Shown here piece after piece: positions 1 to 64,000 of a stretch of DNA of 64,000 nt. Source of the stretch: Chryseolinea sp. H1M3-3 (GTDB taxonomy: Bacteria; Bacteroidota; Bacteroidia; Cytophagales; Cyclobacteriaceae); the NCBI RefSeq assembly GCF_029360725.1, contig NZ_JARKMY010000014.1:255201-319200 (forward strand), read 5' to 3'. The notes below the pieces were generated by a model that was given only the letters and a program-made list of their open reading frames with translations, was not told the DNA's origin and searched no databases. How positions within the stretch are numbered: the stretch's first letter is position 1; the number at the start of each line of letters is the position of its first letter. Position numbers and translations under genes: made by a program.

Positions 1-181
1 AGGTTGTTAGAACAACCCGGATAATTTTAATTTGAATGCTCGCAGCCTTGCGCTAAAGAAAGATCTACCAACGCGCACATGGACCTCGAGCGCTTCAATT
101 GCCCTGAGCTTTAGCTCGGGGTATTTAATGGATATAAATTGGGCTTTAGCCCTTTAAAAGAAGGCTGTTAGAACAACACAG
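1..181. repeat. Cluster of short palindromes downstream of cysN
   Basis: Non-coding DNA with several inverted repeats. GGTTGTT-AG-AACAACC lies at 2-17. An imperfect hairpin with arms around CCCTGAGC and GCTCGGGG lies at 102-121. A perfect GGGCT-TT-AGCCC lies at 141-152. The 11-mer GTTAGAACAAC occurs twice (6-16 and 167-177). This dense packing of small palindromes between genes resembles the REP-like intergenic repeats common in Bacteroidota. One hairpin may also end cysN transcription, but none has a clear T tract on the minus strand. Confidence 0.5.
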
Positions 182-216
182 AATTTGGACGCAAGATTAA
201 GCCTCTCGGCAAATGA

Positions 217-1470
217 TTACACAATCATCCCTGCCGCTACTGTTTCATTTGTTCCTTCATCAATCAAAATAACACTTCCGGTGATTCTGTTCTTACGGTA
301 ACTGTCGAAAGATAACGGCTGGGCTGTGCGTATCTTGACGCGGGCGATTTCGTTCATGGTGAGATGGTCGACGTTTTCGATGCGTTGTAGGGAACTGATG
401 TCCAGCTTATATTGAATTTCTTTTAATACCCCACGGACTTCTTTAGTATTGTGGCGCACATACAATTTTGTATTCAGGTTCACCGGACGTTGATTCATCC
501 AGCATAACATCAGATCAATGTCTTGTTCAGTCTGCGGATGGTTATTCGGTTTAGCAATGATGTCGCCGCGGCTGATATCAATCTCGTCTTCCAATGTCAT
601 GGTAACAGACATCGGCGCAAACGCTTCGTCCAACAATTTTCCGCCTAACTCAATGGTCTTAATCTTGGAAGTAAAACCTGATGGCAACACCATGATTTCT
701 TCTCCCGGCCGGAAGATACCGCCCCCTATCCTTCCTGCATAGCCTCTGAAATCAGGATACTCTTTGGACTGCGGACGAATAACATATTGCACTGGAAAAC
801 GGCTGTCAATATGATTGTAATCGCTTTCGATATGGACAGTCTCCAGCATGTGCATTAAGGTTGCACCGTCATACCATGGCATGTTTTCTGAACGATTTAC
901 AACATTGTCGCCTACCAATGCGCTGATTGGCACAAATTGAATATCCGAGACCTCCAGCTTGGATGAAAAAGCTTTATAATCTTCTACGATTTTGTCAAAA
1001 ACTTCTTCGCTATAATTAACCAGGTCCATTTTATTCACACACACAATAACGTGCGGGATCTTTAACAAAGAAGCGATGAACGAGTGGCGATGCGTTTGCT
1101 CTACCAGTCCCTTGCGTGCGTCAATTAAGATTAACGCGAGGTTAGCGGTTGAAGCGCCTGTCACCATGTTTCGTGTATATTGAATATGCCCAGGTGTGTC
1201 AGCAATAATGAACTTGCGCTTGGGGGTTGCAAAGTAACGGTAGGCAACATCGATCGTGATCCCTTGTTCACGTTCGGACTTCAGCCCATCCGTTAATAAG
1301 GAGAGGTCGACATAATCAAAACCTTTTTTGGCACTCGATGCTTCAACAGCCTCAAGTTGGTCTTCAAAAATAGATTTACTATCGTACAACAAACGGCCGA
1401 TGAGTGTACTCTTTCCATCGTCAACGCTACCGGCGGTTGTGAAGCGGAGTAATTGATTATTAATGTACAT
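217..1470 (-). CDS. cysN: Sulfate adenylyltransferase subunit 1 (GTPase subunit)
   Basis: This is the regulatory GTPase of ATP sulfurylase. With CysD it makes adenosine 5'-phosphosulfate (APS) from sulfate and ATP, using GTP hydrolysis to drive the reaction. The protein is 417 residues, starts at ATG, and is an EF-Tu-like translation GTPase. The G1 loop GSVDDGKST is at 14-22, G3 DTPGH at 91-95 and G4 NKMD at 146-149, followed by two beta-barrel domains. The length fits CysN alone. It is not fused to CysC, which is a separate gene upstream in the same direction. It follows cysD after a 155-nt gap that holds a short direct repeat, so it is probably the last gene of a cysC-cysD-cysN transcription unit. 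Confidence 0.96.
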   Translation of the reverse strand: MYINNQLLRFTTAGSVDDGKSTLIGRLLYDSKSIFEDQLEAVEASSAKKGFDYVDLSLLTDGLKSEREQGITIDVAYRYFATPKRKFIIADTPGHIQYTRNMVTGASTANLALILIDARKGLVEQTHRHSFIASLLKIPHVIVCVNKMDLVNYSEEVFDKIVEDYKAFSSKLEVSDIQFVPISALVGDNVVNRSENMPWYDGATLMHMLETVHIESDYNHIDSRFPVQYVIRPQSKEYPDFRGYAGRIGGGIFRPGEEIMVLPSGFTSKIKTIELGGKLLDEAFAPMSVTMTLEDEIDISRGDIIAKPNNHPQTEQDIDLMLCWMNQRPVNLNTKLYVRHNTKEVRGVLKEIQYKLDISSLQRIENVDHLTMNEIARVKIRTAQPLSFDSYRKNRITGSVILIDEGTNETVAAGMIV

Positions 1471-1476
1471 TGGCTG

Positions 1477-1510
1477 GGTGTTTGAGTGTTTATGTGTTTG
1501 GGTGTTTATG
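1477..1510. repeat. Short tandem repeat between cysD and cysN
   Basis: Two adjacent near-identical 16-mers, gtgtttgagtgtttat and gtgtttgggtgtttat, fall in the 155-nt gap between cysD and cysN, just upstream of the cysN start codon on the minus strand. No function is evident. The sequence is T/G-rich on the plus strand, so the transcript would be A/C-rich and unstructured. Confidence 0.5.
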
Positions 1511-1625
1511 TTAGGGACACTGCAAGTTTGTAAGCCGACGCGTTGTTAACACTTCATTCCCCTTCACATCAACAGTTTTATTTTTCGTATTTTTTAATTC
1601 TGATTTCAATTTCAAATCTGTCCGA

Positions 1626-2564
1626 CTAAAAATAACCGGACTTCTTCCTGTCTTCCATGGCTGTTTCAGAGCGTTTATCATCGGCCCGTGTACCTCTTTC
1701 GGTTTTACGGGAGGCTGCTACTTCTTCAATAATTTTTTCCAGTGTATCGGCGGTTGATTCGACGGCGCCTGTGATCGGCATATCGCCGCACGTGCGGAAG
1801 CGTACTATCTTTCTCGTTGGGGTCTCACCTGGTTTTAGTTTAAGCCATGGAGAGGTGGACAAGATTGCATTATCACGAACGATGACTTCACGTTCGTGTG
1901 AGAAGTACAATTTAGGAATCGGAATTTGTTCGGTGTAAATATATTGCCAAACATCCATTTCAGTCCAGTTGGAAATCGGAAACACGCGAAAATGTTCACC
2001 CATGTGTTTACGTCCATTAAATAAATTCCATAACTCGGGGCGTTGGTTCTTCGGATCCCACTGACCGAACTCATCACGGTGTGAAAAGAATCTTTCTTTT
2101 GCACGCGCCTTTTCTTCATCGCGCCGTGCACCACCCATGGCCGCATCAAACTTATATTTTTCGATCGTGTCCAGTAGGGTCACCGTTTGAAGCGCATTTC
2201 GGCTGGCATTCCATCCTGTTTCTTCTTTCACACGACCTTTATCGATGCTTTCCTGTACAGAGCCAACGATTAATTTTACGCCGAGCTCGTTCACCAGCCA
2301 GTCACGGTATTCCATCGTCTCCGGGAAGTTATGTCCGGTGTCGATGTGGACCAAAGGAAAAGGAATTCGTGCGGGATAAAATGCCTTTCTCGATAAGTAA
2401 GCCAGCACAATCGAATCTTTTCCACCTGAAAATAACAAAGCAGGCTTCTCAAACTGCGCCACCACTTCGCGAATCACAAATATCGCTTCCGATTCTAATT
2501 CTTTTAAATGACTTAAATAATATTGGCTCATGTTTAAATTTTCAGCTACATTCAATTTTGTCAT
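1626..2564 (-). CDS. cysD: Sulfate adenylyltransferase subunit 2
   Basis: This is the catalytic subunit of the heterodimeric ATP sulfurylase, a PP-loop ATP pyrophosphatase of the PAPS-reductase-like fold. The motif SGGKDS that binds pyrophosphate sits about 34 residues from the chosen start. The basic C-terminal segment (KTERGTRADD) is typical of CysD. The frame opens at 2618, which would overlap cysC by 29 nt. Family members usually begin close to the 'YYLSHLKELESEAI' segment, so I place the start at the ATG at 2564 (312 residues). The ATG at 2531 (301 residues, closest to the usual length) is an equally good candidate. It lies between cysC and cysN and acts with CysN. Confidence 0.94.
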   Translation of the reverse strand: MTKLNVAENLNMSQYYLSHLKELESEAIFVIREVVAQFEKPALLFSGGKDSIVLAYLSRKAFYPARIPFPLVHIDTGHNFPETMEYRDWLVNELGVKLIVGSVQESIDKGRVKEETGWNASRNALQTVTLLDTIEKYKFDAAMGGARRDEEKARAKERFFSHRDEFGQWDPKNQRPELWNLFNGRKHMGEHFRVFPISNWTEMDVWQYIYTEQIPIPKLYFSHEREVIVRDNAILSTSPWLKLKPGETPTRKIVRFRTCGDMPITGAVESTADTLEKIIEEVAASRKTERGTRADDKRSETAMEDRKKSGYF

Positions 2565-2589
2565 ACGTTCTTCAACAAGTTTATTGGTT

Positions 2590-3192
2590 TTACCGTGGAC
2601 TAATTCTCGGTAAAACAAACTCCATTAACTTTCCAATCGATTCATCAACACTCAAGCTTCCCGTCGGGATAACCACATCGGCATGCGTTGGAGCTTCATA
2701 AGGCGAATCGATTCCCGTGAAATTTTTCACCTCACCCGCACGGGCTTTTTTATACAATCCTTTTACGTCGCGTTGTTCGCATACTTCAATGGGAGCGTCA
2801 ACAAACACTTCGATATAATTTTCTGAACCTACAATTTTTTTTACCTGGTCCCGGTCAGCCTGAAAAGGTGAAATAAAAGCTGAAAGGACAATGACACCAG
2901 CGTCGAGCAAAAGTTTAGACACCTCTCCTATCCTGCGAATGTTTTCAATCCTGGCTTCATCGGTGAATGACAAATCTTTATTCAGTCCTGCGCGAATGTT
3001 ATCGCCGTCCAGCAAATACGTTTTATATCCAAGATTATGGAGTTGGGCTTCTAGTTGAACAGCAAGTGTCGATTTTCCGGACCCGGATAATCCTGTGAAC
3101 CATATCAACGTAGCATGTTGATTCATCAACTGCTCACGTTGCTGCTTACTCACTTTTGTTTTAATGGGATATATATTATTCACGGGCGTCAA
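2590..3192 (-). CDS. cysC: Adenylylsulfate kinase (APS kinase)
   Basis: This enzyme phosphorylates APS on the 3'-hydroxyl to give PAPS, the sulfate donor for sulfotransferases and a substrate for PAPS reduction. The 200-residue protein has a Walker A loop GLSGSGKST at 34-42 and the family segment LLDGDNIRAGLN. The conserved lead-in 'NIYPIKTKVSKQQRE' shows that the start must lie upstream of the internal ATG (Met23). Only a TTG (3192) or a GTG (3183) is available there; the GTG giving MNNIYPI is attractive. It is the first gene of the cysC-cysD-cysN unit, with a probable promoter about 170 nt upstream. Confidence 0.94.
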   Translation of the reverse strand: MTPVNNIYPIKTKVSKQQREQLMNQHATLIWFTGLSGSGKSTLAVQLEAQLHNLGYKTYLLDGDNIRAGLNKDLSFTDEARIENIRRIGEVSKLLLDAGVIVLSAFISPFQADRDQVKKIVGSENYIEVFVDAPIEVCEQRDVKGLYKKARAGEVKNFTGIDSPYEAPTHADVVIPTGSLSVDESIGKLMEFVLPRISPR

Positions 3193-3569
3193 TTACAATG
3201 TTAGGGATGATGGTTGAGACCGCTTAAATACTTAAGTACAGCGAACCAAAATATGCGAGACTCATAGTTTAAAGCCTGAACAATTTGCGGGGATAAGGCC
3301 GACCGTTTATGCTGCATATTCAATAGAAATCTATAAATCCACCAAACCACTAGATTATTGGGATGCAAAGGTAGAATTTATGGATAAATGTACAACTAAG
3401 GAATGTCGCGGCGGCGATTAAGAATGTAGAATTTACCCTCGCCATTTGCGTCGTGCGAACCTGGCTTGGGACTAAGCAACAATTTGGGTTTTAAATAAAT
3501 AGGATTCGTAGGTCGCTTCAATCGTTTGATGTGATCTGCTGGTTGGCTCATGAGATCAACATGCAGCCG
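3193..3569. other. Intergenic region between cysC and kdsA
   Basis: This 377-nt stretch holds no convincing gene. It contains a good Bacteroidota promoter on the minus strand (3366-3395) and a leader of roughly 165 nt to the cysC start. I looked in this leader for a SAM or cysteine-linked riboswitch and saw no known consensus. The part nearer kdsA shows no clear terminator. Confidence 0.5.
3366..3395 (-). promoter_or_regulatory. Promoter of the cysC-cysD-cysN unit
   Basis: On the minus strand the sequence TACCTTTG (3366-3373) matches the Bacteroidota -7 consensus TAnnTTTG exactly. A TTG (3393-3395) lies 19 nt upstream, in the expected -33 position. Transcription should start near 3358, leaving a leader of about 165 nt before cysC. 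Confidence 0.65.
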
Positions 3570-4403
3570 TCAAAGAAACTTTAGACTCAATTTCCAATAA
3601 GTATGAATCATCCCTAAAAATTCCGCCATCTCGTCCAACGGAATCATGTTCGGTCCGTCGCTTAAGGCTTTTTTAGGATTAGGGTGAGTTTCAATGAAGA
3701 AACCGTCAACCCCAGCAGCTGCTGCGGCGCGGGCCAAAAACGGTGCAAATTCACGTTGTCCGCCAGAAGATCCACCCATGCCGCCCGGTTGTTGAACCGA
3801 ATGGGTTACGTCAAAGATGACAGGAGAATATTGGCGCATGATCGGCAAAGAACGCATGTCGACCACCAGGTTATGGTAACCAAAGCTTGCTCCGCGTTCT
3901 GTTAAGAACACTTTGTCGTTTCCTTCTCCTTTAACTTTGTCAACGGCATATTTCATGTCCTCAGGAGCCATAAACTGTCCTTTCTTAACCTTGACAGCTT
4001 TGCCAGTGCGTGCGGCAGCTTTTAATAAATCGGTCTGACGACACAAGAATGCCGGTATCTGCAAAACATCTACTACCGTTGCTACTTCGGCGCATTGATA
4101 GGATTCATGTACGTCGGTCACGATAGGAACATTAAGATCCTTTTTTACGCGTGAGAGAATTTCGAGGCCGTCTTCAATGGAAGGTCCGCGATAAGAACCC
4201 GATGAAGTTCGGTTAGCTTTATCAAACGAAGATTTGAAAACATAGTCAATGCCGAGGGCTTCACACAACGTTTTTACTTTCGTTCCAGTCTCGATGCAAA
4301 TGTCATAACTCTCAGCTGCACAAGGCCCGGCAAACAACACCATCCGGTCGCCACCGAGAATGATGTTATCTGTGATCTGTACTTTATCTGTATATTTTTC
4401 CAT
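3570..4403 (-). CDS. kdsA: 3-deoxy-8-phosphooctulonate synthase (KDO-8-P synthase)
   Basis: This enzyme condenses phosphoenolpyruvate with arabinose 5-phosphate to make KDO 8-phosphate for the lipopolysaccharide inner core. The 277-residue protein has the full DAHP/KDO8P synthase barrel, including the [12 protein letters not shown] and [11 protein letters not shown] segments. The N-terminal motif reads AGPCAAES with Cys28. In this family a cysteine here marks the metal-dependent class, while metal-independent enzymes such as that of E. coli have asparagine. It lies 79 nt downstream of kdsC on the same strand, and the two probably form a KDO operon. Confidence 0.96.
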
Positions 4404-4482
4404 TTCGTTATGTAGTTAAGTCTGGAAGGGCACACCTCGCAAAAAACGTTATCGCTCCTGCTTATGAACACCGTTTCGATGC

Positions 4483-5040
4483 TTACACCTTCCTTCTTCG
4501 CTCCGCTTCAAGCATTGCTTCAAATTTGTCCTGCGCAGCCAATACCAGGTCGCCAACCTCGCGCAGTACTCCCTCGCCCCCTTTCGCGGTTGTTGTGAGG
4601 TCAGTTCTTTCTTTTATATATTCAAAGGTATCCGCAGGACAAATGCTAAAACCTGCCAATTCAAAAACACAAAGATCATTGATATCATCACCGATAAAGG
4701 CAACTTCTTTCAACTTAAGGCTATAGTGATTAGCCAGTTTCTCAAACGTTGCAGCTTTGTCAACAATGCCCTGATGACAAAAATCGAGCTTCAATTCTGC
4801 ACAACGTTTCTGGGTTACACCGGAATCACGCCCTGAAATAGCGCCTACGACAATTCCGGCTTTTTTCAGATGACTGATAATGTAACCATCTTTGACACTG
4901 AAGTTCTTGATTTCTTTACCGGTTTCATCATAGATGATTTTTCCATCGCTGAGCACCCCATCGATATCAAAAAAGATGGCTCTGATATTCCTGGCCTTCT
5001 TTATCTGACCCTTTGAATATTGTGAAAGAATGATCTTCAA
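4483..5040 (-). CDS. kdsC: KDO-8-phosphate phosphatase, HAD family
   Basis: This phosphatase releases KDO from KDO 8-phosphate, the step after KdsA. The 185-residue protein is a compact C0-type HAD phosphatase with no cap. The nucleophile motif DIDGVLSDG is at 25-33, followed by the family signature 'FSVKDGYI' and the distal GDDINDL motif. The only start in frame is a TTG at 5040; an in-frame stop lies a few codons upstream. It is the first gene of a kdsC-kdsA pair on the minus strand. Its upstream region is shared with the divergent acylase gene. Confidence 0.93.
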   Translation of the reverse strand: MKIILSQYSKGQIKKARNIRAIFFDIDGVLSDGKIIYDETGKEIKNFSVKDGYIISHLKKAGIVVGAISGRDSGVTQKRCAELKLDFCHQGIVDKAATFEKLANHYSLKLKEVAFIGDDINDLCVFELAGFSICPADTFEYIKERTDLTTTAKGGEGVLREVGDLVLAAQDKFEAMLEAERRRKV

Positions 5041-5257
5041 CTGATTTACGTTATATTTCTACAAATATTACCGGCCGAAAATAATAAAAGGTTTTTACTT
5101 TATACCGGATTTAAGGTTTGAGGCATGCAATTGGAATTTTAGACGCGGTTAAAGCGGGAAATTCCTGGCCTGAATGCGATCAATAGTGTAAGAATTCTTG
5201 GCATTAACGTCAAGATGACAAACCTCAAGCCTTAAACTTTGAACCTCGGACTACAAC

Positions 5258-7729
5258 ATGCGTATCAAATTCTTTTTTTCTTTAGCCATAACGTTATTAT
5301 TAATATATCTGCTGGACAATCGTTGGGTTGTCGGTGATACGCCTGTTCCAGCGATCGGAAGATTTTTAGATCCTTTCCATGGGTTTTGGCAGAATATAGA
5401 ATCAAGAACACCGCAGGGCTTCAATGCAGTAAATCTTCCACACATTAAGGACAAAGTCAAAATTGTATTTGATAGTCTCGACATACCCCACATTTTCGCA
5501 AACAATGACGAAGACTTGTATTATGCACAGGGTTATGTCACGGCCATGCATCGTTTATGGCAAATGGAATTTCAAACCCACGCCGCCGCCGGCAGAGTCT
5601 CGGAGATAACGGGTGCAGGGAAAGACAGCGTCATTTTAAACTATGATCGAGGGCAACGCAGGCAAGGCATGACCTATGCGGCGGAAAATGCGCTGGAGGC
5701 ATTGAACGATGACAAGACAGCAAGAATGATGATCAGGCAATACACGGCTGGTGTAAATGCTTATATTAAATCGCTGGAATATAAAAACCTTCCGTTTGAA
5801 TATAAGCTGTTGAATTACGATCCGGAACCGTGGACACCACTGAAAAGTGCATTGCTTTTAAAATCGATGGCACAAACGCTTAACATGGGTGACAAAGATA
5901 TCGAGATGACCAACGCCCTTAAACTGTATGGAAAAAACATCGTCGATTTGCTCTATCCAGACCGTGATATCCAGGAGGATCCAATTGTTAGCAAACCAGA
6001 AAACTGGAAATTCAAACCGGTACTTTCGGACAGTATTCCAATGGCTATTCCGGAAGAGCTGGTTAAAATAAGCAATAAAATTCCACAACAGGATCCTACC
6101 ACCGGCAGCAACAACTGGGCTGTGAGTGGCAGTAAAACTAAATCAGGATCTCCGATATTGTGTGGAGATCCGCACCTGAACTTAAACCTGCCGTCGCTTT
6201 GGTATGTGGTGCAATTAAATGCCCCGGGAATAAATTGCATGGGTGCGTCGCTGCCAGGTACCCCAACCGTTATCATCGGCTTTAACGATTCGATCGCATG
6301 GAGTGTTACCAATGCCCAGCGCGACCTCGTAGATTGGTTCAAGATTACTTTCCAGGATCAGAAAAAAGAAAAATATTTGCTGGACGGTAATTGGGTGGAT
6401 TCAAGAAAGGTGATTGAAGCATTTCGAGTACGCGATCAGCATGTCTTTTACGATACGGTGGTCTACACCCAATGGGGACCGGTGACGTATGATGAGCGTT
6501 TTAATGCAGAAAATAACTTAAAGCACTATGCTTTCCGTTGGATCTCGCACGATGCTTCCAATGAATTCCTTACGTTTTATCAGCTGAACAGAGCCAGGAA
6601 TCATACTGAATTCAGCGAGGCGCTAGACTCCTATGCGTCACCTGCGCAGAATTTTGTTTTCGCTTCAGCCTCTGGTGATATCGCCGTACGTGTCCAGGGA
6701 AGATACCCTGCGCGACGGAAAGACGAGGGGAAATTTGTATTAGACGGTAGCAAAAGTTTTAATGGGTGGCACGCTTATATTCCAAACGAACAAAATGTGA
6801 TGGATAAAAATCCTACACGGGGATTTGTTAGCTCAGCCAATCAATATCCGGTGGATGATCAATATCCGTACTTTATAACGGCAACGCATTTTGAAAATTA
6901 TCGTAACCGGAGGATCAACCAGGTACTCAGTGAACTATCTGCCATTACGCCCACTGATATGATGAAATTGCAGAATGATAATTACAACCTGCGGGCTGCT
7001 GAAAGTTTACCGTATTTTTTACAACACCTGGATACGACAGCATTCAGTGCGGAAGAAAAGAAGGCCTATCAGGTTCTAAAATCGTGGGATTACACTAACT
7101 CAAAAGAATCTATCGGTGCAAGTTACTATGAAGCCTGGTGGGGTAATTTTATGCCGCTTGTGTGGGATGAACTAAATCAGGAAAAAGTTTCTTTAAGCAG
7201 GCCTACTACCTTCAACACCATTAAACTTACCAAAGAAAAACCGGACTTGATTTTCTTTGACATTCAATCAACACCAGAAAAAGAGACAGCACCGGATGTC
7301 ATTCGAAAGTCATTTAGCTTTGGCGTTGAAGATATCGAGGACTGGGTCGCGGAGCATACCGACAGTATGGCTACGGAGAAGACCGTACCCGCTTGGGCGG
7401 ATTATAAAGATAGCTACCTCACCCATCTCTTGCGGTTGGAGCAGATGAACATACATATCAGGGCCGGTGGTGGCCGTGATATCGTCAATGCCCACTCACG
7501 TACGCACGGACCATCGTGGCGCATGATTGTTAGCCTGGAAAAGACAGGCCCGCGCGCCTGGGCTACGTATCCAGGGGGACAATCTGCAAATCCTGGAAGC
7601 AGTCACTATACCGACATGTTAGGCCGGTGGTTAGATGGCAAATATTTTCCTTTACATTTTTTAAAGACACCGGTAGAAGCAAAAGGTATTACCACGCGCA
7701 CCTTTGAACTAAATCCTATTCAGCAATGA
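5258..7729 (+). CDS. Penicillin acylase family protein (exported Ntn hydrolase)
   Basis: An 823-residue precursor of the penicillin amidase / acyl-homoserine-lactone acylase family. These enzymes are exported and cleave themselves to expose a catalytic N-terminal serine. The N-terminus has a hydrophobic stretch (about 5-20) that is a signal peptide or anchor. The cleavage site TTGSNNWAVSGS is clear, giving Ser284 as the nucleophile and an alpha chain/linker of about 283 residues plus a beta chain of about 540. The downstream segment GDPHLNLNLPSLWY is typical. The substrate cannot be told from sequence: beta-lactams, N-acyl amino acids and quorum-sensing lactones are all known in the family. 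It is a single gene, divergent from kdsC. Confidence 0.9.
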   Translation: MRIKFFFSLAITLLLIYLLDNRWVVGDTPVPAIGRFLDPFHGFWQNIESRTPQGFNAVNLPHIKDKVKIVFDSLDIPHIFANNDEDLYYAQGYVTAMHRLWQMEFQTHAAAGRVSEITGAGKDSVILNYDRGQRRQGMTYAAENALEALNDDKTARMMIRQYTAGVNAYIKSLEYKNLPFEYKLLNYDPEPWTPLKSALLLKSMAQTLNMGDKDIEMTNALKLYGKNIVDLLYPDRDIQEDPIVSKPENWKFKPVLSDSIPMAIPEELVKISNKIPQQDPTTGSNNWAVSGSKTKSGSPILCGDPHLNLNLPSLWYVVQLNAPGINCMGASLPGTPTVIIGFNDSIAWSVTNAQRDLVDWFKITFQDQKKEKYLLDGNWVDSRKVIEAFRVRDQHVFYDTVVYTQWGPVTYDERFNAENNLKHYAFRWISHDASNEFLTFYQLNRARNHTEFSEALDSYASPAQNFVFASASGDIAVRVQGRYPARRKDEGKFVLDGSKSFNGWHAYIPNEQNVMDKNPTRGFVSSANQYPVDDQYPYFITATHFENYRNRRINQVLSELSAITPTDMMKLQNDNYNLRAAESLPYFLQHLDTTAFSAEEKKAYQVLKSWDYTNSKESIGASYYEAWWGNFMPLVWDELNQEKVSLSRPTTFNTIKLTKEKPDLIFFDIQSTPEKETAPDVIRKSFSFGVEDIEDWVAEHTDSMATEKTVPAWADYKDSYLTHLLRLEQMNIHIRAGGGRDIVNAHSRTHGPSWRMIVSLEKTGPRAWATYPGGQSANPGSSHYTDMLGRWLDGKYFPLHFLKTPVEAKGITTRTFELNPIQQ

Positions 7730-7856
7730 AGGACTACTCCACTTTGAATCTAACGTATCGCGGTGTTGTATCGATCGCGGATGACTATAACAACGACCCA
7801 TCGCATAGGCACTTCATGTCTGCGCCTCAACGTCCCGCACTTCAACGACTCCCCGC

Positions 7857-8207
7857 ATGAAATTCCTCCTCCAGATATTCGGTATTATCGTACTAGGACA
7901 TATGTTCTCCATATTTTTACCGTGGTATTTTATCGCATTGGCCGCGTTTGTCATGGGCTACGGTTTAAAATCAAAGGCCAATTTTGTTGCGGGATTTCTC
8001 GGTGTCGCTATGCTTTGGGTTCTCAAGGCATGGCTGATGGATTCAGCGGGCAATTCTGATTTGACCGAACGCGTAGCAAGTATTTTTATGCTGAAGAACA
8101 AAGCGTTATTATTTATGGTGATGGGAGTTGTGGGTGGGCTGGTCGGAGGTTTTGGCGCGTTGACCGGGGCACTCTTGAAAAAAAATGTGGAGACGCGGAA
8201 AATATAA
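7857..8207 (+). CDS. Small conserved membrane protein
   Basis: A 116-residue protein I cannot assign to a family. It has about four hydrophobic segments: roughly residues 3-18, 20-37, 44-58 and 82-106. The last contains a glycine-rich stretch (MGVVGGLVGGFGALTGALL). A short polar loop separates segments three and four, and the C-terminus is basic. It follows the acylase gene by 127 nt on the same strand and ends just before a palindromic terminator shared with the convergent sirtuin gene. A function in the inner membrane is likely but unknown. Confidence 0.7.
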   Translation: MKFLLQIFGIIVLGHMFSIFLPWYFIALAAFVMGYGLKSKANFVAGFLGVAMLWVLKAWLMDSAGNSDLTERVASIFMLKNKALLFMVMGVVGGLVGGFGALTGALLKKNVETRKI

Positions 8208-8218
8208 GTGCACATGGT

Positions 8219-8263
8219 GTTAGAGACGCAATGCGTGTGGAGACGCAATGCATTGCGTCTCTA
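8219..8263. repeat. REP-like palindrome (copy A) acting as bidirectional terminator
   Basis: AGACGCAATG-CATTGCGTCT (8241-8260) is a perfect 20-nt palindrome. It extends to 8238-8263 with one G-T pair and is preceded by a partial direct copy TAGAGACGCAATGC at 8221-8234. A run of T follows at 8270-8276 on the plus strand. It lies between convergent genes and overlaps the sirtuin stop codon. The same palindrome recurs at 28367-28404. Confidence 0.8.
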
Positions 8264-8953
8264 CGACATGTTTTTTAACAATTCCGCTTTTAACTTTTCC
8301 ATGCCGGTAGATGCCTTCTCCGGAATTTTATGCAGGTAGGGTATGTGCGTTAAGGCAGGAATGTTTGGATCTACAACATATTTTGGGGATTCGAACGGGA
8401 CGTAATCAATTAACCCTGCGGCTGGATACACGACCATCGACGTCCCAACAACAATAAAAATGTCGGCGCGTCGGGCATGTTCAGAAGCCACTCCCATAAG
8501 TGGAACCATCTCCCCGAACCAAACAATGTTCGGACGAAGCTGAGATCCTTCTTCGCACTTGTCACCAAATTTAAGTTCCCACCCATTAATTGGGTAAACC
8601 AGATTTTCGTTCTTCGTACTTCTGGATTCAAACAAACTTCCATGAAGATGGATTACGTTGGAAGATCCCGCGCGTTCATGCAGGTTATCAACATTCTGTG
8701 TGACGATTGTAACATCAAAATATTTCTCCAGTTCCGCGAGAATTTCATGACCTCTGTTCGGCATAACTTCGAGGGCACGTTTTCTCCGTTGATTATAAAA
8801 CTCTAACACCAACTGCGGATTTTTCTCCCACCCTTCGGGCGTTGCCACTTCCATTACATCATAACCTTCCCACAAACCATCTGCATCACGAAAAGTTGGA
8901 ATCCCACTTTCCGCGCTTATACCTGCCCCGGTGAGTACGGTTATTTTTTTCAT
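8261..8953 (-). CDS. cobB: NAD-dependent protein deacylase (sirtuin)
   Basis: A 230-residue sirtuin that removes acyl groups from protein lysines using NAD. Motifs seen are GAGISAESGIPTFRD (9-23), QNVD (86-89), the catalytic His104 in HLHG, and GTSMVVYPAAG near residue 170. Tyr53-x-x-Arg56 (YNQR) matches the Tyr/Arg pair that lets class III sirtuins (SIRT5, CobB) accept succinyl and malonyl groups. The zinc-binding module is eroded: only Cys133 remains in the segment between HGSLFESRS and RPNIVWFGE, where classical sirtuins have four cysteines. It is convergent with the small membrane protein gene. Confidence 0.93.
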   Translation of the reverse strand: MKKITVLTGAGISAESGIPTFRDADGLWEGYDVMEVATPEGWEKNPQLVLEFYNQRRKRALEVMPNRGHEILAELEKYFDVTIVTQNVDNLHERAGSSNVIHLHGSLFESRSTKNENLVYPINGWELKFGDKCEEGSQLRPNIVWFGEMVPLMGVASEHARRADIFIVVGTSMVVYPAAGLIDYVPFESPKYVVDPNIPALTHIPYLHKIPEKASTGMEKLKAELLKNMS

Positions 8954-9098
8954 AACGTTTGGTTACGCTGCCTTAGTCAGCATCAGGTAGCGTGTTAGTG
9001 CGTTTTTTTTTAACGGAATTGTCGTTACCTATGATGCACCGTCAATTGTCTTTTACACAATACTACCGTCCAGGCTAGACGCTTCTCCCTTGCATGAC

Positions 9099-11534
9099 TT
9101 ATTTCTTTTTCTTGGCAGGAGCCTTCTTCGCCGTCTTTTTCGCAACCTTCTTGGCAACTTTTGCCGGCTTTTTGGCAGCTGCTTTGGCAACCTCTTCCTT
9201 AACAGGTTCCTTTTTCTTTGCCGCACCAAAACGGCCGCGTTTTTCGGGAGCATTTTCTGCCAGCGTCAAACATTCCTCAAGTGTAAGGTCCTTCGGTTCT
9301 TTACCTTTAGGAATCTTAACGTTCTTCTTCCCTACTTTAATATACGGTCCAAATCGTCCGTTTAGAATTTGTACTTCAGGATTTTCATCAAACAGCTTAA
9401 TCGTTTTGTTGGCGTCCGAAATACGTTTTGCCTGGATCAGTTCGATCGCACGCTCTGGCGTGATGTCATAAGGATCAATATCCTTGGGAATAGAGACGAA
9501 TTTTTTATCGTGCAGCACATAAGGGCCGAACCTTCCGATATTGACAACCACCGGCTTCTCTTCAAACAGGCCGAGGTCGCGCGGCATTTTGAAAAGTTCA
9601 AGTGCATCTTCCAGGGAAATATTTTCTATGAACTGCCCTTGACGCAGACTGGCAAACTTTGGTTTCTCACCACCGCTATCGTCCGGGTTTTCTCCAATCT
9701 GCGCATACGCTCCAAATTTTCCCAGCTTGGCATAGACATTCTTACCGGTCTTCGGATCAACACCTAACTCTTTGGATTTACCTACTGAAGAGCGTTCAAC
9801 TTTTTCTGTAGCAGATACTTTCTTATGGAAAGGCCGATAGAAATTGTCGATCATCTTCTTCCAGTTGAGTTTGCCGGATGCAATCTCGTCGAACTCTTGC
9901 TCTATTTCCGATGTGAAAGAAAAATCAGTGATATCAGGAAAATGTTCCACCAGAAAATCATTCACCACCATCGCGGTATTGGTAGGGAATAATTTATTCT
10001 TTTCCGCGCCGGTAATTTCAGTATCCTCTACGTTGGTGATGTTGTTTTCTTTCAAGGTAAGCACCTTGTATTTCCGTTCCACACCTTCCCTCGCTTCTTT
10101 TACAACATATCCCCTTTTCTGGATCGTTGTAATGGTAGGCGCATAAGTAGAAGGTCGTCCAATCCCTAGCTCTTCCAATTTCTTCACGAGACTTGCTTCC
10201 GTATATCGCGGCGGATGCCTTGAAAATATCTGACGGGCTACCAGTTCATCGAGAGACAAATTTTGTCCGATAGATAACGGCGGCAATACTTTGCTGTTTT
10301 CTTCCTCATCCTCATCATCACCGGATTCCATGTACACTTTTAAGAATCCTTCAAACTTCACTACCTCACCGGATGCAATCAACGTTTTGGGGTTTGTCGA
10401 AATGCCAATCGTTGCAGTGGTCTTTTCTAATTCAGCATCTGCCATTTGAGATGCAATGGCCCGTTTCCAGATGAGTTCGTACAACCGAAGCCCGTTCCGG
10501 TCCATACCCGGGTCCATCATGGAAAAATCGGTGGGTCTTATCGCTTCGTGAGCTTCCTGTGCTGAAGAAGATTTTGTTTTGAATTGACGCGGCTGAAAAT
10601 ATTCTTTACCAAAGGCTGCATAAACCTGGTTCTTAGCACCTTCCCGCGCTTCATCCGAAAGATTAACCGAGTCGGTACGCATGTAACTGATCTTCCCAGC
10701 TTCATAAAGTTTTTGCGCGACCATCATCGTCTGTATGACAGAGAATCCCAATTTACGCGCAGCTTCCTGTTGCAATGTTGAAGTTGTAAAAGGCGGCGCA
10801 GGACTACGCTTCGAGGGCCTTGTCTGCAGATCGGTGATCGTAAACTTCGCACCTTTACATGATTCTAAAAATTGATTGGCTTCCTCTTCCGTGTCAAACC
10901 GTTCGGGAAGTTCAGCTACTAAAGTTTTGCCATTACCAAGGTCGAAAAGCGCATTTACCTTAAATGACGACTTTGTTTTAAAATCACTGATTTCGCGTTC
11001 GCGGTCAACAATCAACCGTACGGCTACCGATTGTACACGGCCAGCAGATAAACCTGTTTTTATTTTCTTCCATAATATAGGAGACAGCTCGTATCCTACC
11101 AGCCGGTCCAAAACGCGTCGCGCCTGTTGTGCATTTACAAGATCGATATCAATGCCACGCGGACTTTGTAACGAGTTGAGGATAGCCTTCTTAGTGATTT
11201 CTGTAAACACGATGCGACGTGTCTTGGCATCGGTCAAGTCAAGCACCTCTTTTAAGTGCCAGGAAATTGCTTCTCCCTCACGGTCCTCGTCGCTTGCCAG
11301 ATACACAGTTTGCGCATCGTCAGCAAGTTTTTTCAGTTTTGAAATTATGTCTTTCTTGTCAGGACTAACTTCGTAAGTGGGCTCAAAATTATTTTCAATA
11401 TCGATTGCACCGCTTCCTTTCGGCAAATCGCGGATGTGGCCCATGCTTGATGCCACTTTAAATTCCTTCCCTAGATATCCTTCTATGGTCTTCGCTTTCG
11501 CAGGTGATTCAACTATTACTAAATTCTTTGACAT
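9099..11534 (-). CDS. topA: DNA topoisomerase I with lysine-rich tail
   Basis: A type IA topoisomerase that relaxes negative supercoils. The 811-residue protein has an N-terminal Toprim domain (starts LVIVESPAKAKTIEGYLG; acidic SDEDREGEAI near 80) and the active tyrosine in ISYMRTDS (Tyr284). The usual zinc ribbons are replaced by several C-terminal 'FGPYI/FGAYA' type repeats (about 620-760). The last 40 or so residues are nearly all Lys, Ala, Pro and Val (AKKVAKKTAKKAPAKKKK), like histone H1. Such tails are known in some bacterial topoisomerases and are thought to aid DNA binding. It stands alone on the minus strand. Confidence 0.96.
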   Translation of the reverse strand: MSKNLVIVESPAKAKTIEGYLGKEFKVASSMGHIRDLPKGSGAIDIENNFEPTYEVSPDKKDIISKLKKLADDAQTVYLASDEDREGEAISWHLKEVLDLTDAKTRRIVFTEITKKAILNSLQSPRGIDIDLVNAQQARRVLDRLVGYELSPILWKKIKTGLSAGRVQSVAVRLIVDREREISDFKTKSSFKVNALFDLGNGKTLVAELPERFDTEEEANQFLESCKGAKFTITDLQTRPSKRSPAPPFTTSTLQQEAARKLGFSVIQTMMVAQKLYEAGKISYMRTDSVNLSDEAREGAKNQVYAAFGKEYFQPRQFKTKSSSAQEAHEAIRPTDFSMMDPGMDRNGLRLYELIWKRAIASQMADAELEKTTATIGISTNPKTLIASGEVVKFEGFLKVYMESGDDEDEEENSKVLPPLSIGQNLSLDELVARQIFSRHPPRYTEASLVKKLEELGIGRPSTYAPTITTIQKRGYVVKEAREGVERKYKVLTLKENNITNVEDTEITGAEKNKLFPTNTAMVVNDFLVEHFPDITDFSFTSEIEQEFDEIASGKLNWKKMIDNFYRPFHKKVSATEKVERSSVGKSKELGVDPKTGKNVYAKLGKFGAYAQIGENPDDSGGEKPKFASLRQGQFIENISLEDALELFKMPRDLGLFEEKPVVVNIGRFGPYVLHDKKFVSIPKDIDPYDITPERAIELIQAKRISDANKTIKLFDENPEVQILNGRFGPYIKVGKKNVKIPKGKEPKDLTLEECLTLAENAPEKRGRFGAAKKKEPVKEEVAKAAAKKPAKVAKKVAKKTAKKAPAKKKK

Positions 11535-11750
11535 TCTATTTTTTTATCGTTCAAGGGCACCAAATATCCGCAAATTTTTAAAAAATCAAATTTCGCTTCC
11601 GTCAGAGGGGTTAATTATCAGGTGCAAGCGAGTCTTTGTTTAATGCCATTTTAGCTCTTAAATCCACTTGTTTAGCAATTTTCTTATACAACATTAATCT
11701 TTTTACTTTACCTTAAGAATTTACTTTATAAACGTGATTTAATTTCAATT

Positions 11751-12254
11751 ATGCCGAGATACTTGTATTTGGTGCGACATGCGGAAAGCAAAGAAAAACA
11801 AGTTGGTCAGGACGATTGCGACCGTCGACTTACTCCACGCGGAATGCGCGAAGCGCTTTTAATGGGTACTTATCTTTATAAAGAAAAGACTACACTGGAT
11901 GTTATTATCTCAAGCACTGCCGAACGTGCAAAAGCAACGGCCGGGCTCATGGCCGACGGATTAAAACTTGATCCTAAAGACATTGTGTTTACGGACGAGC
12001 TATACGAGGCGTCAACGCGAACTTTCTTTCATTATATATCTGAGCTGGATGACACAAAAAAGAAAATCATGTGTGTTACGCATAATCCGTTCGTCTCATA
12101 CGTCGCCGAGTATCTTACGAAAGAAGAAATTGGAGATATGGCACCAGGCTCTTTAGTTACTATTAAGTTCGACATCGCTTCGTGGAAAGAAATTGGTGAA
12201 GGCAATGGCGAGTTGGAAAACTATATTTATCCCGAAATGTTAAACGATAACTAG
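11751..12254 (+). CDS. SixA-like histidine phosphatase
   Basis: A 167-residue member of the histidine phosphatase (phosphoglycerate mutase-like) superfamily, in the small SixA group. The catalytic RHAES motif gives His10 as the phosphate acceptor, and the second histidine is in MCVTHNPFVSYV. SixA in E. coli removes phosphate from phosphohistidine in signalling proteins, but the substrate here cannot be told from sequence. The protein has no signal peptide or membrane segment, so it is cytoplasmic. It is divergent from topA and followed by the ureohydrolase gene 135 nt downstream. Confidence 0.85.
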   Translation: MPRYLYLVRHAESKEKQVGQDDCDRRLTPRGMREALLMGTYLYKEKTTLDVIISSTAERAKATAGLMADGLKLDPKDIVFTDELYEASTRTFFHYISELDDTKKKIMCVTHNPFVSYVAEYLTKEEIGDMAPGSLVTIKFDIASWKEIGEGNGELENYIYPEMLNDN

Positions 12255-12389
12255 TTTTAACATTGTTTTGTGCATGACAAGATCCATGTACGACTGGGGC
12301 ACGGCGCAGGGATTTTATTTTTTTACTTCTCTGTTATTCGTGCCTCTCTTGTAAGTGGACTTTGTTGAAACTGCACAACCTAAACCCTT

Positions 12390-13454
12390 ATGCCATCCAA
12401 ACAAGAAATCATCAACAGTTTCGATCCAAACGGTCCCGGAGTTGCCGGAAACTTATTTGGTTTGCCTTTTACTGAAGAACACGCCGAGATTGTAATTTTA
12501 CCCTTGCCCTGGGAAATTACGGTTTCCTATGGCACGGGCACATCCGCCGGGCCTCAAGCTATTCTCAAAGCGTCATCGCAGGTTGATCTGTATGTAAAAG
12601 ACATTCCCGACGCCTGGAAACTTGGCGTGTCCATGCTTCCCATTGCTGCTGAGTTAGCAACTGAAAGTAAAAAGTTGCGTGAGCTTGCTTCCATGCACAT
12701 TGCACGGCTGGAGAAAGGCGAAGCTTTTGATCCCTCCGATCCATTATTAAAAACCATGAATGATGCCAGCGAAAATCTTAACATCTATGTTAAATCAACC
12801 ACACAGAAATATCTCAAAGCTGGCAAACTGATCGGTCTTGTCGGAGGTGAACATAGTGTCCCGCTCGGATTTTTCCGCGCATTGAGTGAAACGTATGAGC
12901 GCTTTGGAATATTACAGATCGATGCGCATGCAGATCTCAGGAAAGCTTATGAAGGCTTTACATACTCACATGCCTCCATCATGTACAACGCTTTAAAGCT
13001 ACCTGCCATCGGGCGGATCGTTCAAGTTGGTGTTCGTGATTATTGTGAAGAAGAATCGAATGTTATGCAACGGGCGATGGGCCGTGTTGTAACATACTTC
13101 GATGAGGACATTAAAGAAAAATTGTATGGAGGAAGAACCTGGGATGCGCTGTGTGATGAAATAATCGGACAGCTTCCAAAATATGTTTACATCAGTTTTG
13201 ACATCGACGGCTTGGATCCGAAGCTCTGTCCTTGTACGGGAACACCCGTGCCAGGTGGATTAGAATTTTATCAAGCGATGCACCTGATCAAAAAGCTTGT
13301 TGAATCGAAACGGAAAATTATAGGTTTCGATCTTTGTGAAGTTTCACCAGGACGTGATGACTGGGATGCTAATGTCGGTGCACGGGTTCTATATCAACTC
13401 TGTAATTGGTGCGCCGTGTCACAAGGGAAGTTAAGTAAAGTCAGTTCGAAGTAA
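12390..13454 (+). CDS. Ureohydrolase (agmatinase/arginase family)
   Basis: A 354-residue metal-dependent hydrolase of the arginase/agmatinase/formiminoglutamase superfamily, which releases urea (or formamide) from guanidino compounds. The three manganese-binding motifs are present: GGEHS, DAHADLR and SFDIDGLDP. The sequence GTPVPGGLEF after the last motif favours the agmatinase branch, as does its overall layout, but the exact substrate is not proven. An insertion of about 60 residues (about 75-135) before the GGEHS motif makes it longer than SpeB. It is the middle of three same-strand genes, with an amino-acid symporter following about 100 nt later. Confidence 0.85.
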   Translation: MPSKQEIINSFDPNGPGVAGNLFGLPFTEEHAEIVILPLPWEITVSYGTGTSAGPQAILKASSQVDLYVKDIPDAWKLGVSMLPIAAELATESKKLRELASMHIARLEKGEAFDPSDPLLKTMNDASENLNIYVKSTTQKYLKAGKLIGLVGGEHSVPLGFFRALSETYERFGILQIDAHADLRKAYEGFTYSHASIMYNALKLPAIGRIVQVGVRDYCEEESNVMQRAMGRVVTYFDEDIKEKLYGGRTWDALCDEIIGQLPKYVYISFDIDGLDPKLCPCTGTPVPGGLEFYQAMHLIKKLVESKRKIIGFDLCEVSPGRDDWDANVGARVLYQLCNWCAVSQGKLSKVSSK

Positions 13455-13555
13455 CGTCAATATTACCAGCATCATATTGGAAAGCTCAAAACTTCCGGCA
13501 GCAATCACTATATTACCCGACTACCGATCACACGATAACCGCTTACCTTCAAACA

Positions 13556-14953
13556 ATGAGCAACCTCATCAGTACACTCGCTACCGGCATATGGACACCG
13601 GTACTGTTTCTGCTCATCCTGGGCGGTTTGTTCTTTCTGATTTACTCCCGATTTATTCCATACAAATATATAGGGCATTCCATCGCGATTCTGCGCGGAA
13701 AATATGATAATCCAAATGATCCCGGACAGATCAACGCATACGAAGCATTGTCAACGGCGCTCGCGTCAACCGTTGGAATGGGAAATATTGCAGGGGTTGC
13801 TGCGGCCATTTCAATCGGTGGGCCCGGAGCATTATTTTGGATGTGGGTTACAGCATTGGTTGGGATGTCGACAAACTTTTTTACAAGTACATTGTCAGTG
13901 ATGTACAAAGGAAAAGATTCTGAAGGTGAAATTCAGGGAGGCCCCATGTATGTGATCCGTGAAGCACTAGGGAAACCGTTGTACCCGTTGGCAGTAATGT
14001 TTTGCCTGTGTGCATCCATAGGGTGTTTGCCGATTTTTCAGGCCAATCAGTTGACGCAGATCATCGTTGATATCGGTATTTCATCCGCGGGTATGAAGTC
14101 GGCCGCTTTTCATATTGGTAACTTTGAAGTCAACATTGCCAAGCTCGTCATTGGTTCGACTTTGATGATTATTTCAGGCGTTGTAATTATTGGCGGCATT
14201 CAACGCATTGGAAACTGGGCGGGTAAGATGGTCCCGTTGATGATCGTTATTTATTTCCTTTCAGTCATTACAATTCTTATTATTAATATCAGCGAGGTAC
14301 CAACCTACCTGGTCATGATTTTCACGGATGCATTTGCTGCCAAGCACTACCATGGTGATCCTTTGTTTGGAGGCATTTTAGGCGGACTTATCGTTACCGG
14401 TGTTCGTCGGGCCTCGTTCTCGAACGAAGCCGGAATCGGTACAGCGCCCATGGCATTGGGCGCATCTAAAAGCAGAGAGCCTATCCGTGAGGGACTGGTG
14501 TCTATGCTTAGCCCTGCCATTGATACCTTGCTTGTCTGCACGTTGACGGCGCTTGCCATCCTCGTAACAGATGTTTGGAAGACCTCAGGCGCAAATGGTG
14601 TTACGTTAACAGTTACCGCCTTTGAAAAGGCACTGGGCGAACCGGGAAAAATCCTGCTCTTAATCAGCGCCTTCTTTTTTGCTATCACATCATTATTTTC
14701 CTACAGCTATTACGGGAATAAGGCTATGTCATTTTTACTAGGTGTGAAAGTCGGCAAATTTTACGATTACTTTTATCTGCTGACCATCATCTTTGGGGCA
14801 ATTCTTTCTATGCAAGACATTATGAACATTATTGATATAGCCTATGCGTTAATGTCTATTCCTACCATGGTTTCAGGATTTATACTTGCGCCTAAAGTGA
14901 TGAACGAAGCAAAGCGTTACTTTGCCCGGCTACGTGCAAAAGAGTCTCATTAG
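13556..14953 (+). CDS. Sodium:alanine/glycine symporter (AGCS family)
   Basis: A 465-residue integral membrane transporter of the AGCS family, which couples uptake of alanine or glycine to sodium (or proton) entry. The signatures STVGMGNIAGVAAAI, GGPGALFWMW and 'RRASFSNEAGIGTAPMA' are diagnostic. About ten or eleven hydrophobic segments are visible. It follows the ureohydrolase gene on the same strand, so the two may be co-transcribed, which would fit an amino-acid-handling role. The substrate is assigned by family only. Confidence 0.93.
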   Translation: MSNLISTLATGIWTPVLFLLILGGLFFLIYSRFIPYKYIGHSIAILRGKYDNPNDPGQINAYEALSTALASTVGMGNIAGVAAAISIGGPGALFWMWVTALVGMSTNFFTSTLSVMYKGKDSEGEIQGGPMYVIREALGKPLYPLAVMFCLCASIGCLPIFQANQLTQIIVDIGISSAGMKSAAFHIGNFEVNIAKLVIGSTLMIISGVVIIGGIQRIGNWAGKMVPLMIVIYFLSVITILIINISEVPTYLVMIFTDAFAAKHYHGDPLFGGILGGLIVTGVRRASFSNEAGIGTAPMALGASKSREPIREGLVSMLSPAIDTLLVCTLTALAILVTDVWKTSGANGVTLTVTAFEKALGEPGKILLLISAFFFAITSLFSYSYYGNKAMSFLLGVKVGKFYDYFYLLTIIFGAILSMQDIMNIIDIAYALMSIPTMVSGFILAPKVMNEAKRYFARLRAKESH

Positions 14954-15092
14954 AACGGATTCAAAAAACCGTAGATAAGTGCCGCGCTTCAGAGATTGAG
15001 TCGAAATGCAAAGATGATGAGTTTGTTAGATGATAGTGATTAGACATTCAAAAAATGGTGCCACCTTTTAATGCAACCTCCGGCGTACACCC

Positions 15093-15494
15093 TTAATCCC
15101 ACTTGCCTTCTCCCCTGGAAACACTGTATCGACCGGCGCCGCTAAATACCAAAACAACCGCGGTCATCAGATACAACATATTTGTTTCAATCATCCATCC
15201 ACCGTAATCATTTACCGAGAACACGATGTCCGGATGAGCTATGAGAATACTCAATAACATGTTGAAGGCAATTATCAATGCTGCAATTCGTGTTTTGAAA
15301 CCTAGCAATACAAAGATGGGTGCGACAAATTCTCCAACGATGTTGCCATACGCCAAAAACTCCGGCATTCCGGCGTTTGCGACAATTACCTTGACGTGAT
15401 CGATTTCAACAAAAACTTTATGAAAACCATGAAATAATAAAATGCCTCCGCAGGTGATGCGAAGTAAGAGTTTAGCCAGGTCTTGGTTATCCAT
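15093..15494 (-). CDS. DoxX family membrane protein
   Basis: A 133-residue protein with four membrane segments, matching the DoxX/MauE-like family. The start LAKLLLRITCGGILLFHGFHKVF and the central EFVAPIFVLLGFKTRIAAL segment are typical. DoxX proteins are small inner-membrane proteins linked in different bacteria with quinone or redox functions; no precise role can be claimed here. The gene ends a probable two-gene unit with the larger unknown protein upstream: the intergenic gap to that gene's stop is only 14 nt. Confidence 0.88.
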   Translation of the reverse strand: MDNQDLAKLLLRITCGGILLFHGFHKVFVEIDHVKVIVANAGMPEFLAYGNIVGEFVAPIFVLLGFKTRIAALIIAFNMLLSILIAHPDIVFSVNDYGGWMIETNMLYLMTAVVLVFSGAGRYSVSRGEGKWD

Positions 15495-15508
15495 GAATGA
15501 TTGATTTG

Positions 15509-16948
15509 CTAACTAGCCATGGAGATGGGCTTTACTTCCGACTTGACAGGAAAATCAAACAACCCGTGTGCTTTGATGGCCTCCTCAACTTTGTGAGGCA
15601 CAAATTTTTCCCAGCCTGCTTCACCCTTCCTGATCATGGCCAATACATTGTCGGAGATGATGTGCAAATTTTTGACATTGGCTTCACCAATCTCTTCCAG
15701 TTTGTTATTATCCACCAGGTAACGGAATAAGCTCTTTAGGTGTGATGGAAGCTCAGCTTCAAAATCCTTTAACGTGAATAACTCTTTCGAGTTCTTTTTC
15801 CACGCGGGGTAAATATAAAGTTTCACATTTGTTCCGAACAGGGAAGCAAAACATTCTAATATACCGCCACGAAGATTTTCATAAGTTTTCTCTTCAAATA
15901 CTTTCTGCAAAGCATATATACCCAACGTGATTCCGATCTTTTTTCCCTTCGTAATCTTCGAGAGATATTCAACCAGCCGGTAATATTCAAAGTAATTGGA
16001 AATCAACACATTTTGTCCGAGGGAACAAAGAATATCAGCGCGATGTAAAAAATCTTTGTCATCAATATTTCCATCGAAGCCTAAATCGTTCAGCGTTAGT
16101 TCTGAAATCAATACAATGTTCGAACGATCAACATCCGATTCCTGGCGAAAATGCCTTCGGGACGCGAGCAACATGTCGACATTGACATGCGTAGGCGGCC
16201 GAAATCTTCCGCGTAGCACAAGTACATTTTTTTTATACAACTCATCGGACGGCTGCATAACATTTCCATCCGGACCAAACATAGCGGCTTTGGTCAATCC
16301 GCCCTTTACCAGCTTCAATGCCATCAACCGGTTATCTACATGTTTAAAATCCGGACCATTCAGCCGGAACATATCGATTTCGATTCTTCGCAAGGTCAGA
16401 CCGTCCATCAATGACATGAGAATTTCTTCCGGATCTGACAGAAACATACAGGAATACAAGAGGTTCACCCCGACAATTCCTAATGCATATTGTTGTTGCA
16501 GCGGATCGGTATCATGCATCTTGACGTGAATGATGCAGTCATTGGATTCACTTTTGGGCGTAAGTTGAAAACGCAGGCCGATCCAACCATGTCCCTGGTT
16601 GGTCCGCTCGTAATTCAATACTTCCACAGTGTCAGCAAAAGCAAAAAAGCGCGTTGTATCAATCCGGTGCGGGAGACGTTCCGGTAACAACACATATTCA
16701 TGATCCAGCATTCTGATCAACCGCTCCTCGCACACATACCGATCGCCCACACCATAGATTGCGTCGCTGAACTTCATATCGTAAGCTGACATCGTTTTAG
16801 CAACCGTGCCTGACGCGCCACCGACCTTAAAAAAATTGGCCGCTACTTCCTGACCTGCACCAATTTCAGCAAATGAACCGTAAATGGCTTTGCTTAGATT
16901 GATGCGTAATGCCTTTTCTTGAGTAGTAAGTTTTCTGAATTCTTCCAT
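15509..16948 (-). CDS. Conserved protein of unknown function (about 479 aa)
   Basis: I do not recognise a defined function. The frame opens at a TTG (16975), but the ATG at 16948, giving MEEFRKLTTQEKALRINL, is the better start (479 residues). The protein is soluble, without a signal peptide, and is well mixed in composition. Notable segments are YGSFAEIGAGQEVAANFF near the N-terminus, SAYDMKFSDAIYGVGDRYVC, a long middle part, and GGILECFASLFG followed by YIYPAW near the C-terminus. The glycine-rich EIGAGQEV stretch could bind a nucleotide, but this is a guess. Homologous proteins in Bacteroidota databases carry inconsistent names. It is paired with the doxX-like gene downstream. Confidence 0.75.
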   Translation of the reverse strand: MEEFRKLTTQEKALRINLSKAIYGSFAEIGAGQEVAANFFKVGGASGTVAKTMSAYDMKFSDAIYGVGDRYVCEERLIRMLDHEYVLLPERLPHRIDTTRFFAFADTVEVLNYERTNQGHGWIGLRFQLTPKSESNDCIIHVKMHDTDPLQQQYALGIVGVNLLYSCMFLSDPEEILMSLMDGLTLRRIEIDMFRLNGPDFKHVDNRLMALKLVKGGLTKAAMFGPDGNVMQPSDELYKKNVLVLRGRFRPPTHVNVDMLLASRRHFRQESDVDRSNIVLISELTLNDLGFDGNIDDKDFLHRADILCSLGQNVLISNYFEYYRLVEYLSKITKGKKIGITLGIYALQKVFEEKTYENLRGGILECFASLFGTNVKLYIYPAWKKNSKELFTLKDFEAELPSHLKSLFRYLVDNNKLEEIGEANVKNLHIISDNVLAMIRKGEAGWEKFVPHKVEEAIKAHGLFDFPVKSEVKPISMAS

Positions 16949-17189
16949 ACGCATTATTCTCTTCCTGAACGCCAATCAACCGTTCCAAGATACCGTTAAT
17001 CATGGACGGTTGAAAGTTAAATTTTGCCTAAGTTATTACAGCTAAAATAGTAAACCGCGTATTGATGAATTTGGTTTTAATACGGAATTCTAACAACTAT
17101 AAACTTCTCATGCTCACTTGTTTCGTTATTTGATAATTAAACTTTAACGTCTATTTTGCCTGCTATTCAAACGATTCAATACGTCAAAC

Positions 17190-18605
17190 ATGTCGAGCAG
17201 GGGTAATTTTTCAGGCCGGATTGGTTTCATTTTAACGGCCGCCGGTTCAGCTGTAGGCTTAGGCAATATCTGGAAGTTTCCTTACCTCGCCGGGCAGAAT
17301 GGCGGGGCGGTATTTCTTTTCATTTACCTGTTTTGTGTTTTTGTATTGTGTTATCCAGTGATGGTAGGAGAAATCTCGATTGGACGACATGCCGGCCTCG
17401 ACGCCTACGGCTCTTACAATAAGTTAGGGGGTAAGAAATGGGGGTACCTCGGTCTGTTTGGAATTATGATCGGCATTTTTATCCTTTCATTTTACAACGT
17501 AGTGGCCGGATGGGCCTTTGGATATTTTCTGCACATATCCTTTGGTGATCTCCTGAACGAAACAGACTTCAGCTCTTTCTTCGGATTGTTTGTTAACGAC
17601 ATATTTGATCTGACAAGCGCTAAGGGTTTGGCTAATTCAAATTTTATCTTCTCCATGGTGTTTATGGCGATGACAGCTTTTATTGTAGCCAAGGGTATAC
17701 AAAAAGGTATCGAAGCAGCAAACAAAATCATGATGCCGACGCTGTACATCATCCTGATATGCATTATTGTCTATAGCTTGACGTTGCCGAATGCCATGTC
17801 AGGTGTCAGATATTACTTGATTCCGGACCTGGAAGAACTAAAAATTCAAACGCTTTTCGAGGGGTTGAAGCAAGCATTTTTTTCGCTTTCCCTTGGTATG
17901 GGGACGTTGATGACCTATGGTTCTTACTTAAAGAAAAGTGAAAACATCACCTCCTCCGTTGCGACTATATCATTGGCAGATACTTCCGTTGCCTTTCTTG
18001 CAGGACTAATGGTTTTTCCGCTGATACACTTCCTCCAGTTTAAACTTCAGATTACAGAAGTAGCACAAGCTGGGCCGCCGCTGATATTCATTGTGCTACC
18101 ACAGATATTTCATGAAATGGGACCGCTGCTTGGACGCATCGTAGGAGGACTATTCTTTCTACTGGTATGTTTTGCCGCGCTGACATCAACTATTTCATTA
18201 CTGGAAGTTCCTGTGGCGTACCTGGTTGACCAAAAGAAGATGGACCGTAAAAAGGTGTCTTGGGGTACCGCCCTGCTTATCTTTGTTATTGGCCTTCCTG
18301 TGATGGCTAGCCAGGGGATGATTCCAGCGTTGAACAATCTGCCCTTTTATAAAGGGCAAGATTATTTAGTATTCGTCGCCGACATGTGCGACATCGGTCT
18401 GACAGTGGGCGGTTGCCTGATGTGTATATTCATTACCACCCGTTGGAAAATTGAAAACATGCACAGTGAACTGGAAAATGGCAATCCAAATTACCGAACT
18501 TCTTTCCTTAAAAAATATCTGAACTTTACCATCCAATATGTTTGTCCGGTGTTGCTCGGCATACTTTCGATATTGATTATTTACGACAAGTTTGTTGGAA
18601 TTTGA
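17190..18605 (+). CDS. Sodium-dependent neurotransmitter-type transporter (NSS/SNF family)
   Basis: A 471-residue transporter of the NSS family (LeuT-like), which moves amino acids or related amines with sodium. The first membrane segment has the family hallmark SAVGLGNIWKFPYLAGQNGG, with the unwound GLGN region that binds substrate and sodium. About eleven to twelve hydrophobic segments are visible, as expected. The substrate is unknown. The gene is monocistronic, divergent from the unknown 479-residue protein and convergent with the TerB-like gene. Confidence 0.93.
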   Translation: MSSRGNFSGRIGFILTAAGSAVGLGNIWKFPYLAGQNGGAVFLFIYLFCVFVLCYPVMVGEISIGRHAGLDAYGSYNKLGGKKWGYLGLFGIMIGIFILSFYNVVAGWAFGYFLHISFGDLLNETDFSSFFGLFVNDIFDLTSAKGLANSNFIFSMVFMAMTAFIVAKGIQKGIEAANKIMMPTLYIILICIIVYSLTLPNAMSGVRYYLIPDLEELKIQTLFEGLKQAFFSLSLGMGTLMTYGSYLKKSENITSSVATISLADTSVAFLAGLMVFPLIHFLQFKLQITEVAQAGPPLIFIVLPQIFHEMGPLLGRIVGGLFFLLVCFAALTSTISLLEVPVAYLVDQKKMDRKKVSWGTALLIFVIGLPVMASQGMIPALNNLPFYKGQDYLVFVADMCDIGLTVGGCLMCIFITTRWKIENMHSELENGNPNYRTSFLKKYLNFTIQYVCPVLLGILSILIIYDKFVGI

Positions 18606-18622
18606 GTGGATGATTTAAAGTG

Positions 18623-18654
18623 CTGAGTTAATGCTGTTGTCGATCGTAACTCAG
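18623..18654. terminator. Possible terminator between convergent genes
   Basis: CTGAGTTA (18623-18630) pairs perfectly with TAACTCAG (18647-18654) across a 16-nt loop, between the convergent transporter and TerB-like genes. There is no strong T tract, so termination is only plausible. Confidence 0.4.
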
Positions 18655-18664
18655 TGCTCAAAAC

Positions 18665-19099
18665 TTACTGTCGCATAAAACTATCCCTTGCCTCCTGTTT
18701 CATCTCTTCCCATTCTTCAGGCGGCGGCGGCGTACCACGATCAAATTCTTTTAGTAGCCAACTTACCAATTCCTTTTTCATTCCAAACTGTTGAACAGCG
18801 TTTTCACAAAATTCAATCTCGTGCGGGTCAACCACTTCATCCGCATACACCATCAGAATAAGATCGTATAACAAGTTCATACGATCATTATGATTATCGG
18901 GGACATTCACCTCAAATTTTTCATCTGCCTCTATCAGCAATCTTACTTGCCGATCTTTCATGCCGTATTTGTTGCCGATTTTATAAAGTAATGCTTCTTC
19001 TTTCGGATGCATGTTGCCATCAGCTTTTGCCAACGCCAAAAGATTTTTAATGTGATTCTTTTTGTATGAAAGATATTGGTGTTCGAAAAAACCCATCAT
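18665..19099 (-). CDS. TerB-like tellurite-resistance family protein
   Basis: A 144-residue all-helical cytoplasmic protein with a TerB-like fold. The repeated acidic patterns ALAKADGNMHPKEE (about 22-35) and VYADEVVDPHEIEF (about 89-102) are the paired metal-binding-like motifs seen in this family. TerB homologues occur in many genomes without tellurite resistance, and their role is unclear. The gene is 39 nt upstream of... on the minus strand its neighbour is the acyl-CoA synthetase gene, whose stop lies 39 nt away at 19139; both run the same way and the synthetase gene is transcribed first. Confidence 0.75.
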   Translation of the reverse strand: MMGFFEHQYLSYKKNHIKNLLALAKADGNMHPKEEALLYKIGNKYGMKDRQVRLLIEADEKFEVNVPDNHNDRMNLLYDLILMVYADEVVDPHEIEFCENAVQQFGMKKELVSWLLKEFDRGTPPPPEEWEEMKQEARDSFMRQ

Positions 19100-19138
19100 A
19101 GGAGTTAATGTTAATGTGATTTGATTAGGAATTAAAAA

Positions 19139-20824
19139 TTACTGAGTTGACTGTATCCCCATATGCTCTTCCTTAAGAACACGTCTTAATATTTTTCCGA
19201 CGTTGCTTTTTGGTAGGTCATCTCGGAAAACAATATGCCTGGGAACTTTATAGTTAGTAAGATTTTCATGACAATAGGTTTTAAGTTCTTGTTCGGTGAG
19301 GGTCGGATCTTTTTTAACAACATATATTTTAATAACCTCACCTGATTTTGGATCGGGCACCCCAATCGCAGCTACTTCCTTCACTTTCGCAAAAGATGCT
19401 ATCACATTCTCCACTTCGTTTGGAAATACATTGAAGCCGGACACTTTGATCATATCTTTCTTGCGATCTACGATTTTGAAAAAACCGTCAGCCTCCATTA
19501 AACCGATATCGCCCGTGCGGAACCATCCTCCTGGAAAGAACACACCTTCATTGTCTTTTTGCCAATATCCCGACATAACCTGTGGGCCACGCGCACAGAT
19601 CTCTCCGGTTTCGCCTTGTGGTAACTGGTTTCCGCTGTCATCGAAAATGGCAACTTCAGTGTTGGGCATAGGTAATCCAATCGTTCCTTTTCTATGTGTG
19701 CCATCCAACGGATTACAACATAACACAGGAGATGTTTCGCTTAACCCATAACCTTCGACGAGCGGTTTGCCCGTTACTTCGAGCCATCGATCTGCAACAG
19801 CATCCTGGACAGCCATACCACCGCCAACGGCACCGTGCAAAGCGGAAAAATCCACGTCTTTAAAATCCGGATTGTTAAGCAATCCATTAAAAAGCGTATT
19901 TACTCCAGTCAGGATGGTGAATTTGTGTTTCTTCAACTCTTTCACAAAACCCTTGATGTCGCGCGCATTGGTAATCAAGACATTTTTGACGCCCGTATTA
20001 AACATGAGAACACCATTTACGGTAAGTGCAAAAATATGATAGAGTGGAATAGCAGTAACCATTACATTCTCCCGATTAACATTCATGTAGGGTTTGAACC
20101 ATTGTTTAATCATGGAATTGTGGCCTATGATGTTTGCATGTGAAAGTTGAGCGCCTTTCGATACGCCTGTAGTCCCACCGGTATATTGTAGCACGGCAAT
20201 GTCGCTCAAAGCAAAGTCTGGCTTGGTCAGCGTGAGTGAAGCTCCCTTCTGGAGTGCTTCTTTAAAAGAATGCGCCTGAGGTACACGGTAAGCAGGAACC
20301 ATTTTCTTTACTTTCTTAACTACAAAATTCACGAGGGCACCCTTTAGCGTGCCGAGCATATCCCCTAATTGGGTTATGATGATATGTTTGATGGGATTAT
20401 GAGCAACAACTTTTTCTAGATTGAAACAAAAATTAGCGACGATCACAATCGCCGAAATTTCTGCATCCTTAAACTGGTATTCCATTTCACGCGCCGTATA
20501 GAGTGGATTTGTGTTCACGACGATCAATCCCGCCCGTATGGCACCCATGAAAGCAACAGGGAACTGTAAAAGATTAGGCATTTGGATCGCGATGCGTTCC
20601 CCTTTTTTTAGGCCGAGGTCTTTTTGAAGATAGGCCGCAAAATCACCGGAAAGTTTATAGAGCTGATCATAGGTTAGTTTTACACCCATGTTTTCATATG
20701 CAACCTGGTCTTTATAACGTTTACAACTATCTTCAAAGAGTTCCACGAGATTTTGATATTCATACAATGGAATTTCGTGGGCCACTACTTTTGGATACTT
20801 TTTAAACCAGGGGAAATCCTTCAT
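19139..20824 (-). CDS. fadD: Long-chain fatty acid--CoA ligase
   Basis: A 561-residue ANL-superfamily enzyme that activates fatty acids with ATP and coenzyme A. The P-loop YTGGTTGVSKGA is near residue 215. The GYGLSETSP motif, the hinge region GWFRTGDIGLMEADGFFKIVDR and the C-terminal lysine in PKSNVGKILRR are all present. Length and the 'DMIKVSGFNVFPNEVE' segment fit FadD-type ligases. It lies downstream of the tRNA-like RNA array on the same strand, but a strong intrinsic terminator separates the two. The TerB-like gene follows 39 nt after its stop. Confidence 0.93.
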   Translation of the reverse strand: MKDFPWFKKYPKVVAHEIPLYEYQNLVELFEDSCKRYKDQVAYENMGVKLTYDQLYKLSGDFAAYLQKDLGLKKGERIAIQMPNLLQFPVAFMGAIRAGLIVVNTNPLYTAREMEYQFKDAEISAIVIVANFCFNLEKVVAHNPIKHIIITQLGDMLGTLKGALVNFVVKKVKKMVPAYRVPQAHSFKEALQKGASLTLTKPDFALSDIAVLQYTGGTTGVSKGAQLSHANIIGHNSMIKQWFKPYMNVNRENVMVTAIPLYHIFALTVNGVLMFNTGVKNVLITNARDIKGFVKELKKHKFTILTGVNTLFNGLLNNPDFKDVDFSALHGAVGGGMAVQDAVADRWLEVTGKPLVEGYGLSETSPVLCCNPLDGTHRKGTIGLPMPNTEVAIFDDSGNQLPQGETGEICARGPQVMSGYWQKDNEGVFFPGGWFRTGDIGLMEADGFFKIVDRKKDMIKVSGFNVFPNEVENVIASFAKVKEVAAIGVPDPKSGEVIKIYVVKKDPTLTEQELKTYCHENLTNYKVPRHIVFRDDLPKSNVGKILRRVLKEEHMGIQSTQ

Positions 20825-20899
20825 AAAAAATGATTGAAGATGAATACATAAAGCAAACGATTGTTGGCCAGCAAATCAATAGGATGTCAGAAAGCAGGC

Positions 20900-20933
20900 A
20901 AAAAAAAACCCATCCAGCCATAGGCGGGATGGG
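20900..20933 (-). terminator. Intrinsic terminator after the tRNA-like array
   Basis: Read on the minus strand, CCCATCC pairs with GGATGGG (20909-20915 with 20927-20933). An inner GCC-TAT-GGC stem continues the hairpin after one mismatch, and it is followed by a run of nine T. This is a classic intrinsic terminator for the transcript carrying the three tRNA-like RNAs and separates them from fadD. Confidence 0.85.
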
Positions 20934-20969
20934 CAGCTCCGAATAACTCATTAACCTAAACTGAGCTTG

Positions 20970-21137
20970 CTGTAGAGGAAGGAGTCGAACCTTCACGGAG
21001 AGGTTAGGTTCAGAAACCTGATCTTATCTAAGAATTCTTGAGATAAGATCAGGGTGCTTTACTTTATTCCTTTATTCCACCCTCGAGACCAGAGGGCATG
21101 TCTGCCTCCCGATAGTTATCGGGATCAACACCCTACA
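20970..21137 (-). ncRNA. tRNA-like RNA, copy 1 (expanded D loop and variable arm)
   Basis: This minus-strand RNA of 168 nt folds like a class II (Leu-type) tRNA. Acceptor strands TGTAGGG (21137-21131) and CTCTACA (20977-20971) pair with one G-U, and the discriminator base is G. The T arm is GAAGG-TTCGACT-CCTTC. The anticodon-position stem is CCCTC/GAGGG (21096-21092 with 21084-21080) with loop TGGTCTC. This loop lacks the near-universal U33 and would give anticodon GUC. The variable region is 85 nt and includes a 13-bp hairpin (arms 21017-21029 and 21041-21053). Uniquely, an 18-nt palindrome (21107-21124) is inserted in the D loop. A decoding role is doubtful. Confidence 0.6.
21107..21124. 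repeat. Palindrome inserted in the D loop of tRNA-like copy 1
   Basis: TCCCGATA-GT-TATCGGGA is a perfect 8-bp inverted repeat with a 2-nt loop. Copies 2 and 3 have only four or five nucleotides at this place, so the palindrome looks like an insertion into copy 1. Similar CCCGATA palindromes are common interspersed repeats in Bacteroidota genomes. Confidence 0.65.
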
Positions 21138-21181
21138 ATGTTATCCGCGTTTTGCGGTTTGTGTGTGTGTGAGTGTGTTTG

Positions 21182-21335
21182 CTGTAGAGGAAGGAGTCGA
21201 ACCTTCACGGAGAGGTTAGGTTCAGAAACCTGATCTTATCTAAGAATCCTTGAGATAAGATCAGGGTGCTTCACTTTATTCCTTTATTCCACCCTCGAGA
21301 CCGGAGGGCATGTCTGCCAATTTCAACACCCTACA
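21182..21335 (-). ncRNA. tRNA-like RNA, copy 2
   Basis: A 154-nt minus-strand RNA with the same plan as copy 1. The acceptor TGTAGGG (21335-21329) pairs with CTCTACA (21189-21183). The Leu-like D arm reads GTTGAAATTGGCAGAC. The stem CCCTC/GAGGG (21308-21304 with 21296-21292) carries loop CGGTCTC, and the T arm is GAAGG-TTCGACT-CCTTC. The variable region is 85 nt, about four times the normal maximum for a tRNA, and contains a 13-bp hairpin (21229-21241 with 21253-21265). The D loop GG and T loop TTC needed for the tRNA elbow are kept. A 44-nt spacer with a small hairpin separates it from copy 1. Confidence 0.6.
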
Positions 21336-21379
21336 ATGTTATCCGCGTTAAACGGTTTGTGTGCGTGTGAGTGTGTTTG

Positions 21380-21497
21380 CTGTAGAGGGAGGGATCGAAC
21401 CTCCACGGAGCAGTTAGGTCGCCAAAGGCTGGACTTTATCCCGTACTCTCCACCCTCGAGACCGGAGGGCTTGTCTGCCAAGTTTCAACACCCTACA
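21380..21497 (-). ncRNA. tRNA-like RNA, copy 3
   Basis: The shortest (118 nt) and first-transcribed copy. Acceptor TGTAGGG (21497-21491) pairs with CTCTACA (21387-21381). Stem CCCTC/GAGGG (21469-21465 with 21457-21453) holds loop CGGTCTC. The T arm is GGAGG-TTCGATC-CCTCC: compared with copies 1 and 2 (GAAGG/CCTTC), both strands changed together, a compensatory change that supports a functional fold. The variable region is 48 nt, closes with GGAG/CTCC, and has an inner GCC-TTT-GGC hairpin unrelated to that of the other copies. G33 is again present instead of U33. CCA is not encoded, as is usual in this phylum. Confidence 0.6.
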
Positions 21498-21558
21498 ATG
21501 TTGGATTTTATAACTGGTGATTCGCTGTTTTGAATCTGGTCCGTTGTAAAATCTTTAA

Positions 21559-21586
21559 CAAAGTAACGAATAAACTAGTGGTTCAA
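21559..21586 (-). promoter_or_regulatory. Candidate promoter of the tRNA-like array
   Basis: On the minus strand TTACTTTG (21559-21566) is a one-mismatch version of TAnnTTTG, and a TTG (21584-21586) lies 17 nt upstream. The start of transcription would be near 21552, about 55 nt before copy 3. The region is shared with the divergent Lrp-type regulator gene. Confidence 0.4.
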
Positions 21587-21665
21587 TCAATAAATGATTC
21601 GAATATTTATATATTTTTTAATATTATTTCATAATTTTGAATAATACTTAAAACCCAATACAAAT

Positions 21666-22130
21666 ATGACGGAAAATTATAAAGTTGATAATATCGACTT
21701 GAAGATTCTCGAAATTCTCATGCAGGACGCCAAAAAACCATATACAGAGGTAGCGAAAAAGGCTTTTGTATCTGGAGGGACAGTCCACGTACGGATGAAT
21801 AAATTGGAAGAGGCTGGAATCGTGGAGAAAACTACATTAAAGGTTAACTATGCAAAGTTGGGATATGATATTACTGCGTTTATCGGGATATTTCTCCAAA
21901 AAAGTGCCTTATATGATCAGGTGATGGCAAAGCTTAAAGCCATTCCTGAAATAACGAATATCCATTATACCACCGGCAACTATAGCATGTTTACTAAAAT
22001 CCATTGTAAGGATACAAACCATCTGAAAATCGTTTTACACGATAAAATCCAACAAGTTGAGGGAATTGAAAGAACTGAAACAATGATCTCGCTTGAAGAA
22101 AGCCTGGATCGAAGTCTTAACCTGACCTAA
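21666..22130 (+). CDS. Lrp/AsnC family transcriptional regulator
   Basis: A 154-residue regulator with an N-terminal helix-turn-helix (about residues 8-60: VDNIDLKILEILMQDAKKPYTEVAKK) and a C-terminal RAM/AsnC ligand domain (about 70-145) that usually binds an amino acid and drives octamer formation. The HTH is slightly unusual in having a GGTVHVRMNKLEEAGIV recognition region. It lies divergent from the tRNA-like RNA array (168 nt apart) and 137 nt upstream of sufB on the same strand. It could regulate itself, the array or the suf operon; sequence alone does not say which. Confidence 0.92.
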   Translation: MTENYKVDNIDLKILEILMQDAKKPYTEVAKKAFVSGGTVHVRMNKLEEAGIVEKTTLKVNYAKLGYDITAFIGIFLQKSALYDQVMAKLKAIPEITNIHYTTGNYSMFTKIHCKDTNHLKIVLHDKIQQVEGIERTETMISLEESLDRSLNLT

Positions 22131-22228
22131 CCAGGAGTTTTGGAAGGTAAATGTGAATCCGACCTAAAAAGCGGCTTTACGCCCGAAACTTTAAACTTTA
22201 AACCTTCTAGTTTAAACTTATTAATTGT

Positions 22229-22236
22229 TACTTTTG
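22229..22236 (+). promoter_or_regulatory. -7 box of the suf operon
   Basis: TACTTTTG matches the Bacteroidota -7 consensus TAnnTTTG exactly, 31 nt before the sufB start codon. No good TTG is present at the -33 position, so the strength is uncertain. Confidence 0.5.
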
Positions 22237-22267
22237 TATTGTTTAAAATCAGTCTAAATAGGCTTCA

Positions 22268-23713
22268 ATGAGTAAGGATAATCAGGTACTTGAAGAATTA
22301 ACCTCAAAAGAATACGAGCACGGCTGGACTACTAATATAGAGACAGACTCGGCGCCGAAAGGTCTTAATGAGGATATCATCCGTTTTATCTCTGCCAAAA
22401 AAAATGAACCCGAATGGTTACTTGAATGGAGATTAAAAGCATACCGGCAGTGGACCAAGATGGTGGAACCGAAGTGGCCGAACGTCACGTACCCTCCTAT
22501 CAATTATCAAGACCTGATTTATTATTCTGCGCCTAAACAAAAGGTTCAGCCAAAAAATTTAGAGGATGTCGATCCGGAATTAATCAAGACATTTGAAAAA
22601 CTAGGCATTTCACTCACGGAACAAAAACGTTTGACTGGTGTCGCGGTAGATGCCGTGATCGATAGTGTTTCAGTAGCTACCACATATAAGTCAACATTAG
22701 CAGAACTCGGAATCATTTTCTGTTCCTTCAGCGAAGCTGTAAAAGAACACCCGGACTTAGTGAAAAAATACATGGGCTCGGTTGTGCCTGTGAACGATAA
22801 TTACTTTGCAGCATTGAATTCTGCCGTATTCACGGACGGATCATTCTGTTATATTCCCAAAGGGGTTCGTTGCCCAATGGAATTATCGACATACTTTAGA
22901 ATCAACGCCGCCAATACAGGGCAATTTGAAAGAACGCTGATCGTAGCAGATGAAGGCTCGTACGTGAGTTACCTCGAAGGATGTACCGCTCCCATGCGCG
23001 ACGAAAATCAACTCCATGCAGCGGTAGTGGAAATCTATGCGATGAAAGATGCACAGGTAAAATATTCTACCGTACAAAATTGGTACCCTGGCGATAAGGA
23101 TGGCAAAGGCGGTATTTACAACTTTGTGACTAAGCGCGGTCTGTGTTTTGGGGATGGATCAAAAATTTCTTGGACACAGGTTGAGACCGGTTCTTCCATT
23201 ACATGGAAATATCCATCCTGCATTTTGAAGGGCGATAACTCCATGGGTGAATTTTATTCAGTTGCTGTAACGAACAATTATCAGCAAGCTGATACGGGAA
23301 CAAAAATGATTCACATTGGGAAGAACACAAAGTCGCGCATCGTATCAAAAGGGATATCGGCAGGACACTCTCAAAACAGTTATCGCGGTCAGGTAAAGAT
23401 TATGAAGCGTGCGGAAAATGCAAGAAACTTTTCCCAATGCGACTCTCTATTAATGGGCGATAAATGTGGCGCACATACATTTCCTTATATCGATGTTGAA
23501 AACAAAACAGCACGCATAGAACACGAAGCAACGACTTCGAAGATCGGTGAAGACCAAATCTTTTATTGTCTGCAACGCGGAATAGACGAGGAGTCAGCGG
23601 TTGCTTTGATCGTGAACGGCTATGCAAAGGAAGTGCTGAACCAATTGCCTATGGAATTTGCAGTTGAAGCACAGAAGCTGCTTGCCCTGACGCTGGAGGG
23701 AAGTGTAGGCTAG
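22268..23713 (+). CDS. sufB: Fe-S cluster assembly protein SufB
   Basis: The scaffold subunit of the SufBCD complex, on which Fe-S clusters are built from sulfur delivered by SufS-SufE. The 481-residue protein matches the family over its full length, with the beta-helix core and the C-terminal segment [18 protein letters not shown] and '[19 protein letters not shown]', which contains the cysteine and histidine residues used for cluster assembly. It is the first gene of the sufB-C-D-S-E operon; sufC starts 28 nt after it. Clusters made here would be needed by CysH and aconitase in this window. Confidence 0.97.
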
Positions 23714-23741
23714 TCAACAATCTTAATTCGAACTACAGAAT

Positions 23742-24497
23742 ATGTTAAGCATAAAAAATCTTCAAGCAAAAATCGAGGATAAACAAATCCTGAATGGTAT
23801 TAACCTGGAAATAAAACCGGGCGAAGTCCACGCCATTATGGGCCCAAACGGTTCGGGCAAAAGTACATTGGCATCGGTACTTGCCGGAAGAGAAGAGTAC
23901 GAAGTAACCGCCGGGCAAGTGGACTTCCTGGGAAAAAATCTATTGGAAATGGCGCCAGAAGAGCGTGCTCGCGAAGGGGTTTTCCTGGCGTTTCAATATC
24001 CCGTGGAGATCCCAGGGGTGAGCACCATAAACTTCATGAAAACAGCCATGAACCAAATACGAGTTCATCGCGGTCAACAGCCGTTGGATGCTGTTTCCTT
24101 TTTAAAAGTGATGAAGGAAAAAATGAAATTGGTTGAAATTGATCAGTCGCTCTTAAATCGTTCGCTGAATGAAGGATTTTCTGGTGGTGAAAAAAAGCGG
24201 AATGAGATTTTTCAAATGGCAATGCTTGAACCTAAGCTTTCCATCCTGGATGAAACTGATTCTGGTTTGGATATAGATGCCTTAAGGATTGTTGCCAACG
24301 GTGTAAACAAATTAAGAAATAAAGCAAATGCAGTTATTGTTGTAACCCACTATCAACGACTGCTCGATTATATCGTACCTGATTTTGTCCATGTGTTATA
24401 TAAGGGAAAAATAGTTAAGTCGGGTACTAAAGAACTTGCTCTTGAGCTGGAAGCGAAGGGCTATGATTGGATAAAAGATGAGTTGGCCTTAGCCTAA
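23742..24497 (+). CDS. sufC: Fe-S cluster assembly ATPase SufC
   Basis: The ABC-type ATPase of the SufBCD scaffold; ATP binding reshapes the SufB-SufD pair during cluster assembly. It is cytoplasmic and not a transporter. The 251-residue protein has Walker A GPNGSGKST (about 34-42), a Q-loop (FQYPVEIPG), the signature LNEGFSGGEKKRNEI, Walker B LSILDETDSGLDID with the SufC-typical 'DETDSGLD', and a switch histidine in VTHYQR. It is translated between sufB and sufD, with sufD starting only a few bases after the stop. Confidence 0.97.
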   Translation: MLSIKNLQAKIEDKQILNGINLEIKPGEVHAIMGPNGSGKSTLASVLAGREEYEVTAGQVDFLGKNLLEMAPEERAREGVFLAFQYPVEIPGVSTINFMKTAMNQIRVHRGQQPLDAVSFLKVMKEKMKLVEIDQSLLNRSLNEGFSGGEKKRNEIFQMAMLEPKLSILDETDSGLDIDALRIVANGVNKLRNKANAVIVVTHYQRLLDYIVPDFVHVLYKGKIVKSGTKELALELEAKGYDWIKDELALA

Positions 24498-24502
24498 AGT
24501 TG

Positions 24503-25822
24503 ATGCACATGGATGTAACAGTAAATGAAAGAAACATATCTTCAGAAGTTGGACAGTTAATTGAAAAGACACTGGCTGTTGAGCAATCCTTTCCGGATTT
24601 ACGAAAGGAAGCTTATCTCACGTTTCAACGGTTAGGCTTACCTGCCAATAAAGCCGAAGAGTACAAGGACACGCCGATCGCCCGCACATTACAAAAGAAT
24701 TTTAATTTTCAGTCTGCTTCCGTTAAGGGAAAGATTGACCCGACACAATTCTTCATTCCCTTAGTTGAAGCAAATGTTATTGTTTTTATAAATGGTTTTT
24801 TTTCGAAAGAACATTCAACCATTATTTCACCTGAATCTGAAATATCCATTTTACCACTCAAGGAAGCAGTGAAAGGTAATAATCCACTTGTGTTGAAACA
24901 TTTGGGTAAATACGCAGATTTTAAATCAGATGCGCTGACGGCCTGGAATACGGCCGCGTGGACGGATGGCGTATTCTTGCATATCAAGAAAAACCAAACC
25001 GTTGAAAAGCCTGTTGTCATTTATTATATTCAGGATGGTTCTGACCAGGAGGGCCTAAGCATAAACAGAAATCTGATCGTCTCAGAAACTAATAGTAAAT
25101 GCACGATCATCGAGAAATCTGATTCAGTTGGAAAACAAAATCACTTTTCAAATACCGTTACCGAAGGTGTGGTCAATGAGAACGCCGAATTAAATTTTTA
25201 TTTCATCCAGAATGATTCCGGAAACCGGTATCAATACAATCTGACACAATTTTATCAATCGAATTATAGCCGCGTTAATACATTTACATTCACCTTGAAT
25301 GGTAAATTGATCCGTAATAACCTGCAGCTTTCACTTGATGGGGAAGGCATTGAATCACACATGTTTGGTTTGTACCTGCTGGACAATGATACCCTCGCAG
25401 ATAACCACACCGTTGTTGATCATAAAAAAGCTAATTCCTTTAGTAACGAATTGTATAAAGGCATCATGGATGGTAGTTCAAAAGGTGTGTTTAATGGTAA
25501 GATATATGTAAGGCCAAATGCGCAAAAGACCAATGCGTTTCAGGCAAATCGCAACATCCTGCTAACAGATAAAGCTACTGTCAATACAAAGCCACAGCTT
25601 GAAATTTGGGCAGATGATGTAAAATGTTCGCACGGTTGCACTACGGGACAACTGGATGAAGAAGCTATGTTCTACCTGCAGACTCGTGGTATCAGTAAAG
25701 AGACTGCACGAGCTATGGTATTGTATGCCTTTGCAGGAGAAATTTTGGATAACGTTGCCCATGCTGAACTAAAGACCTACCTGGATCAGTTAGTAAGTGA
25801 AAGGCTACACAAAAATTTTTGA
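24503..25822 (+). CDS. sufD: Fe-S cluster assembly protein SufD
   Basis: The SufB paralogue that pairs with SufB and SufC in the scaffold and helps iron entry. The ORF opens at a TTG (24500), but the ATG at 24503 (MHMDVTVNERN) is the first standard start; the ATG at 24509 is also possible. The protein is about 439 residues. It has a helical N-terminal domain (RLGLPANKAEEYKDTP) and the conserved C-terminal core 'PQLEIWADDVKCSHGCTTGQLDEEAMFYLQTRGI'-like region, seen as KCSHGCTTGQLDEEA near residue 375. It sits 5 nt after sufC and 3 nt before sufS. Confidence 0.96.
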   Translation: MHMDVTVNERNISSEVGQLIEKTLAVEQSFPDLRKEAYLTFQRLGLPANKAEEYKDTPIARTLQKNFNFQSASVKGKIDPTQFFIPLVEANVIVFINGFFSKEHSTIISPESEISILPLKEAVKGNNPLVLKHLGKYADFKSDALTAWNTAAWTDGVFLHIKKNQTVEKPVVIYYIQDGSDQEGLSINRNLIVSETNSKCTIIEKSDSVGKQNHFSNTVTEGVVNENAELNFYFIQNDSGNRYQYNLTQFYQSNYSRVNTFTFTLNGKLIRNNLQLSLDGEGIESHMFGLYLLDNDTLADNHTVVDHKKANSFSNELYKGIMDGSSKGVFNGKIYVRPNAQKTNAFQANRNILLTDKATVNTKPQLEIWADDVKCSHGCTTGQLDEEAMFYLQTRGISKETARAMVLYAFAGEILDNVAHAELKTYLDQLVSERLHKNF

Positions 25823-25825
25823 GTT

Positions 25826-27073
25826 ATGACGACCTCCCCTGCTCCTTCCATACGATTTGATGTAGAAAAAATCAGGAAAGAGTTTCCCATACTAAATCAA
25901 AAAGTAAACGGGCATGATTTGGTTTACTTTGACAATGCCGCAACTTCCCAAAAACCACTGCAGGTAATTAATACTTTAGTTGATTACTACACAGGCTACA
26001 ATGCCAATATTCATCGCGGTATTCATACACTCGCGGAGAAAGCTACACGCGCTTACGAAGCCACGCGTGAAGCAGCTAAAGACTTTATCAATGCACAGCA
26101 TCTCGAAGAAATTATATTTATAACACGCGGGGTAACGGAAGCAATTAACCTGGTTGCACATTCCTATGGTCGCACGTTCATCGGCAAGGGTGACGAGATC
26201 ATTGTTTCTGAATTAGAGCACCACTCCAACATTGTACCCTGGCAAATGGTCTGCGAAATGAAAGACGCAGAACTTAAAGTGATACCAGTACTTGATAATG
26301 GCGAAATAGATTTGGAAGCATTTAAAAAATTGCTGACCTCCAAAACCAAACTGGTCGTCGTTAATCATGCTTCCAATGCATTGGGTACTATCAACCCTGT
26401 AAAAGAAATGGCAAGGCTTGCGCACGAAGCCGGTGCTTTGATCCTGGTCGATGGTGCTCAAGCTGCAGCGCATTTACCTGTTGATGTTCAAAACCTGGAT
26501 TGTGATTTTTATTGTATTTCAGCCCACAAGATGTATGGTCCCACCGGTGCGGGAATACTATATGGCAAAAGATCACTGCTAGAAAAAATGCCTCCTTTTT
26601 TTGGCGGTGGAGAGATGATCAAGGAGGTCACGTTCAAAAAAACCACTTACAATGACTTGCCCTATAAATTTGAAGCAGGAACGCCGAACATTGCGGATGT
26701 TATTGCACTGAAACCTGCTATTGAATTTATTCAGTCGCTTGGAAAAGCAACCATTGCCGCACATGAACACGAGCTGCTGAAGTACGCAACGAGTGAGCTA
26801 TCGGCATTAAAAGGAATCAGGCTCATTGGAACTGCTGCTCAAAAGGTAAGCATCGTATCATTTGTCGTTGAAGGTATCCACCATTTTGATATCGGCCAAA
26901 TGCTCGATACAAGAGGTATTGCGGTAAGAACAGGACATCATTGTGCACAACCCCTGATGGAGCGCTTTGGTATAGAGGGAACGGTTCGGGCTTCATTTGC
27001 TGTTTACAATACGAAGCCGGAAATTGATAAACTTGTAGAAGGCTTGGATAGAGTAATCAGCTTTATGAAATAA
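25826..27073 (+). CDS. sufS: Cysteine desulfurase SufS
   Basis: A PLP enzyme that takes sulfur from cysteine as a persulfide and passes it to SufE for cluster assembly. The 415-residue protein is a group II desulfurase. The PLP lysine is Lys235 in SAHKMYGPTG, and the catalytic Cys373 is in RTGHHCAQPLM. The N-terminal segment YFDNAATSQKP is typical. It lies 3 nt after sufD and is followed by sufE, the expected sulfur acceptor, so both halves of the sulfur-transfer system are present. Confidence 0.97.
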   Translation: MTTSPAPSIRFDVEKIRKEFPILNQKVNGHDLVYFDNAATSQKPLQVINTLVDYYTGYNANIHRGIHTLAEKATRAYEATREAAKDFINAQHLEEIIFITRGVTEAINLVAHSYGRTFIGKGDEIIVSELEHHSNIVPWQMVCEMKDAELKVIPVLDNGEIDLEAFKKLLTSKTKLVVVNHASNALGTINPVKEMARLAHEAGALILVDGAQAAAHLPVDVQNLDCDFYCISAHKMYGPTGAGILYGKRSLLEKMPPFFGGGEMIKEVTFKKTTYNDLPYKFEAGTPNIADVIALKPAIEFIQSLGKATIAAHEHELLKYATSELSALKGIRLIGTAAQKVSIVSFVVEGIHHFDIGQMLDTRGIAVRTGHHCAQPLMERFGIEGTVRASFAVYNTKPEIDKLVEGLDRVISFMK

Positions 27074-27114
27074 CGATACTCATCCATGAAACTTTGAATC
27101 CTGATAAGGCACCT

Positions 27115-27549
27115 ATGACGATCAATGAAATTCAGGAAGAAATTATAAGCGAATTTTCCTTACTCGACGGCGATATGGAGATGACAGTCTTTTACATCAT
27201 GGAGTTGGGTCAGAAGTTGCCTGAGATGAACAATGCCGATAAAACGGACACCAATATTGTAAAAGGTTGCCAGTCCAAGGTATGGATGACGGCTTCTTTT
27301 GATCATGACAAAGTATATTTTATTGCTGACAGCAACACAGCGATAACAAAAGGCTTGGTTAGTCTTTTGATTCGAATATTTAATGGGCAAACGCCTGATC
27401 AAATTCTGAATGCTGATCTTTACTTTATGCGGAAAATTGGCATGGAACGATTCATTGGTACCCAGCGTTCCAATGGTTTCGCCGCCATGATAAAACAGAT
27501 GAAGCTATACGCATTAGCTTTCAAAACTAAAATGGAAGTTAAACCCTGA
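27115..27549 (+). CDS. sufE: Cysteine desulfuration protein SufE
   Basis: The sulfur acceptor that stimulates SufS and carries persulfide sulfur to SufB. The frame opens at a TTG (27094), but the ATG at 27115 gives MTINEIQEEI and is preceded by AAGG at good spacing, so I use it (144 residues). The active-site cysteine is Cys52 in the motif VKGCQSKVW. Its stop codon overlaps the start of the next gene (TGATG), so the two are translationally coupled. Confidence 0.95.
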   Translation: MTINEIQEEIISEFSLLDGDMEMTVFYIMELGQKLPEMNNADKTDTNIVKGCQSKVWMTASFDHDKVYFIADSNTAITKGLVSLLIRIFNGQTPDQILNADLYFMRKIGMERFIGTQRSNGFAAMIKQMKLYALAFKTKMEVKP

Positions 27550-27902
27550 TGGAACCGGTAGAAAACATTGATCAAAAAAAAGTCTCAGACACAGTCATCC
27601 CTGATCTTCAGGAGAAAGTACTGGCTGCAATCAAGACTGTTTATGACCCTGAAATTCCCGTCGATATTTATGAGCTCGGTTTGATTTACGAGATCAATAT
27701 TTACCCTGTAAATAATGTTTATATTCAAATGACTTTAACTTCTCCCTCCTGCCCGTCTGCTGAGGTTATTCCAGGGGAAGTGGAGCAAAAGATAAAAACT
27801 ATTGAGGGCATCAATGATGTAAAAGTCGAAGTTACCTTTGATCCTCCGTATTCACAGGACATGATGTCGGAAGCGGCCAAGCTTGAACTTGGATTTCTAT
27901 AA
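27549..27902 (+). CDS. MIP18/DUF59 family Fe-S assembly protein (SufT-like)
   Basis: A 117-residue protein of the MIP18 (DUF59) family, related to SufT and to eukaryotic CIA2. Members help mature Fe-S proteins. The motif VYDPEIPVDIYELGLIY and the segment 'TLTSPSCPSAEVIPGEV' with its conserved cysteine are clear. It overlaps sufE by one base (TGATG) and so belongs to the suf operon, as in many Bacteroidota and Gram-positive bacteria. No A-type carrier (SufA) gene is seen in this operon. Confidence 0.93.
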   Translation: MEPVENIDQKKVSDTVIPDLQEKVLAAIKTVYDPEIPVDIYELGLIYEINIYPVNNVYIQMTLTSPSCPSAEVIPGEVEQKIKTIEGINDVKVEVTFDPPYSQDMMSEAAKLELGFL

Positions 27903-27939
27903 TTTGTTATAATTTTTACGATATAATTCAAATAAAACT

Positions 27940-28356
27940 ATGTACCCAGAACAATTAGTAGCCCCCATGCGCAACGACTTAACCAGTCTGGGCTTCACTG
28001 AATTTAAAACTCCTGAAGAGGTTGAAAGCAACCTAACCGATCAGAAGGGGACGACACTTTTGGTGATCAATTCAGTATGCGGCTGTGCAGCAGGAGCAGC
28101 ACGTCCGGGAGTAAAATGGGCGCTTCAGCATTCAGATAAGAAGCCGAATCGACTAGCCACTGTATTTGCCGGAGTAGATAAAGAAGCCGTGGCAAAAGCA
28201 CGGGAATTTACCCTCCCATATCCACCGTCTTCACCTTCTATTGCGCTTTTTAAGGATGGTGAATTGGTTCATTTTGTTGAACGCCATCATATTGAAGGAC
28301 GTAACGCGCAAATGATCGGCGAACATTTACTAGAAGTATTCGACGAATACTGTTAA
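27940..28356 (+). CDS. BrxA/BrxB family bacilliredoxin
   Basis: A 138-residue thioredoxin-fold protein of the YphP/YqiW family. The motif SVCGCAAGAARPG places the redox pair at Cys47-Gly-Cys49, the CGC motif of bacilliredoxins, which remove bacillithiol from protein thiols. Bacillithiol is made by some Bacteroidota, so a de-bacillithiolation or thiol-repair role is plausible but not shown. It follows the DUF59 gene by 37 nt, probably as the last gene of the suf operon, and is followed by a strong palindromic terminator. Confidence 0.9.
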   Translation: MYPEQLVAPMRNDLTSLGFTEFKTPEEVESNLTDQKGTTLLVINSVCGCAAGAARPGVKWALQHSDKKPNRLATVFAGVDKEAVAKAREFTLPYPPSSPSIALFKDGELVHFVERHHIEGRNAQMIGEHLLEVFDEYC

Positions 28357-28366
28357 GCCCAAACAT

Positions 28367-28404
28367 GTTATGTAGAGACGCAATGCATTGCGTCTCTACA
28401 TAAC
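28367..28404. terminator. 38-nt perfect palindrome (REP-like copy B), bidirectional terminator
   Basis: A perfect palindrome with arms GTTATGTAGAGACGCAATG and its complement, followed by TTTTT on the plus strand. It lies between the convergent bacilliredoxin and antiporter genes. Its core is the same 20-nt palindrome as at 8241-8260, so it is an interspersed repeat used as a terminator. Confidence 0.85.
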
Positions 28405-28420
28405 GTTTTTATTTGCCCAA

Positions 28421-30010
28421 TTAAAGACCACGCTCCAAAATCAATCGCGTCTCCTCCAGGTCTAACTCATATTCAATCTTCCTTAAGGCCTCATCCCCTA
28501 TTTTCCCATCACGGCGCAAACGGATCACCAATTGGCGTTCTTTATCCAGCAACTCTTGTTGAATGCGATGAAATTCAATTATCTGTTGATCGTCTATTTT
28601 CTTTTTGCTTTGGACCTGATCTTTAAGAATTCTTTGCATCCGGATTTCATATTTGGTTTTGATTTGATTCAAAACTTCATCACTAAGTGCTAAAGAATAA
28701 TTCTCTTCGATGTGCTCAATAATGGAAGAAGCAATTTGTAATCGGGCTGCTTGTTCAATTTCATGTTCATGGTTATCCTGTTTGATTCCCAACATTTTTA
28801 TCAGTGGGCGCAAGCTTAGGCCCTGGATTACCAAGGTAGAAAAAATAACTGTGAAGGTGAGAAAGATAATCAAGCTTCGGTTTGGAAATGGCGCTGAACC
28901 GGCCGCCGTTAAGGGCAAGGCAAGGGCTGCGGCCAATGATACAACGCCACGCATACCCGACCATGCTACGATGGTAACAAGTCTCAGGCTCACCTCTGGC
29001 TCCCTTTCACGAATTTTTTTACTTAGCCGCGGAATATACGCTCCTGGATATACCCAGATAATCCTCCCTACAATTACAGCAAGGCTCACAATGCCTCCAT
29101 ACTTGAGCAAAGTTGTAAATGAATGTTCCTCAATGGTCTCTAGAATTAAGGGCAACTGTAATCCAATCAGAATAAAAATGACCCCGTTCAGGATGAAGGT
29201 AACCGTATTCCACACTCCATAGGATTGCAAGCGCGTCTGTTGTGAGAACACGACAGAAGAATTGTAGGACATATACAGTCCGCAGGTAACAACACTTAAC
29301 ACACCGGATACATGGATGCTTTCCGCCGTCAGGTAGCAGATATAAGGAGCCAGCAATGTGAACGTGGTATCAGTCGTCGGGTTATCCGGTGTGATTTTAT
29401 GAATCCATTTAAAAACGATCCCGAGCACAAGCCCTAAAACGATTCCTATGCCCGCAACAAATACAAATTGAATGCTGGCATTCCATAAACTGAAAACACC
29501 AGTTACCACCGCAGCCACCGCGTACTTATATACAATCAAACCCGTTGCATCATTAACCAAACTCTCCCCTTCTAAGATGGTCGTTACTCGCTTAGGCACA
29601 ATCAACCCTTTAGTAGCAGCAGCTGCGGCAACAGCGTCTGGCGGGGATATAATGGCTCCTAAAACGAAAGCTTCATGCCACCCGAAACCGGGAATAAAAC
29701 TATGTGCAATCCAGGCAACGGCACAGGTGGTGAAAACAACACAGCCGGTCGCTAAAAGCGTGATGGGCCTCCTGGCTTTTTTAAAATCAATCCAGGAAGT
29801 TGTCCAGGCTGCGGCATATAGAATTGGAGGAAGAAAAACCAGAAATACAACCTCAGGGTTTAAGGTAATGGGATGTAAGTTGGGCACAAGTCCGATGCCA
29901 ATACCAGTTATTACCAGCAGGATTGGATACGGTATTCTGATTTTGTCTGTGATCTCTGCCAGGGCTGTAACAACAGCCAGCAGTATAACCACCGTCGCCA
30001 TGTTCTCCAT
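28421..30010 (-). CDS. Na+/H+ antiporter (CPA1 family)
   Basis: A 529-residue cation:proton antiporter of the NhaP/NHE-like CPA1 family in the inner membrane. It has about 11-12 membrane segments over residues 1-400 and the family motif SPPDAVAAAAA, whose aspartate is part of the ion site. A cytoplasmic C-terminal tail of about 130 residues (410-529) is mostly helical and charged, likely regulatory. It exports Na+ (or K+) for protons to control pH and salt. It is a single gene on the minus strand, separated from the epimerase gene by 131 nt. Confidence 0.93.
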   Translation of the reverse strand: MENMATVVILLAVVTALAEITDKIRIPYPILLVITGIGIGLVPNLHPITLNPEVVFLVFLPPILYAAAWTTSWIDFKKARRPITLLATGCVVFTTCAVAWIAHSFIPGFGWHEAFVLGAIISPPDAVAAAAATKGLIVPKRVTTILEGESLVNDATGLIVYKYAVAAVVTGVFSLWNASIQFVFVAGIGIVLGLVLGIVFKWIHKITPDNPTTDTTFTLLAPYICYLTAESIHVSGVLSVVTCGLYMSYNSSVVFSQQTRLQSYGVWNTVTFILNGVIFILIGLQLPLILETIEEHSFTTLLKYGGIVSLAVIVGRIIWVYPGAYIPRLSKKIREREPEVSLRLVTIVAWSGMRGVVSLAAALALPLTAAGSAPFPNRSLIIFLTFTVIFSTLVIQGLSLRPLIKMLGIKQDNHEHEIEQAARLQIASSIIEHIEENYSLALSDEVLNQIKTKYEIRMQRILKDQVQSKKKIDDQQIIEFHRIQQELLDKERQLVIRLRRDGKIGDEALRKIEYELDLEETRLILERGL

Positions 30011-30141
30011 TAAGTTCTATTGAAGAGATGCAAAATATCCGGTGGATACAACATTGACAAACATACCAGGGGTTTAAGCAAAAACAAACTTTAAAAGAAG
30101 TCATCGACGCATCCTCCGTCTCTAACCCCCTTAATCTATTG

Positions 30142-31068
30142 TTAGAAACTAAAGCGTGACAGAAAATCGCGGAGTTCGTCCTTCAGGGATCTGGGATTGC
30201 TGATTCCCAAACTTCCATTGATGAGGTCGTTCGACTTTACATTGATCTCATTCATTTTTAAATGTTGATTGATGAAGATGAACTCCAGTTCAGGGATTAA
30301 TTGTTTGAGTTCGTCTACGATGTCGAAAACTTTGATGCTTCTCTCGACTAGGTTGTACGTGCCGCTGGGAACGTTGCTGGATAATAAATTATTCAGGGCT
30401 TTAGCAACCAGATCTATATGGATAAATGGTCTCGATTGTTTACCATTTCCCTGAATGGTTACGATCTTGTTGAAGTTAGCTTCGAAAGCAAATTTGTTCA
30501 TCACAGAATCAAACCTCATACTTTTACTGTAACCATAAACATTGCCACAACGGAAGATATAGGTGTCAATTTTCTTGTCCATCAAACGCCGTACATGCTC
30601 CTCTCCCCGGAATTTTGAAATCGCATAAAACGTCTTGGGGTTGGGCTCGGCATTTTCATCTAAAGGTACTTCAGAAGCCCCATAAATACCTGTACTCGAG
30701 GCAAATATGAACTTCTTGATAGAGTTACTTTCCTCTACGGCATAGACCAACTCGGCTGTTCCCCAATGATTCACTTGTTCGTAAGCATGGGAATCAGAAA
30801 CAGCAAAAGGCGTGGTTACTTTGGCGGCCAGATGGAAAACAACATCTACTCCTTTTAATGCTTTTCGCAGCGATCGGGAGTCGAGTAGCTCACCCTTTAC
30901 AAAAGTCAATTTCTGGTGCTTTTGAAGCTTCAGGCCGAGAAACAAATTGTAATTCATCCGGCTTAGATTATCATAAACGATAACCTTTTCGACCGCCTCA
31001 TTAGATACTAACAAACTAACTAATTCAGTGCCGATGTAACCGGCACCACCCGTAACCAATACCTTCAT
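30142..31068 (-). CDS. NAD-dependent epimerase/dehydratase
   Basis: A 308-residue extended short-chain dehydrogenase/reductase. The NAD-binding motif GGAGYIG is at 7-13, the segment VFHLAAKV is near 75, and the catalytic YAISKFRGE gives the Tyr-x-x-x-Lys pair. This subgroup acts on nucleotide-activated sugars (UDP-glucose 4-epimerase-like or dTDP-sugar enzymes); the substrate is not determined. It starts 8 nt after cysH stops on the same strand, so the two are very likely co-transcribed, an unusual pairing. Confidence 0.9.
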   Translation of the reverse strand: MKVLVTGGAGYIGTELVSLLVSNEAVEKVIVYDNLSRMNYNLFLGLKLQKHQKLTFVKGELLDSRSLRKALKGVDVVFHLAAKVTTPFAVSDSHAYEQVNHWGTAELVYAVEESNSIKKFIFASSTGIYGASEVPLDENAEPNPKTFYAISKFRGEEHVRRLMDKKIDTYIFRCGNVYGYSKSMRFDSVMNKFAFEANFNKIVTIQGNGKQSRPFIHIDLVAKALNNLLSSNVPSGTYNLVERSIKVFDIVDELKQLIPELEFIFINQHLKMNEINVKSNDLINGSLGISNPRSLKDELRDFLSRFSF

Positions 31069-31075
31069 TCCTTTT

Positions 31076-31732
31076 TTACTTGTTAATTAAATCTGTGTGC
31101 AGGCCGCATTCGATTTTGTTCATTCCGAACCATCGGGCTTCACGCTCCTGCATTTCGGGGTCCAATTTACGAGTGCAAGGCTCACAACCTATGCTCACAA
31201 ATCCTTTTTCTTCAAGCGGATGCTTTGGAAGGTTATGTTCTTTTTGATACAGCCAGATCATACGCGCATTCCAATCCAGCATAGGATGAAAGCGAAGGCA
31301 CCCGTGCTTGGCAGGCTGTTCAACCTTCATGGCAGCGCGGATTGCACTTTGATCCGCACGCACACCATTGATCCATACATCGTGCGCTAATAAGATCGCG
31401 TCCATTGGCTGGGTTTTATTCAGGTGGCAGCAGTGGTCAGGATCCGAAGTAAAAAGTAGTCGTCCTTCCGGGTCACGTTGCATAAACTTGGGCACATCCG
31501 GTTTTAAATCAATTGTATTGAGTTTAAATAACTCGGTGATGTAGTCCCTGAACCTAACGGTTTCCGGAAAATGATACCCTGTGTTAATAAAATAGACCGG
31601 TATAGTATTGTCGATTTTGCTGAGGATGTGAACCAAAACCAGGCTGTGTGATTGAAAGGATGAGGTGGTAAAAAGGCTTTTCCCCGCAGCTTTGTAGGCT
31701 TCGACTTGCTGTTTAATTTCGTCAATTTTCAT
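31076..31732 (-). CDS. cysH: Phosphoadenylyl/adenylyl-sulfate reductase
   Basis: This enzyme reduces activated sulfate to sulfite using thioredoxin or a similar donor. The 218-residue protein has the family C-terminal catalytic motif IECGLH (Cys209). It also has Cys101-Cys102 (DHCCHLNKTQP) and Cys183/Cys186 (GCEPC). This CC...CxxC pattern binds a [4Fe-4S] cluster and is the mark of APS reductases; PAPS-only enzymes lack it. So reduction of APS itself is likely. It is not near cysCDN (28 kb away) but directly upstream of a sugar epimerase gene on the same strand. Confidence 0.94.
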   Translation of the reverse strand: MKIDEIKQQVEAYKAAGKSLFTTSSFQSHSLVLVHILSKIDNTIPVYFINTGYHFPETVRFRDYITELFKLNTIDLKPDVPKFMQRDPEGRLLFTSDPDHCCHLNKTQPMDAILLAHDVWINGVRADQSAIRAAMKVEQPAKHGCLRFHPMLDWNARMIWLYQKEHNLPKHPLEEKGFVSIGCEPCTRKLDPEMQEREARWFGMNKIECGLHTDLINK

Positions 31733-32211
31733 TTAACCCTTTGTTTACTTAAAGTACCCTAACTTGCTTATTTTCAGAAATAATTTAAACAATTTGTGAA
31801 TAATTACTTTAAACGTATTATTTTCGAATCCCTTAATCAAACTTTTTAAACTTGAACCCTAAGTACCGATTTCTTTTAGTAGTCCTGCTCACGCTTTTAG
31901 CCCTTTGTAGCCAAGTGGTATTTTAAGACAAGCACCAAAGGTAAGAATGCTTACATGGGAGTCCAGGCCTTTCTAACAAACATTCTGCATGGAAAAATCC
32001 ATTTCATGCCCGATTACTTTTTAAGTATATCGCAGACCTGTTTTGTAACTTTAACAATTAATGCGATCTAATATTGACAGGTTTAACGTAAACGACAACG
32101 CGACGTTGATGAATTCGTTAACTTGTATTCATGGTCAATCAAAGGATTGCTTTAGATTGCGGTCGATCAGATGAGGAACCTTTTAGGTAGAATCATGTTA
32201 TTTTAAACACG
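31733..32211. other. Intergenic region between cysH and queD
   Basis: This 479-nt stretch holds the divergent control regions of cysH and queD. A minus-strand TACCTTTG (31936-31943) matches the Bacteroidota -7 box but lacks a clear TTG upstream. On the plus strand a 24-codon frame (31853-31927, TTG start) encodes a basic-hydrophobic signal-peptide-like segment and then stops, so it may be a degraded lipoprotein or chance. I see nothing else. Confidence 0.4.
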
Positions 32212-32622
32212 ATGAAGGTAAAGGTATCGCGGAAGGAACATTTTAATGCAGCACATAGACTTTACAATCCCGAATGGTCTGATGACCAGAATGCCAAAGT
32301 TTTCGGAAAATGCAGCAATCCCAATTACCATGGCCATAATTATGAAGTGATCGTAAGTGTCACCGGAGAACCTGATCCGAGAACAGGATATGTATTCGAC
32401 ATGAAATTATTAAGTGATTTGATCCGCGAAAATGTGTTATCGAAGCTGGATCACAAAAACTTGAATTTAGATACTGAATTTTTCAAGAATCTGAACCCGA
32501 CGGCTGAAAACATTGCAGTTGTTATCTGGAGGATACTCAGACAGAAAATAGACTCCGACCTTGAACTGAAAATCACTTTATATGAGACAGAAAGAAATTT
32601 TGTTGAATATCCAGCCTCTTAA
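32212..32622 (+). CDS. queD: 6-carboxytetrahydropterin synthase QueD family
   Basis: A 136-residue enzyme of the 6-pyruvoyl-tetrahydropterin synthase family. It converts dihydroneopterin triphosphate toward 6-carboxytetrahydropterin in queuosine synthesis, or to a related pterin. Zinc ligands are visible as the histidine in FNAAHRLYN and the pair in NYHGHNYEV; the catalytic cysteine is in GKCSNPNY. It overlaps the folE frame by up to 41 nt. FolE makes its substrate, so the pair is a short pterin operon. Confidence 0.92.
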   Translation: MKVKVSRKEHFNAAHRLYNPEWSDDQNAKVFGKCSNPNYHGHNYEVIVSVTGEPDPRTGYVFDMKLLSDLIRENVLSKLDHKNLNLDTEFFKNLNPTAENIAVVIWRILRQKIDSDLELKITLYETERNFVEYPAS

Positions 32623-33268
32623 AACCCCAGATGACGATAGCGATGATCATTTCATGTCATCCTTTGAAACACCTCTTAGGCCGGATGCATTCGAATTGGA
32701 TGATGAAGTGAAAATCGAACGCATTGAAAAACACTTTCGCGAAATCATGACGATTCTAGGGTTAGATCTAACGGATGACAGTCTGAATGGTACGCCCAGA
32801 AGAGTAGCCAAAATGTACGTGAAAGAAGTGTTCAGCGGGCTGAATCCAAAGAACCGGCCCCATGCACGCCTTTTTGAAAATAAGTATAATTATGATCAGA
32901 TGCTCGTGGAAAAAGACATCACGTTTTATTCTCATTGCGAGCACCACTTCGTACCTATATACGGCAAAGCACATGTCGCTTATTTTTCCGCTGGAAAGGT
33001 TATTGGGCTTTCAAAAATTAACAGGATTGTCCAGTACTTCTCTAAAAGACCACAGGTCCAGGAAAGACTTACGGTCCAGATTGGCAAAGAGATTGAACGT
33101 GTTTTACATACGCAGGATGTTGGCGTTGTAGTCGATGCTAACCATATGTGCGTTGCTTCCCGCGGTGTTGGGGACACCAACAGTAAAACAGGTACTGCCT
33201 ACTTCTCGGGCAAATTCAAAGACGAAAATATCAAACGGGAATTTCTTAACTACATCAACGCTAAGTAA
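32582..33268 (+). CDS. folE: GTP cyclohydrolase I
   Basis: This enzyme makes dihydroneopterin triphosphate from GTP, the first step to folate and queuosine. The C-terminal 180 residues are a complete type IB-like catalytic domain with the zinc-binding SHCEHHFVP motif, the NHMCVASRG motif (Cys) and the QERLTVQIG segment. The frame opens at ATG 32582 within queD; the ATG at 32654 (MSSFETPLRPD), 31 nt after the queD stop, is an equally good start giving 204 residues. A small hairpin with T-rich tail follows its stop. Confidence 0.94.
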   Translation: MRQKEILLNIQPLKTPDDDSDDHFMSSFETPLRPDAFELDDEVKIERIEKHFREIMTILGLDLTDDSLNGTPRRVAKMYVKEVFSGLNPKNRPHARLFENKYNYDQMLVEKDITFYSHCEHHFVPIYGKAHVAYFSAGKVIGLSKINRIVQYFSKRPQVQERLTVQIGKEIERVLHTQDVGVVVDANHMCVASRGVGDTNSKTGTAYFSGKFKDENIKREFLNYINAK

Positions 33269-33295
33269 TTGAAAGAGATTTCTTGATCGGATAAG

Positions 33296-33321
33296 TGGCT
33301 GGCATTGCTGTCAGCCATTTT
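33296..33321 (+). terminator. Probable terminator of queD-folE
   Basis: TGGCTG (33296-33301) pairs with CAGCCA (33312-33317) across a 10-nt loop and is followed by a T-rich run. It lies 28 nt after the folE stop. Confidence 0.5.
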
Positions 33322-33437
33322 CTTTACTAACAAACACAGCAAGCGACGCACTCTGCAGCCGGTAACTATTGGACATCCATTTATGGAAAAAGCCAGTGGG
33401 TCACCCTCAGCAGCCGCTATTCGGAACAAAAAATTAT

Positions 33438-33445
33438 TACTTTTG
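33438..33445 (+). promoter_or_regulatory. -7 box of the aconitase gene
   Basis: TACTTTTG is an exact TAnnTTTG match 22 nt before the aconitase start codon. No clear TTG is seen at -33. Confidence 0.45.
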
Positions 33446-33467
33446 CTTCTGCTAAAAAATTAAACCT

Positions 33468-36041
33468 ATGGTATTCGATTTAGACATGATCCAGGCTTTG
33501 TACAGTAAGATGCCGTCGCGCATTGCCAAAGCCCGAAGTATTGTAAAAAGACCTCTTACACTTTCTGAAAAAATCCTTTACTCCCACCTTGACGCTAATC
33601 AGAAAGTTGAGAATTTTGGAAGAGGTAAGTCGTACGTGGACTTTGCGCCAGATCGTGTAGCCATGCAAGATGCCACAGCTCAGATGGCACTTTTACAATT
33701 CATGTCTGCCGGTAGGCCAAGGGTAGCTGTACCTTCAACGGTACACTGTGACCACCTTATTGTTGCTCGTACGGGTGCCAAAGAAGATTTGACCATTGCA
33801 AATGATGAAAGCCGCGAAGTATTTGATTTTCTTTCTTCAGTCTCCAATAAATATGGGATAGGTTTCTGGAAACCTGGCGCCGGGATTATTCACCAGGTAG
33901 TCCTTGAGAACTATGCTTTTCCGGGCGGTATGATGATCGGAACAGATTCACATACAGTAAATGCCGGCGGTCTTGGTATGATTGCCATTGGTGTCGGTGG
34001 AGCTGATGCCGTGGATGTTATGTCGGGTATGGCATGGGAACTTAAGTTTCCGAAACTTATTGGAATAAAACTGACCGGAAGACTAAATGGCTGGACCGCT
34101 GCAAAGGATGTAATATTAAAAGTCGCCGGACTTCTTACCGTAAAAGGCGGAACCGGCGCGATCATAGAATATTTTGGAGAAGGTGCCACGTCCATGAGCT
34201 GTACCGGTAAAGGTACTATTTGTAATATGGGTGCAGAAGTTGGCGCAACTACGTCTACTTTCGGATATGATGAATCGATGGAACGGTATCTGATTGCGAC
34301 GGGGCGAACGGAAGTGGCAAAGCTTGCCAACAGTATTAAAGAACACCTTGTAGGTGACCCAGAAGTTTATGCAGAGCCTGAGAAATATTTTGACCAGGTC
34401 TTAGAAATCAACCTATCCGAACTTGAGCCACATTTGAACGGACCTTTCACGCCCGACCTGGCAACTCCGATTTCAAAAATGAAAGAAGAAGCGGCACGCA
34501 ACGGATGGCCAACACACATCGAAGTAGGTTTGATCGGTTCATGTACAAACTCTTCTTACGAAGATATCTCCCGTGCGGCAAGTCTTGCACGACAGGTATC
34601 GGACAAAGGACTAAAGACGAAATCAGAATTTACAATTACGCCAGGATCTGAACAGGTTCGCTATACTATCGAACGCGATGGCTTTATCGATACTTTTGAC
34701 AAGATCGGCGCCAAGGTATTTGCAAATGCGTGTGGCCCTTGCATTGGTATGTGGAACCGTGTTGGCGCAGAAAAGAAAGAGAAAAATACGATTGTTCACT
34801 CCTTCAACAGAAATTTCCAGTCACGTAATGATGGTAACCCCAATACCTATGCTTTTGTGGGTTCCCCTGAACTTGTAACTGCATTGGCAATTGCGGGAGA
34901 CCTTACTTTCAACCCGATGACGGATACCTTAACCAATGAATCCGGACAACAAGTAAGACTTGATCCTCCAACGGGAGACGAACTGCCGGTAAAAGGCTTT
35001 GATGTTAAGGATGCAGGGTTCGTTGCTCCGGCAAAAGATGGAAGCAAAGTGGAAGTTAAGGTAAGCCCTACCTCTGACCGCCTTCAGTTGCTGGAACCTT
35101 TCAAACCTTGGGAAGGAACGGATCTGAGAGACTTACGCGTGTTGATCAAGGCCAAAGGCAAATGTACCACCGACCACATTTCGATGGCGGGTAAATGGTT
35201 GAAATACCGCGGGCACCTGGACAACATTTCAAACAATCTGCTTATCGGCGCGACCAACTTTTTCAACGAGAAAATTAACAGCGTTAAAAACACAATTACC
35301 GGTCAATATGATGAGGTGCCGAAAGTTCAGCGCTTTTACAAAAGCCAGGGAATCGGAACTATCGTAATAGGTGATGAAAACTATGGAGAAGGTTCCTCAC
35401 GAGAACACGCTGCTATGGAACCTCGCCATCTGGGGGTGCGGGTTATACTCGTAAAATCTTTTGCGCGGATTCACGAGACAAACCTGAAAAAACAAGGTAT
35501 GCTCGCATTGACTTTTTCAAATAAAGAAGACTACAATAAGGTTCAGGAAGACGATAAGGTCGATATCATTGGCTTAACTGAATTCACGCCGGAAAAACCA
35601 TTGACACTTGTTCTTCACCATAGCGACGGCACACAGGATAGTATTTCCGTCAACCACACCTATAATAAGAACCAGATCGAATGGTTCAAGGCAGGATCCG
35701 CACTAAACCTGATGGGCATTATTGCCAGAAAAGCGGCAGAAAAAGCTCAAGCGGAAAAAAAGGGTATCCTTGAAAAAGTAGCAACAGCTGTTAAGAAAGT
35801 CGTAAAAAAGGTAATGCCAAAAGCGACTGTTAAAAAAAGTGCCAGCAAGGTTGTTGCTAAAAAGTCAGCAAAAAAATCAGCTGTAAAGACAGCCAAAACA
35901 CCTGCTAAAAAGGTTGTAGCTAAAAAAGCGAAAGCCAAAGTTTCGGCTAAACCCGCGAAAAAAGTTGCAAAAAAATCGGCGCCTAAGCCTGTCAAAGTGG
36001 TTAAAAAGCCATCAAAGAGCGCAGCTAAAAAGAGAAGATAG
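33468..36041 (+). CDS. acn: Aconitate hydratase with histone-H1-like C-terminal tail
   Basis: A TCA-cycle enzyme that interconverts citrate and isocitrate using a [4Fe-4S] cluster. The first 750 or so residues are a full aconitase of the mitochondrial type: [10 protein letters not shown] and [11 protein letters not shown] hold cluster cysteines, and [17 protein letters not shown] is the swivel-domain signature. From about residue 755 to 857 the protein continues as a Lys/Ala/Val/Pro/Ser-rich tail. In the last 82 residues 32 are Lys and none is acidic. Normal aconitases end near residue 755, so the tail is an addition resembling histone H1 and the tail of TopA in this window. It ends at a strong terminator. 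Confidence 0.95.
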
Positions 36042-36057
36042 ATGTAATGATTATTCG

Positions 36058-36092
36058 ATTGAAAGAGTCCTGCAAAACAGGACTCTTTCAAT
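36058..36092. terminator. Strong bidirectional terminator between acn and the PepSY gene
   Basis: ATTGAAAGAGTCCTG and its exact complement CAGGACTCTTTCAAT form a 15-bp hairpin with a 5-nt loop. T-rich sequence follows on the plus side. The hairpin overlaps the stop codon of the convergent PepSY gene (36088-36090). Confidence 0.9.
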
Positions 36093-37281
36093 TTTCGCCT
36101 ATTCCTACCGTTGATCGAACCCGGTGATTGCGATGAGTTTTTGTCAGCACAATCTGAGCTAGCCGATTTTCTTTCTCTTTGCGTTTTCTTCCCCACCAGA
36201 TATAAAAACCTGTAATGGGTAGTGAAGCTACAATCAAACTCGCGAAGAAAGCCAGCATCTTACCGGGCAATCCCAGAACAGCGCCGGTATGAATATCATA
36301 ATTCATTCGAATAAGACGGTCTGCAAAAGTCGCACTTTCCAATTTTCCAAAAACATGCTGTACGGGAAGTTCCGCCAAAGTATACTGGTCAAAATAACGG
36401 TAATCTGTTTGCCAGTAAGTTTCATCATCCGGATTGATGCTTACTTCAATACTTGAAGATGGCGTCACAGGAATGTGCACTTCAATAACACTGCTTCTCG
36501 GCGTTTCAGATTTTATTTTAGCATAGATCCTGTCTATTGCCGGAATTTGTTCTGTAGCTATTTGAACCGTTGTGTCCGACTCGGGCTCAGCGTACATAAG
36601 GGACTTTTCGCCACCGGCAAGTTTATGGTAGCCCTCGGCAAACCATTGAAATCCCCACACCAATCCGGTAACGGCTAAAATAATCGCCACCCAGGACGCA
36701 TAGAAACCGAGTACATTATGCAAGTCGTAATTTTTTCTGCGCCACCGCGCATTCCAACGAATCGAGAATCTTTGTTTGGTGGCGTTTTTATTTTTGGGCC
36801 ACCAAAGGATGATACCGGAAATCAACATTACCGTGAACAGTAGCGTAGCGGTTGCAGCCACGGGTTGCCCGATTTCATGGGGTAGCCACAAATAAAAATG
36901 ACCATCGAGTATAAAGGGAAAAAATCCTGCCTGAGCGTCTTTAACTTTCAACACCTCTCCCGTGAATGGATTTAGGTAGACGAGATAATAGTATTCCGGC
37001 TCTGCACTGTAAAATATCACCTCGGCTGCATGCCCTGGCTTGGCATAAAGCACAGCATGGATATGCTTTCCTGGTAACTCCTTTTCTGCAATAGCCTTTA
37101 ATTTTGATGGTGGTAAAACGGGTGCTTCCCGATGTTCTACAAACCGGTAAGGTTGTGTCAGGTTTTGAATCTCTTCCTGAAAAGCATATAGGCAACCCGT
37201 GATGGCAAGGATGAACACCACCAACCCGGACGATATACCAATCCAAAGATGAATTCTGCTTATAGTTTTTTTAAATGTCAC
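36088..37281 (-). CDS. PepSY-associated TM helix protein (iron-uptake linked)
   Basis: A 397-residue membrane protein of the PepSY_TM (DUF3526-like, PiuB/FsrB-type) family, with about four membrane segments: near 10-35, 135-160, 195-215 and 345-370. These carry conserved histidines that may bind heme. PepSY domains lie between them. Proteins of this type are often encoded next to TonB siderophore receptors and are thought to reduce ferric-siderophore complexes. The only start in frame is a GTG at 37281, and the receptor gene ends 11 nt upstream, so the two are an operon transcribed receptor first. Confidence 0.88.
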   Translation of the reverse strand: MTFKKTISRIHLWIGISSGLVVFILAITGCLYAFQEEIQNLTQPYRFVEHREAPVLPPSKLKAIAEKELPGKHIHAVLYAKPGHAAEVIFYSAEPEYYYLVYLNPFTGEVLKVKDAQAGFFPFILDGHFYLWLPHEIGQPVAATATLLFTVMLISGIILWWPKNKNATKQRFSIRWNARWRRKNYDLHNVLGFYASWVAIILAVTGLVWGFQWFAEGYHKLAGGEKSLMYAEPESDTTVQIATEQIPAIDRIYAKIKSETPRSSVIEVHIPVTPSSSIEVSINPDDETYWQTDYRYFDQYTLAELPVQHVFGKLESATFADRLIRMNYDIHTGAVLGLPGKMLAFFASLIVASLPITGFYIWWGRKRKEKENRLAQIVLTKTHRNHRVRSTVGIGEN

Positions 37282-37292
37282 CGTACTTTACG

Positions 37293-39701
37293 TTAAAATT
37301 TATAGCCAATACTGAATCTCGCATTACGCGGAGCGTCTGTCTGCCAGTAATAGGCATTCAGGAACGGATAATAAGAACCGCTGTACAAGTATTCATTCAG
37401 AACATTAAAAACATTGAGCGTAACGCGGATATTATTTCTTTCCCAAAAAGCTCCTGCATCAAGCTTGAAATAATCCGGAAGATTTTGATTCGGATCTGGC
37501 GAAGGATCCCAATACGTTTCTCTCTCCGATAAATAAGTAAAGCCTGCCGAGAAACCTACTCCTTTAAATACACCTCCTTGTATTTTATAATTTAACCATG
37601 CGTTAGTAGTATGCTTTGCGAATCCTGGTACGATGTCGCCTTCTTCCACATCCGTAATACCGTCGGCGACCTTCACGACACGTGAGTCTGTGTAAGCATA
37701 GTTAACAATAATACCGAGACCCTCGATGATTGTTCCTTTGACATCAAACTCTACGCCCTGCGACCGCTTTTGACCTAGCTCTATGCTGAGACCGGATGCA
37801 GGCGGACTATTGGGATCGGTTACCAGCTCATTGTTTTTAAGTATCCGATAAACAGACAGGGTAGAATTCCACTTCCCTCCTGCCCAATCTCTTTTAATTC
37901 CAGCTTCTATATTGTTTCCAGTAATTGGCTGCACATCATCTCCATTGGCAAGTCGTCCTGCCTGGGGAATAAAGGCCTGGTCATACAACGCATAGGCTGA
38001 AGTAAACTTATTTAAGGACACACTTAAGCCGACGCGCGGTGTAACATGCTTGGCACTTTGAGCTTCTCCACCCCATTCGGATTGTTTTATGTTGGTATAA
38101 CGGCCGGCCAGCGTAAGCCGGACCTTGTTCTGCGCAAATGCAAGTTCATCCTGCACATAAACAGCAGTGTACCGTTGATCCATTAACCCGCCGGCTGCCT
38201 GCGCCCGTCCTTCAAGTGGAGAAGAAAAATCGAACTGGGGATATCCATTAACCGGCGTCGAATACACTGGAGCATTGGTGTCGAAAGCTGCGCCGGCAGA
38301 ATCCAGCATGTGATATTGACCCCAGTCTGCAAAGTATTCCTTGTTTGCAACATCGATACCTGCTAATATTCTTTGATAAATCATCCCAGTAGTAATTTTT
38401 CCATTGACAAAAAGCTGCGCCATGTTCATATTGCTTTTCGCATCCCAACTACTGGTAGCTCTTAACATGGTACCATCGGGATTTACGGCTGCTGGCCATA
38501 AAGAACTTCCTTGTTGACTATAGTTAAAGCGAGATGCTTGTGCCGTTACTTTCCATTCGTTGTTTAACTCATGTTGCAGATTTAAAAAGAAACTGTGGTC
38601 ATTGATTGTGGTTGCTGGCATACCAGCTGGTAAAGATGTGAAATCACGAGGAAGTGTGGCGTAGCCATCGGTAGAAAACACATAGAAGGATCCAACATCG
38701 CTCATTTTTGCACGTTGGAAGGTATATTCAAACGTAAGCTTGGTTTTTTCATCAAGTAGATACGACAATACGGGCGCAACAACGTATCTATTATTAAATT
38801 CGTTAGCCCTATGCGATTTCTTATTCTGAGCTGATACATTAAGCCTGTATAAAAATTTCCCATTCTGAGTGAGTTTTCCATCCAAGTCCAGCGCCGTTCT
38901 GTAGAGATCAAAGCTACCAATAGTAAAGGTAACCTCTCCTTTCGTCTGTCCTGTAGGTTTTTTTGTAACCACATTATACAAGCCACTAGGGTCACCGTTG
39001 GCCAGCATAAACCCAGCAGGCCCTTTTACAAATTCAATGTGATCGACAAAACTCATGTCTTCGGTAAGCGGACCCCAATAAGAATTTACTACATTAAAAC
39101 CGTTTCTAAATGCCTGAATTTGAGAGCCCCGGGCTGTTATGTTGGTATAAAGATCACCCCAATGCTCGAGTCTGACTGCACCGCTTACATTGCGTATCAA
39201 ACCATCACTCATGCTAATCACCTGCTGATCTTTCAACATATCTTTAGTAACGATTTGAATATTCTGGGGCGTCTCCAACAGTGGTGATTGAAGGCGAAGC
39301 GTAGAGGATGGTGCGTCCACTTTGTATCCATCGCGATTACCTTCTATGACGACTTCGGATAATTGTGCTGAAGTTTCATGCAAAACAAAGTCTACGTGCG
39401 TGGTAACGCCACTTTGTACCTGAATCACTTTTTCGATTGGATTAAATCCGATGGAACTTGCCAGTAATACATGAGTACCCGTAGAAACGTTGGATATTTC
39501 GAATTTTCCTTCATGATCTGTAGTGGCACCTTTTCCGGTGTCTTTTATGGATACATTTACATACTCGGCTCCCTTGCCGTCTACTGTAGAGATAGTGCCT
39601 GTAATATTTCCTGTCTGCGCCAAAAGCGGCGTTGTGAACATTATTAACAGGGTTGTCACCAGGAATCTATGTATCGGTTTATTGAGATAAAAACATTTCA
39701 T
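37293..39701 (-). CDS. TonB-dependent siderophore receptor
   Basis: An outer-membrane active transporter of 802 residues with a Sec signal peptide (about 1-28). An N-terminal carboxypeptidase-regulatory-like beta-sandwich follows (about 30-115: GNITGTISTVDGKGAEYVNVSI). The plug has LETPQNIQIVTKDMLKDQQV and ends near NGDPSGLYNVVTKKP, a hallmark of ferric-siderophore receptors. A 22-strand barrel then ends in the typical C-terminal phenylalanine (RNARFSIGYKF). The sequence does not tell which siderophore it binds. It is the first gene of a two-gene unit with the PepSY protein. Confidence 0.94.
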   Translation of the reverse strand: MKCFYLNKPIHRFLVTTLLIMFTTPLLAQTGNITGTISTVDGKGAEYVNVSIKDTGKGATTDHEGKFEISNVSTGTHVLLASSIGFNPIEKVIQVQSGVTTHVDFVLHETSAQLSEVVIEGNRDGYKVDAPSSTLRLQSPLLETPQNIQIVTKDMLKDQQVISMSDGLIRNVSGAVRLEHWGDLYTNITARGSQIQAFRNGFNVVNSYWGPLTEDMSFVDHIEFVKGPAGFMLANGDPSGLYNVVTKKPTGQTKGEVTFTIGSFDLYRTALDLDGKLTQNGKFLYRLNVSAQNKKSHRANEFNNRYVVAPVLSYLLDEKTKLTFEYTFQRAKMSDVGSFYVFSTDGYATLPRDFTSLPAGMPATTINDHSFFLNLQHELNNEWKVTAQASRFNYSQQGSSLWPAAVNPDGTMLRATSSWDAKSNMNMAQLFVNGKITTGMIYQRILAGIDVANKEYFADWGQYHMLDSAGAAFDTNAPVYSTPVNGYPQFDFSSPLEGRAQAAGGLMDQRYTAVYVQDELAFAQNKVRLTLAGRYTNIKQSEWGGEAQSAKHVTPRVGLSVSLNKFTSAYALYDQAFIPQAGRLANGDDVQPITGNNIEAGIKRDWAGGKWNSTLSVYRILKNNELVTDPNSPPASGLSIELGQKRSQGVEFDVKGTIIEGLGIIVNYAYTDSRVVKVADGITDVEEGDIVPGFAKHTTNAWLNYKIQGGVFKGVGFSAGFTYLSERETYWDPSPDPNQNLPDYFKLDAGAFWERNNIRVTLNVFNVLNEYLYSGSYYPFLNAYYWQTDAPRNARFSIGYKF

Positions 39702-39736
39702 TTGAATACTATGGTTAGTTTATTTTTAAAATTGTT

Positions 39737-39768
39737 CAAAGTTATATATGTGTATATGCGCACATCAA
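39737..39768 (-). promoter_or_regulatory. Promoter of the TonB receptor gene
   Basis: Minus-strand TAACTTTG (39737-39744) matches TAnnTTTG exactly, with TTG (39766-39768) 21 nt upstream, within the accepted range. The start codon is about 36 nt downstream. Nothing in the sequence proves iron regulation, and I could not identify a Fur box with confidence. Confidence 0.6.
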
Positions 39769-40176
39769 TCGCTTTAAAAGGCTAATTATTACCTACCCTC
39801 TGGAGGGTAGGCCAATACCCTCGAAAGGTTTACGGCGGGTACTTGCTAATCGGAAGACCAATCGGCTATCACGTAAAGGATAGACGATGTTCGGATATGT
39901 TTTACGTTTTTCCCCGCGCGGTACGTTCATGCAGCCTGATCTATTATGGTTCATGAGATCAAAAGAAGAAGGTCTATTGCTTTTATGCGTAGGAGTTTGT
40001 TTCGATGCTGAGGTCATAAATGATCAATAATTATGTGTATTGAATTCTGACAAAAATATCGTCGCAGCACCCTGCGGCACAATCGCTTGTCAAGGCGATT
40101 CTTAACTACCTTATCGAGCGTATACAAATCGCGGTAACCGTTAATGAATTGGTAAATGGGTTTGCGAAATCGCATT

Positions 40177-40184
40177 TAAGTTTG
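40177..40184 (+). promoter_or_regulatory. -7 box upstream of the phosphodiesterase gene
   Basis: TAAGTTTG is an exact match to TAnnTTTG about 38 nt before the start codon. No TTG stands at the ideal -33 distance. Confidence 0.4.
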
Positions 40185-40222
40185 AAAATTTCAGTCTGAA
40201 TCGTTTATACTTACGCCCCGTT

Positions 40223-41458
40223 ATGAAACATGCTATTCGAACTTGCTGCTTACTTGTTCTTGCCCTCTCCGGATATTGCCAGAAAGCGGATACCCCTTAC
40301 GTTATTATGATATCTTTTGATGGTTTCCGGTACGATTATGTAGACAAATTTAATGCGCCGCATTTCAAACGATTTAGAATGAACGGTACGCAGGCAGAAG
40401 CGCTAATCCCCGTATTTCCAAGTAAAACTTTTCCGAATCACTACAGTATTGTAACAGGATTGTATGCAGGTCATCATGGTCTGGTGGACAATAATTTTTT
40501 CGACCCTCATCGAAATGAATTTTACGAAATGAAAAATACGGCGCGTAAAACCGATCCATATTACTATGGCGGTAAACCGCTCTGGAAATTGGCTCGTGAA
40601 CAGGGAGTAAAATCAGCATCATTTTTTTGGGTAGGCTCTGAGTTACCGCAGCCCGGATTACATCCGGATTATTATTATCCATACGATGACACGATTCCAG
40701 ACACGGTCCGAGTCCGACAGGTTATTAATTGGTTAAAGCTTCCTGAAAAAGAACGGCCCCATTTAATAACACTTTATTTTTCATCGCCTGATCATGAAGG
40801 GCATACTTATGGGCCCTCGTCAACTGAAACGCGAAACGCCGTGCTGCATGCCGATCAAATGGTTGGCAAACTCCGGAAAGCTATTGAAGCTATTCCACTG
40901 CCGGTGAACATCATCATCGTTTCCGACCATGGCATGGAAGAATTAACGGAAAATCCTGAAACCTATATTTTTCTAGATGATATTCTTGATCGAAGTGATA
41001 CTACCATTAAAGTTTCAAACGGTGGCACTCAGGCTCATGTTTATATTAATAATAAATCAAAAGTTGACTCAATCTATCGCCGGCTCAAAACAGGATCAAA
41101 AAAATATTCCGTTTACACCGCCGACGAATTTCCAAGCCATTGGCATTACAGCTCGACGCGCGCTGGAGATATATTGATGACAGCAAATCAAGGGTTTTAT
41201 ATTGTTACTCAAGAGAAGAAATCATTTTTGTCTTCTATCAAGACGGGGAAATATTTTGGAGCGCACGGATATGATGCGTCAGTCGTAAAGAATATGCGAG
41301 GCATCTTTTACGCAATGGGCCCTAATATTAAATCTGGAAAGAAAATTCCGGCGTTTGAAAATATCCACATCTACCCATTTATTGCTTCCTTGCTGGGGCT
41401 GACAACGCCTGTGGTAGACGGAGACCCACGCGTGTTAAAAGACATTATCGTACGTTAA
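40223..41458 (+). CDS. Exported nucleotide pyrophosphatase/phosphodiesterase (NPP family)
   Basis: A 411-residue alkaline-phosphatase-superfamily enzyme that cleaves phosphodiester or pyrophosphate bonds outside the cytoplasm. It has a signal peptide (about 1-19, LLVLALSGYCQ). Metal site and nucleophile are clear: SFDGFRYDY with Asp33, FPSKTFPNHYS with nucleophile Thr69, SSPDHEGHTYGP, and IVSDHGMEE. The C-terminal GAHGYDASVVKNMRGIF matches the family, and full length is kept. Homologues in Bacteroidota act on nucleotides or phospholipid-like substrates; the real substrate here is unknown. Confidence 0.92.
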   Translation: MKHAIRTCCLLVLALSGYCQKADTPYVIMISFDGFRYDYVDKFNAPHFKRFRMNGTQAEALIPVFPSKTFPNHYSIVTGLYAGHHGLVDNNFFDPHRNEFYEMKNTARKTDPYYYGGKPLWKLAREQGVKSASFFWVGSELPQPGLHPDYYYPYDDTIPDTVRVRQVINWLKLPEKERPHLITLYFSSPDHEGHTYGPSSTETRNAVLHADQMVGKLRKAIEAIPLPVNIIIVSDHGMEELTENPETYIFLDDILDRSDTTIKVSNGGTQAHVYINNKSKVDSIYRRLKTGSKKYSVYTADEFPSHWHYSSTRAGDILMTANQGFYIVTQEKKSFLSSIKTGKYFGAHGYDASVVKNMRGIFYAMGPNIKSGKKIPAFENIHIYPFIASLLGLTTPVVDGDPRVLKDIIVR

Positions 41459-41481
41459 ATCGTTTGACCTGCGGGTCGTGA

Positions 41482-41928
41482 CTAACTTAGTGCCTTATAA
41501 GTTGCCAGAATTCCACAGGCGAAAAAGACATGTCCAAATACAATGGCAACCAAATATTGAGCAAGGGATAAGCGAGGAGGATTTGGATGAATAGCAATGA
41601 ATATTCTCCATCCGATAGCTCCGACGATTCCGTTAATTAATCCTAACCAGCTTGCCGTAAAAAAGTCTTCCCCAACGTAGTTGTTGGTCCATAACCAAAA
41701 ATAAACGAAGGTAAATCCGATACCTACTAAGTAGTGAGCAATAATACCAACTACAATGGCCGATGGTTGATCAGACAAACCCTTTTCAGTAGTGGTTTGA
41801 AAAGTGAGCATGGTGCCTAAAATTTTGACCACCTTAAATCGATCGTTGGCTAAATAAGCGATGCTGTACATCACAGCAGTCATTACTGCCGTGCCAATCA
41901 CACCTGCAACTCCAATTTTAAACAACAT
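41482..41928 (-). CDS. Small integral membrane protein of unknown function
   Basis: A 148-residue protein with about four to five membrane segments (near 5-27, 58-83, 92-112 and 125-145). It begins with GVAGVIGTAVMTAVMYSIAYL and has a long first loop. A 'GIIAHYLVGIGFTFVYFWLW' type segment with a histidine in the membrane resembles proteins of the YagU/DUF family, but I cannot name it with confidence. The gene is convergent with the phosphodiesterase gene and stands alone. Confidence 0.7.
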   Translation of the reverse strand: MLFKIGVAGVIGTAVMTAVMYSIAYLANDRFKVVKILGTMLTFQTTTEKGLSDQPSAIVVGIIAHYLVGIGFTFVYFWLWTNNYVGEDFFTASWLGLINGIVGAIGWRIFIAIHPNPPRLSLAQYLVAIVFGHVFFACGILATYKALS

Positions 41929-42140
41929 CGGGTATAAGTTTTTTCATCAACAGTTAAACCCTGCAATATGTTATACGGGTAATTCGTACTCCCCCACCAC
42001 TCCTGGCAACAATCGGAACAATTTAAAAAAGAATAAGTAAAAAATTCACTTAAATCTCCCAGGTATGAATAATAGCAAGTAGTGAAAATTTCTCCTCTAG
42101 CTTTTATTCAAATTTGCTCGGAAAGAATAGATAAGTACTG

Positions 42141-42413
42141 ATGATAAGTTTGTTGGCAATTCTGGTTGGAATACTCGTATGCTCATATACAATATCACAG
42201 AAATCTAATCCCAATTTAAAACACCAAACAAGTGAGCATGGCTTATCTCAGCCCCACTTTATCTATCCGCAACAACGCCGAATAGCATCCGTTCGTGCCT
42301 GTAACGATTGCAATTTGAAAAAATTTGATCGATATAAAATAAAGCAGACTCTATCGATACCACTGGCATCGAATCCTGCGATCGACGATTATATCGATAA
42401 ACCCTTAAATTAG
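42141..42413 (+). CDS. Small hypothetical secreted protein
   Basis: A 90-residue protein with no recognised family. Residues 1-17 are hydrophobic (MISLLAILVGILVCSYT), which fits a signal peptide or membrane anchor, and the rest is polar and basic, with a CNDC cysteine pair (about residues 54-57). It lies 41 nt before the first giant sensor kinase on the same strand. It could be a fortuitous frame, as codon pattern alone is not decisive; an association with the sensor kinase is only positional. Confidence 0.4.
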   Translation: MISLLAILVGILVCSYTISQKSNPNLKHQTSEHGLSQPHFIYPQQRRIASVRACNDCNLKKFDRYKIKQTLSIPLASNPAIDDYIDKPLN

Positions 42414-42454
42414 GTACCTGGTGTATATACTGAGGAAATGTATACAGCATTTAA

Positions 42455-45400
42455 ATGCAAATAACAAATTGGCCTCGTAAGGGAATGAAAACAACATCCA
42501 CATACACATCATCACTCTTAAACATTAGGGCGCCAATATATCTCGTTCAAGGGCTGCTGGTTCTATTCGTTCTGTCCAGCCCAGCGTTTTCTCAAAACAA
42601 TATTAAGTTTGATAATATCGGCATTCGTGAGGGGCTATCTCACAGCCACGTTAAGGGTATACTGCAAGACAAGGATGGTATCATGTGGTTCTCAACACAT
42701 GACGGCTTAAATAAATATGACGGCTATAAATTTACGATCTACAAAAACATCCCCAACGATAGCACTAGTCTAAGTCATAATAATTTATGGCGGATCATTG
42801 AAGACAGGCATGGTAATATATGGATTGCTACATGGGGTGGTGGATTAAACATGTTTGATCGTACAACCGAAAACTTCATTCAATATCGTAACGATGTCAA
42901 TAACGAAAACTCCATTTCAGATGATTTTGTTTACAGCGTCCTGGAAGATCGTGAAGGTAACATCTGGGCGGGCACAAACAATGGCGGACTAAACCTCTTG
43001 GACGTTAAAACAAAAAAAATTACACGTTTCGTCTTCGACGAGAATAATCCCAGCGGCATCAGTGACAACGAAATAAGACACTTGTATGAGGACCAAAATG
43101 GAAATATCTGGGTGGCTACCGGAAATGGTGGGCTAAATGTACTTAATCCCAAAACCAGAATATTCAAACACTATAGACACGACGTCAATAATCCTAACTC
43201 CATTGCGAGTGATCACCTTCGCGTCATTACACAAGATAAAGCAGGTCGAGTGTGGGTTGGTACTTATGGAGCAGGTTTCGATTTATTTCTACCCGACAAA
43301 GAACAGTTTCAGCACTTCGTTCATGCCCTAAACAATAACAACAGCTTATCACATAATGCAGTACAATATATCCAGGAAGGCCCCAACGGAAACCTATGGA
43401 TAGGTACCGAAAATGGAGGATTAACAATCTACGATCCATCATATAATACTTTTTGGAATTATCTGCATGACGATATCGATCAGCAAAGCATCAATGATAA
43501 TTCATTATACTATCTCTTTAAAGACAAACAAGAGATCATGTGGATAGGTACTTTCAATGGTGGTGTCAATTTGGTGAACCCCGATAACAAGTTTACACAT
43601 TACCGTCACACTTCATCGCCGAATAGTCTTAGCAACAACCTGGTGCTCGCCATCTACGAAGATAAAGATGAAAATTTATGGATAGGTACGGATGGTGGAG
43701 GTTTGAATAAGTATGAAAAAAAATCAAGAAAATTCACACACTTAAAAAATGAGGTTGGCAATCCAAATTCAATTTGTGGAAATTACGTGATAACTGTAAC
43801 AGAAGACAGAAAGGGAAACATTTGGGCTGGGACGTGGGGCAATGGGATAACAGTCTTTAATCCGAAAAAAAATACATACCGGCATTACAACAATGATTCC
43901 TCAAATCCCGGTGGTCTAACCAATAATAACGTTTGGGATATTTTTGAAGACGGCGAAGGTATAATTTGGATTGGTACATATGGCGGCGGGCTCTATGAAT
44001 ACGATCCGGAAACCGAAAATTTTTCACAATACCTTTTCAAATCAAATGATCCAGAAACTGTCAGTCTTAATACCATCTATTTTATTACTGAAGATAGTAA
44101 GGGATATATCTGGGTGGCGACAGATGGTGGCGGGATAAATCGATTGGATAAAAAAACAAAAAAAATTAAACGGTATGTTCATGATCAATCGAAAAATAGT
44201 TTAAGTCATAATCGCGTGATTAGTATTCACGAAGACAGATTTGGCAATTTATGGATAGGTACAAATCATGGCTTAAACTTTTTTAATTCAAAGAATGAAA
44301 AATTTACCGTTTACGACACGAAAGATGGCCTTGCCGCTGACGGAGTATTGGGTATTCTGGAGGATGATCAGGGAATGTTATGGGTAAGTACAAATAAAGG
44401 AGTTTCAAAATTCGATCCAGTCTCAAAGAGCTTTCAAAACTACACAACTGCAGATGGTCTTCAACCTGGCGACCTTAGTCAGGCATTCTGCCGAAGTAAA
44501 TCAGGATTAATGTATTTCGGAGGAAAAAGCGGCTTTAGCGAATTTCATCCCGAACGAATGACCTCCAAAACCTATATACCGCCATTGGTTTTTACAGGGT
44601 TCGACATTTTTAACAAACCAGTATTTAAATCTTCCGACCCAACTGTTAATGGCATTTTATCCGTACCAATTTCGCAGGCGAAAGCGGTAACATTATCTTA
44701 TCAACATTCTGTCTTCTCCGTTCAATTCGCCTCGCTCAATTATTCTAATCCACAACGCAGGGCATACCAGTATCTACTCGAAGGTTTTGATAACGACTGG
44801 ACTATACTGAACGAAAACCACGCAGCAACTTACACTAACCTTGATCCCGGGTCTTACACTTTCAAGGTCAAGTCATTGAACAGCGAAGGAGCATGGTCAG
44901 ATCAAATTGCTGAACTGAAAATCACCATCACTCCCCCGTTCTGGAAAACGTGGTGGTTCAGAACGCTAGGAGCAATTCTTCTTATTGGAGGAATAGTTTA
45001 TTTCTTACGTGTCCGAGTTTATCTTATACACAAGCAAAAACTTGAATTGGAAACCCAAGTTCAGTTGCGTACGGAAGAAGTTATTCGTCAAAAAGAAAGA
45101 CTGCAATTACAAGCAGGCGACATGAAGGTGCTAAACGAACAGCTACAGGCACAAACTGAATTCCTTCAGACTATCAATGTTGAACTTGAACATCAGAAAG
45201 AGGACGCTGAGAAAGCGCGCCATGAAGCTGAGCGCGCGAATCAGGCCAAGAGTGTTTTCCTGGCGATGATGAGTCATGAAATACGTACGCCAATGAACGG
45301 AGTTATTGGCATGGCTTCCCTGCTAACCGAAACAAAACTGGACGTGGAGCAGCAAGAGTACGCAGAAACAATTCGAAATTCCGGCGAGAATTTGTTGTCC

Positions 45401-46813
45401 ATCATTAATGACATTCTGGACTTTTCAAAGATTGAATCCGGTAAAATGGAGCTCGATGTACAAGACATGGATTTACGTTCATGTATTGAAGAAGTGCTCG
45501 ACCTTTTTGGAGCTAAGGCTGCCATAACAGGCCTGGATCTACTCTATCAAATCGATCATGACGTTCCAACGATGATTCTGGGCGACGCCCTAAGGATAAA
45601 ACAAGTTCTTATAAACCTGGTCGGCAACGCGATCAAGTTTACAAAAGCAGGAGAAGTGTATGTGGGTGTCAGCGTAAAAAGCCACGAGCATGATAAATAT
45701 GAACTTTCCTTTGAGATACGTGACACAGGAATAGGCATACCACAGGAAAAAATTGATAGGTTGTTCAAAGCATTCTCCCAAGTTGATTCTTCTACCACGC
45801 GTAGATATGGAGGAACGGGCCTCGGATTGGTAATATGCGAAAAGCTTGTGACGTTAATGGGTGGATCGATATCTGTTCACAGCATTTCCGGTCAAGGGAC
45901 TACATTTACTTTTAGCATACAGGTATTGCCAAGCAAAAATGCAGTACTCAATTATGTAAATTTCAACGCAGACGGACTACAAGGCAAAAAGGTTTTGGTC
46001 ATTGATGATAACCGAACGAATAGAAATATTTTAAAAACACAATTGATACAATGGAAGTTTGTTCCGTGCCTTGCTAGCAGTGCTGCAGAAGCCTTGCATA
46101 TGCTCTCGGAAGACCGAATGTACGACCTCGTGATTACGGATATGCAGATGCCTGACATGGATGGCATCAGTTTAGCCGCCAGGATACGCGACATGAATTA
46201 TAAGCTACCAATTATATTGTTGAGCTCCATTGGCAATGAACAACGGAACGAGTATGGGCATTTATTCGCACAAGTATTAGCAAAACCGGTTAAGCAAAAG
46301 GTATTATCAAATGCCATCGCTGGCGTGTTAAAAAAATTAGCTAGAAATAATATCGCCGTTGAAACGTCAACCAAGCTGTCTGAAGATTTCGCACGACAAT
46401 TTCCGTTGAAGATATTGATTGCCGAGGATAATCCAGTGAACCAAACGCTGGCACTACGCACACTTACAAAATTGGGCTACAGTGCAGCAGTTGCTGAAAA
46501 CGGTCTCCGCACACTCGAAGAATTTCAAAACCATCAATATGACATTATCTTAATGGATGTTCAGATGCCTGAGATGGATGGTCTTGAGACTACACGTGTG
46601 ATGAGACAGAGTAAAACTGCCCAACCGATTATTATTGCGATGACCGCAAATGCCATGGCGGAAGATAAGGAAGCTTGTATCCAGTCAGGTATGGATGATT
46701 ATATTAGTAAACCCATCCGTCTGGAAGAATTGGTGCGAATTCTGGAAAAATGGGCCGTGTTTTTGAGAAATAAGGAGAAGCGCAGTACCCAGAATGACCA
46801 ATGGATGCCATAG
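42455..46813 (+). CDS. Hybrid two-component sensor kinase with Reg_prop propeller (paralogue 1)
   Basis: A 1452-residue one-protein signalling system. From the N-terminus it has: a signal peptide (about 15-47); 14 Reg_prop repeats of the GNIWIGTxxGGLNxFD type, enough for two seven-blade periplasmic propellers (about 55-700); a Y_Y_Y domain (about 755-830); one membrane helix (near 835-855); a coiled coil (about 860-925); HisKA with His941 ([12 protein letters not shown]); an ATPase domain with [12 protein letters not shown]; and two receiver domains with phosphoryl-accepting Asp1229 ([10 protein letters not shown]) and Asp1368 ([10 protein letters not shown]). Unlike classical HTCS it has no AraC-type HTH. 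The ATG at 42485 (MKTTSTYTS) is an alternative start. Confidence 0.92.
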
Positions 46814-47077
46814 GAATTATCGCGTTCATCTGCAAAAAACCCTATTTGACACCATTTTCAGTCATCCTGAAGACACAGTTAACAGTCCACATTACTGTTT
46901 TGTGAAAGATCAAATGCACCTTACATGCGCTCTTTATCGCTGGCAATTCACGATATAATTCTTCAGAATAGCATAATCTTTAACGTGAATTAGAGCGCAA
47001 CCCCTGCGTTCGTTCGAAATCTCTCGAAAAGGCATTTGAATTTTGAAGGCGACGGATATGAGTAAAATTATTCTAAT

Positions 47078-50000
47078 ATGATTTTCAGTCGTTATTTGCT
47101 GGTTTCCATCCTTCAAATATTTCCGGTCATTGCATTTCCCCAACAATCAAATCTGAAATTTGAGCATATCGGCTTGAATGAAGGGCTATCGCAAAGCAAC
47201 ATCACATGTATTTTGCAGGACAGTCGTGGTTTCATGTGGTTTGGTACACGTGATGGCCTTAATAAATACGATGGCTATACCATAACGGTTTACAAGAATG
47301 AGGAAGAAAATCGTAACAGCATCAGCGCAGATTACATCAGGGACATTATAGAAGACTCGAAGGGAAATCTTTGGATTGCAACGTTAGGGGGCGGGCTCAA
47401 TATGTTTGACCGCCAAAAAGAAAAATTCATTCGTTTCACCAATGATCCAAAGAATTCGAAAAGTATTAGCAGTATGCTAATAAATACCTTGGAGGAAGAT
47501 GATAAAGGAAATATCTGGGTGGGCACTGATGATCTAGGCCTCGAGTTATTTAATCCCGAGAAAAAAGAATTTTATCATTTTCCAGCTACCGAGGGCAAGG
47601 GCGGTTTAGGGGACAATACGATCTTAAGTTTACGTCATGACAGCAACAACATCTTGTGGGTTGGAACAGACAGCCACGGTCTTTACGTTCTTAATGAGGA
47701 AAAAAAAGAATTTATAGGATTTCGTCACGATTCCAATGACCCAAACTCTCTTAGCCACAATAGCGTTTCCTCCATTCATGAAGACAAGGAAAAAAATCTG
47801 TGGGTTGGAACTATTGGCGGTGGTCTCGATAAGCTAGACCGGTCGACTAAAAAGTTCAAACATTTTCAAAAGCAAAATAACAATCCCCATAGTCTAAGTG
47901 ATAACTATATTTTTTCAATTGCAGAAGATCCTTCCGGAAACCTTTGGATTGCAACAGAGAATGAAGGACTCAATTTTTTCAACACAACAACTGAAATATT
48001 TAAACATTATAAACACAGCGAATTTGACAACGCCAGCCTTAGCAGTAGTTCCATCAATTGCATTTTTATGGACGCAACCACCGGGTTATGGGTTGGTACA
48101 TACAATGGTGGTGTAAACCATACGAATTTTGACGCTAATAAGTTTTTGCACCATAAGCATATCCCGGACAACAAGAACAGTTTATCTCACAATAGCGTAT
48201 CCAGCATCTTTGAAGACTCAGAGGCAAATCTCTGGATAGCAACCGACGGCGGTGGGGTCAATTTATACGACCGGCGATCAGGCATCTTCAAACATTTTAA
48301 ACACGAAGAAAATAATTCAAAAACGATTTCGGGGAACTATACCTTGAGCGTGAATCAAGACAGCCAGGGTAATATTTGGATTGGAACCTGGGGGGATGGC
48401 GTCACGGTTTTCAATCCTAAAAAAAATTCTTTTAAACATTTCAAGCATGATCCGTCAGATTCTCTCAGCATATTGGGAGATAACGGATGGGCAATCCTCG
48501 AAGATAAAGAAAAAATTATGTGGATTGCTGCGCACGGGTATGGATTGAACCGATACGATCCTTCCACCGGCACTTTTACTCATTTTAATGATCTCAACAG
48601 CAATATCAGCAGTAACAATATTGTTTGTCTGTATGAAGATCGCGCGGGAAATCTTTGGATAGGAACGTTCCATGGCGGACTAAACTTATTTGATAAGAAA
48701 ACAAAAAAGTTCAAGCACTACAAGCACGACAGCGCGGTGAATAGCATCAGCAATAACAACGTAGGGTGCATTCATGAAGACGATCGCGGTAATCTTTGGA
48801 TAGGCACAGATGACGGTTTAAATTATCTGAATGTTAAGACAGGAAAATTTAAAACATATACAATGCGCGACGGACTTCCACACAATACTATTGCAGGAAT
48901 TCTGTCCGATGCAAAAGGCAATTTGTGGATTAGTACGAATAAGGGCATTTCGAGATTTTCGCCGCTAACCAATACTTTTAAAAATTACACTGTAGCCGAT
49001 GGGTTGCAGTCAAATGAATTTAGGCAAGCATGTTTTAAAAGCCGTACTGGGGCCATGTATTTTGGAGGCATCAACGGGTTTAATGAATTCTTTCCTGATA
49101 GTATTAAGGAACGCACATACGAACCTCCGCTTTTAATTACGCAATTCTCTATCTTCAATAAACCTGTATTCGTTTCTGACGATAAGGATGAAACTGTACT
49201 TTCAAAACATATTTCAGAATCCGATGAAATCATTATCAGCTACGACCAATCTGTAATTTCTTTTGAGTTCGCATCACTCAACTATGTGTTAGAAGATCGG
49301 AAACGTTACGCCTATATGCTGGAAGGTTTTGATAAGACTTGGAACGATATTGGCATTAAACATTCCGCTACTTACACAAATCTTGACCCGGGTGAGTATT
49401 TATTTAAGGTGAAGGGCCTGGCCAACGACGGAAATTGGTCTGACAAAACAGCTTCTATCAAATTGATTATCACGCCACCATTTTGGCGTACGTGGTGGTT
49501 TATATTCTTAACCAGTGCGTTGATTATAAGTTGTTTTATCGCATGGTATAGGATACGAGTCGCAATTACTAAGAAACGCGAACTGGAACTAACTAAACAA
49601 GTGAACTTACGAACGGCCCAGCTTGCAAGATCGACGCAAAAGGAACGCAGAGCACGAGAAGAGGCAGAAAAAGAACGACAAATGGCAGAGCTTGCACGAA
49701 AGGAAGCGGAACGTGCTAATCAAGCAAAAAGTATTTTCCTCGCCACTATGAGTCATGAGATCCGAACACCAATGAATGGGGTTATCGGCATGGCGTCACT
49801 TCTGTTTGAAACTAAACTAGATCCCGAACAAGAAGAGTATGCAGAGACGATCCGGACTTCTGGAGAAAGTTTGCTGTCGATCATCAACGATATATTGGAT
49901 TTTTCAAAAATTGAATCTGGTAAAATGGAGCTTGACACGCAAGTCTTTGAACTGCGGAGCTGCATAGAAGAAGTGCTTGACATTTTTGGCGGCAGAGCTG

Positions 50001-51256
50001 CTGCAGCAGGGCTTGATCTGTTGTATCAAATTGACGCGGATGTTCCAATTCAAATTCTGGGCGATGCGCTTCGAATAAAGCAAGTACTTATCAACCTTGT
50101 CGGAAATGCAATCAAATTCACAAAAGAGGGTGAAGTGTTTATAAGGGTGAAAATTAAGGATCAACAAGACGAGTTAATTGAACTGGCTTTTGATATAACA
50201 GATACCGGTATTGGTATTCCCACGGAAAAGGTTAACAAATTATTTAAAGCGTTTTCACAAGTGGATTCATCTACAACGCGAAAGTACGGTGGCACAGGGT
50301 TAGGACTTGTGATATGCGATAAACTCGTGGCGCTGATGGGCGGATCAATTTCTGTTCAAAGTGTTCCCGGAAAAGGGGCAACATTTACTTTTAGTATTAA
50401 AACTAACAGGATTAAAGATGGATATACCATGCCACTCAACACTCAAGGGATGGAAGGAAAAAGGGTGTTGATTGTGGATGATAACAAAACCAATCTCGAT
50501 ATTCTATACACGCAATTTCTTGAATGGACATGTAGGCCTACCGTAGCAGGATCAGCGCATGAAGCTTTAGCAATCTTATCGGAAGATTCGGATTTTCAAC
50601 TTATTATTACTGATAGACAAATGCCGGTTATGGATGGAATTGCCCTGGCGGAAGAAATCTCAAAAACAAAAGCTGAAATTCCCGTTCTACTATTGAGCGC
50701 AATTGGGAAAGAGGAACGCAAGCACTATCAACATTTGTTTATCCAGATTTTAACTAAGCCAGTAAAACAAAAAATACTTTTTAATGCTGTCAGCAATGTG
50801 TTAACGGATCTTAAAAAACCTCTCATTGAGGAGCCTTCGAAAAACACACTTAATGAAGACTTTGCAAACAAGTATCCATTGGATATACTCATCGCGGAAG
50901 ATAATCCCGTCAATCAAAAACTTGCTTTACGTGCATTGAAAAAATTAGGTTACAAACCAAGGATTGCAGAAAATGGAATTTTAACCGTCCAGGAGATGGA
51001 ACACCGCGCATACGATATGATTCTCATGGATGTTCAGATGCCAGAAATGGATGGGCTTGAGGCAACACGTCAGATAAGAAAAAATAGGAATATACATCCT
51101 GTTATCATTGCTATGACCGCCAACGCAATGGACGAGGATAGGGAGGCTTGCATACAAGCCGGCATGGACGATTACCTCAGTAAACCTATTCGCTTAAACG
51201 ACTTAGTGACAGTTCTTAAAAAATGGGCGCTGCTTTTGCAAAGGCAGGGTAAGTAG
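47078..51256 (+). CDS. Hybrid two-component sensor kinase with Reg_prop propeller (paralogue 2)
   Basis: A 1392-residue paralogue of the preceding gene with the same order of parts. It has a signal peptide (about 1-22, [14 protein letters not shown]), 14 Reg_prop repeats (about 28-660), a Y_Y_Y domain (about 715-790), one membrane helix (near 797-817) and a charged coiled coil (about 825-880). HisKA has His893 ([12 protein letters not shown]), the ATPase domain has [12 protein letters not shown], and there are two receivers with Asp1179 ([10 protein letters not shown]) and Asp1318 ([10 protein letters not shown]). No DNA-binding domain or Hpt domain is fused. The two genes are separated by 264 nt and surely arose by tandem duplication. 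Confidence 0.92.
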
Positions 51257-51336
51257 ATTGCGCGAGTAGTTGCAAAAGACGGTCGAATATATCGCCGGGG
51301 TATTTTGCTTCTGCTACCTTTGCAAAATTCACGTTG

Positions 51337-52152
51337 ATGAAACCAATTCTTTTTAAACTTGCTAAAACACCTTTTTTTGGACGGTTCATGGTTCGCTGGG
51401 AAAATCCCTTACCTGCCGACGAACTGAACCAATGGAATTCATTCAGCGTAAAAAGTAATTCTGGTGGATTGATAAAAGGACTATGGTTGCCAGCCCGGTC
51501 AGAAGCGGCAGGTTCCATTGTGTTGGGGCATCCGATGGGTAAAGAAGCTAAAGGGTACTTCTTAAAACATGGCTACGGTCAATTATATCAAGAATGTGGA
51601 CTCAACGTGTTCGTATTTGACTTTAACGGCTTTGGTGAAAGCACCCACGGCAATTTTTCATACTTTGAAGATATTCTGGCAGTGGGACACTTCGCAGTTC
51701 AACAATTTCCTTCAGTCCCGCTGTTTTATCACGGTATCTCTATGGGTGGGCAGTGGAGCACGATCACTTTTACCCAAAATCATGCTTATGATTATGCCAT
51801 GCTGGAAAGTATTCCTACAACGTTGGATGAATTCTGGATTCGGTTTCCTCTCCCCTATCGCTTTTTAAAATTGTTATATCTGATGATGCCCCGCTATTCG
51901 AAAAAGGTCAGGATGATAGATCGCATCTCCGAATTAAAGCGTATTAAATCGCTGCTGTTGATATATTCTGAGAATGATGTCTATACACCGGTTTCTATGG
52001 GCGCGCGATTTAAAGCCAAAAGCAACGTGTTAACTGAATTGTGGACGGTTGACGATGCTGATCATGCGAAAATCATCAAGTCGAAGCACAGGAAGGAATA
52101 TGAAAACAAGTTGAAGGACTTTATCAGCAATTGTTTAAAACCCAAAGGCTAA
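51337..52152 (+). CDS. Alpha/beta hydrolase
   Basis: A 271-residue alpha/beta-fold hydrolase. The nucleophile elbow GISMGG gives a catalytic serine near residue 135, and the segment LLLIYSENDVYTPV holds the likely acidic residue, with a histidine in DDADHAKI completing the triad. The frame opens at a TTG (51334), but the ATG at 51337 is the sensible start. It lacks a signal peptide, so it acts in the cytoplasm or at the membrane, and its substrate is unknown. It lies 80 nt after the second giant kinase, on the same strand. Confidence 0.85.
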   Translation: MKPILFKLAKTPFFGRFMVRWENPLPADELNQWNSFSVKSNSGGLIKGLWLPARSEAAGSIVLGHPMGKEAKGYFLKHGYGQLYQECGLNVFVFDFNGFGESTHGNFSYFEDILAVGHFAVQQFPSVPLFYHGISMGGQWSTITFTQNHAYDYAMLESIPTTLDEFWIRFPLPYRFLKLLYLMMPRYSKKVRMIDRISELKRIKSLLLIYSENDVYTPVSMGARFKAKSNVLTELWTVDDADHAKIIKSKHRKEYENKLKDFISNCLKPKG

Positions 52153-52201
52153 AAAGTAAAACCCGCGAAATTAGCGCGTAAAAGCATTCAATTGCATTAC
52201 A

Positions 52202-52220
52202 CCCTGATGCGGTATCAGGG
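52202..52220 (+). terminator. Hairpin after the alpha/beta hydrolase
   Basis: CCCTGAT (52202-52208) pairs with ATCAGGG (52214-52220) around a 5-nt loop, 50 nt after the hydrolase stop. There is no strong T run after it, so its role as a terminator is tentative. Confidence 0.4.
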
Positions 52221-52293
52221 TAATCCCTGATCTTCCTCATGGTATTCCTGATTTTTAGTAATTCAGTCATTCACTTACAGTTTAGGTTCGGCT

Positions 52294-52563
52294 ATGCCCT
52301 ACTTTTATAATATCAACGAAACAAAAAAGGTTATGAACACTGCTAAATATCAAGTCTGGGAAGGAGAAATGGAAGCTGCAGGATTAGAAGAAAATGGCGT
52401 ATCATTTTTCTCTGCGTTTTTCTCAGCAATACTTGGCATCGTATTATTTTTCATCCTGATCGCCAAGACGATGATTGAAAAAGTTTTCAGAGTAAGGTTT
52501 AGTGCAAGGAAAAAAGTATCCAATGCATTAAAAACCCAGGAATTTAAAATGAGTGTTTCTTAA
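52294..52563 (+). CDS. Small single-pass membrane protein
   Basis: An 89-residue protein without a known family. A clear hydrophobic segment (about 40-60, FFSAFFSAILGIVLFFILIA) is followed by a basic tail. The N-terminal half is acidic and polar. The ATG at 52333 (MNTAKYQVWEGEME) is a possible later start. Orientation is likely N-outside or tail-in by the positive-inside rule. It stands between the hydrolase gene and a 624-nt stretch with no gene. Confidence 0.5.
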   Translation: MPYFYNINETKKVMNTAKYQVWEGEMEAAGLEENGVSFFSAFFSAILGIVLFFILIAKTMIEKVFRVRFSARKKVSNALKTQEFKMSVS

Positions 52564-53187
52564 TCTCATAGGTTAAATTTTTATCGCATCATAACATCCA
52601 TAGATTAGGTGGCTTGTGTTCCTTCAGCAGCAGGTTAACGGCTTAAGCTGCGAAGTGAATGCAAGCCATTTTCCTTTATTGCTAATTCTCTTTTTCAGAA
52701 CACTTCGTACGTAGGCCGAACTCGGGCAGCACAACAATATAGCCTTAAAATTACCACATCCTTAGTTGTATCTGTGCTTTCTGACAGAAAGTTTATTACG
52801 GTATACAATAGCTAAACCAGTTTTGTGCATGGTGTGAAAGCAGCTAGCATTCGCTAACGTTGTCAAGGCTTCTATACCGTGTGATCGCCTATGACCGGAT
52901 GATTAACCAAAGGTTTCTCCCTTTATATTCCCCATGATATAACCTAGTGGCTAACTGCAAGCCCCTTACAATAAAAAACTGTCTGAACGAAACTACTTAA
53001 TTCTCAACAGCCCGCCACTAATATGTACATCTCGCGTTCAGCAAAGGATTAAGAAGTGCACTACCAGGCATAGATAACAAAGAATAAAGTCATCGGCGAT
53101 TTTGTTATAGGATAGCTGGAGCGAATAAGAAGGCTGATGAATTTCTTACATCTTTCCGAGAAAGGAGATGCAATCATTGCAGCCCAT
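52564..53187. other. Gene-free region before the TPR sensor kinase
   Basis: This 624-nt stretch shows no open frame of useful length on either strand, no tRNA and no strong terminator for the convergent gene. Its composition is like its neighbours. It could hold a small RNA or a decayed gene, but nothing in the sequence supports a specific call. Confidence 0.4.
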
Positions 53188-55188
53188 TCAATTAGTAAGT
53201 GGTACGGAAAAATAAAAGACTGAACCCCTATCTGGCTCACTTTCTACCCAAAGCTTACCACCATTTTTCTCAACAAAGTCCTTGCATAAAATCAGTCCAA
53301 GACCCGTGCCTTTTTCATCCGCAGTCCCTTTCGTTGTGTGCTTAGCATCAATGCGGAATAATTTATCAATTACTTCCGGGCTCATACCTACGCCTGTATC
53401 GGCTATAGTTACCAGTACATGACTCTGATTTTGTTTTACGCCGAGTTTAATCAATCCACCTTCCGTCGTAAATTTAATTGAGTTAGAAATTAAATTGCGC
53501 ACAACCGTATTCAGTGAATGTTTATGTGCTGTAACAAGAACTTTACCATTAAAATCTTCCAGAAAACTGATTTTCTTAATTTGAGCCTGAGCACAAAGTA
53601 ATTCCTTGTTTTCCTTGAGTAGTGACGTGATGTCGAAGGTCTCCGGTTTAAATTCAATATTACCTGTTTGCGATCTTGACCATTCCAACAAGTTATTTAA
53701 AAGTGCCAGCAGGTTTTTAAGAGACTTGTCAAAATCTTTGGCCAGCATTTGAATCTCTTCTTTTGACAGGCTATCGGTATGATTAATTAAAAGCCCGGAG
53801 AAAGAAGTAAGTGAATTGAGTGGACCTTTCAAATCATGACCAATGATGGAAAAGAATTTGTCCTTTGTAGCATTTAACTCCTGAAGTTGCAAATTCTGAT
53901 GATTTACCCGTTCATTGATCTCCTGCAATCTTGCATGAGAACGTTGTTTGACTTTATACAACTTGAGAATAAGGCCCACAATTATTAAACCCAATGCAAT
54001 CAGGCTAATCAGAAAATTCCTGAGGTTCTTTTGACGGTGCAGTTGCTGTTCTCGTTTTTGTCTATCCACCTCCAAGCTTTCTATCTGAGATTCTTTGGTA
54101 TCAATAACATACCTGCTTTGTGATTCTAATAGCCGTTGATCATTTTTTTGATTCTGAATAAAATCACTGACGACAACAAACTGTTCGCGCTTCATTAATG
54201 CTTCTTCATACTCTCCAAGTTCTTTGTGTGTTAAGCTTAAGAAGTCATAACTCTTTTGCTGTTGTTCTAAGGTTTGGGATTCTAGCGCGGCCTTTAATCC
54301 AGCGTTAAGACTTGCAATGGCACTAACATATTTTTTTTGTTGATAATACAAGAGTCCAATATTATTAAACGATTCGGCCATGCCCCGTTTATCATTTAAG
54401 TTTTGCCTGATTTTTAATGCAAGTCTATGATTGGCCAATGCCCGGCCATCATTTCTCATTCTTCGATACAACTCACCAATCTCGTTAAGGCTAATTGCTT
54501 CTCTTGATTTATCTTTCAACACCCTGCGAATCGCCAGCGCGCTTCTGTGGGTTTGCAACGAACGATTGTAAATTCCTTGCTTGCTATAAATGTCGGCGAT
54601 GTTAAACAACGCTTGAGCCTCTGCCTTGGGATTATTGATGATATTTTTATACTCAAGCACTTGCTCATAGTTTCTGAAGGCTTCAAGCATTTTACCAGAC
54701 GAAGCTTTGATTTGCCCAAGTTTATTTAGAATCAAAACCTCGATGTGTGGATTCTTTGTGGCTTCGTTAAAAGATAACGCTTGCGCTATCAGTTGCTCGC
54801 TTTTGTCATAATTTCCAACTTCTTCAAAAACCTGAGCCATGGCCAGGTATGTAAAAATTCTTTGCTCCTGGAGATCGAGCGAATCCTCAATAGCAAGACA
54901 TTGAATTAACAAGTCCATTGCCACTTCATAATCGTTCGTTTGTGTTAAATGTGTGAGGGCAAGTTCTTTCAGCGCTCTGGCTTGTCGTTCAGCATTTTTT
55001 GCTTTTGTAGCCTGGTTTAGACGAGTAGTAATTTCTTTTATATTTCTTTCAACTGTACCTTTGTTGTTGTTTTCGAAGAAATTTTCATACCACGCAACTT
55101 CGGGATTCACTTCTTGGATGGCCAAGGTGAGCAGAGGAAAATAAATTAAGATAACAGCTGCAAGCAACTTCACAACAGGCGACATCAA
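53188..55188 (-). CDS. TPR-containing sensor histidine kinase
   Basis: A 666-residue kinase. After a signal peptide (about 1-24) comes a periplasmic domain of TPR-type helical repeats (about 60-360), one membrane helix (near 394-414), and a coiled linker. HisKA has phospho-acceptor His451 in FFSIIGHDLKGPLNS, and the ATPase domain has an N box (RNLISNSIKF), DTGVGM and GTGLGLILC. No receiver is attached, so a separate response regulator, not seen nearby, is needed. TPR-sensor kinases are frequent in Bacteroidota. Downstream on the same strand nothing follows within the gene-free 52.6-53.2 kb stretch. Confidence 0.92.
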   Translation of the reverse strand: MMSPVVKLLAAVILIYFPLLTLAIQEVNPEVAWYENFFENNNKGTVERNIKEITTRLNQATKAKNAERQARALKELALTHLTQTNDYEVAMDLLIQCLAIEDSLDLQEQRIFTYLAMAQVFEEVGNYDKSEQLIAQALSFNEATKNPHIEVLILNKLGQIKASSGKMLEAFRNYEQVLEYKNIINNPKAEAQALFNIADIYSKQGIYNRSLQTHRSALAIRRVLKDKSREAISLNEIGELYRRMRNDGRALANHRLALKIRQNLNDKRGMAESFNNIGLLYYQQKKYVSAIASLNAGLKAALESQTLEQQQKSYDFLSLTHKELGEYEEALMKREQFVVVSDFIQNQKNDQRLLESQSRYVIDTKESQIESLEVDRQKREQQLHRQKNLRNFLISLIALGLIIVGLILKLYKVKQRSHARLQEINERVNHQNLQLQELNATKDKFFSIIGHDLKGPLNSLTSFSGLLINHTDSLSKEEIQMLAKDFDKSLKNLLALLNNLLEWSRSQTGNIEFKPETFDITSLLKENKELLCAQAQIKKISFLEDFNGKVLVTAHKHSLNTVVRNLISNSIKFTTEGGLIKLGVKQNQSHVLVTIADTGVGMSPEVIDKLFRIDAKHTTKGTADEKGTGLGLILCKDFVEKNGGKLWVESEPDRGSVFYFSVPLTN

Positions 55189-55447
55189 AAACTATTTTTG
55201 CAAAAATTCCGAAATTAATGGATGATAATAAGTCGTTTTCTTTCTCTTCCGTCTGTGGCCTACGAGCAAACATTAGATTATTCAAACGGTATGGCTATTA
55301 CAATCCAAAATCAGGCCGATAAAAAATAGGTATGAGTTGAAATGGATACCTAGGTTGGATGGTAGATATTCACCGCTAAATTTGATTGTTTGACTGGAAT
55401 AATTGACGTAGTAACAACAATTGCTTAACCTAATCGTTGCGTCGGTT

Positions 55448-55657
55448 TTAGTCACTGCCAGCGGCCTCCAGGTCCTTCAAGATGCGGTTCACATCCTCTT
55501 CTGTGGATGACAGTTTCAGCTTGCAAATGCGTATGAGCTGTGTTGCGCGTTTAACCTTTTCCGACAGCTCGTCCACAGAAATCTCACCATTTTCGATTTC
55601 AGTAACGATAAGTTGAAGTTCTTCAAATGCTTCCCGATAGTTCGTTGTTTCATTCAT
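55448..55657 (-). CDS. xseB: Exodeoxyribonuclease VII small subunit
   Basis: A 69-residue helical protein that binds the XseA subunit in exonuclease VII, which degrades single-stranded DNA. The pattern NYREAFEELQLIVTEIENGEISVDEL and the coiled C-terminal half fit XseB, with the usual length. Its ATG lies 3 nt after the xseA stop on the same strand, so the pair is co-transcribed and translationally linked. Confidence 0.93.
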   Translation of the reverse strand: MNETTNYREAFEELQLIVTEIENGEISVDELSEKVKRATQLIRICKLKLSSTEEDVNRILKDLEAAGSD

Positions 55658-55660
55658 ATT

Positions 55661-57055
55661 CTATTCCGGTTTAGAACTCTTTACCTCGCTTATAATTTCA
55701 CCGTCTGTCACAATTGTTGTAATCTTATCACCAGCTTGAACTTCTTTACTGCTTCTTAGGGCCACACCGTTGTATAACGTAATAGAAAATCCGCGCCTTA
55801 GTATGTTTACAGGATCCAGGATAGCAACTTGTTTTTCAACGCGAAGTAAATTGTCCTTTTGCTTACTTAATTGGATTACTGTTATTTGTTTGGTTTCAAT
55901 TATCAACTCATTGAGTTGTTTTTTACATGCACCCACCTGAGAATTAACGTTCTTTTCAAGTCCGACCATCGACCACTTCAGTAAACCCTCGTTTTTTCTG
56001 ATGAGAAATTTCGAGTTTTGTAAAAGGGATTCCGACTGGCTTCGGATTTCAACACGGCTTTTCATTAGTCCTGCATTGGTCGCCGACCGAAAATACCTGA
56101 TCATATTTTGAAACTTTGTTTTCTCATCTCTTAACACACGCCTGGCTCGCTCTACTATAATTTCTTCCCCGCGTTTTATAGGATTCGAAAAGTGATGAAA
56201 TTTTTGAATTAAAAAATCGGCTAGTTCGGTAGGTGTTATCGCATTCTTAAAAGAAACCATTTCTGCTACTGTTTCATTCGTTGAATGACCTATGCCCGTG
56301 AGAACCGGTATGGGAAAAAGGGCGATCGCTTTAGCGAGCTCAAAATCATTGTATGACGATAACCCGACGTCTCCCCCGCCGCCCCTGATAATTGCTACGA
56401 CATCAAAATGATGAACAACTTTTCTGATTTGCTTTAACTGATTACAAATAGAAGCAACAGACTTCTCACCCTGAAGCAACGACGGAAACAGGTGTTTAAA
56501 AAATTTGTATCCCCAAGGATTATGATCGATTATTTTCAGAAAATCAGAATATCCTTTACTTGTCTCAACAGAAATGATTGCCATTCTTTGAGGTAGAAGA
56601 GGAAGGTTTAATGATTTGTTGGCATTAAAAATACCTTCCTTCTTGAGTTGCGCTAACGTATCCTGTTTTTCACGTTCCAGTTCCCCAAGGGAAAAGCTAG
56701 GGTCTATATCCAGAATACGAAGGCTCAGGCCATGTGATGGATCGAAACTTATGGATGCACAAAAGAGAATTTTGATACCATCTTTTAAAGGCTCTTTTAA
56801 AACCTTCAGAAAGTTGTTGTTAACTCTCTCAAAATCGCTTTTCCATAAATTGGATTTCAGCTGAGCGATCACTTTTCCCTCCCGCTTCTCCACTAACTCG
56901 GGATAACAATGACCTGAATGCGAATAATAATTGAGCTTGTTCATTTCGGCCATCACCCAAAACGAATTCTTATATCGCTCAGCAATCGTCTTTTGAATAC
57001 TTAAAGTAACTTCTATCAGGGAAAAAACTTTCTTATCGTTTATTGTAGCAGGCAT
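55661..57055 (-). CDS. xseA: Exodeoxyribonuclease VII large subunit
   Basis: The catalytic subunit of exonuclease VII, active on single-stranded DNA ends in repair. The 464-residue protein has an N-terminal OB-fold (about 20-110: NSFWVMAEMNKLNYYSHSGHCYPEL) and the catalytic domain with DVVAIIRGGGGDVGLSSYND, TGIGHSTNETVAE and 'NAITPTELADFLI', followed by a long coiled coil that holds several XseB copies. Length is normal. It is transcribed before xseB. A palindrome GCCT...AGGC and a -7-like box TAAATTTG (57120-57127) lie upstream. Confidence 0.95.
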   Translation of the reverse strand: MPATINDKKVFSLIEVTLSIQKTIAERYKNSFWVMAEMNKLNYYSHSGHCYPELVEKREGKVIAQLKSNLWKSDFERVNNNFLKVLKEPLKDGIKILFCASISFDPSHGLSLRILDIDPSFSLGELEREKQDTLAQLKKEGIFNANKSLNLPLLPQRMAIISVETSKGYSDFLKIIDHNPWGYKFFKHLFPSLLQGEKSVASICNQLKQIRKVVHHFDVVAIIRGGGGDVGLSSYNDFELAKAIALFPIPVLTGIGHSTNETVAEMVSFKNAITPTELADFLIQKFHHFSNPIKRGEEIIVERARRVLRDEKTKFQNMIRYFRSATNAGLMKSRVEIRSQSESLLQNSKFLIRKNEGLLKWSMVGLEKNVNSQVGACKKQLNELIIETKQITVIQLSKQKDNLLRVEKQVAILDPVNILRRGFSITLYNGVALRSSKEVQAGDKITTIVTDGEIISEVKSSKPE

Positions 57056-57119
57056 TTTATGTCTTTCCTTGTAACTGCCTTGCGGCAGGCTCCAATAATC
57101 TCATTTTTTCGGATATCAG

Positions 57120-57127
57120 CAAATTTA
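57120..57127 (-). promoter_or_regulatory. -7 box upstream of xseA
   Basis: On the minus strand TAAATTTG fits TAnnTTTG exactly about 65 nt before the xseA start codon. No TTG stands at -33, so it is only a candidate. Confidence 0.35.
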
Positions 57128-57258
57128 TAACGCCCTAATGAAAAACTTCTTTAGCCCAGGTGTGCAACAAAGAGAAAAAATTCAGTTTTTCATGATAACC
57201 ACTACCATGATTAATTGCCTTTGACGTAAAAGGTTCGGGATCAAAGCAAAAAAAATTT

Positions 57259-58224
57259 TTACTTACTTGCCTCGCGGTGGATTGCTTTAAGCAGGGATTT
57301 CGATTTTGGCGCATCTCCTAAAACCTGCCAAATCATCACGCCCGATGCTTTGTCCTTTGCCAACAAGGTCTTTCTTTTGATAGTAGGCAATCCGTTATAA
57401 TAAATAATCTTTCCATCGGGCATGGTCCATTGATCAACAAATTCGGATCCCGGAAAGGATTCCACAATTTTTCCGTAGCTCATACTGATGGCTTCCGATG
57501 AAAGCGCAGGTCCGTATCCATAGCCATAAAATGGAACTCCCAAGGTCATCTTATCCTTAGGTATCTTCCTTTCAGTTCCAAAGTATTCAAGGTCCTCCAC
57601 AGCATGTTCGTATGTGGCATGAGGTCCTGGCTTATCCGGTCGCCAGGGGCCGGTTCGGTCATAACTCATCACATTTACAAAATCGTATTGTGCCAATGCA
57701 CGGTCGGTAAATTGATCCTTATAATAAATTGCTATGGCGGCGGTGATTAATTTATGATGCGCGCGTAAAGCGGTGGCTAGTTCAACAACAAACGGCTCAT
57801 AATAGGTATCAATATCGCTGCCCTCGAGATCAACATCAATACCATCAATGTTATATTTGATTACCTCGCTCACCAAATTCCTGATTAACGTTGGCCTGTT
57901 TTCATCTTTTAGGAGCCAGTGGTATTGCGGTTGCTTGCTTCCACCACCAATCGAAAATAAAACTTTTACGTCTCTACGATGCGCTGCTTCAATAAAAGGC
58001 GTAAGGCCGGATAGATCGCGAACAAAATTGCCAAGTGAGTCTGGATTTAAAAACCACAAGTTTACATGGGTGAGTTTCTTTAAGGTAGATTTGTCGACAT
58101 CAGACATTGCGGCATTGATTGAATAATAGCCAACAATTTTGAATCCGGGCTCTTTGGACTGACCAAGAATATTGATTGACCAAAGAAAACAAAGGGAAAC
58201 AAATAATACCGGCTTGATTTTCAT
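57259..58224 (-). CDS. Exported glycoside hydrolase family 18 protein
   Basis: A GH18 (chitinase-fold) enzyme of 321 residues from the preferred start ATG 58224, which opens a signal peptide (MKIKPVLFVSLCFLWSINILG). The longer frame from 58263 would overlap the next gene. The catalytic motif DGIDVDLEG is intact with the proton donor Glu134, and the DWE-like NVMSYDRTGPW and GVPFYGYGYG segments are typical. It likely cuts chitin, chito-oligosaccharides or other GlcNAc-containing polymers. It is the last gene of the minus-strand amino-sugar-like cluster and runs right after the NagX-like gene. Confidence 0.9.
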   Translation of the reverse strand: MKIKPVLFVSLCFLWSINILGQSKEPGFKIVGYYSINAAMSDVDKSTLKKLTHVNLWFLNPDSLGNFVRDLSGLTPFIEAAHRRDVKVLFSIGGGSKQPQYHWLLKDENRPTLIRNLVSEVIKYNIDGIDVDLEGSDIDTYYEPFVVELATALRAHHKLITAAIAIYYKDQFTDRALAQYDFVNVMSYDRTGPWRPDKPGPHATYEHAVEDLEYFGTERKIPKDKMTLGVPFYGYGYGPALSSEAISMSYGKIVESFPGSEFVDQWTMPDGKIIYYNGLPTIKRKTLLAKDKASGVMIWQVLGDAPKSKSLLKAIHREASK

Positions 58225-58237
58225 GGATAATATTATT

Positions 58238-59452
58238 CTATAATTTAAGACGAATTCCTGCACGTATCAGCCCGCCAGTGATGAGGGCACATAGGACAGC
58301 AAACAGAAGAGACTTAATTAAACCCACCATACCGGTGAGCAAAACCTCCGGAAGGTGGAATCCAACTAATCTCGTAAACCCGTATGCGAAATAAGGGATA
58401 AGATAACAAAGTAACGTATCCGTACCCGCAGGTCTGATAATATTAAACCAACTTGCTTTTTTATAAACATCGGCGGTCCAGTAAATGACTGTAAATGCTA
58501 AAATTGTGAAAGCGCTACATAAAAAAAGCCACGCAGGTGTCGCTCCCAATTTAGCTAAGCCCCAGTACGGCCGTACGATAATGGAGAGAATTATTAATAA
58601 AATGGATATGGCTATAAAAACGACAGTCAGAATTTTGTTATCGTTCTTAGATCTGAAGTACTGAAAGATTAACGAAGTTACAACGCCTCCCATAGTAAGT
58701 CCCGCAAGCGTACCTCCTAAGATTGCGTTTGGAATAAAATGAAATACTTCCGGCACATTTCCGCTGTGATATAACATGCTTAATGCCGCAAAAAAAATCC
58801 ATGCCGCCACCACGACGAGAAAATTATTTTTGCTGAAGACGGTAATGAGTCCACTTGCCAGGTAAGCCCAACCAATCAGTCCCAAAATGCCCCACCATTG
58901 CGGTCCAAAATAGCCGATGGCATTATCAGGTCCACCGCGATAAATCATTGCCAGAAAAACCAAAGTAGCTATAGCAACACCTTTTAAGCTATAGATCAGA
59001 ATTTGGTTTAGCGTTTTGGGGTATGTATTCCATATCGCGATAAAACAGATGCAGCAGATCGCATTCCACAACGGTCGCACCATACCAGTGGCCGCGGCGT
59101 TTATGCTTTCGCCATTAACCAGAAACACACCCATCACGAGCAACGCTATTGTTCGAAGCAAAACGTGCTTGACGAGTTGCCAATCAGTGTCTCCTTTTTT
59201 TCTTCGGTTAGTGATGGCATAAGGTAAGGACAGACCGACGATAAACAAAAACGCGGGGAATACTACATCTGCTAATCCAATACCATCCACACCCTGTTCA
59301 ACATGCCCCAGCCATGCCGGTATATTTTTCAACGACCACAAATCGTTCACAAAAATCATGAGGATCATGGTGAGCGCGCGCAGAATATCAATCGAAGTGA
59401 TATGTACTTTCGCGGTAGCTGCCGTTGGTGACAAGATTGCGGGGTCTTTCAT
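58238..59452 (-). CDS. NagX-like membrane protein (heparan-alpha-glucosaminide acetyltransferase family)
   Basis: A multi-pass membrane protein with about eleven to twelve hydrophobic segments, related to NagX/DUF5009 and the lysosomal acetyltransferase HGSNAT, which acetylates glucosamine ends across a membrane. The N-terminal HITSIDILRALTMILMIFVND with 'VFPAFLFIVGLSLPYA' is the family hallmark. The frame opens at a GTG (59476), but the ATG at 59452 (MKDPAILSP) is preferred (404 residues). In Bacteroidota such genes lie in GlcNAc/chitin use loci, which fits the GH18 gene just downstream. Confidence 0.85.
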   Translation of the reverse strand: MKDPAILSPTAATAKVHITSIDILRALTMILMIFVNDLWSLKNIPAWLGHVEQGVDGIGLADVVFPAFLFIVGLSLPYAITNRRKKGDTDWQLVKHVLLRTIALLVMGVFLVNGESINAAATGMVRPLWNAICCICFIAIWNTYPKTLNQILIYSLKGVAIATLVFLAMIYRGGPDNAIGYFGPQWWGILGLIGWAYLASGLITVFSKNNFLVVVAAWIFFAALSMLYHSGNVPEVFHFIPNAILGGTLAGLTMGGVVTSLIFQYFRSKNDNKILTVVFIAISILLIILSIIVRPYWGLAKLGATPAWLFLCSAFTILAFTVIYWTADVYKKASWFNIIRPAGTDTLLCYLIPYFAYGFTRLVGFHLPEVLLTGMVGLIKSLLFAVLCALITGGLIRAGIRLKL

Positions 59453-59504
59453 TATCAAGAGTATAGTTGTTGGCACCGGTTAAGGGACCCGTGCAACCGT
59501 GCAA

Positions 59505-60767
59505 TCATTTCGTTTTGGTTGAAAATTCAGCATCCCAGTCAGGCCGCGAAATTCCGTTTAGATCATACACTACTTTACCCTCACGAACGGTGAGTTCACA
59601 CTGCAGCTTCTGATTTCCCTGCATACTAAATCCCCCGGAATCAACATAACCAAATTTACCTTTCAGTAAGGAAAATACAGCTACATCTGCTTCTGTTCCA
59701 GGCGAAAGATTGCCGAGGTCTTCCCGGTGAATAACCTGCGCTGGGTGCCATGTGGAAGCCGCAATCACTTGCTGTAAGGTCATACCCATGTTTAGAAACT
59801 TTGACATAACGTTGAGTTGATCCTTCATACCTCCGTTCATGCTACCCGTGTGAATGTCGGTGCTTATCGTGTTGGGAATGAAGCCGCTTTTCAGAGCAGG
59901 AATTGCCTGAGAGAAACGAAAACTTCCGCCGCCATGACCAACATCGAATACAATTCCATTCTTCTGAGCTTCTACCACAAATGGTAAAATCTTTCCTTGT
60001 TCATCAACAATAGGCTGCCGGCTTGGTAGTTGCGCAAAAGTATGGGTAAAGATATCACCTGGCCGAAGGTGTTTAGTAAACAACTCACGAATAGGAAGGG
60101 GTGGAAGATGTCCGCCAAAATCTATCATCACCGGTACATTTGCAATGTTACCGGCCTGAACAGCGCGGTCGACGGGATCCCATTCCCCACCCATATAATG
60201 TGCTACTTTAATACCAACAATTTCCTTGTGTTGTTTTACGACCATGGCCGTCATTTTTGCATCCATATCGCTTAGGTTCTGTTCATAGGGGCCGCCACGC
60301 ATCCCCTCGCCTACGATGTTTAAAAATGAGAGCACTCTTGTTTTTGCGTGATCGATTGTCTGTGTTTTAAAAGCGCTAAAAGTTTTCCATCCCGCTCCAC
60401 CTGCGTCAACTACGGTGGTTACGCCGCTACGAAAAGTAAACCCGTCTGGTGGAAGTGCTTCCAATCCATTACCGAGGTAATGGTCGGGCTCTGTCCCGAA
60501 AAAGTTGTGAGAATGTATATCAATAATTCCAGGAGTAACATATAAACCTTTTGCATCAATGACCTGCGCCGCTTTTTTTGCATCTATATTTTTGGCAACA
60601 CTGACAATCTTATTTTCCAGGATTGCCACGTCCATTATTTCATTGATGTTATTCTTCAAATCGATAACGTGTCCGCCTTTAATTATCAGCGTATATTCCT
60701 GGGATTTACCGGCCACCACAGTAAATACCAAAGTCAAAAGGATTAACCATTTAAATTTTGAATGCAT
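59505..60767 (-). CDS. Exported amidohydrolase (deacetylase-like metallohydrolase)
   Basis: A metal-dependent amidohydrolase, with the HxH motif in PGIIDIHSHNFFG and later metal ligands in HLPP, HTFAQLP, DVGHGGGSF and STDIHTGS. This is the EF_0837/AHA_3915-type subgroup, which is often encoded beside SelA-like PLP enzymes. The start at 60767 (MHSKFKWLILLTLVFTVVAG) gives a signal peptide and avoids overlap with the RidA gene; the frame itself opens at 60824. It lies between RidA and NagX genes. Removal of an acyl or other amide group from an amino compound is the most likely reaction. Confidence 0.85.
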   Translation of the reverse strand: MHSKFKWLILLTLVFTVVAGKSQEYTLIIKGGHVIDLKNNINEIMDVAILENKIVSVAKNIDAKKAAQVIDAKGLYVTPGIIDIHSHNFFGTEPDHYLGNGLEALPPDGFTFRSGVTTVVDAGGAGWKTFSAFKTQTIDHAKTRVLSFLNIVGEGMRGGPYEQNLSDMDAKMTAMVVKQHKEIVGIKVAHYMGGEWDPVDRAVQAGNIANVPVMIDFGGHLPPLPIRELFTKHLRPGDIFTHTFAQLPSRQPIVDEQGKILPFVVEAQKNGIVFDVGHGGGSFRFSQAIPALKSGFIPNTISTDIHTGSMNGGMKDQLNVMSKFLNMGMTLQQVIAASTWHPAQVIHREDLGNLSPGTEADVAVFSLLKGKFGYVDSGGFSMQGNQKLQCELTVREGKVVYDLNGISRPDWDAEFSTKTK

Positions 60768-60824
60768 TGCTTTAAGTTTTATCGTTGTGTTCCAATGTTT
60801 GCGCTTGAATCGTAGTGGGGCCAA

Positions 60825-61286
60825 TTAAATATAAGCGATGCAGTCCATCTCCACAAGAGAATCGCCGGGCACCCCGCCGTATACTGCAACCGTTGTCCTG
60901 ACCGGAGGTTTGTTTCCAAACCGTCCTTTATAGGCCTCATTCATTGCTTTGTAATCATTTAGATCATGAAGAAATACGCTGACCTTTAAAACTTTTTGCA
61001 TGGAAGATCCTGCCTTCACCAGTTCCTTTTCAATTTCATCTAAAACGTGCTTGGTATGGGCCGTAATGTCACCATCGAAGTGGGCACCTTTGCCTGCTAC
61101 GAAAACCATGTTTCCAAACTTTGTAGATCCGGAAAACAACGGAACGTCCTGGTCGTCCTTCACTACATTAAACACTTCTTTTTCAGATGCTGTATCGGCC
61201 TTGGCCTTCGTTGCTAATCCTAGTCCTGTAACCCCTGCAATGGTAGCAAACAATTTTTTTAACGTTGATCTTCTCTGTTCTTTCAT
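60825..61286 (-). CDS. Exported RidA family imine deaminase
   Basis: A 153-residue RidA/YjgF protein. RidA hydrolyses reactive enamine/imine products of PLP enzymes to keto acids and ammonia. The catalytic arginine is in PPVRTTVAVYG, and the C-terminal VEMDCIAYI is typical. A Tat-like signal precedes it (EQRRSTLKKLFATIAGVTGLGLA), so the protein is probably exported, which is unusual as RidA is normally cytoplasmic. It stands next to the amidohydrolase gene and in a cluster with an exported PLP enzyme that could make its substrate. Confidence 0.88.
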   Translation of the reverse strand: MKEQRRSTLKKLFATIAGVTGLGLATKAKADTASEKEVFNVVKDDQDVPLFSGSTKFGNMVFVAGKGAHFDGDITAHTKHVLDEIEKELVKAGSSMQKVLKVSVFLHDLNDYKAMNEAYKGRFGNKPPVRTTVAVYGGVPGDSLVEMDCIAYI

Positions 61287-61465
61287 GATAATGGATTTGA
61301 TTTAGTTGAAACAATTTATTTATATCAAGATGTTGGTTTCTAAAATTCATTTGAAGGTCTTGTTTACACTGCTGGCCTTGTTACCAAAAATTTTAACTGA
61401 TGCAGGTCAGCACCTTCATGGATAAATCGTCGAAATAAAAAATTACAATTGTCGTTCAAAATAGG

Positions 61466-62224
61466 TTATTCAAATACGATCGTTCCGAATTTTTGGTATT
61501 CATGGAAATTTCCTGCTTTTGCCAGGGTAGTTTTTTGCCAGCTCCAAGTGTTATAGCCTTCATCATAATCAATCCTATAGAAATTTGCGCGCCATCGTGC
61601 TCCCGACGATGGTGGTCCATCAATTAAGGAACCTAACAATGCGAAGGGGATAAAAAATTCGGCAGACCAATTACGGATTGCAGCGTGACTTTTTTTTTCT
61701 CCTCCTTGCACACTAGTAGCATGCTGTGTTCTTCGTTTTCCTTCATAACGCCAGGGCGCCCATCCCTGGACCCTACCTTTTATATTGGGAATGAGAATAG
61801 GCAATTCAAAGTTCAAAGGAGAAAGTTCATACTCAAAATAAATTGGAACAGACTGGTCAGGCCATAAATAAACTTCCACGACATCTTCTTTAAAAAGTGG
61901 CGCAAAATCTTCCTGAAGGGTCGCGGTAATTTTTTGATCATCACACCTGAATAAAAAATATATACCCTGAGAAGAGTATAGTAATTTAACCTGCGTTAAT
62001 AAACTTTTGCTGGAAGATGATTCCTGCTTCGTTATCGTTAGCCAATCCGCATTGTTCCAGTTTACTGAATTTCCATCACCGGTTACTATAAAATCAGTAG
62101 TTTTTCTTACAATTATTTTTGCTGAATCATTAAGCAACACCGACGAAAAGCTCTCCGTTGATGCGATCCCTATTATTAGAAATCCAAGAAATGTATACAA
62201 TATCCTGTTGTGGATCTGTCTCAT
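61466..62224 (-). CDS. Secreted carbohydrate-binding family 9-like protein
   Basis: A 252-residue protein with a signal peptide (about 1-29) and a beta-sandwich of the CBM9/DOMON-like type. Conserved pieces are the 'WNNADWLTI' start, YFLFRCDDQKITATLQ, the DVVEVYLWPD motif, and RWRANFYRIDY near the C-terminus. CBM9-like modules bind sugars at chain ends, and this single-domain form may present or bind a sugar in the periplasm or at the surface. It starts 3 nt after the PLP enzyme gene, so the two are co-transcribed. Confidence 0.8.
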   Translation of the reverse strand: MRQIHNRILYTFLGFLIIGIASTESFSSVLLNDSAKIIVRKTTDFIVTGDGNSVNWNNADWLTITKQESSSSKSLLTQVKLLYSSQGIYFLFRCDDQKITATLQEDFAPLFKEDVVEVYLWPDQSVPIYFEYELSPLNFELPILIPNIKGRVQGWAPWRYEGKRRTQHATSVQGGEKKSHAAIRNWSAEFFIPFALLGSLIDGPPSSGARWRANFYRIDYDEGYNTWSWQKTTLAKAGNFHEYQKFGTIVFE

Positions 62225-62227
62225 TAT

Positions 62228-63448
62228 TTACGCCGTCGCCTTAGTGAATTCTTCTTTAAGCCGGGTTGCTACAATTTTTTCCTGGCCGGGTTTTAACATA
62301 AAGACTGTCAGGTTTACGCTGTTTTCTGTTCCTCCGCCTAATTCTATAGAAGGGCTTCCATTTCTCAATGACTCACGCAATTGCTTGTCGGTAACTTTGA
62401 TTTTAGATTGATCCCACGTGACGCGAAGTGTAGGCGTATGGTTGCCGAGTGGGGGAACGTGAACTTCAGTTGTAATACCGGATAACTTGTTAACCGTATT
62501 TTCAATATGGGCAATGTTTGTTTCCCACATAGCCCATTCTTTGTCATGATCCTGGTTAATATATTTTTCCAATGCTATATACATTCCAAAAATTTCCTCC
62601 TTATTTATCTTCATCCCACGTCCGATGTTAAATCCACGAGGAGGCATGTGTAAACGAGCCGCTGCAATAATATCCTTTCTTCCCATGAGAAGACCAGCGC
62701 TTTGAGGGCCTCTGATTGCCTTTCCCCCTGAGATCACAACAAAGTCAAATCCCATGTCATTGAATCGCCATAAATTTGAAACAGGAGGAACATCTGCTGC
62801 GATATCAATCGATGTGGGAACATTGAATTTTTTTCCAAGCGCCACCCATTCCTCATGTTGGATTTTTCCTTTATCAGATTCAATGTGTAAAAAATGCATG
62901 AGGGCAGTCCGCTCGTTCACTGCCTTGGCAACGTCCTCGGCTGTTTCAACCTGTATGATCTTGCAGCCTGTATTCGTCAAGGCATGGTTATAAACAATGT
63001 CATGGCTCTTTTGGCAAATTACTTCTGATTTCATTCCTGAATACGCAAGATGAGGAACTTGCTGCACCTTCTTTTCGTCTATACCGGTAAGGATACCCGC
63101 CAATCCCAACGTCATCCCGGAAAAGGCACCTGATGTTACCACGGCTGCTTCAGCGTGAACTAACTTGGCTATTTTTTCTCCAACTTTGTCTTGAACCTCG
63201 TCAAGCAAGCAAAACTCCTTCGCTGTCGAATTAATTGCCTCCAGCACTTCATCATGCATGAGCGAGCCGGTCATATACGTTAAGGTCCCGGCAGCATTGA
63301 TAAAAGTTCGGACTCCCAGTTCTTTAAAAAGATCCCTCTTGGGTGGTTTCCCTCCTGCAAACGCAGTTGTAAATGGAATGGAAGTCATTATTCCTCCTAA
63401 AACAGGAATGGCAGTTAAGCGTTGAATTAGCTTTCTTCTGGTAAGCAT
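62228..63448 (-). CDS. Exported SelA-like PLP-dependent enzyme
   Basis: A 406-residue PLP enzyme of the SelA-related group (type I fold), the group that includes D-glucosaminate-6-phosphate ammonia-lyase (DgaE). The likely PLP lysine is Lys243 in VVISGGKAIRGPQS, and the N-terminal 'LGVRTFINAAGTLTYMTGS' fits the family. The first 30 residues (MLTRRKLIQRLTAIPVLGGI) look like a Tat signal, which would move a folded PLP enzyme out of the cytoplasm. It is the first gene of the minus-strand cluster, with CBM9-like, RidA and amidohydrolase genes following. Confidence 0.87.
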   Translation of the reverse strand: MLTRRKLIQRLTAIPVLGGIMTSIPFTTAFAGGKPPKRDLFKELGVRTFINAAGTLTYMTGSLMHDEVLEAINSTAKEFCLLDEVQDKVGEKIAKLVHAEAAVVTSGAFSGMTLGLAGILTGIDEKKVQQVPHLAYSGMKSEVICQKSHDIVYNHALTNTGCKIIQVETAEDVAKAVNERTALMHFLHIESDKGKIQHEEWVALGKKFNVPTSIDIAADVPPVSNLWRFNDMGFDFVVISGGKAIRGPQSAGLLMGRKDIIAAARLHMPPRGFNIGRGMKINKEEIFGMYIALEKYINQDHDKEWAMWETNIAHIENTVNKLSGITTEVHVPPLGNHTPTLRVTWDQSKIKVTDKQLRESLRNGSPSIELGGGTENSVNLTVFMLKPGQEKIVATRLKEEFTKATA

Positions 63449-63642
63449 ATAAGTGTTGAGAATGTTTGACGATTACAATATCGATTTATTAAGTTATTAC
63501 TTTCAGCGCACTTGTTTAGGATTAATTACACTTTTTGTATGAAAGGTGCATCACAACCTGCACACTGCGCACATTATTACTCAGAAGGTTTCAGGTTCCT
63601 AAAAATGATAACCAAATTTGACTGACAAAAATCTTCTATACA

Positions 63643-64000
63643 ATGATAACAACACATCATTCAATAGCGAAAAGTATTTCTATTGCCGTAGTATTTTTTT
63701 TCCTTTTTTCACCGACACACGCACAAAAAAGAAAACCTATTGACCTCTCAGCAACCAGGGAGACAAAAGCCCTTTTTAAAAACCTGGGTAAGCTCTCTAA
63801 AAAACATATACTGTTTGGGCATCAACATGCAACAGAATACGGTCATGGATGGTCTGGCGAAAAAGGGCGTTCAGATGTTAAATCTGTTACAGGTTCTCAT
63901 CCCGCAGTTATTGGTGTTGACCTGAGTGGGTTTTCCGGAAGGCCAGGCGAAGCCATCGCACGTGCTAAAGAAACTTTACGGGAAAACGTTGTGGACACAT
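63643..64000 (+). CDS. Glycoside hydrolase family 26 protein (start only)
   Basis: The first 119 codons of an exported enzyme that runs off the window. A signal peptide (about 1-24, SISIAVVFFFLFSPTHAQ) is followed by KHILFGHQHATEYGHGW and 'GSHPAVIGVDLSGFSG', matching the start of GH26 beta-mannanase-type barrels. The catalytic residues lie beyond the window, so activity is not confirmed. It is divergent from the PLP enzyme gene with 194 nt between them, so the two may share regulation. Confidence 0.85.
   Translation, partial: MITTHHSIAKSISIAVVFFFLFSPTHAQKRKPIDLSATRETKALFKNLGKLSKKHILFGHQHATEYGHGWSGEKGRSDVKSVTGSHPAVIGVDLSGFSGRPGEAIARAKETLRENVVDT

Follow-up and report, generated by a model that had tools for sequence, protein, structure and literature searches.

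A covarying tRNA-like RNA family of Bacteroidota with tRNA-Asp-type identity positions that tends to co-occur with GatCAB

Based on comparative analysis of a 64,000-nucleotide stretch of DNA from Chryseolinea sp. H1M3-3 (the window), we found that three tandem RNAs encoded there belong to a covarying RNA family that is absent from Rfam 15 and from ARAGORN calls. The RNA tends to come and go with GatCAB, the amidotransferase that converts tRNA-bound aspartate to asparagine, which suggests a tRNA that serves in making an amino acid and not protein. The reading that we favour, at a probability of roughly 0.55, is an adaptor RNA of tRNA origin that takes no part in decoding and links aspartyl-tRNA synthetase (AspRS) to GatCAB.

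The first-pass annotation of this DNA, made from the letters alone, had described three tandem tRNA-shaped RNAs on the minus strand, with a 7-bp acceptor stem, a Leu-like D arm with GG, a T arm with TTCGA and a 5-bp stem carrying a YGGTCTC loop with G at position 33 and the triplet GUC, and on all these points, lengths included, the sequence agrees (Table 1). The acceptor of the window copies reads TGTAGGG/CTCTACA and the stem in the anticodon position CCCTC/GAGGG, and the 7-nt loops are CGGTCTC in copies 1 and 2 and TGGTCTC in copy 3. Their T loop is TTCGAYY, and the compensatory T-stem change that had been noted between copies is there as G-U to A-U. With blastn, the RNA was found in the window's genome in these three copies only. 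The terminator-like hairpin after copy 3 was missed by a hairpin scan permitting loops of at most 8. For 126 of 196 first copies, the 75 nt upstream contain the exact motif TANNTTTG, which we take to be the Bacteroidetes -7 box consensus, as compared to a mean of 11.5 and a maximum of 24 in mononucleotide shuffles, and 73 of its 144 occurrences begin at a distance of 36-50 nt from the RNA. Palindromes of the type TCCCGATA.CTATCGGGA were seen to occupy loops of several family members, namely the D loop in copy 3 (window 20970-21137) and the variable arm in loci L082 and L131.

Table 1. Features of the RNA locus and of its neighbour in the window; copy coordinates run from T1 to G73.
Feature	Position	Strand	Description
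Copy 1	21497-21380	minus	118 nt, short variable arm; first row of alignment A1
Copy 2	21335-21182	minus	154 nt; variable arm with long distal hairpin CCTGATCTTATCTC...GATAAGATCAGG
Copy 3	21137-20970	minus	168 nt; resembles copy 2, D loop with palindrome TCCCGATAACTATCGGGA
Anticodon-position loop of copy 1	21458..21464	minus	CGGTCTC: G33, G34-U35-C36, U37, C38
Terminator-like hairpin after copy 3	20899..20933	minus	CCCATCC...GGATGGG and T run; read from sequence
Candidate -7 box	21559..21566	minus	TTACTTTG, one mismatch to TANNTTTG
Divergent AsnC-type regulator	21666..22130	plus	154 aa; NCBIfam PRK11179 AsnC; Pfam AsnC_trans_reg

The window yielded no ARAGORN gene and no Rfam 15 match at the gathering threshold, its sub-threshold Rfam hits include no tRNA, and none of the 49 RF00005 matches listed for the genome falls on the locus. 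A known Rfam family, which had been named beforehand as a possible explanation, was rejected, as neither Rfam nor ARAGORN annotates the window copies or the relatives tested in loci L126, L236, L063 and L086. One short relative (L109, genome G218) is called tRNA-Asp(atc) by ARAGORN. The RNA does not have the architecture of a tmRNA with a tag reading frame, and ARAGORN finds no tmRNA in the window. Pair counts and the consensus fold give a cloverleaf with a 7-bp acceptor and with anticodon and T arms of 5 bp and 7 nt. Our searches of open-licence PMC papers found no description of the RNA. As separate observations, ARAGORN calls ten tRNA genes, partly degenerate, in an array of the window's genome (G000:C1:1552523-1554642, L108); a tRNA-Gly among them has a TCCCGATAGTTATCGGGA insert, and the anticodon of another is undetermined. 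In Dyadobacter sp. Leaf189 (L199 1870-2330) a pair of ordinary tRNA-Asp genes is interleaved with a pair of tRNA-Asp-like copies containing extra internal sequence.

Homologues outside the locus, whose absence was to have counted against the earlier reading, were found in numbers. Searching with copy 1 by blastn (E 0.1), we obtained matches in 124 of the 148 genomes sampled from the window's family. A covariance-model recheck of 34 of the 148 (24 without a blastn match and 10 with a weak one) gave strong matches of 95 bits or more in 9 and tRNA-Leu-like matches of 58 bits or less alone in 25, one of the weak matches (36 bits) being cut by the contig start in G087. The RNA is thus present in about 123 of the 148 genomes (114 by blastn alone). 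It was also found in other Bacteroidota and in predicted viral contigs. A pattern scan of GTDB contigs gave at least 119 stretches; 118 of them, all with Bacteroidota-lineage titles, gave a full or partial HMM match and a single one (L125) gave none. Because the pattern required NGTCTC, loop statistics were limited to copies found without it. A model survey of 395 genomes used the stricter filters of Infernal and scored 8 candidates per genome, so that weak members may be missed and RNA absence rests on strict filters. All seven fetched matches of 53-61 bits to model R1 were ordinary tRNA-Leu, and since this holds for matches of about 86 nt and 50-60 bits, the tally of 352/395 is no count of the family.

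The many homologues with covarying stems and a conserved loop that had been named as support were found both in a covariance test and in wider genera. In alignment A1 (40 copies, 29 pairs) 96.4% of the cells were paired compared to 88.3% in shuffles, and covariation was 0.269 compared to 0.135. Both sides had changed in 11 pairs compared to a shuffled mean of 8.1, with 2 of 500 shuffles equally high, in shuffles that ignore relatedness among copies. When the partners were slid by 1-3 columns as a control, pairing dropped to 53-60%. The anticodon stem is near-invariant in these 40 copies; in wider relatives it reads CCGTC/GACGG, CCTCC/GGTGG, CCGCC/GGCGG, CCCGC/GCGGG or CTAGC/GCTAG.

Conserved positions were determined in 79 copies, 40 from A1 (blastn) and 39 from loci L063, L066-L092, L109 and L110 (model or fetched), a set in which at least one locus is counted twice and shared letters are favoured because both searches start from similar copies. 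Invariant in all 79 are U1-A72, G2-C71, U3-A70, G73, U35, C36 and C38, although U3-A70 varies in wider sets (two rows of wider relatives and three viral-contig copies differ). Position 34 is G in 75 copies, C in two, U in one and A in one, and position 37 is a pyrimidine in all (U in 78, C in one). The absence of U33, put forward in the first-pass annotation, holds for the window copies and not for the wider family, in which position 33 is free and U occurs in 46/79 copies; the constant oddity of the loop is the pyrimidine at 37. Each of the 41 ordinary tRNAs in the window's genome combines U33 with a purine at 37, whereas the window copies have G33 and U37. An N73-C74 end without encoded CCA is found in 38 of these 41 tRNAs and likewise in the tRNA-like RNA. 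With Leu-type numbering assumed, the base following G18-G19-C20 is A in 245, G in four and C in two of 251 copies and never U; positions 35-38 were left out of this scoring, as their counts would be circular.

Contrary to what had been supposed, the variable arm is not free to differ. Covariation is seen in its 4-bp base and in its distal stem, and its internal loop, AUAAA/CUAAC, is conserved; the variable region reaches 123 nt, and in many relatives a longer form of the arm has a GGGUUGACCAC motif (by eye). Family members exceed 100 nt, with L109 excepted. Inspection of the relatives' long arms by eye led us to reject a conserved reading frame there, and the idea that D-arm AGAC pairs with GUCU of the loop was rejected because AGAC is missing in 5/40 and 56/136 rows. 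The RNA has no Leu triplet, and G73 stands in all 79 copies in place of A73, the discriminator of tRNA-Leu.

In the available excerpts of PMC9976931, Asp identity consists of G73, G34, U35, C36 and C38, and G1-C72 and G2-C71 are strict in bacterial tRNA-Asp, G1-C72 being said to help to position the 3' end. The same excerpts give U1-A72 as the mark of Asp-tRNA-Asn for amidation and G1-C72 and U20a as antideterminants. The identity set together with G2-C71 is complete in the 79 copies, apart from the four without G34. Instead of the G1-C72 pair and short variable loop of tRNA-Asp, the family has U1-A72 throughout and, except in L109, a long arm; the substrate features for GatCAB, U1-A72 without U20a, are thus present (79/79 copies for the former, 251 under Leu-type numbering for the latter). 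As far as these excerpts go, the family joins the published Asp set with the amidation mark, which replaces G1-C72 of tRNA-Asp.

We scored GatCAB by the GatB_N domain, so that GatB stands for GatCAB. The window's own genome encodes AspRS, AsnRS, GatB, GlnRS and ordinary tRNA-Asp. Among 98 sampled genomes of the window's class, AsnRS was present in all and GlnRS in 93, and GatB was found in 38/38 genomes with the RNA compared to 3/60 without it (Fisher 5e-24; Fisher values given here ignore relatedness). For the 93 genomes with GlnRS, all of which have AsnRS, the figures were 34/34 and 2/59. The three in-class exceptions with GatB and no RNA are G188, G297 and G344, and G188 needs GatCAB because it lacks GlnRS. 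In families f4 and f5, where both states are present, RNA and GatB agreed in 23/23 genomes. In the window's family 80 of the 148 genomes were compared irrespective of GlnRS status (25 without the RNA and 55 with it, 46 of these by blastn alone), and GatB was present in 54/55 with the RNA compared to 10/25 without it (Fisher 7e-9). Overall, GatB was found in 92/93 genomes with the RNA, the single miss (G119) being 60% complete.

Of the 10 family genomes with GatB and no RNA, eight are under 95% complete or in more than 250 contigs, and two (G027, G128) are neither. Fifteen family genomes lack both, among them six with a completeness of 95% or more in no more than 200 contigs (G010, G042, G049, G083, G106, G113), and of all RNA-less genomes of this quality GatB was absent in 6/8. 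Genera g49, g15 and g30 each have genomes with both and genomes with neither; in g5, g6, g46 and g78 the RNA varies while GatB is constant, and in g54 GatB varies while the RNA is constant. On an AsnC-protein tree of 67 genomes, with 11 changes of the RNA and 7 of GatB, six independent pairs on supported branches had GatB changing the same way in about four and the opposite way in none (median p 0.125). As an observation apart, one genome (G147:C1:3333192-3335032) has eleven tandem copies of the RNA, and its two sampled genus-mates (G049, G113) have neither RNA nor GatB.

GatB, GlnRS and AsnRS occur together without the RNA in many genomes sampled from outside the class, including most of f17 and f35, so the RNA is no general reason for GatCAB retention. 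Because of synthetase profiles that looked mixed, the 297 of 395 rows labelled 'same phylum' were excluded from the tests; among them are three genomes with RNA and GatB (f48) and many with GatB and no RNA. According to the available part of a survey of 14 genomes, gatCAB is absent from GlnRS-bearing Bacteroidetes except one (PMC3927822). The accessible part of PMC4206432 counts AsnRS, GlnRS and GatCAB together in 67-68 of 547 genera, 18 of them without Asn synthetase and some of them Bacteroidetes, considers that GatCAB may be vestigial in delta-proteobacteria that also have Asn synthetase, and leaves unanswered why many bacteria with GlnRS and AsnRS retain GatCAB. In the window's class the RNA provides GatCAB with a candidate substrate, and the presence of GatCAB tracks an RNA that is unlisted in Rfam 15.

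The best NCBIfam match of the neighbouring regulator, PRK11179, reached 169 bits, under the cut-off of 227, and the next best family reached 84. AsnC lies upstream in the opposite direction in 97 of 185 partly redundant loci. Among the matches listed, a copy lies beside AsnC in 47 of 83 genomes compared (within 350 bp in 46), and no listed copy lies within 3 kb of AsnC in 36. Of at least 117 loci from the pattern scan 55 have AsnC, 27 of these without SufB and FadD in the sequence examined. In flanked loci fetched from f2, f4, f5 and f48, AsnC is found at 44-171 bp in 16/16, and in those from f8 in 0/5. The divergent AsnC-RNA pair is kept where other neighbours change (the names SufB, SufC and RluD were assigned by eye). 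AsnC (E 1e-40) is absent from 11/148 genomes, none of which has the RNA; because AsnC and RNA adjoin, such joint absence can be an assembly gap. AsnC without the RNA was found in 14 of the 148 genomes, and an asnA-like gene replacing the RNA was rejected by eye in the 11 of these loci with more than 1 kb of upstream sequence, the other three being cut.

Additionally, 24 stretches in IMG/VR match the loop pattern, of which 22 score at least 80 bits (some are near-copies of one another) and 11 have three or more ARAGORN tRNA genes. Position 33, left free by the pattern, is U in 23/23 viral-contig copies checked. At least one contig, L254, has a Por secretion tail domain and is possibly host DNA. 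A phage or plasmid element was rejected, copy 1 having no blastn match in INPHARED or PLSDB, though IMG/VR contigs carry the RNA. As side observations, a second tRNA-like class stands within viral tRNA arrays in L236 (4915-8253, minus), and also in L238, L239, L240, L248, L249, L251 and L252. Its eight copies in L236 have fixed acceptor, D and T arms (AGTCAGG...CCTGACT), hypervariable inserts replace the anticodon arm, ARAGORN calls none of them and two pass the RF00005 cut-off. Two RNA-bearing viral contigs (L239 6467-7363, L253 2174-3070) have QueE-like and QueC genes.

In the reading that we favour, AspRS would read G73, G34-U35-C36 and C38 and attach Asp to the RNA. GatCAB would then accept the charged RNA, as we propose on account of its U1-A72 first pair and the absence of tRNA-Asp antideterminants, and would turn Asp-RNA into Asn-RNA. 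Together with the long variable arm, the pyrimidine at 37 and the absence of U33 from many copies would bar this GUC-bearing Asn-RNA from Asp codons, and the asparagine would be released or passed to another acceptor. Where the genes adjoin, control of the RNA in response to asparagine status would fall to the divergent AsnC-type regulator. The loss of G1-C72, strict in bacterial tRNA-Asp in the excerpts cited above, counts against the adaptor, as do the four copies without G34, the 46 with U33, the 10 RNA-less family genomes that keep GatB and the out-of-class genomes with GatB, GlnRS and AsnRS and no RNA. The first-pass annotation had proposed tRNA mimics with a non-translational role, such as amino-acid carriers, regulators or decoys: the homologues, covariation, loop and lack of Rfam or ARAGORN annotation agree with it, while the role itself we infer, favouring the carrier because of the GatB co-distribution and the Asp-type identity set.

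A further step, which we put forward tentatively and with more doubt than confidence, is an RNA-based asparagine synthetase, composed of AspRS, a dedicated ribosome-barred RNA and GatCAB, regulated by AsnC like E. coli asnA and sustained in its supply by virus copies. An ordinary discriminating AspRS could feed GatCAB in such a system, since the RNA joins an Asp anticodon to a first pair of the Asn/Gln type. If true, a tRNA would have left translation for metabolism in the course of evolution, with loop changes that look suited to keeping Asn away from Asp codons.

An uncharged regulatory RNA or decoy under AsnC control, which would bind AspRS, GatCAB or another protein by mimicry or act through its long arm, would account for the promoter-like motif upstream of many copies, the conserved motifs in the variable arm and the frequent divergence from the regulator gene. 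We hold it to be rather unlikely, since the RNA has retained an acceptor end, a T loop and a G73-C74 3' end like those of the genome's tRNAs and the GatB co-distribution suits a substrate better than a decoy. Charging by GluRS through the NUC triplet, with GatCAB making Gln-RNA, is improbable: although the genome's own tRNA-Glu also has U35-C36, its own tRNA-Gln shares the acceptor start TGT/ACA, and CUC occurs in two f2 copies and UUC in genome G057, G34 and C38 prevail in the family while own tRNA-Glu has U38, GlnRS is nearly universal in the class and the neighbour is of the AsnC type. There is little to be said for a specialised decoding tRNA for Asp codons, as a normal tRNA-Asp is present, position 33 is free and 37 a pyrimidine in contrast to the 41 ordinary tRNAs, and the variable region is very long, even though the triplet is GUC, U33 is kept in part of the family and in all viral copies checked, and the RNA occurs among tRNA genes in viral contigs. 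Tandem tRNA-Leu pseudogenes or a mobile repeat, to which the Leu-like D arm, the scattered copies of some genomes and the palindromic repeat inserted in copy 3 might point, can be dismissed on account of the covarying stems (29 pairs across the 40 copies of A1) and of the loop, which is conserved in many genera, as the first-pass annotation had argued.

Taken against known systems, the adaptor proposed here resembles bacterial tRNA-Asp(GUC) in G73, G34-U35-C36, C38 and G2-C71, but differs in U1-A72, pyrimidine 37, long variable arm and Leu-like D arm, the family loop being CNGTCTC compared to CTGTCAC in own tRNA-Asp. With tRNA-Asn and tRNA-Gln, the substrates of GatCAB, it shares the U1-A72 first pair and co-occurrence with GatB, whereas its triplet is wrong for either amino acid and its loop is unlike that of the genome's decoding tRNAs. 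With tRNA-Leu (class II) it shares the D arm and the long variable arm, but neither the anticodon nor the discriminator nor, except in L109, the size. In E. coli, according to the part of PMC8707732 available, AsnC activates asnA, from which it is divergent, and asparagine weakens the activation; here too an AsnC-type gene has a divergently oriented neighbour that would serve to make asparagine, although this neighbour is an RNA rather than asparagine synthetase A. The tRNA-dependent Asn synthesis of Bdellovibrio, as covered by the accessible part of PMC4206432, likewise combines AsnRS, GlnRS and GatCAB, and as in the proposed route AspRS and GatCAB make Asn on an RNA; its carrier is tRNA-Asn and needs a relaxed, non-discriminating AspRS, whereas a GUC carrier could use the ordinary AspRS.
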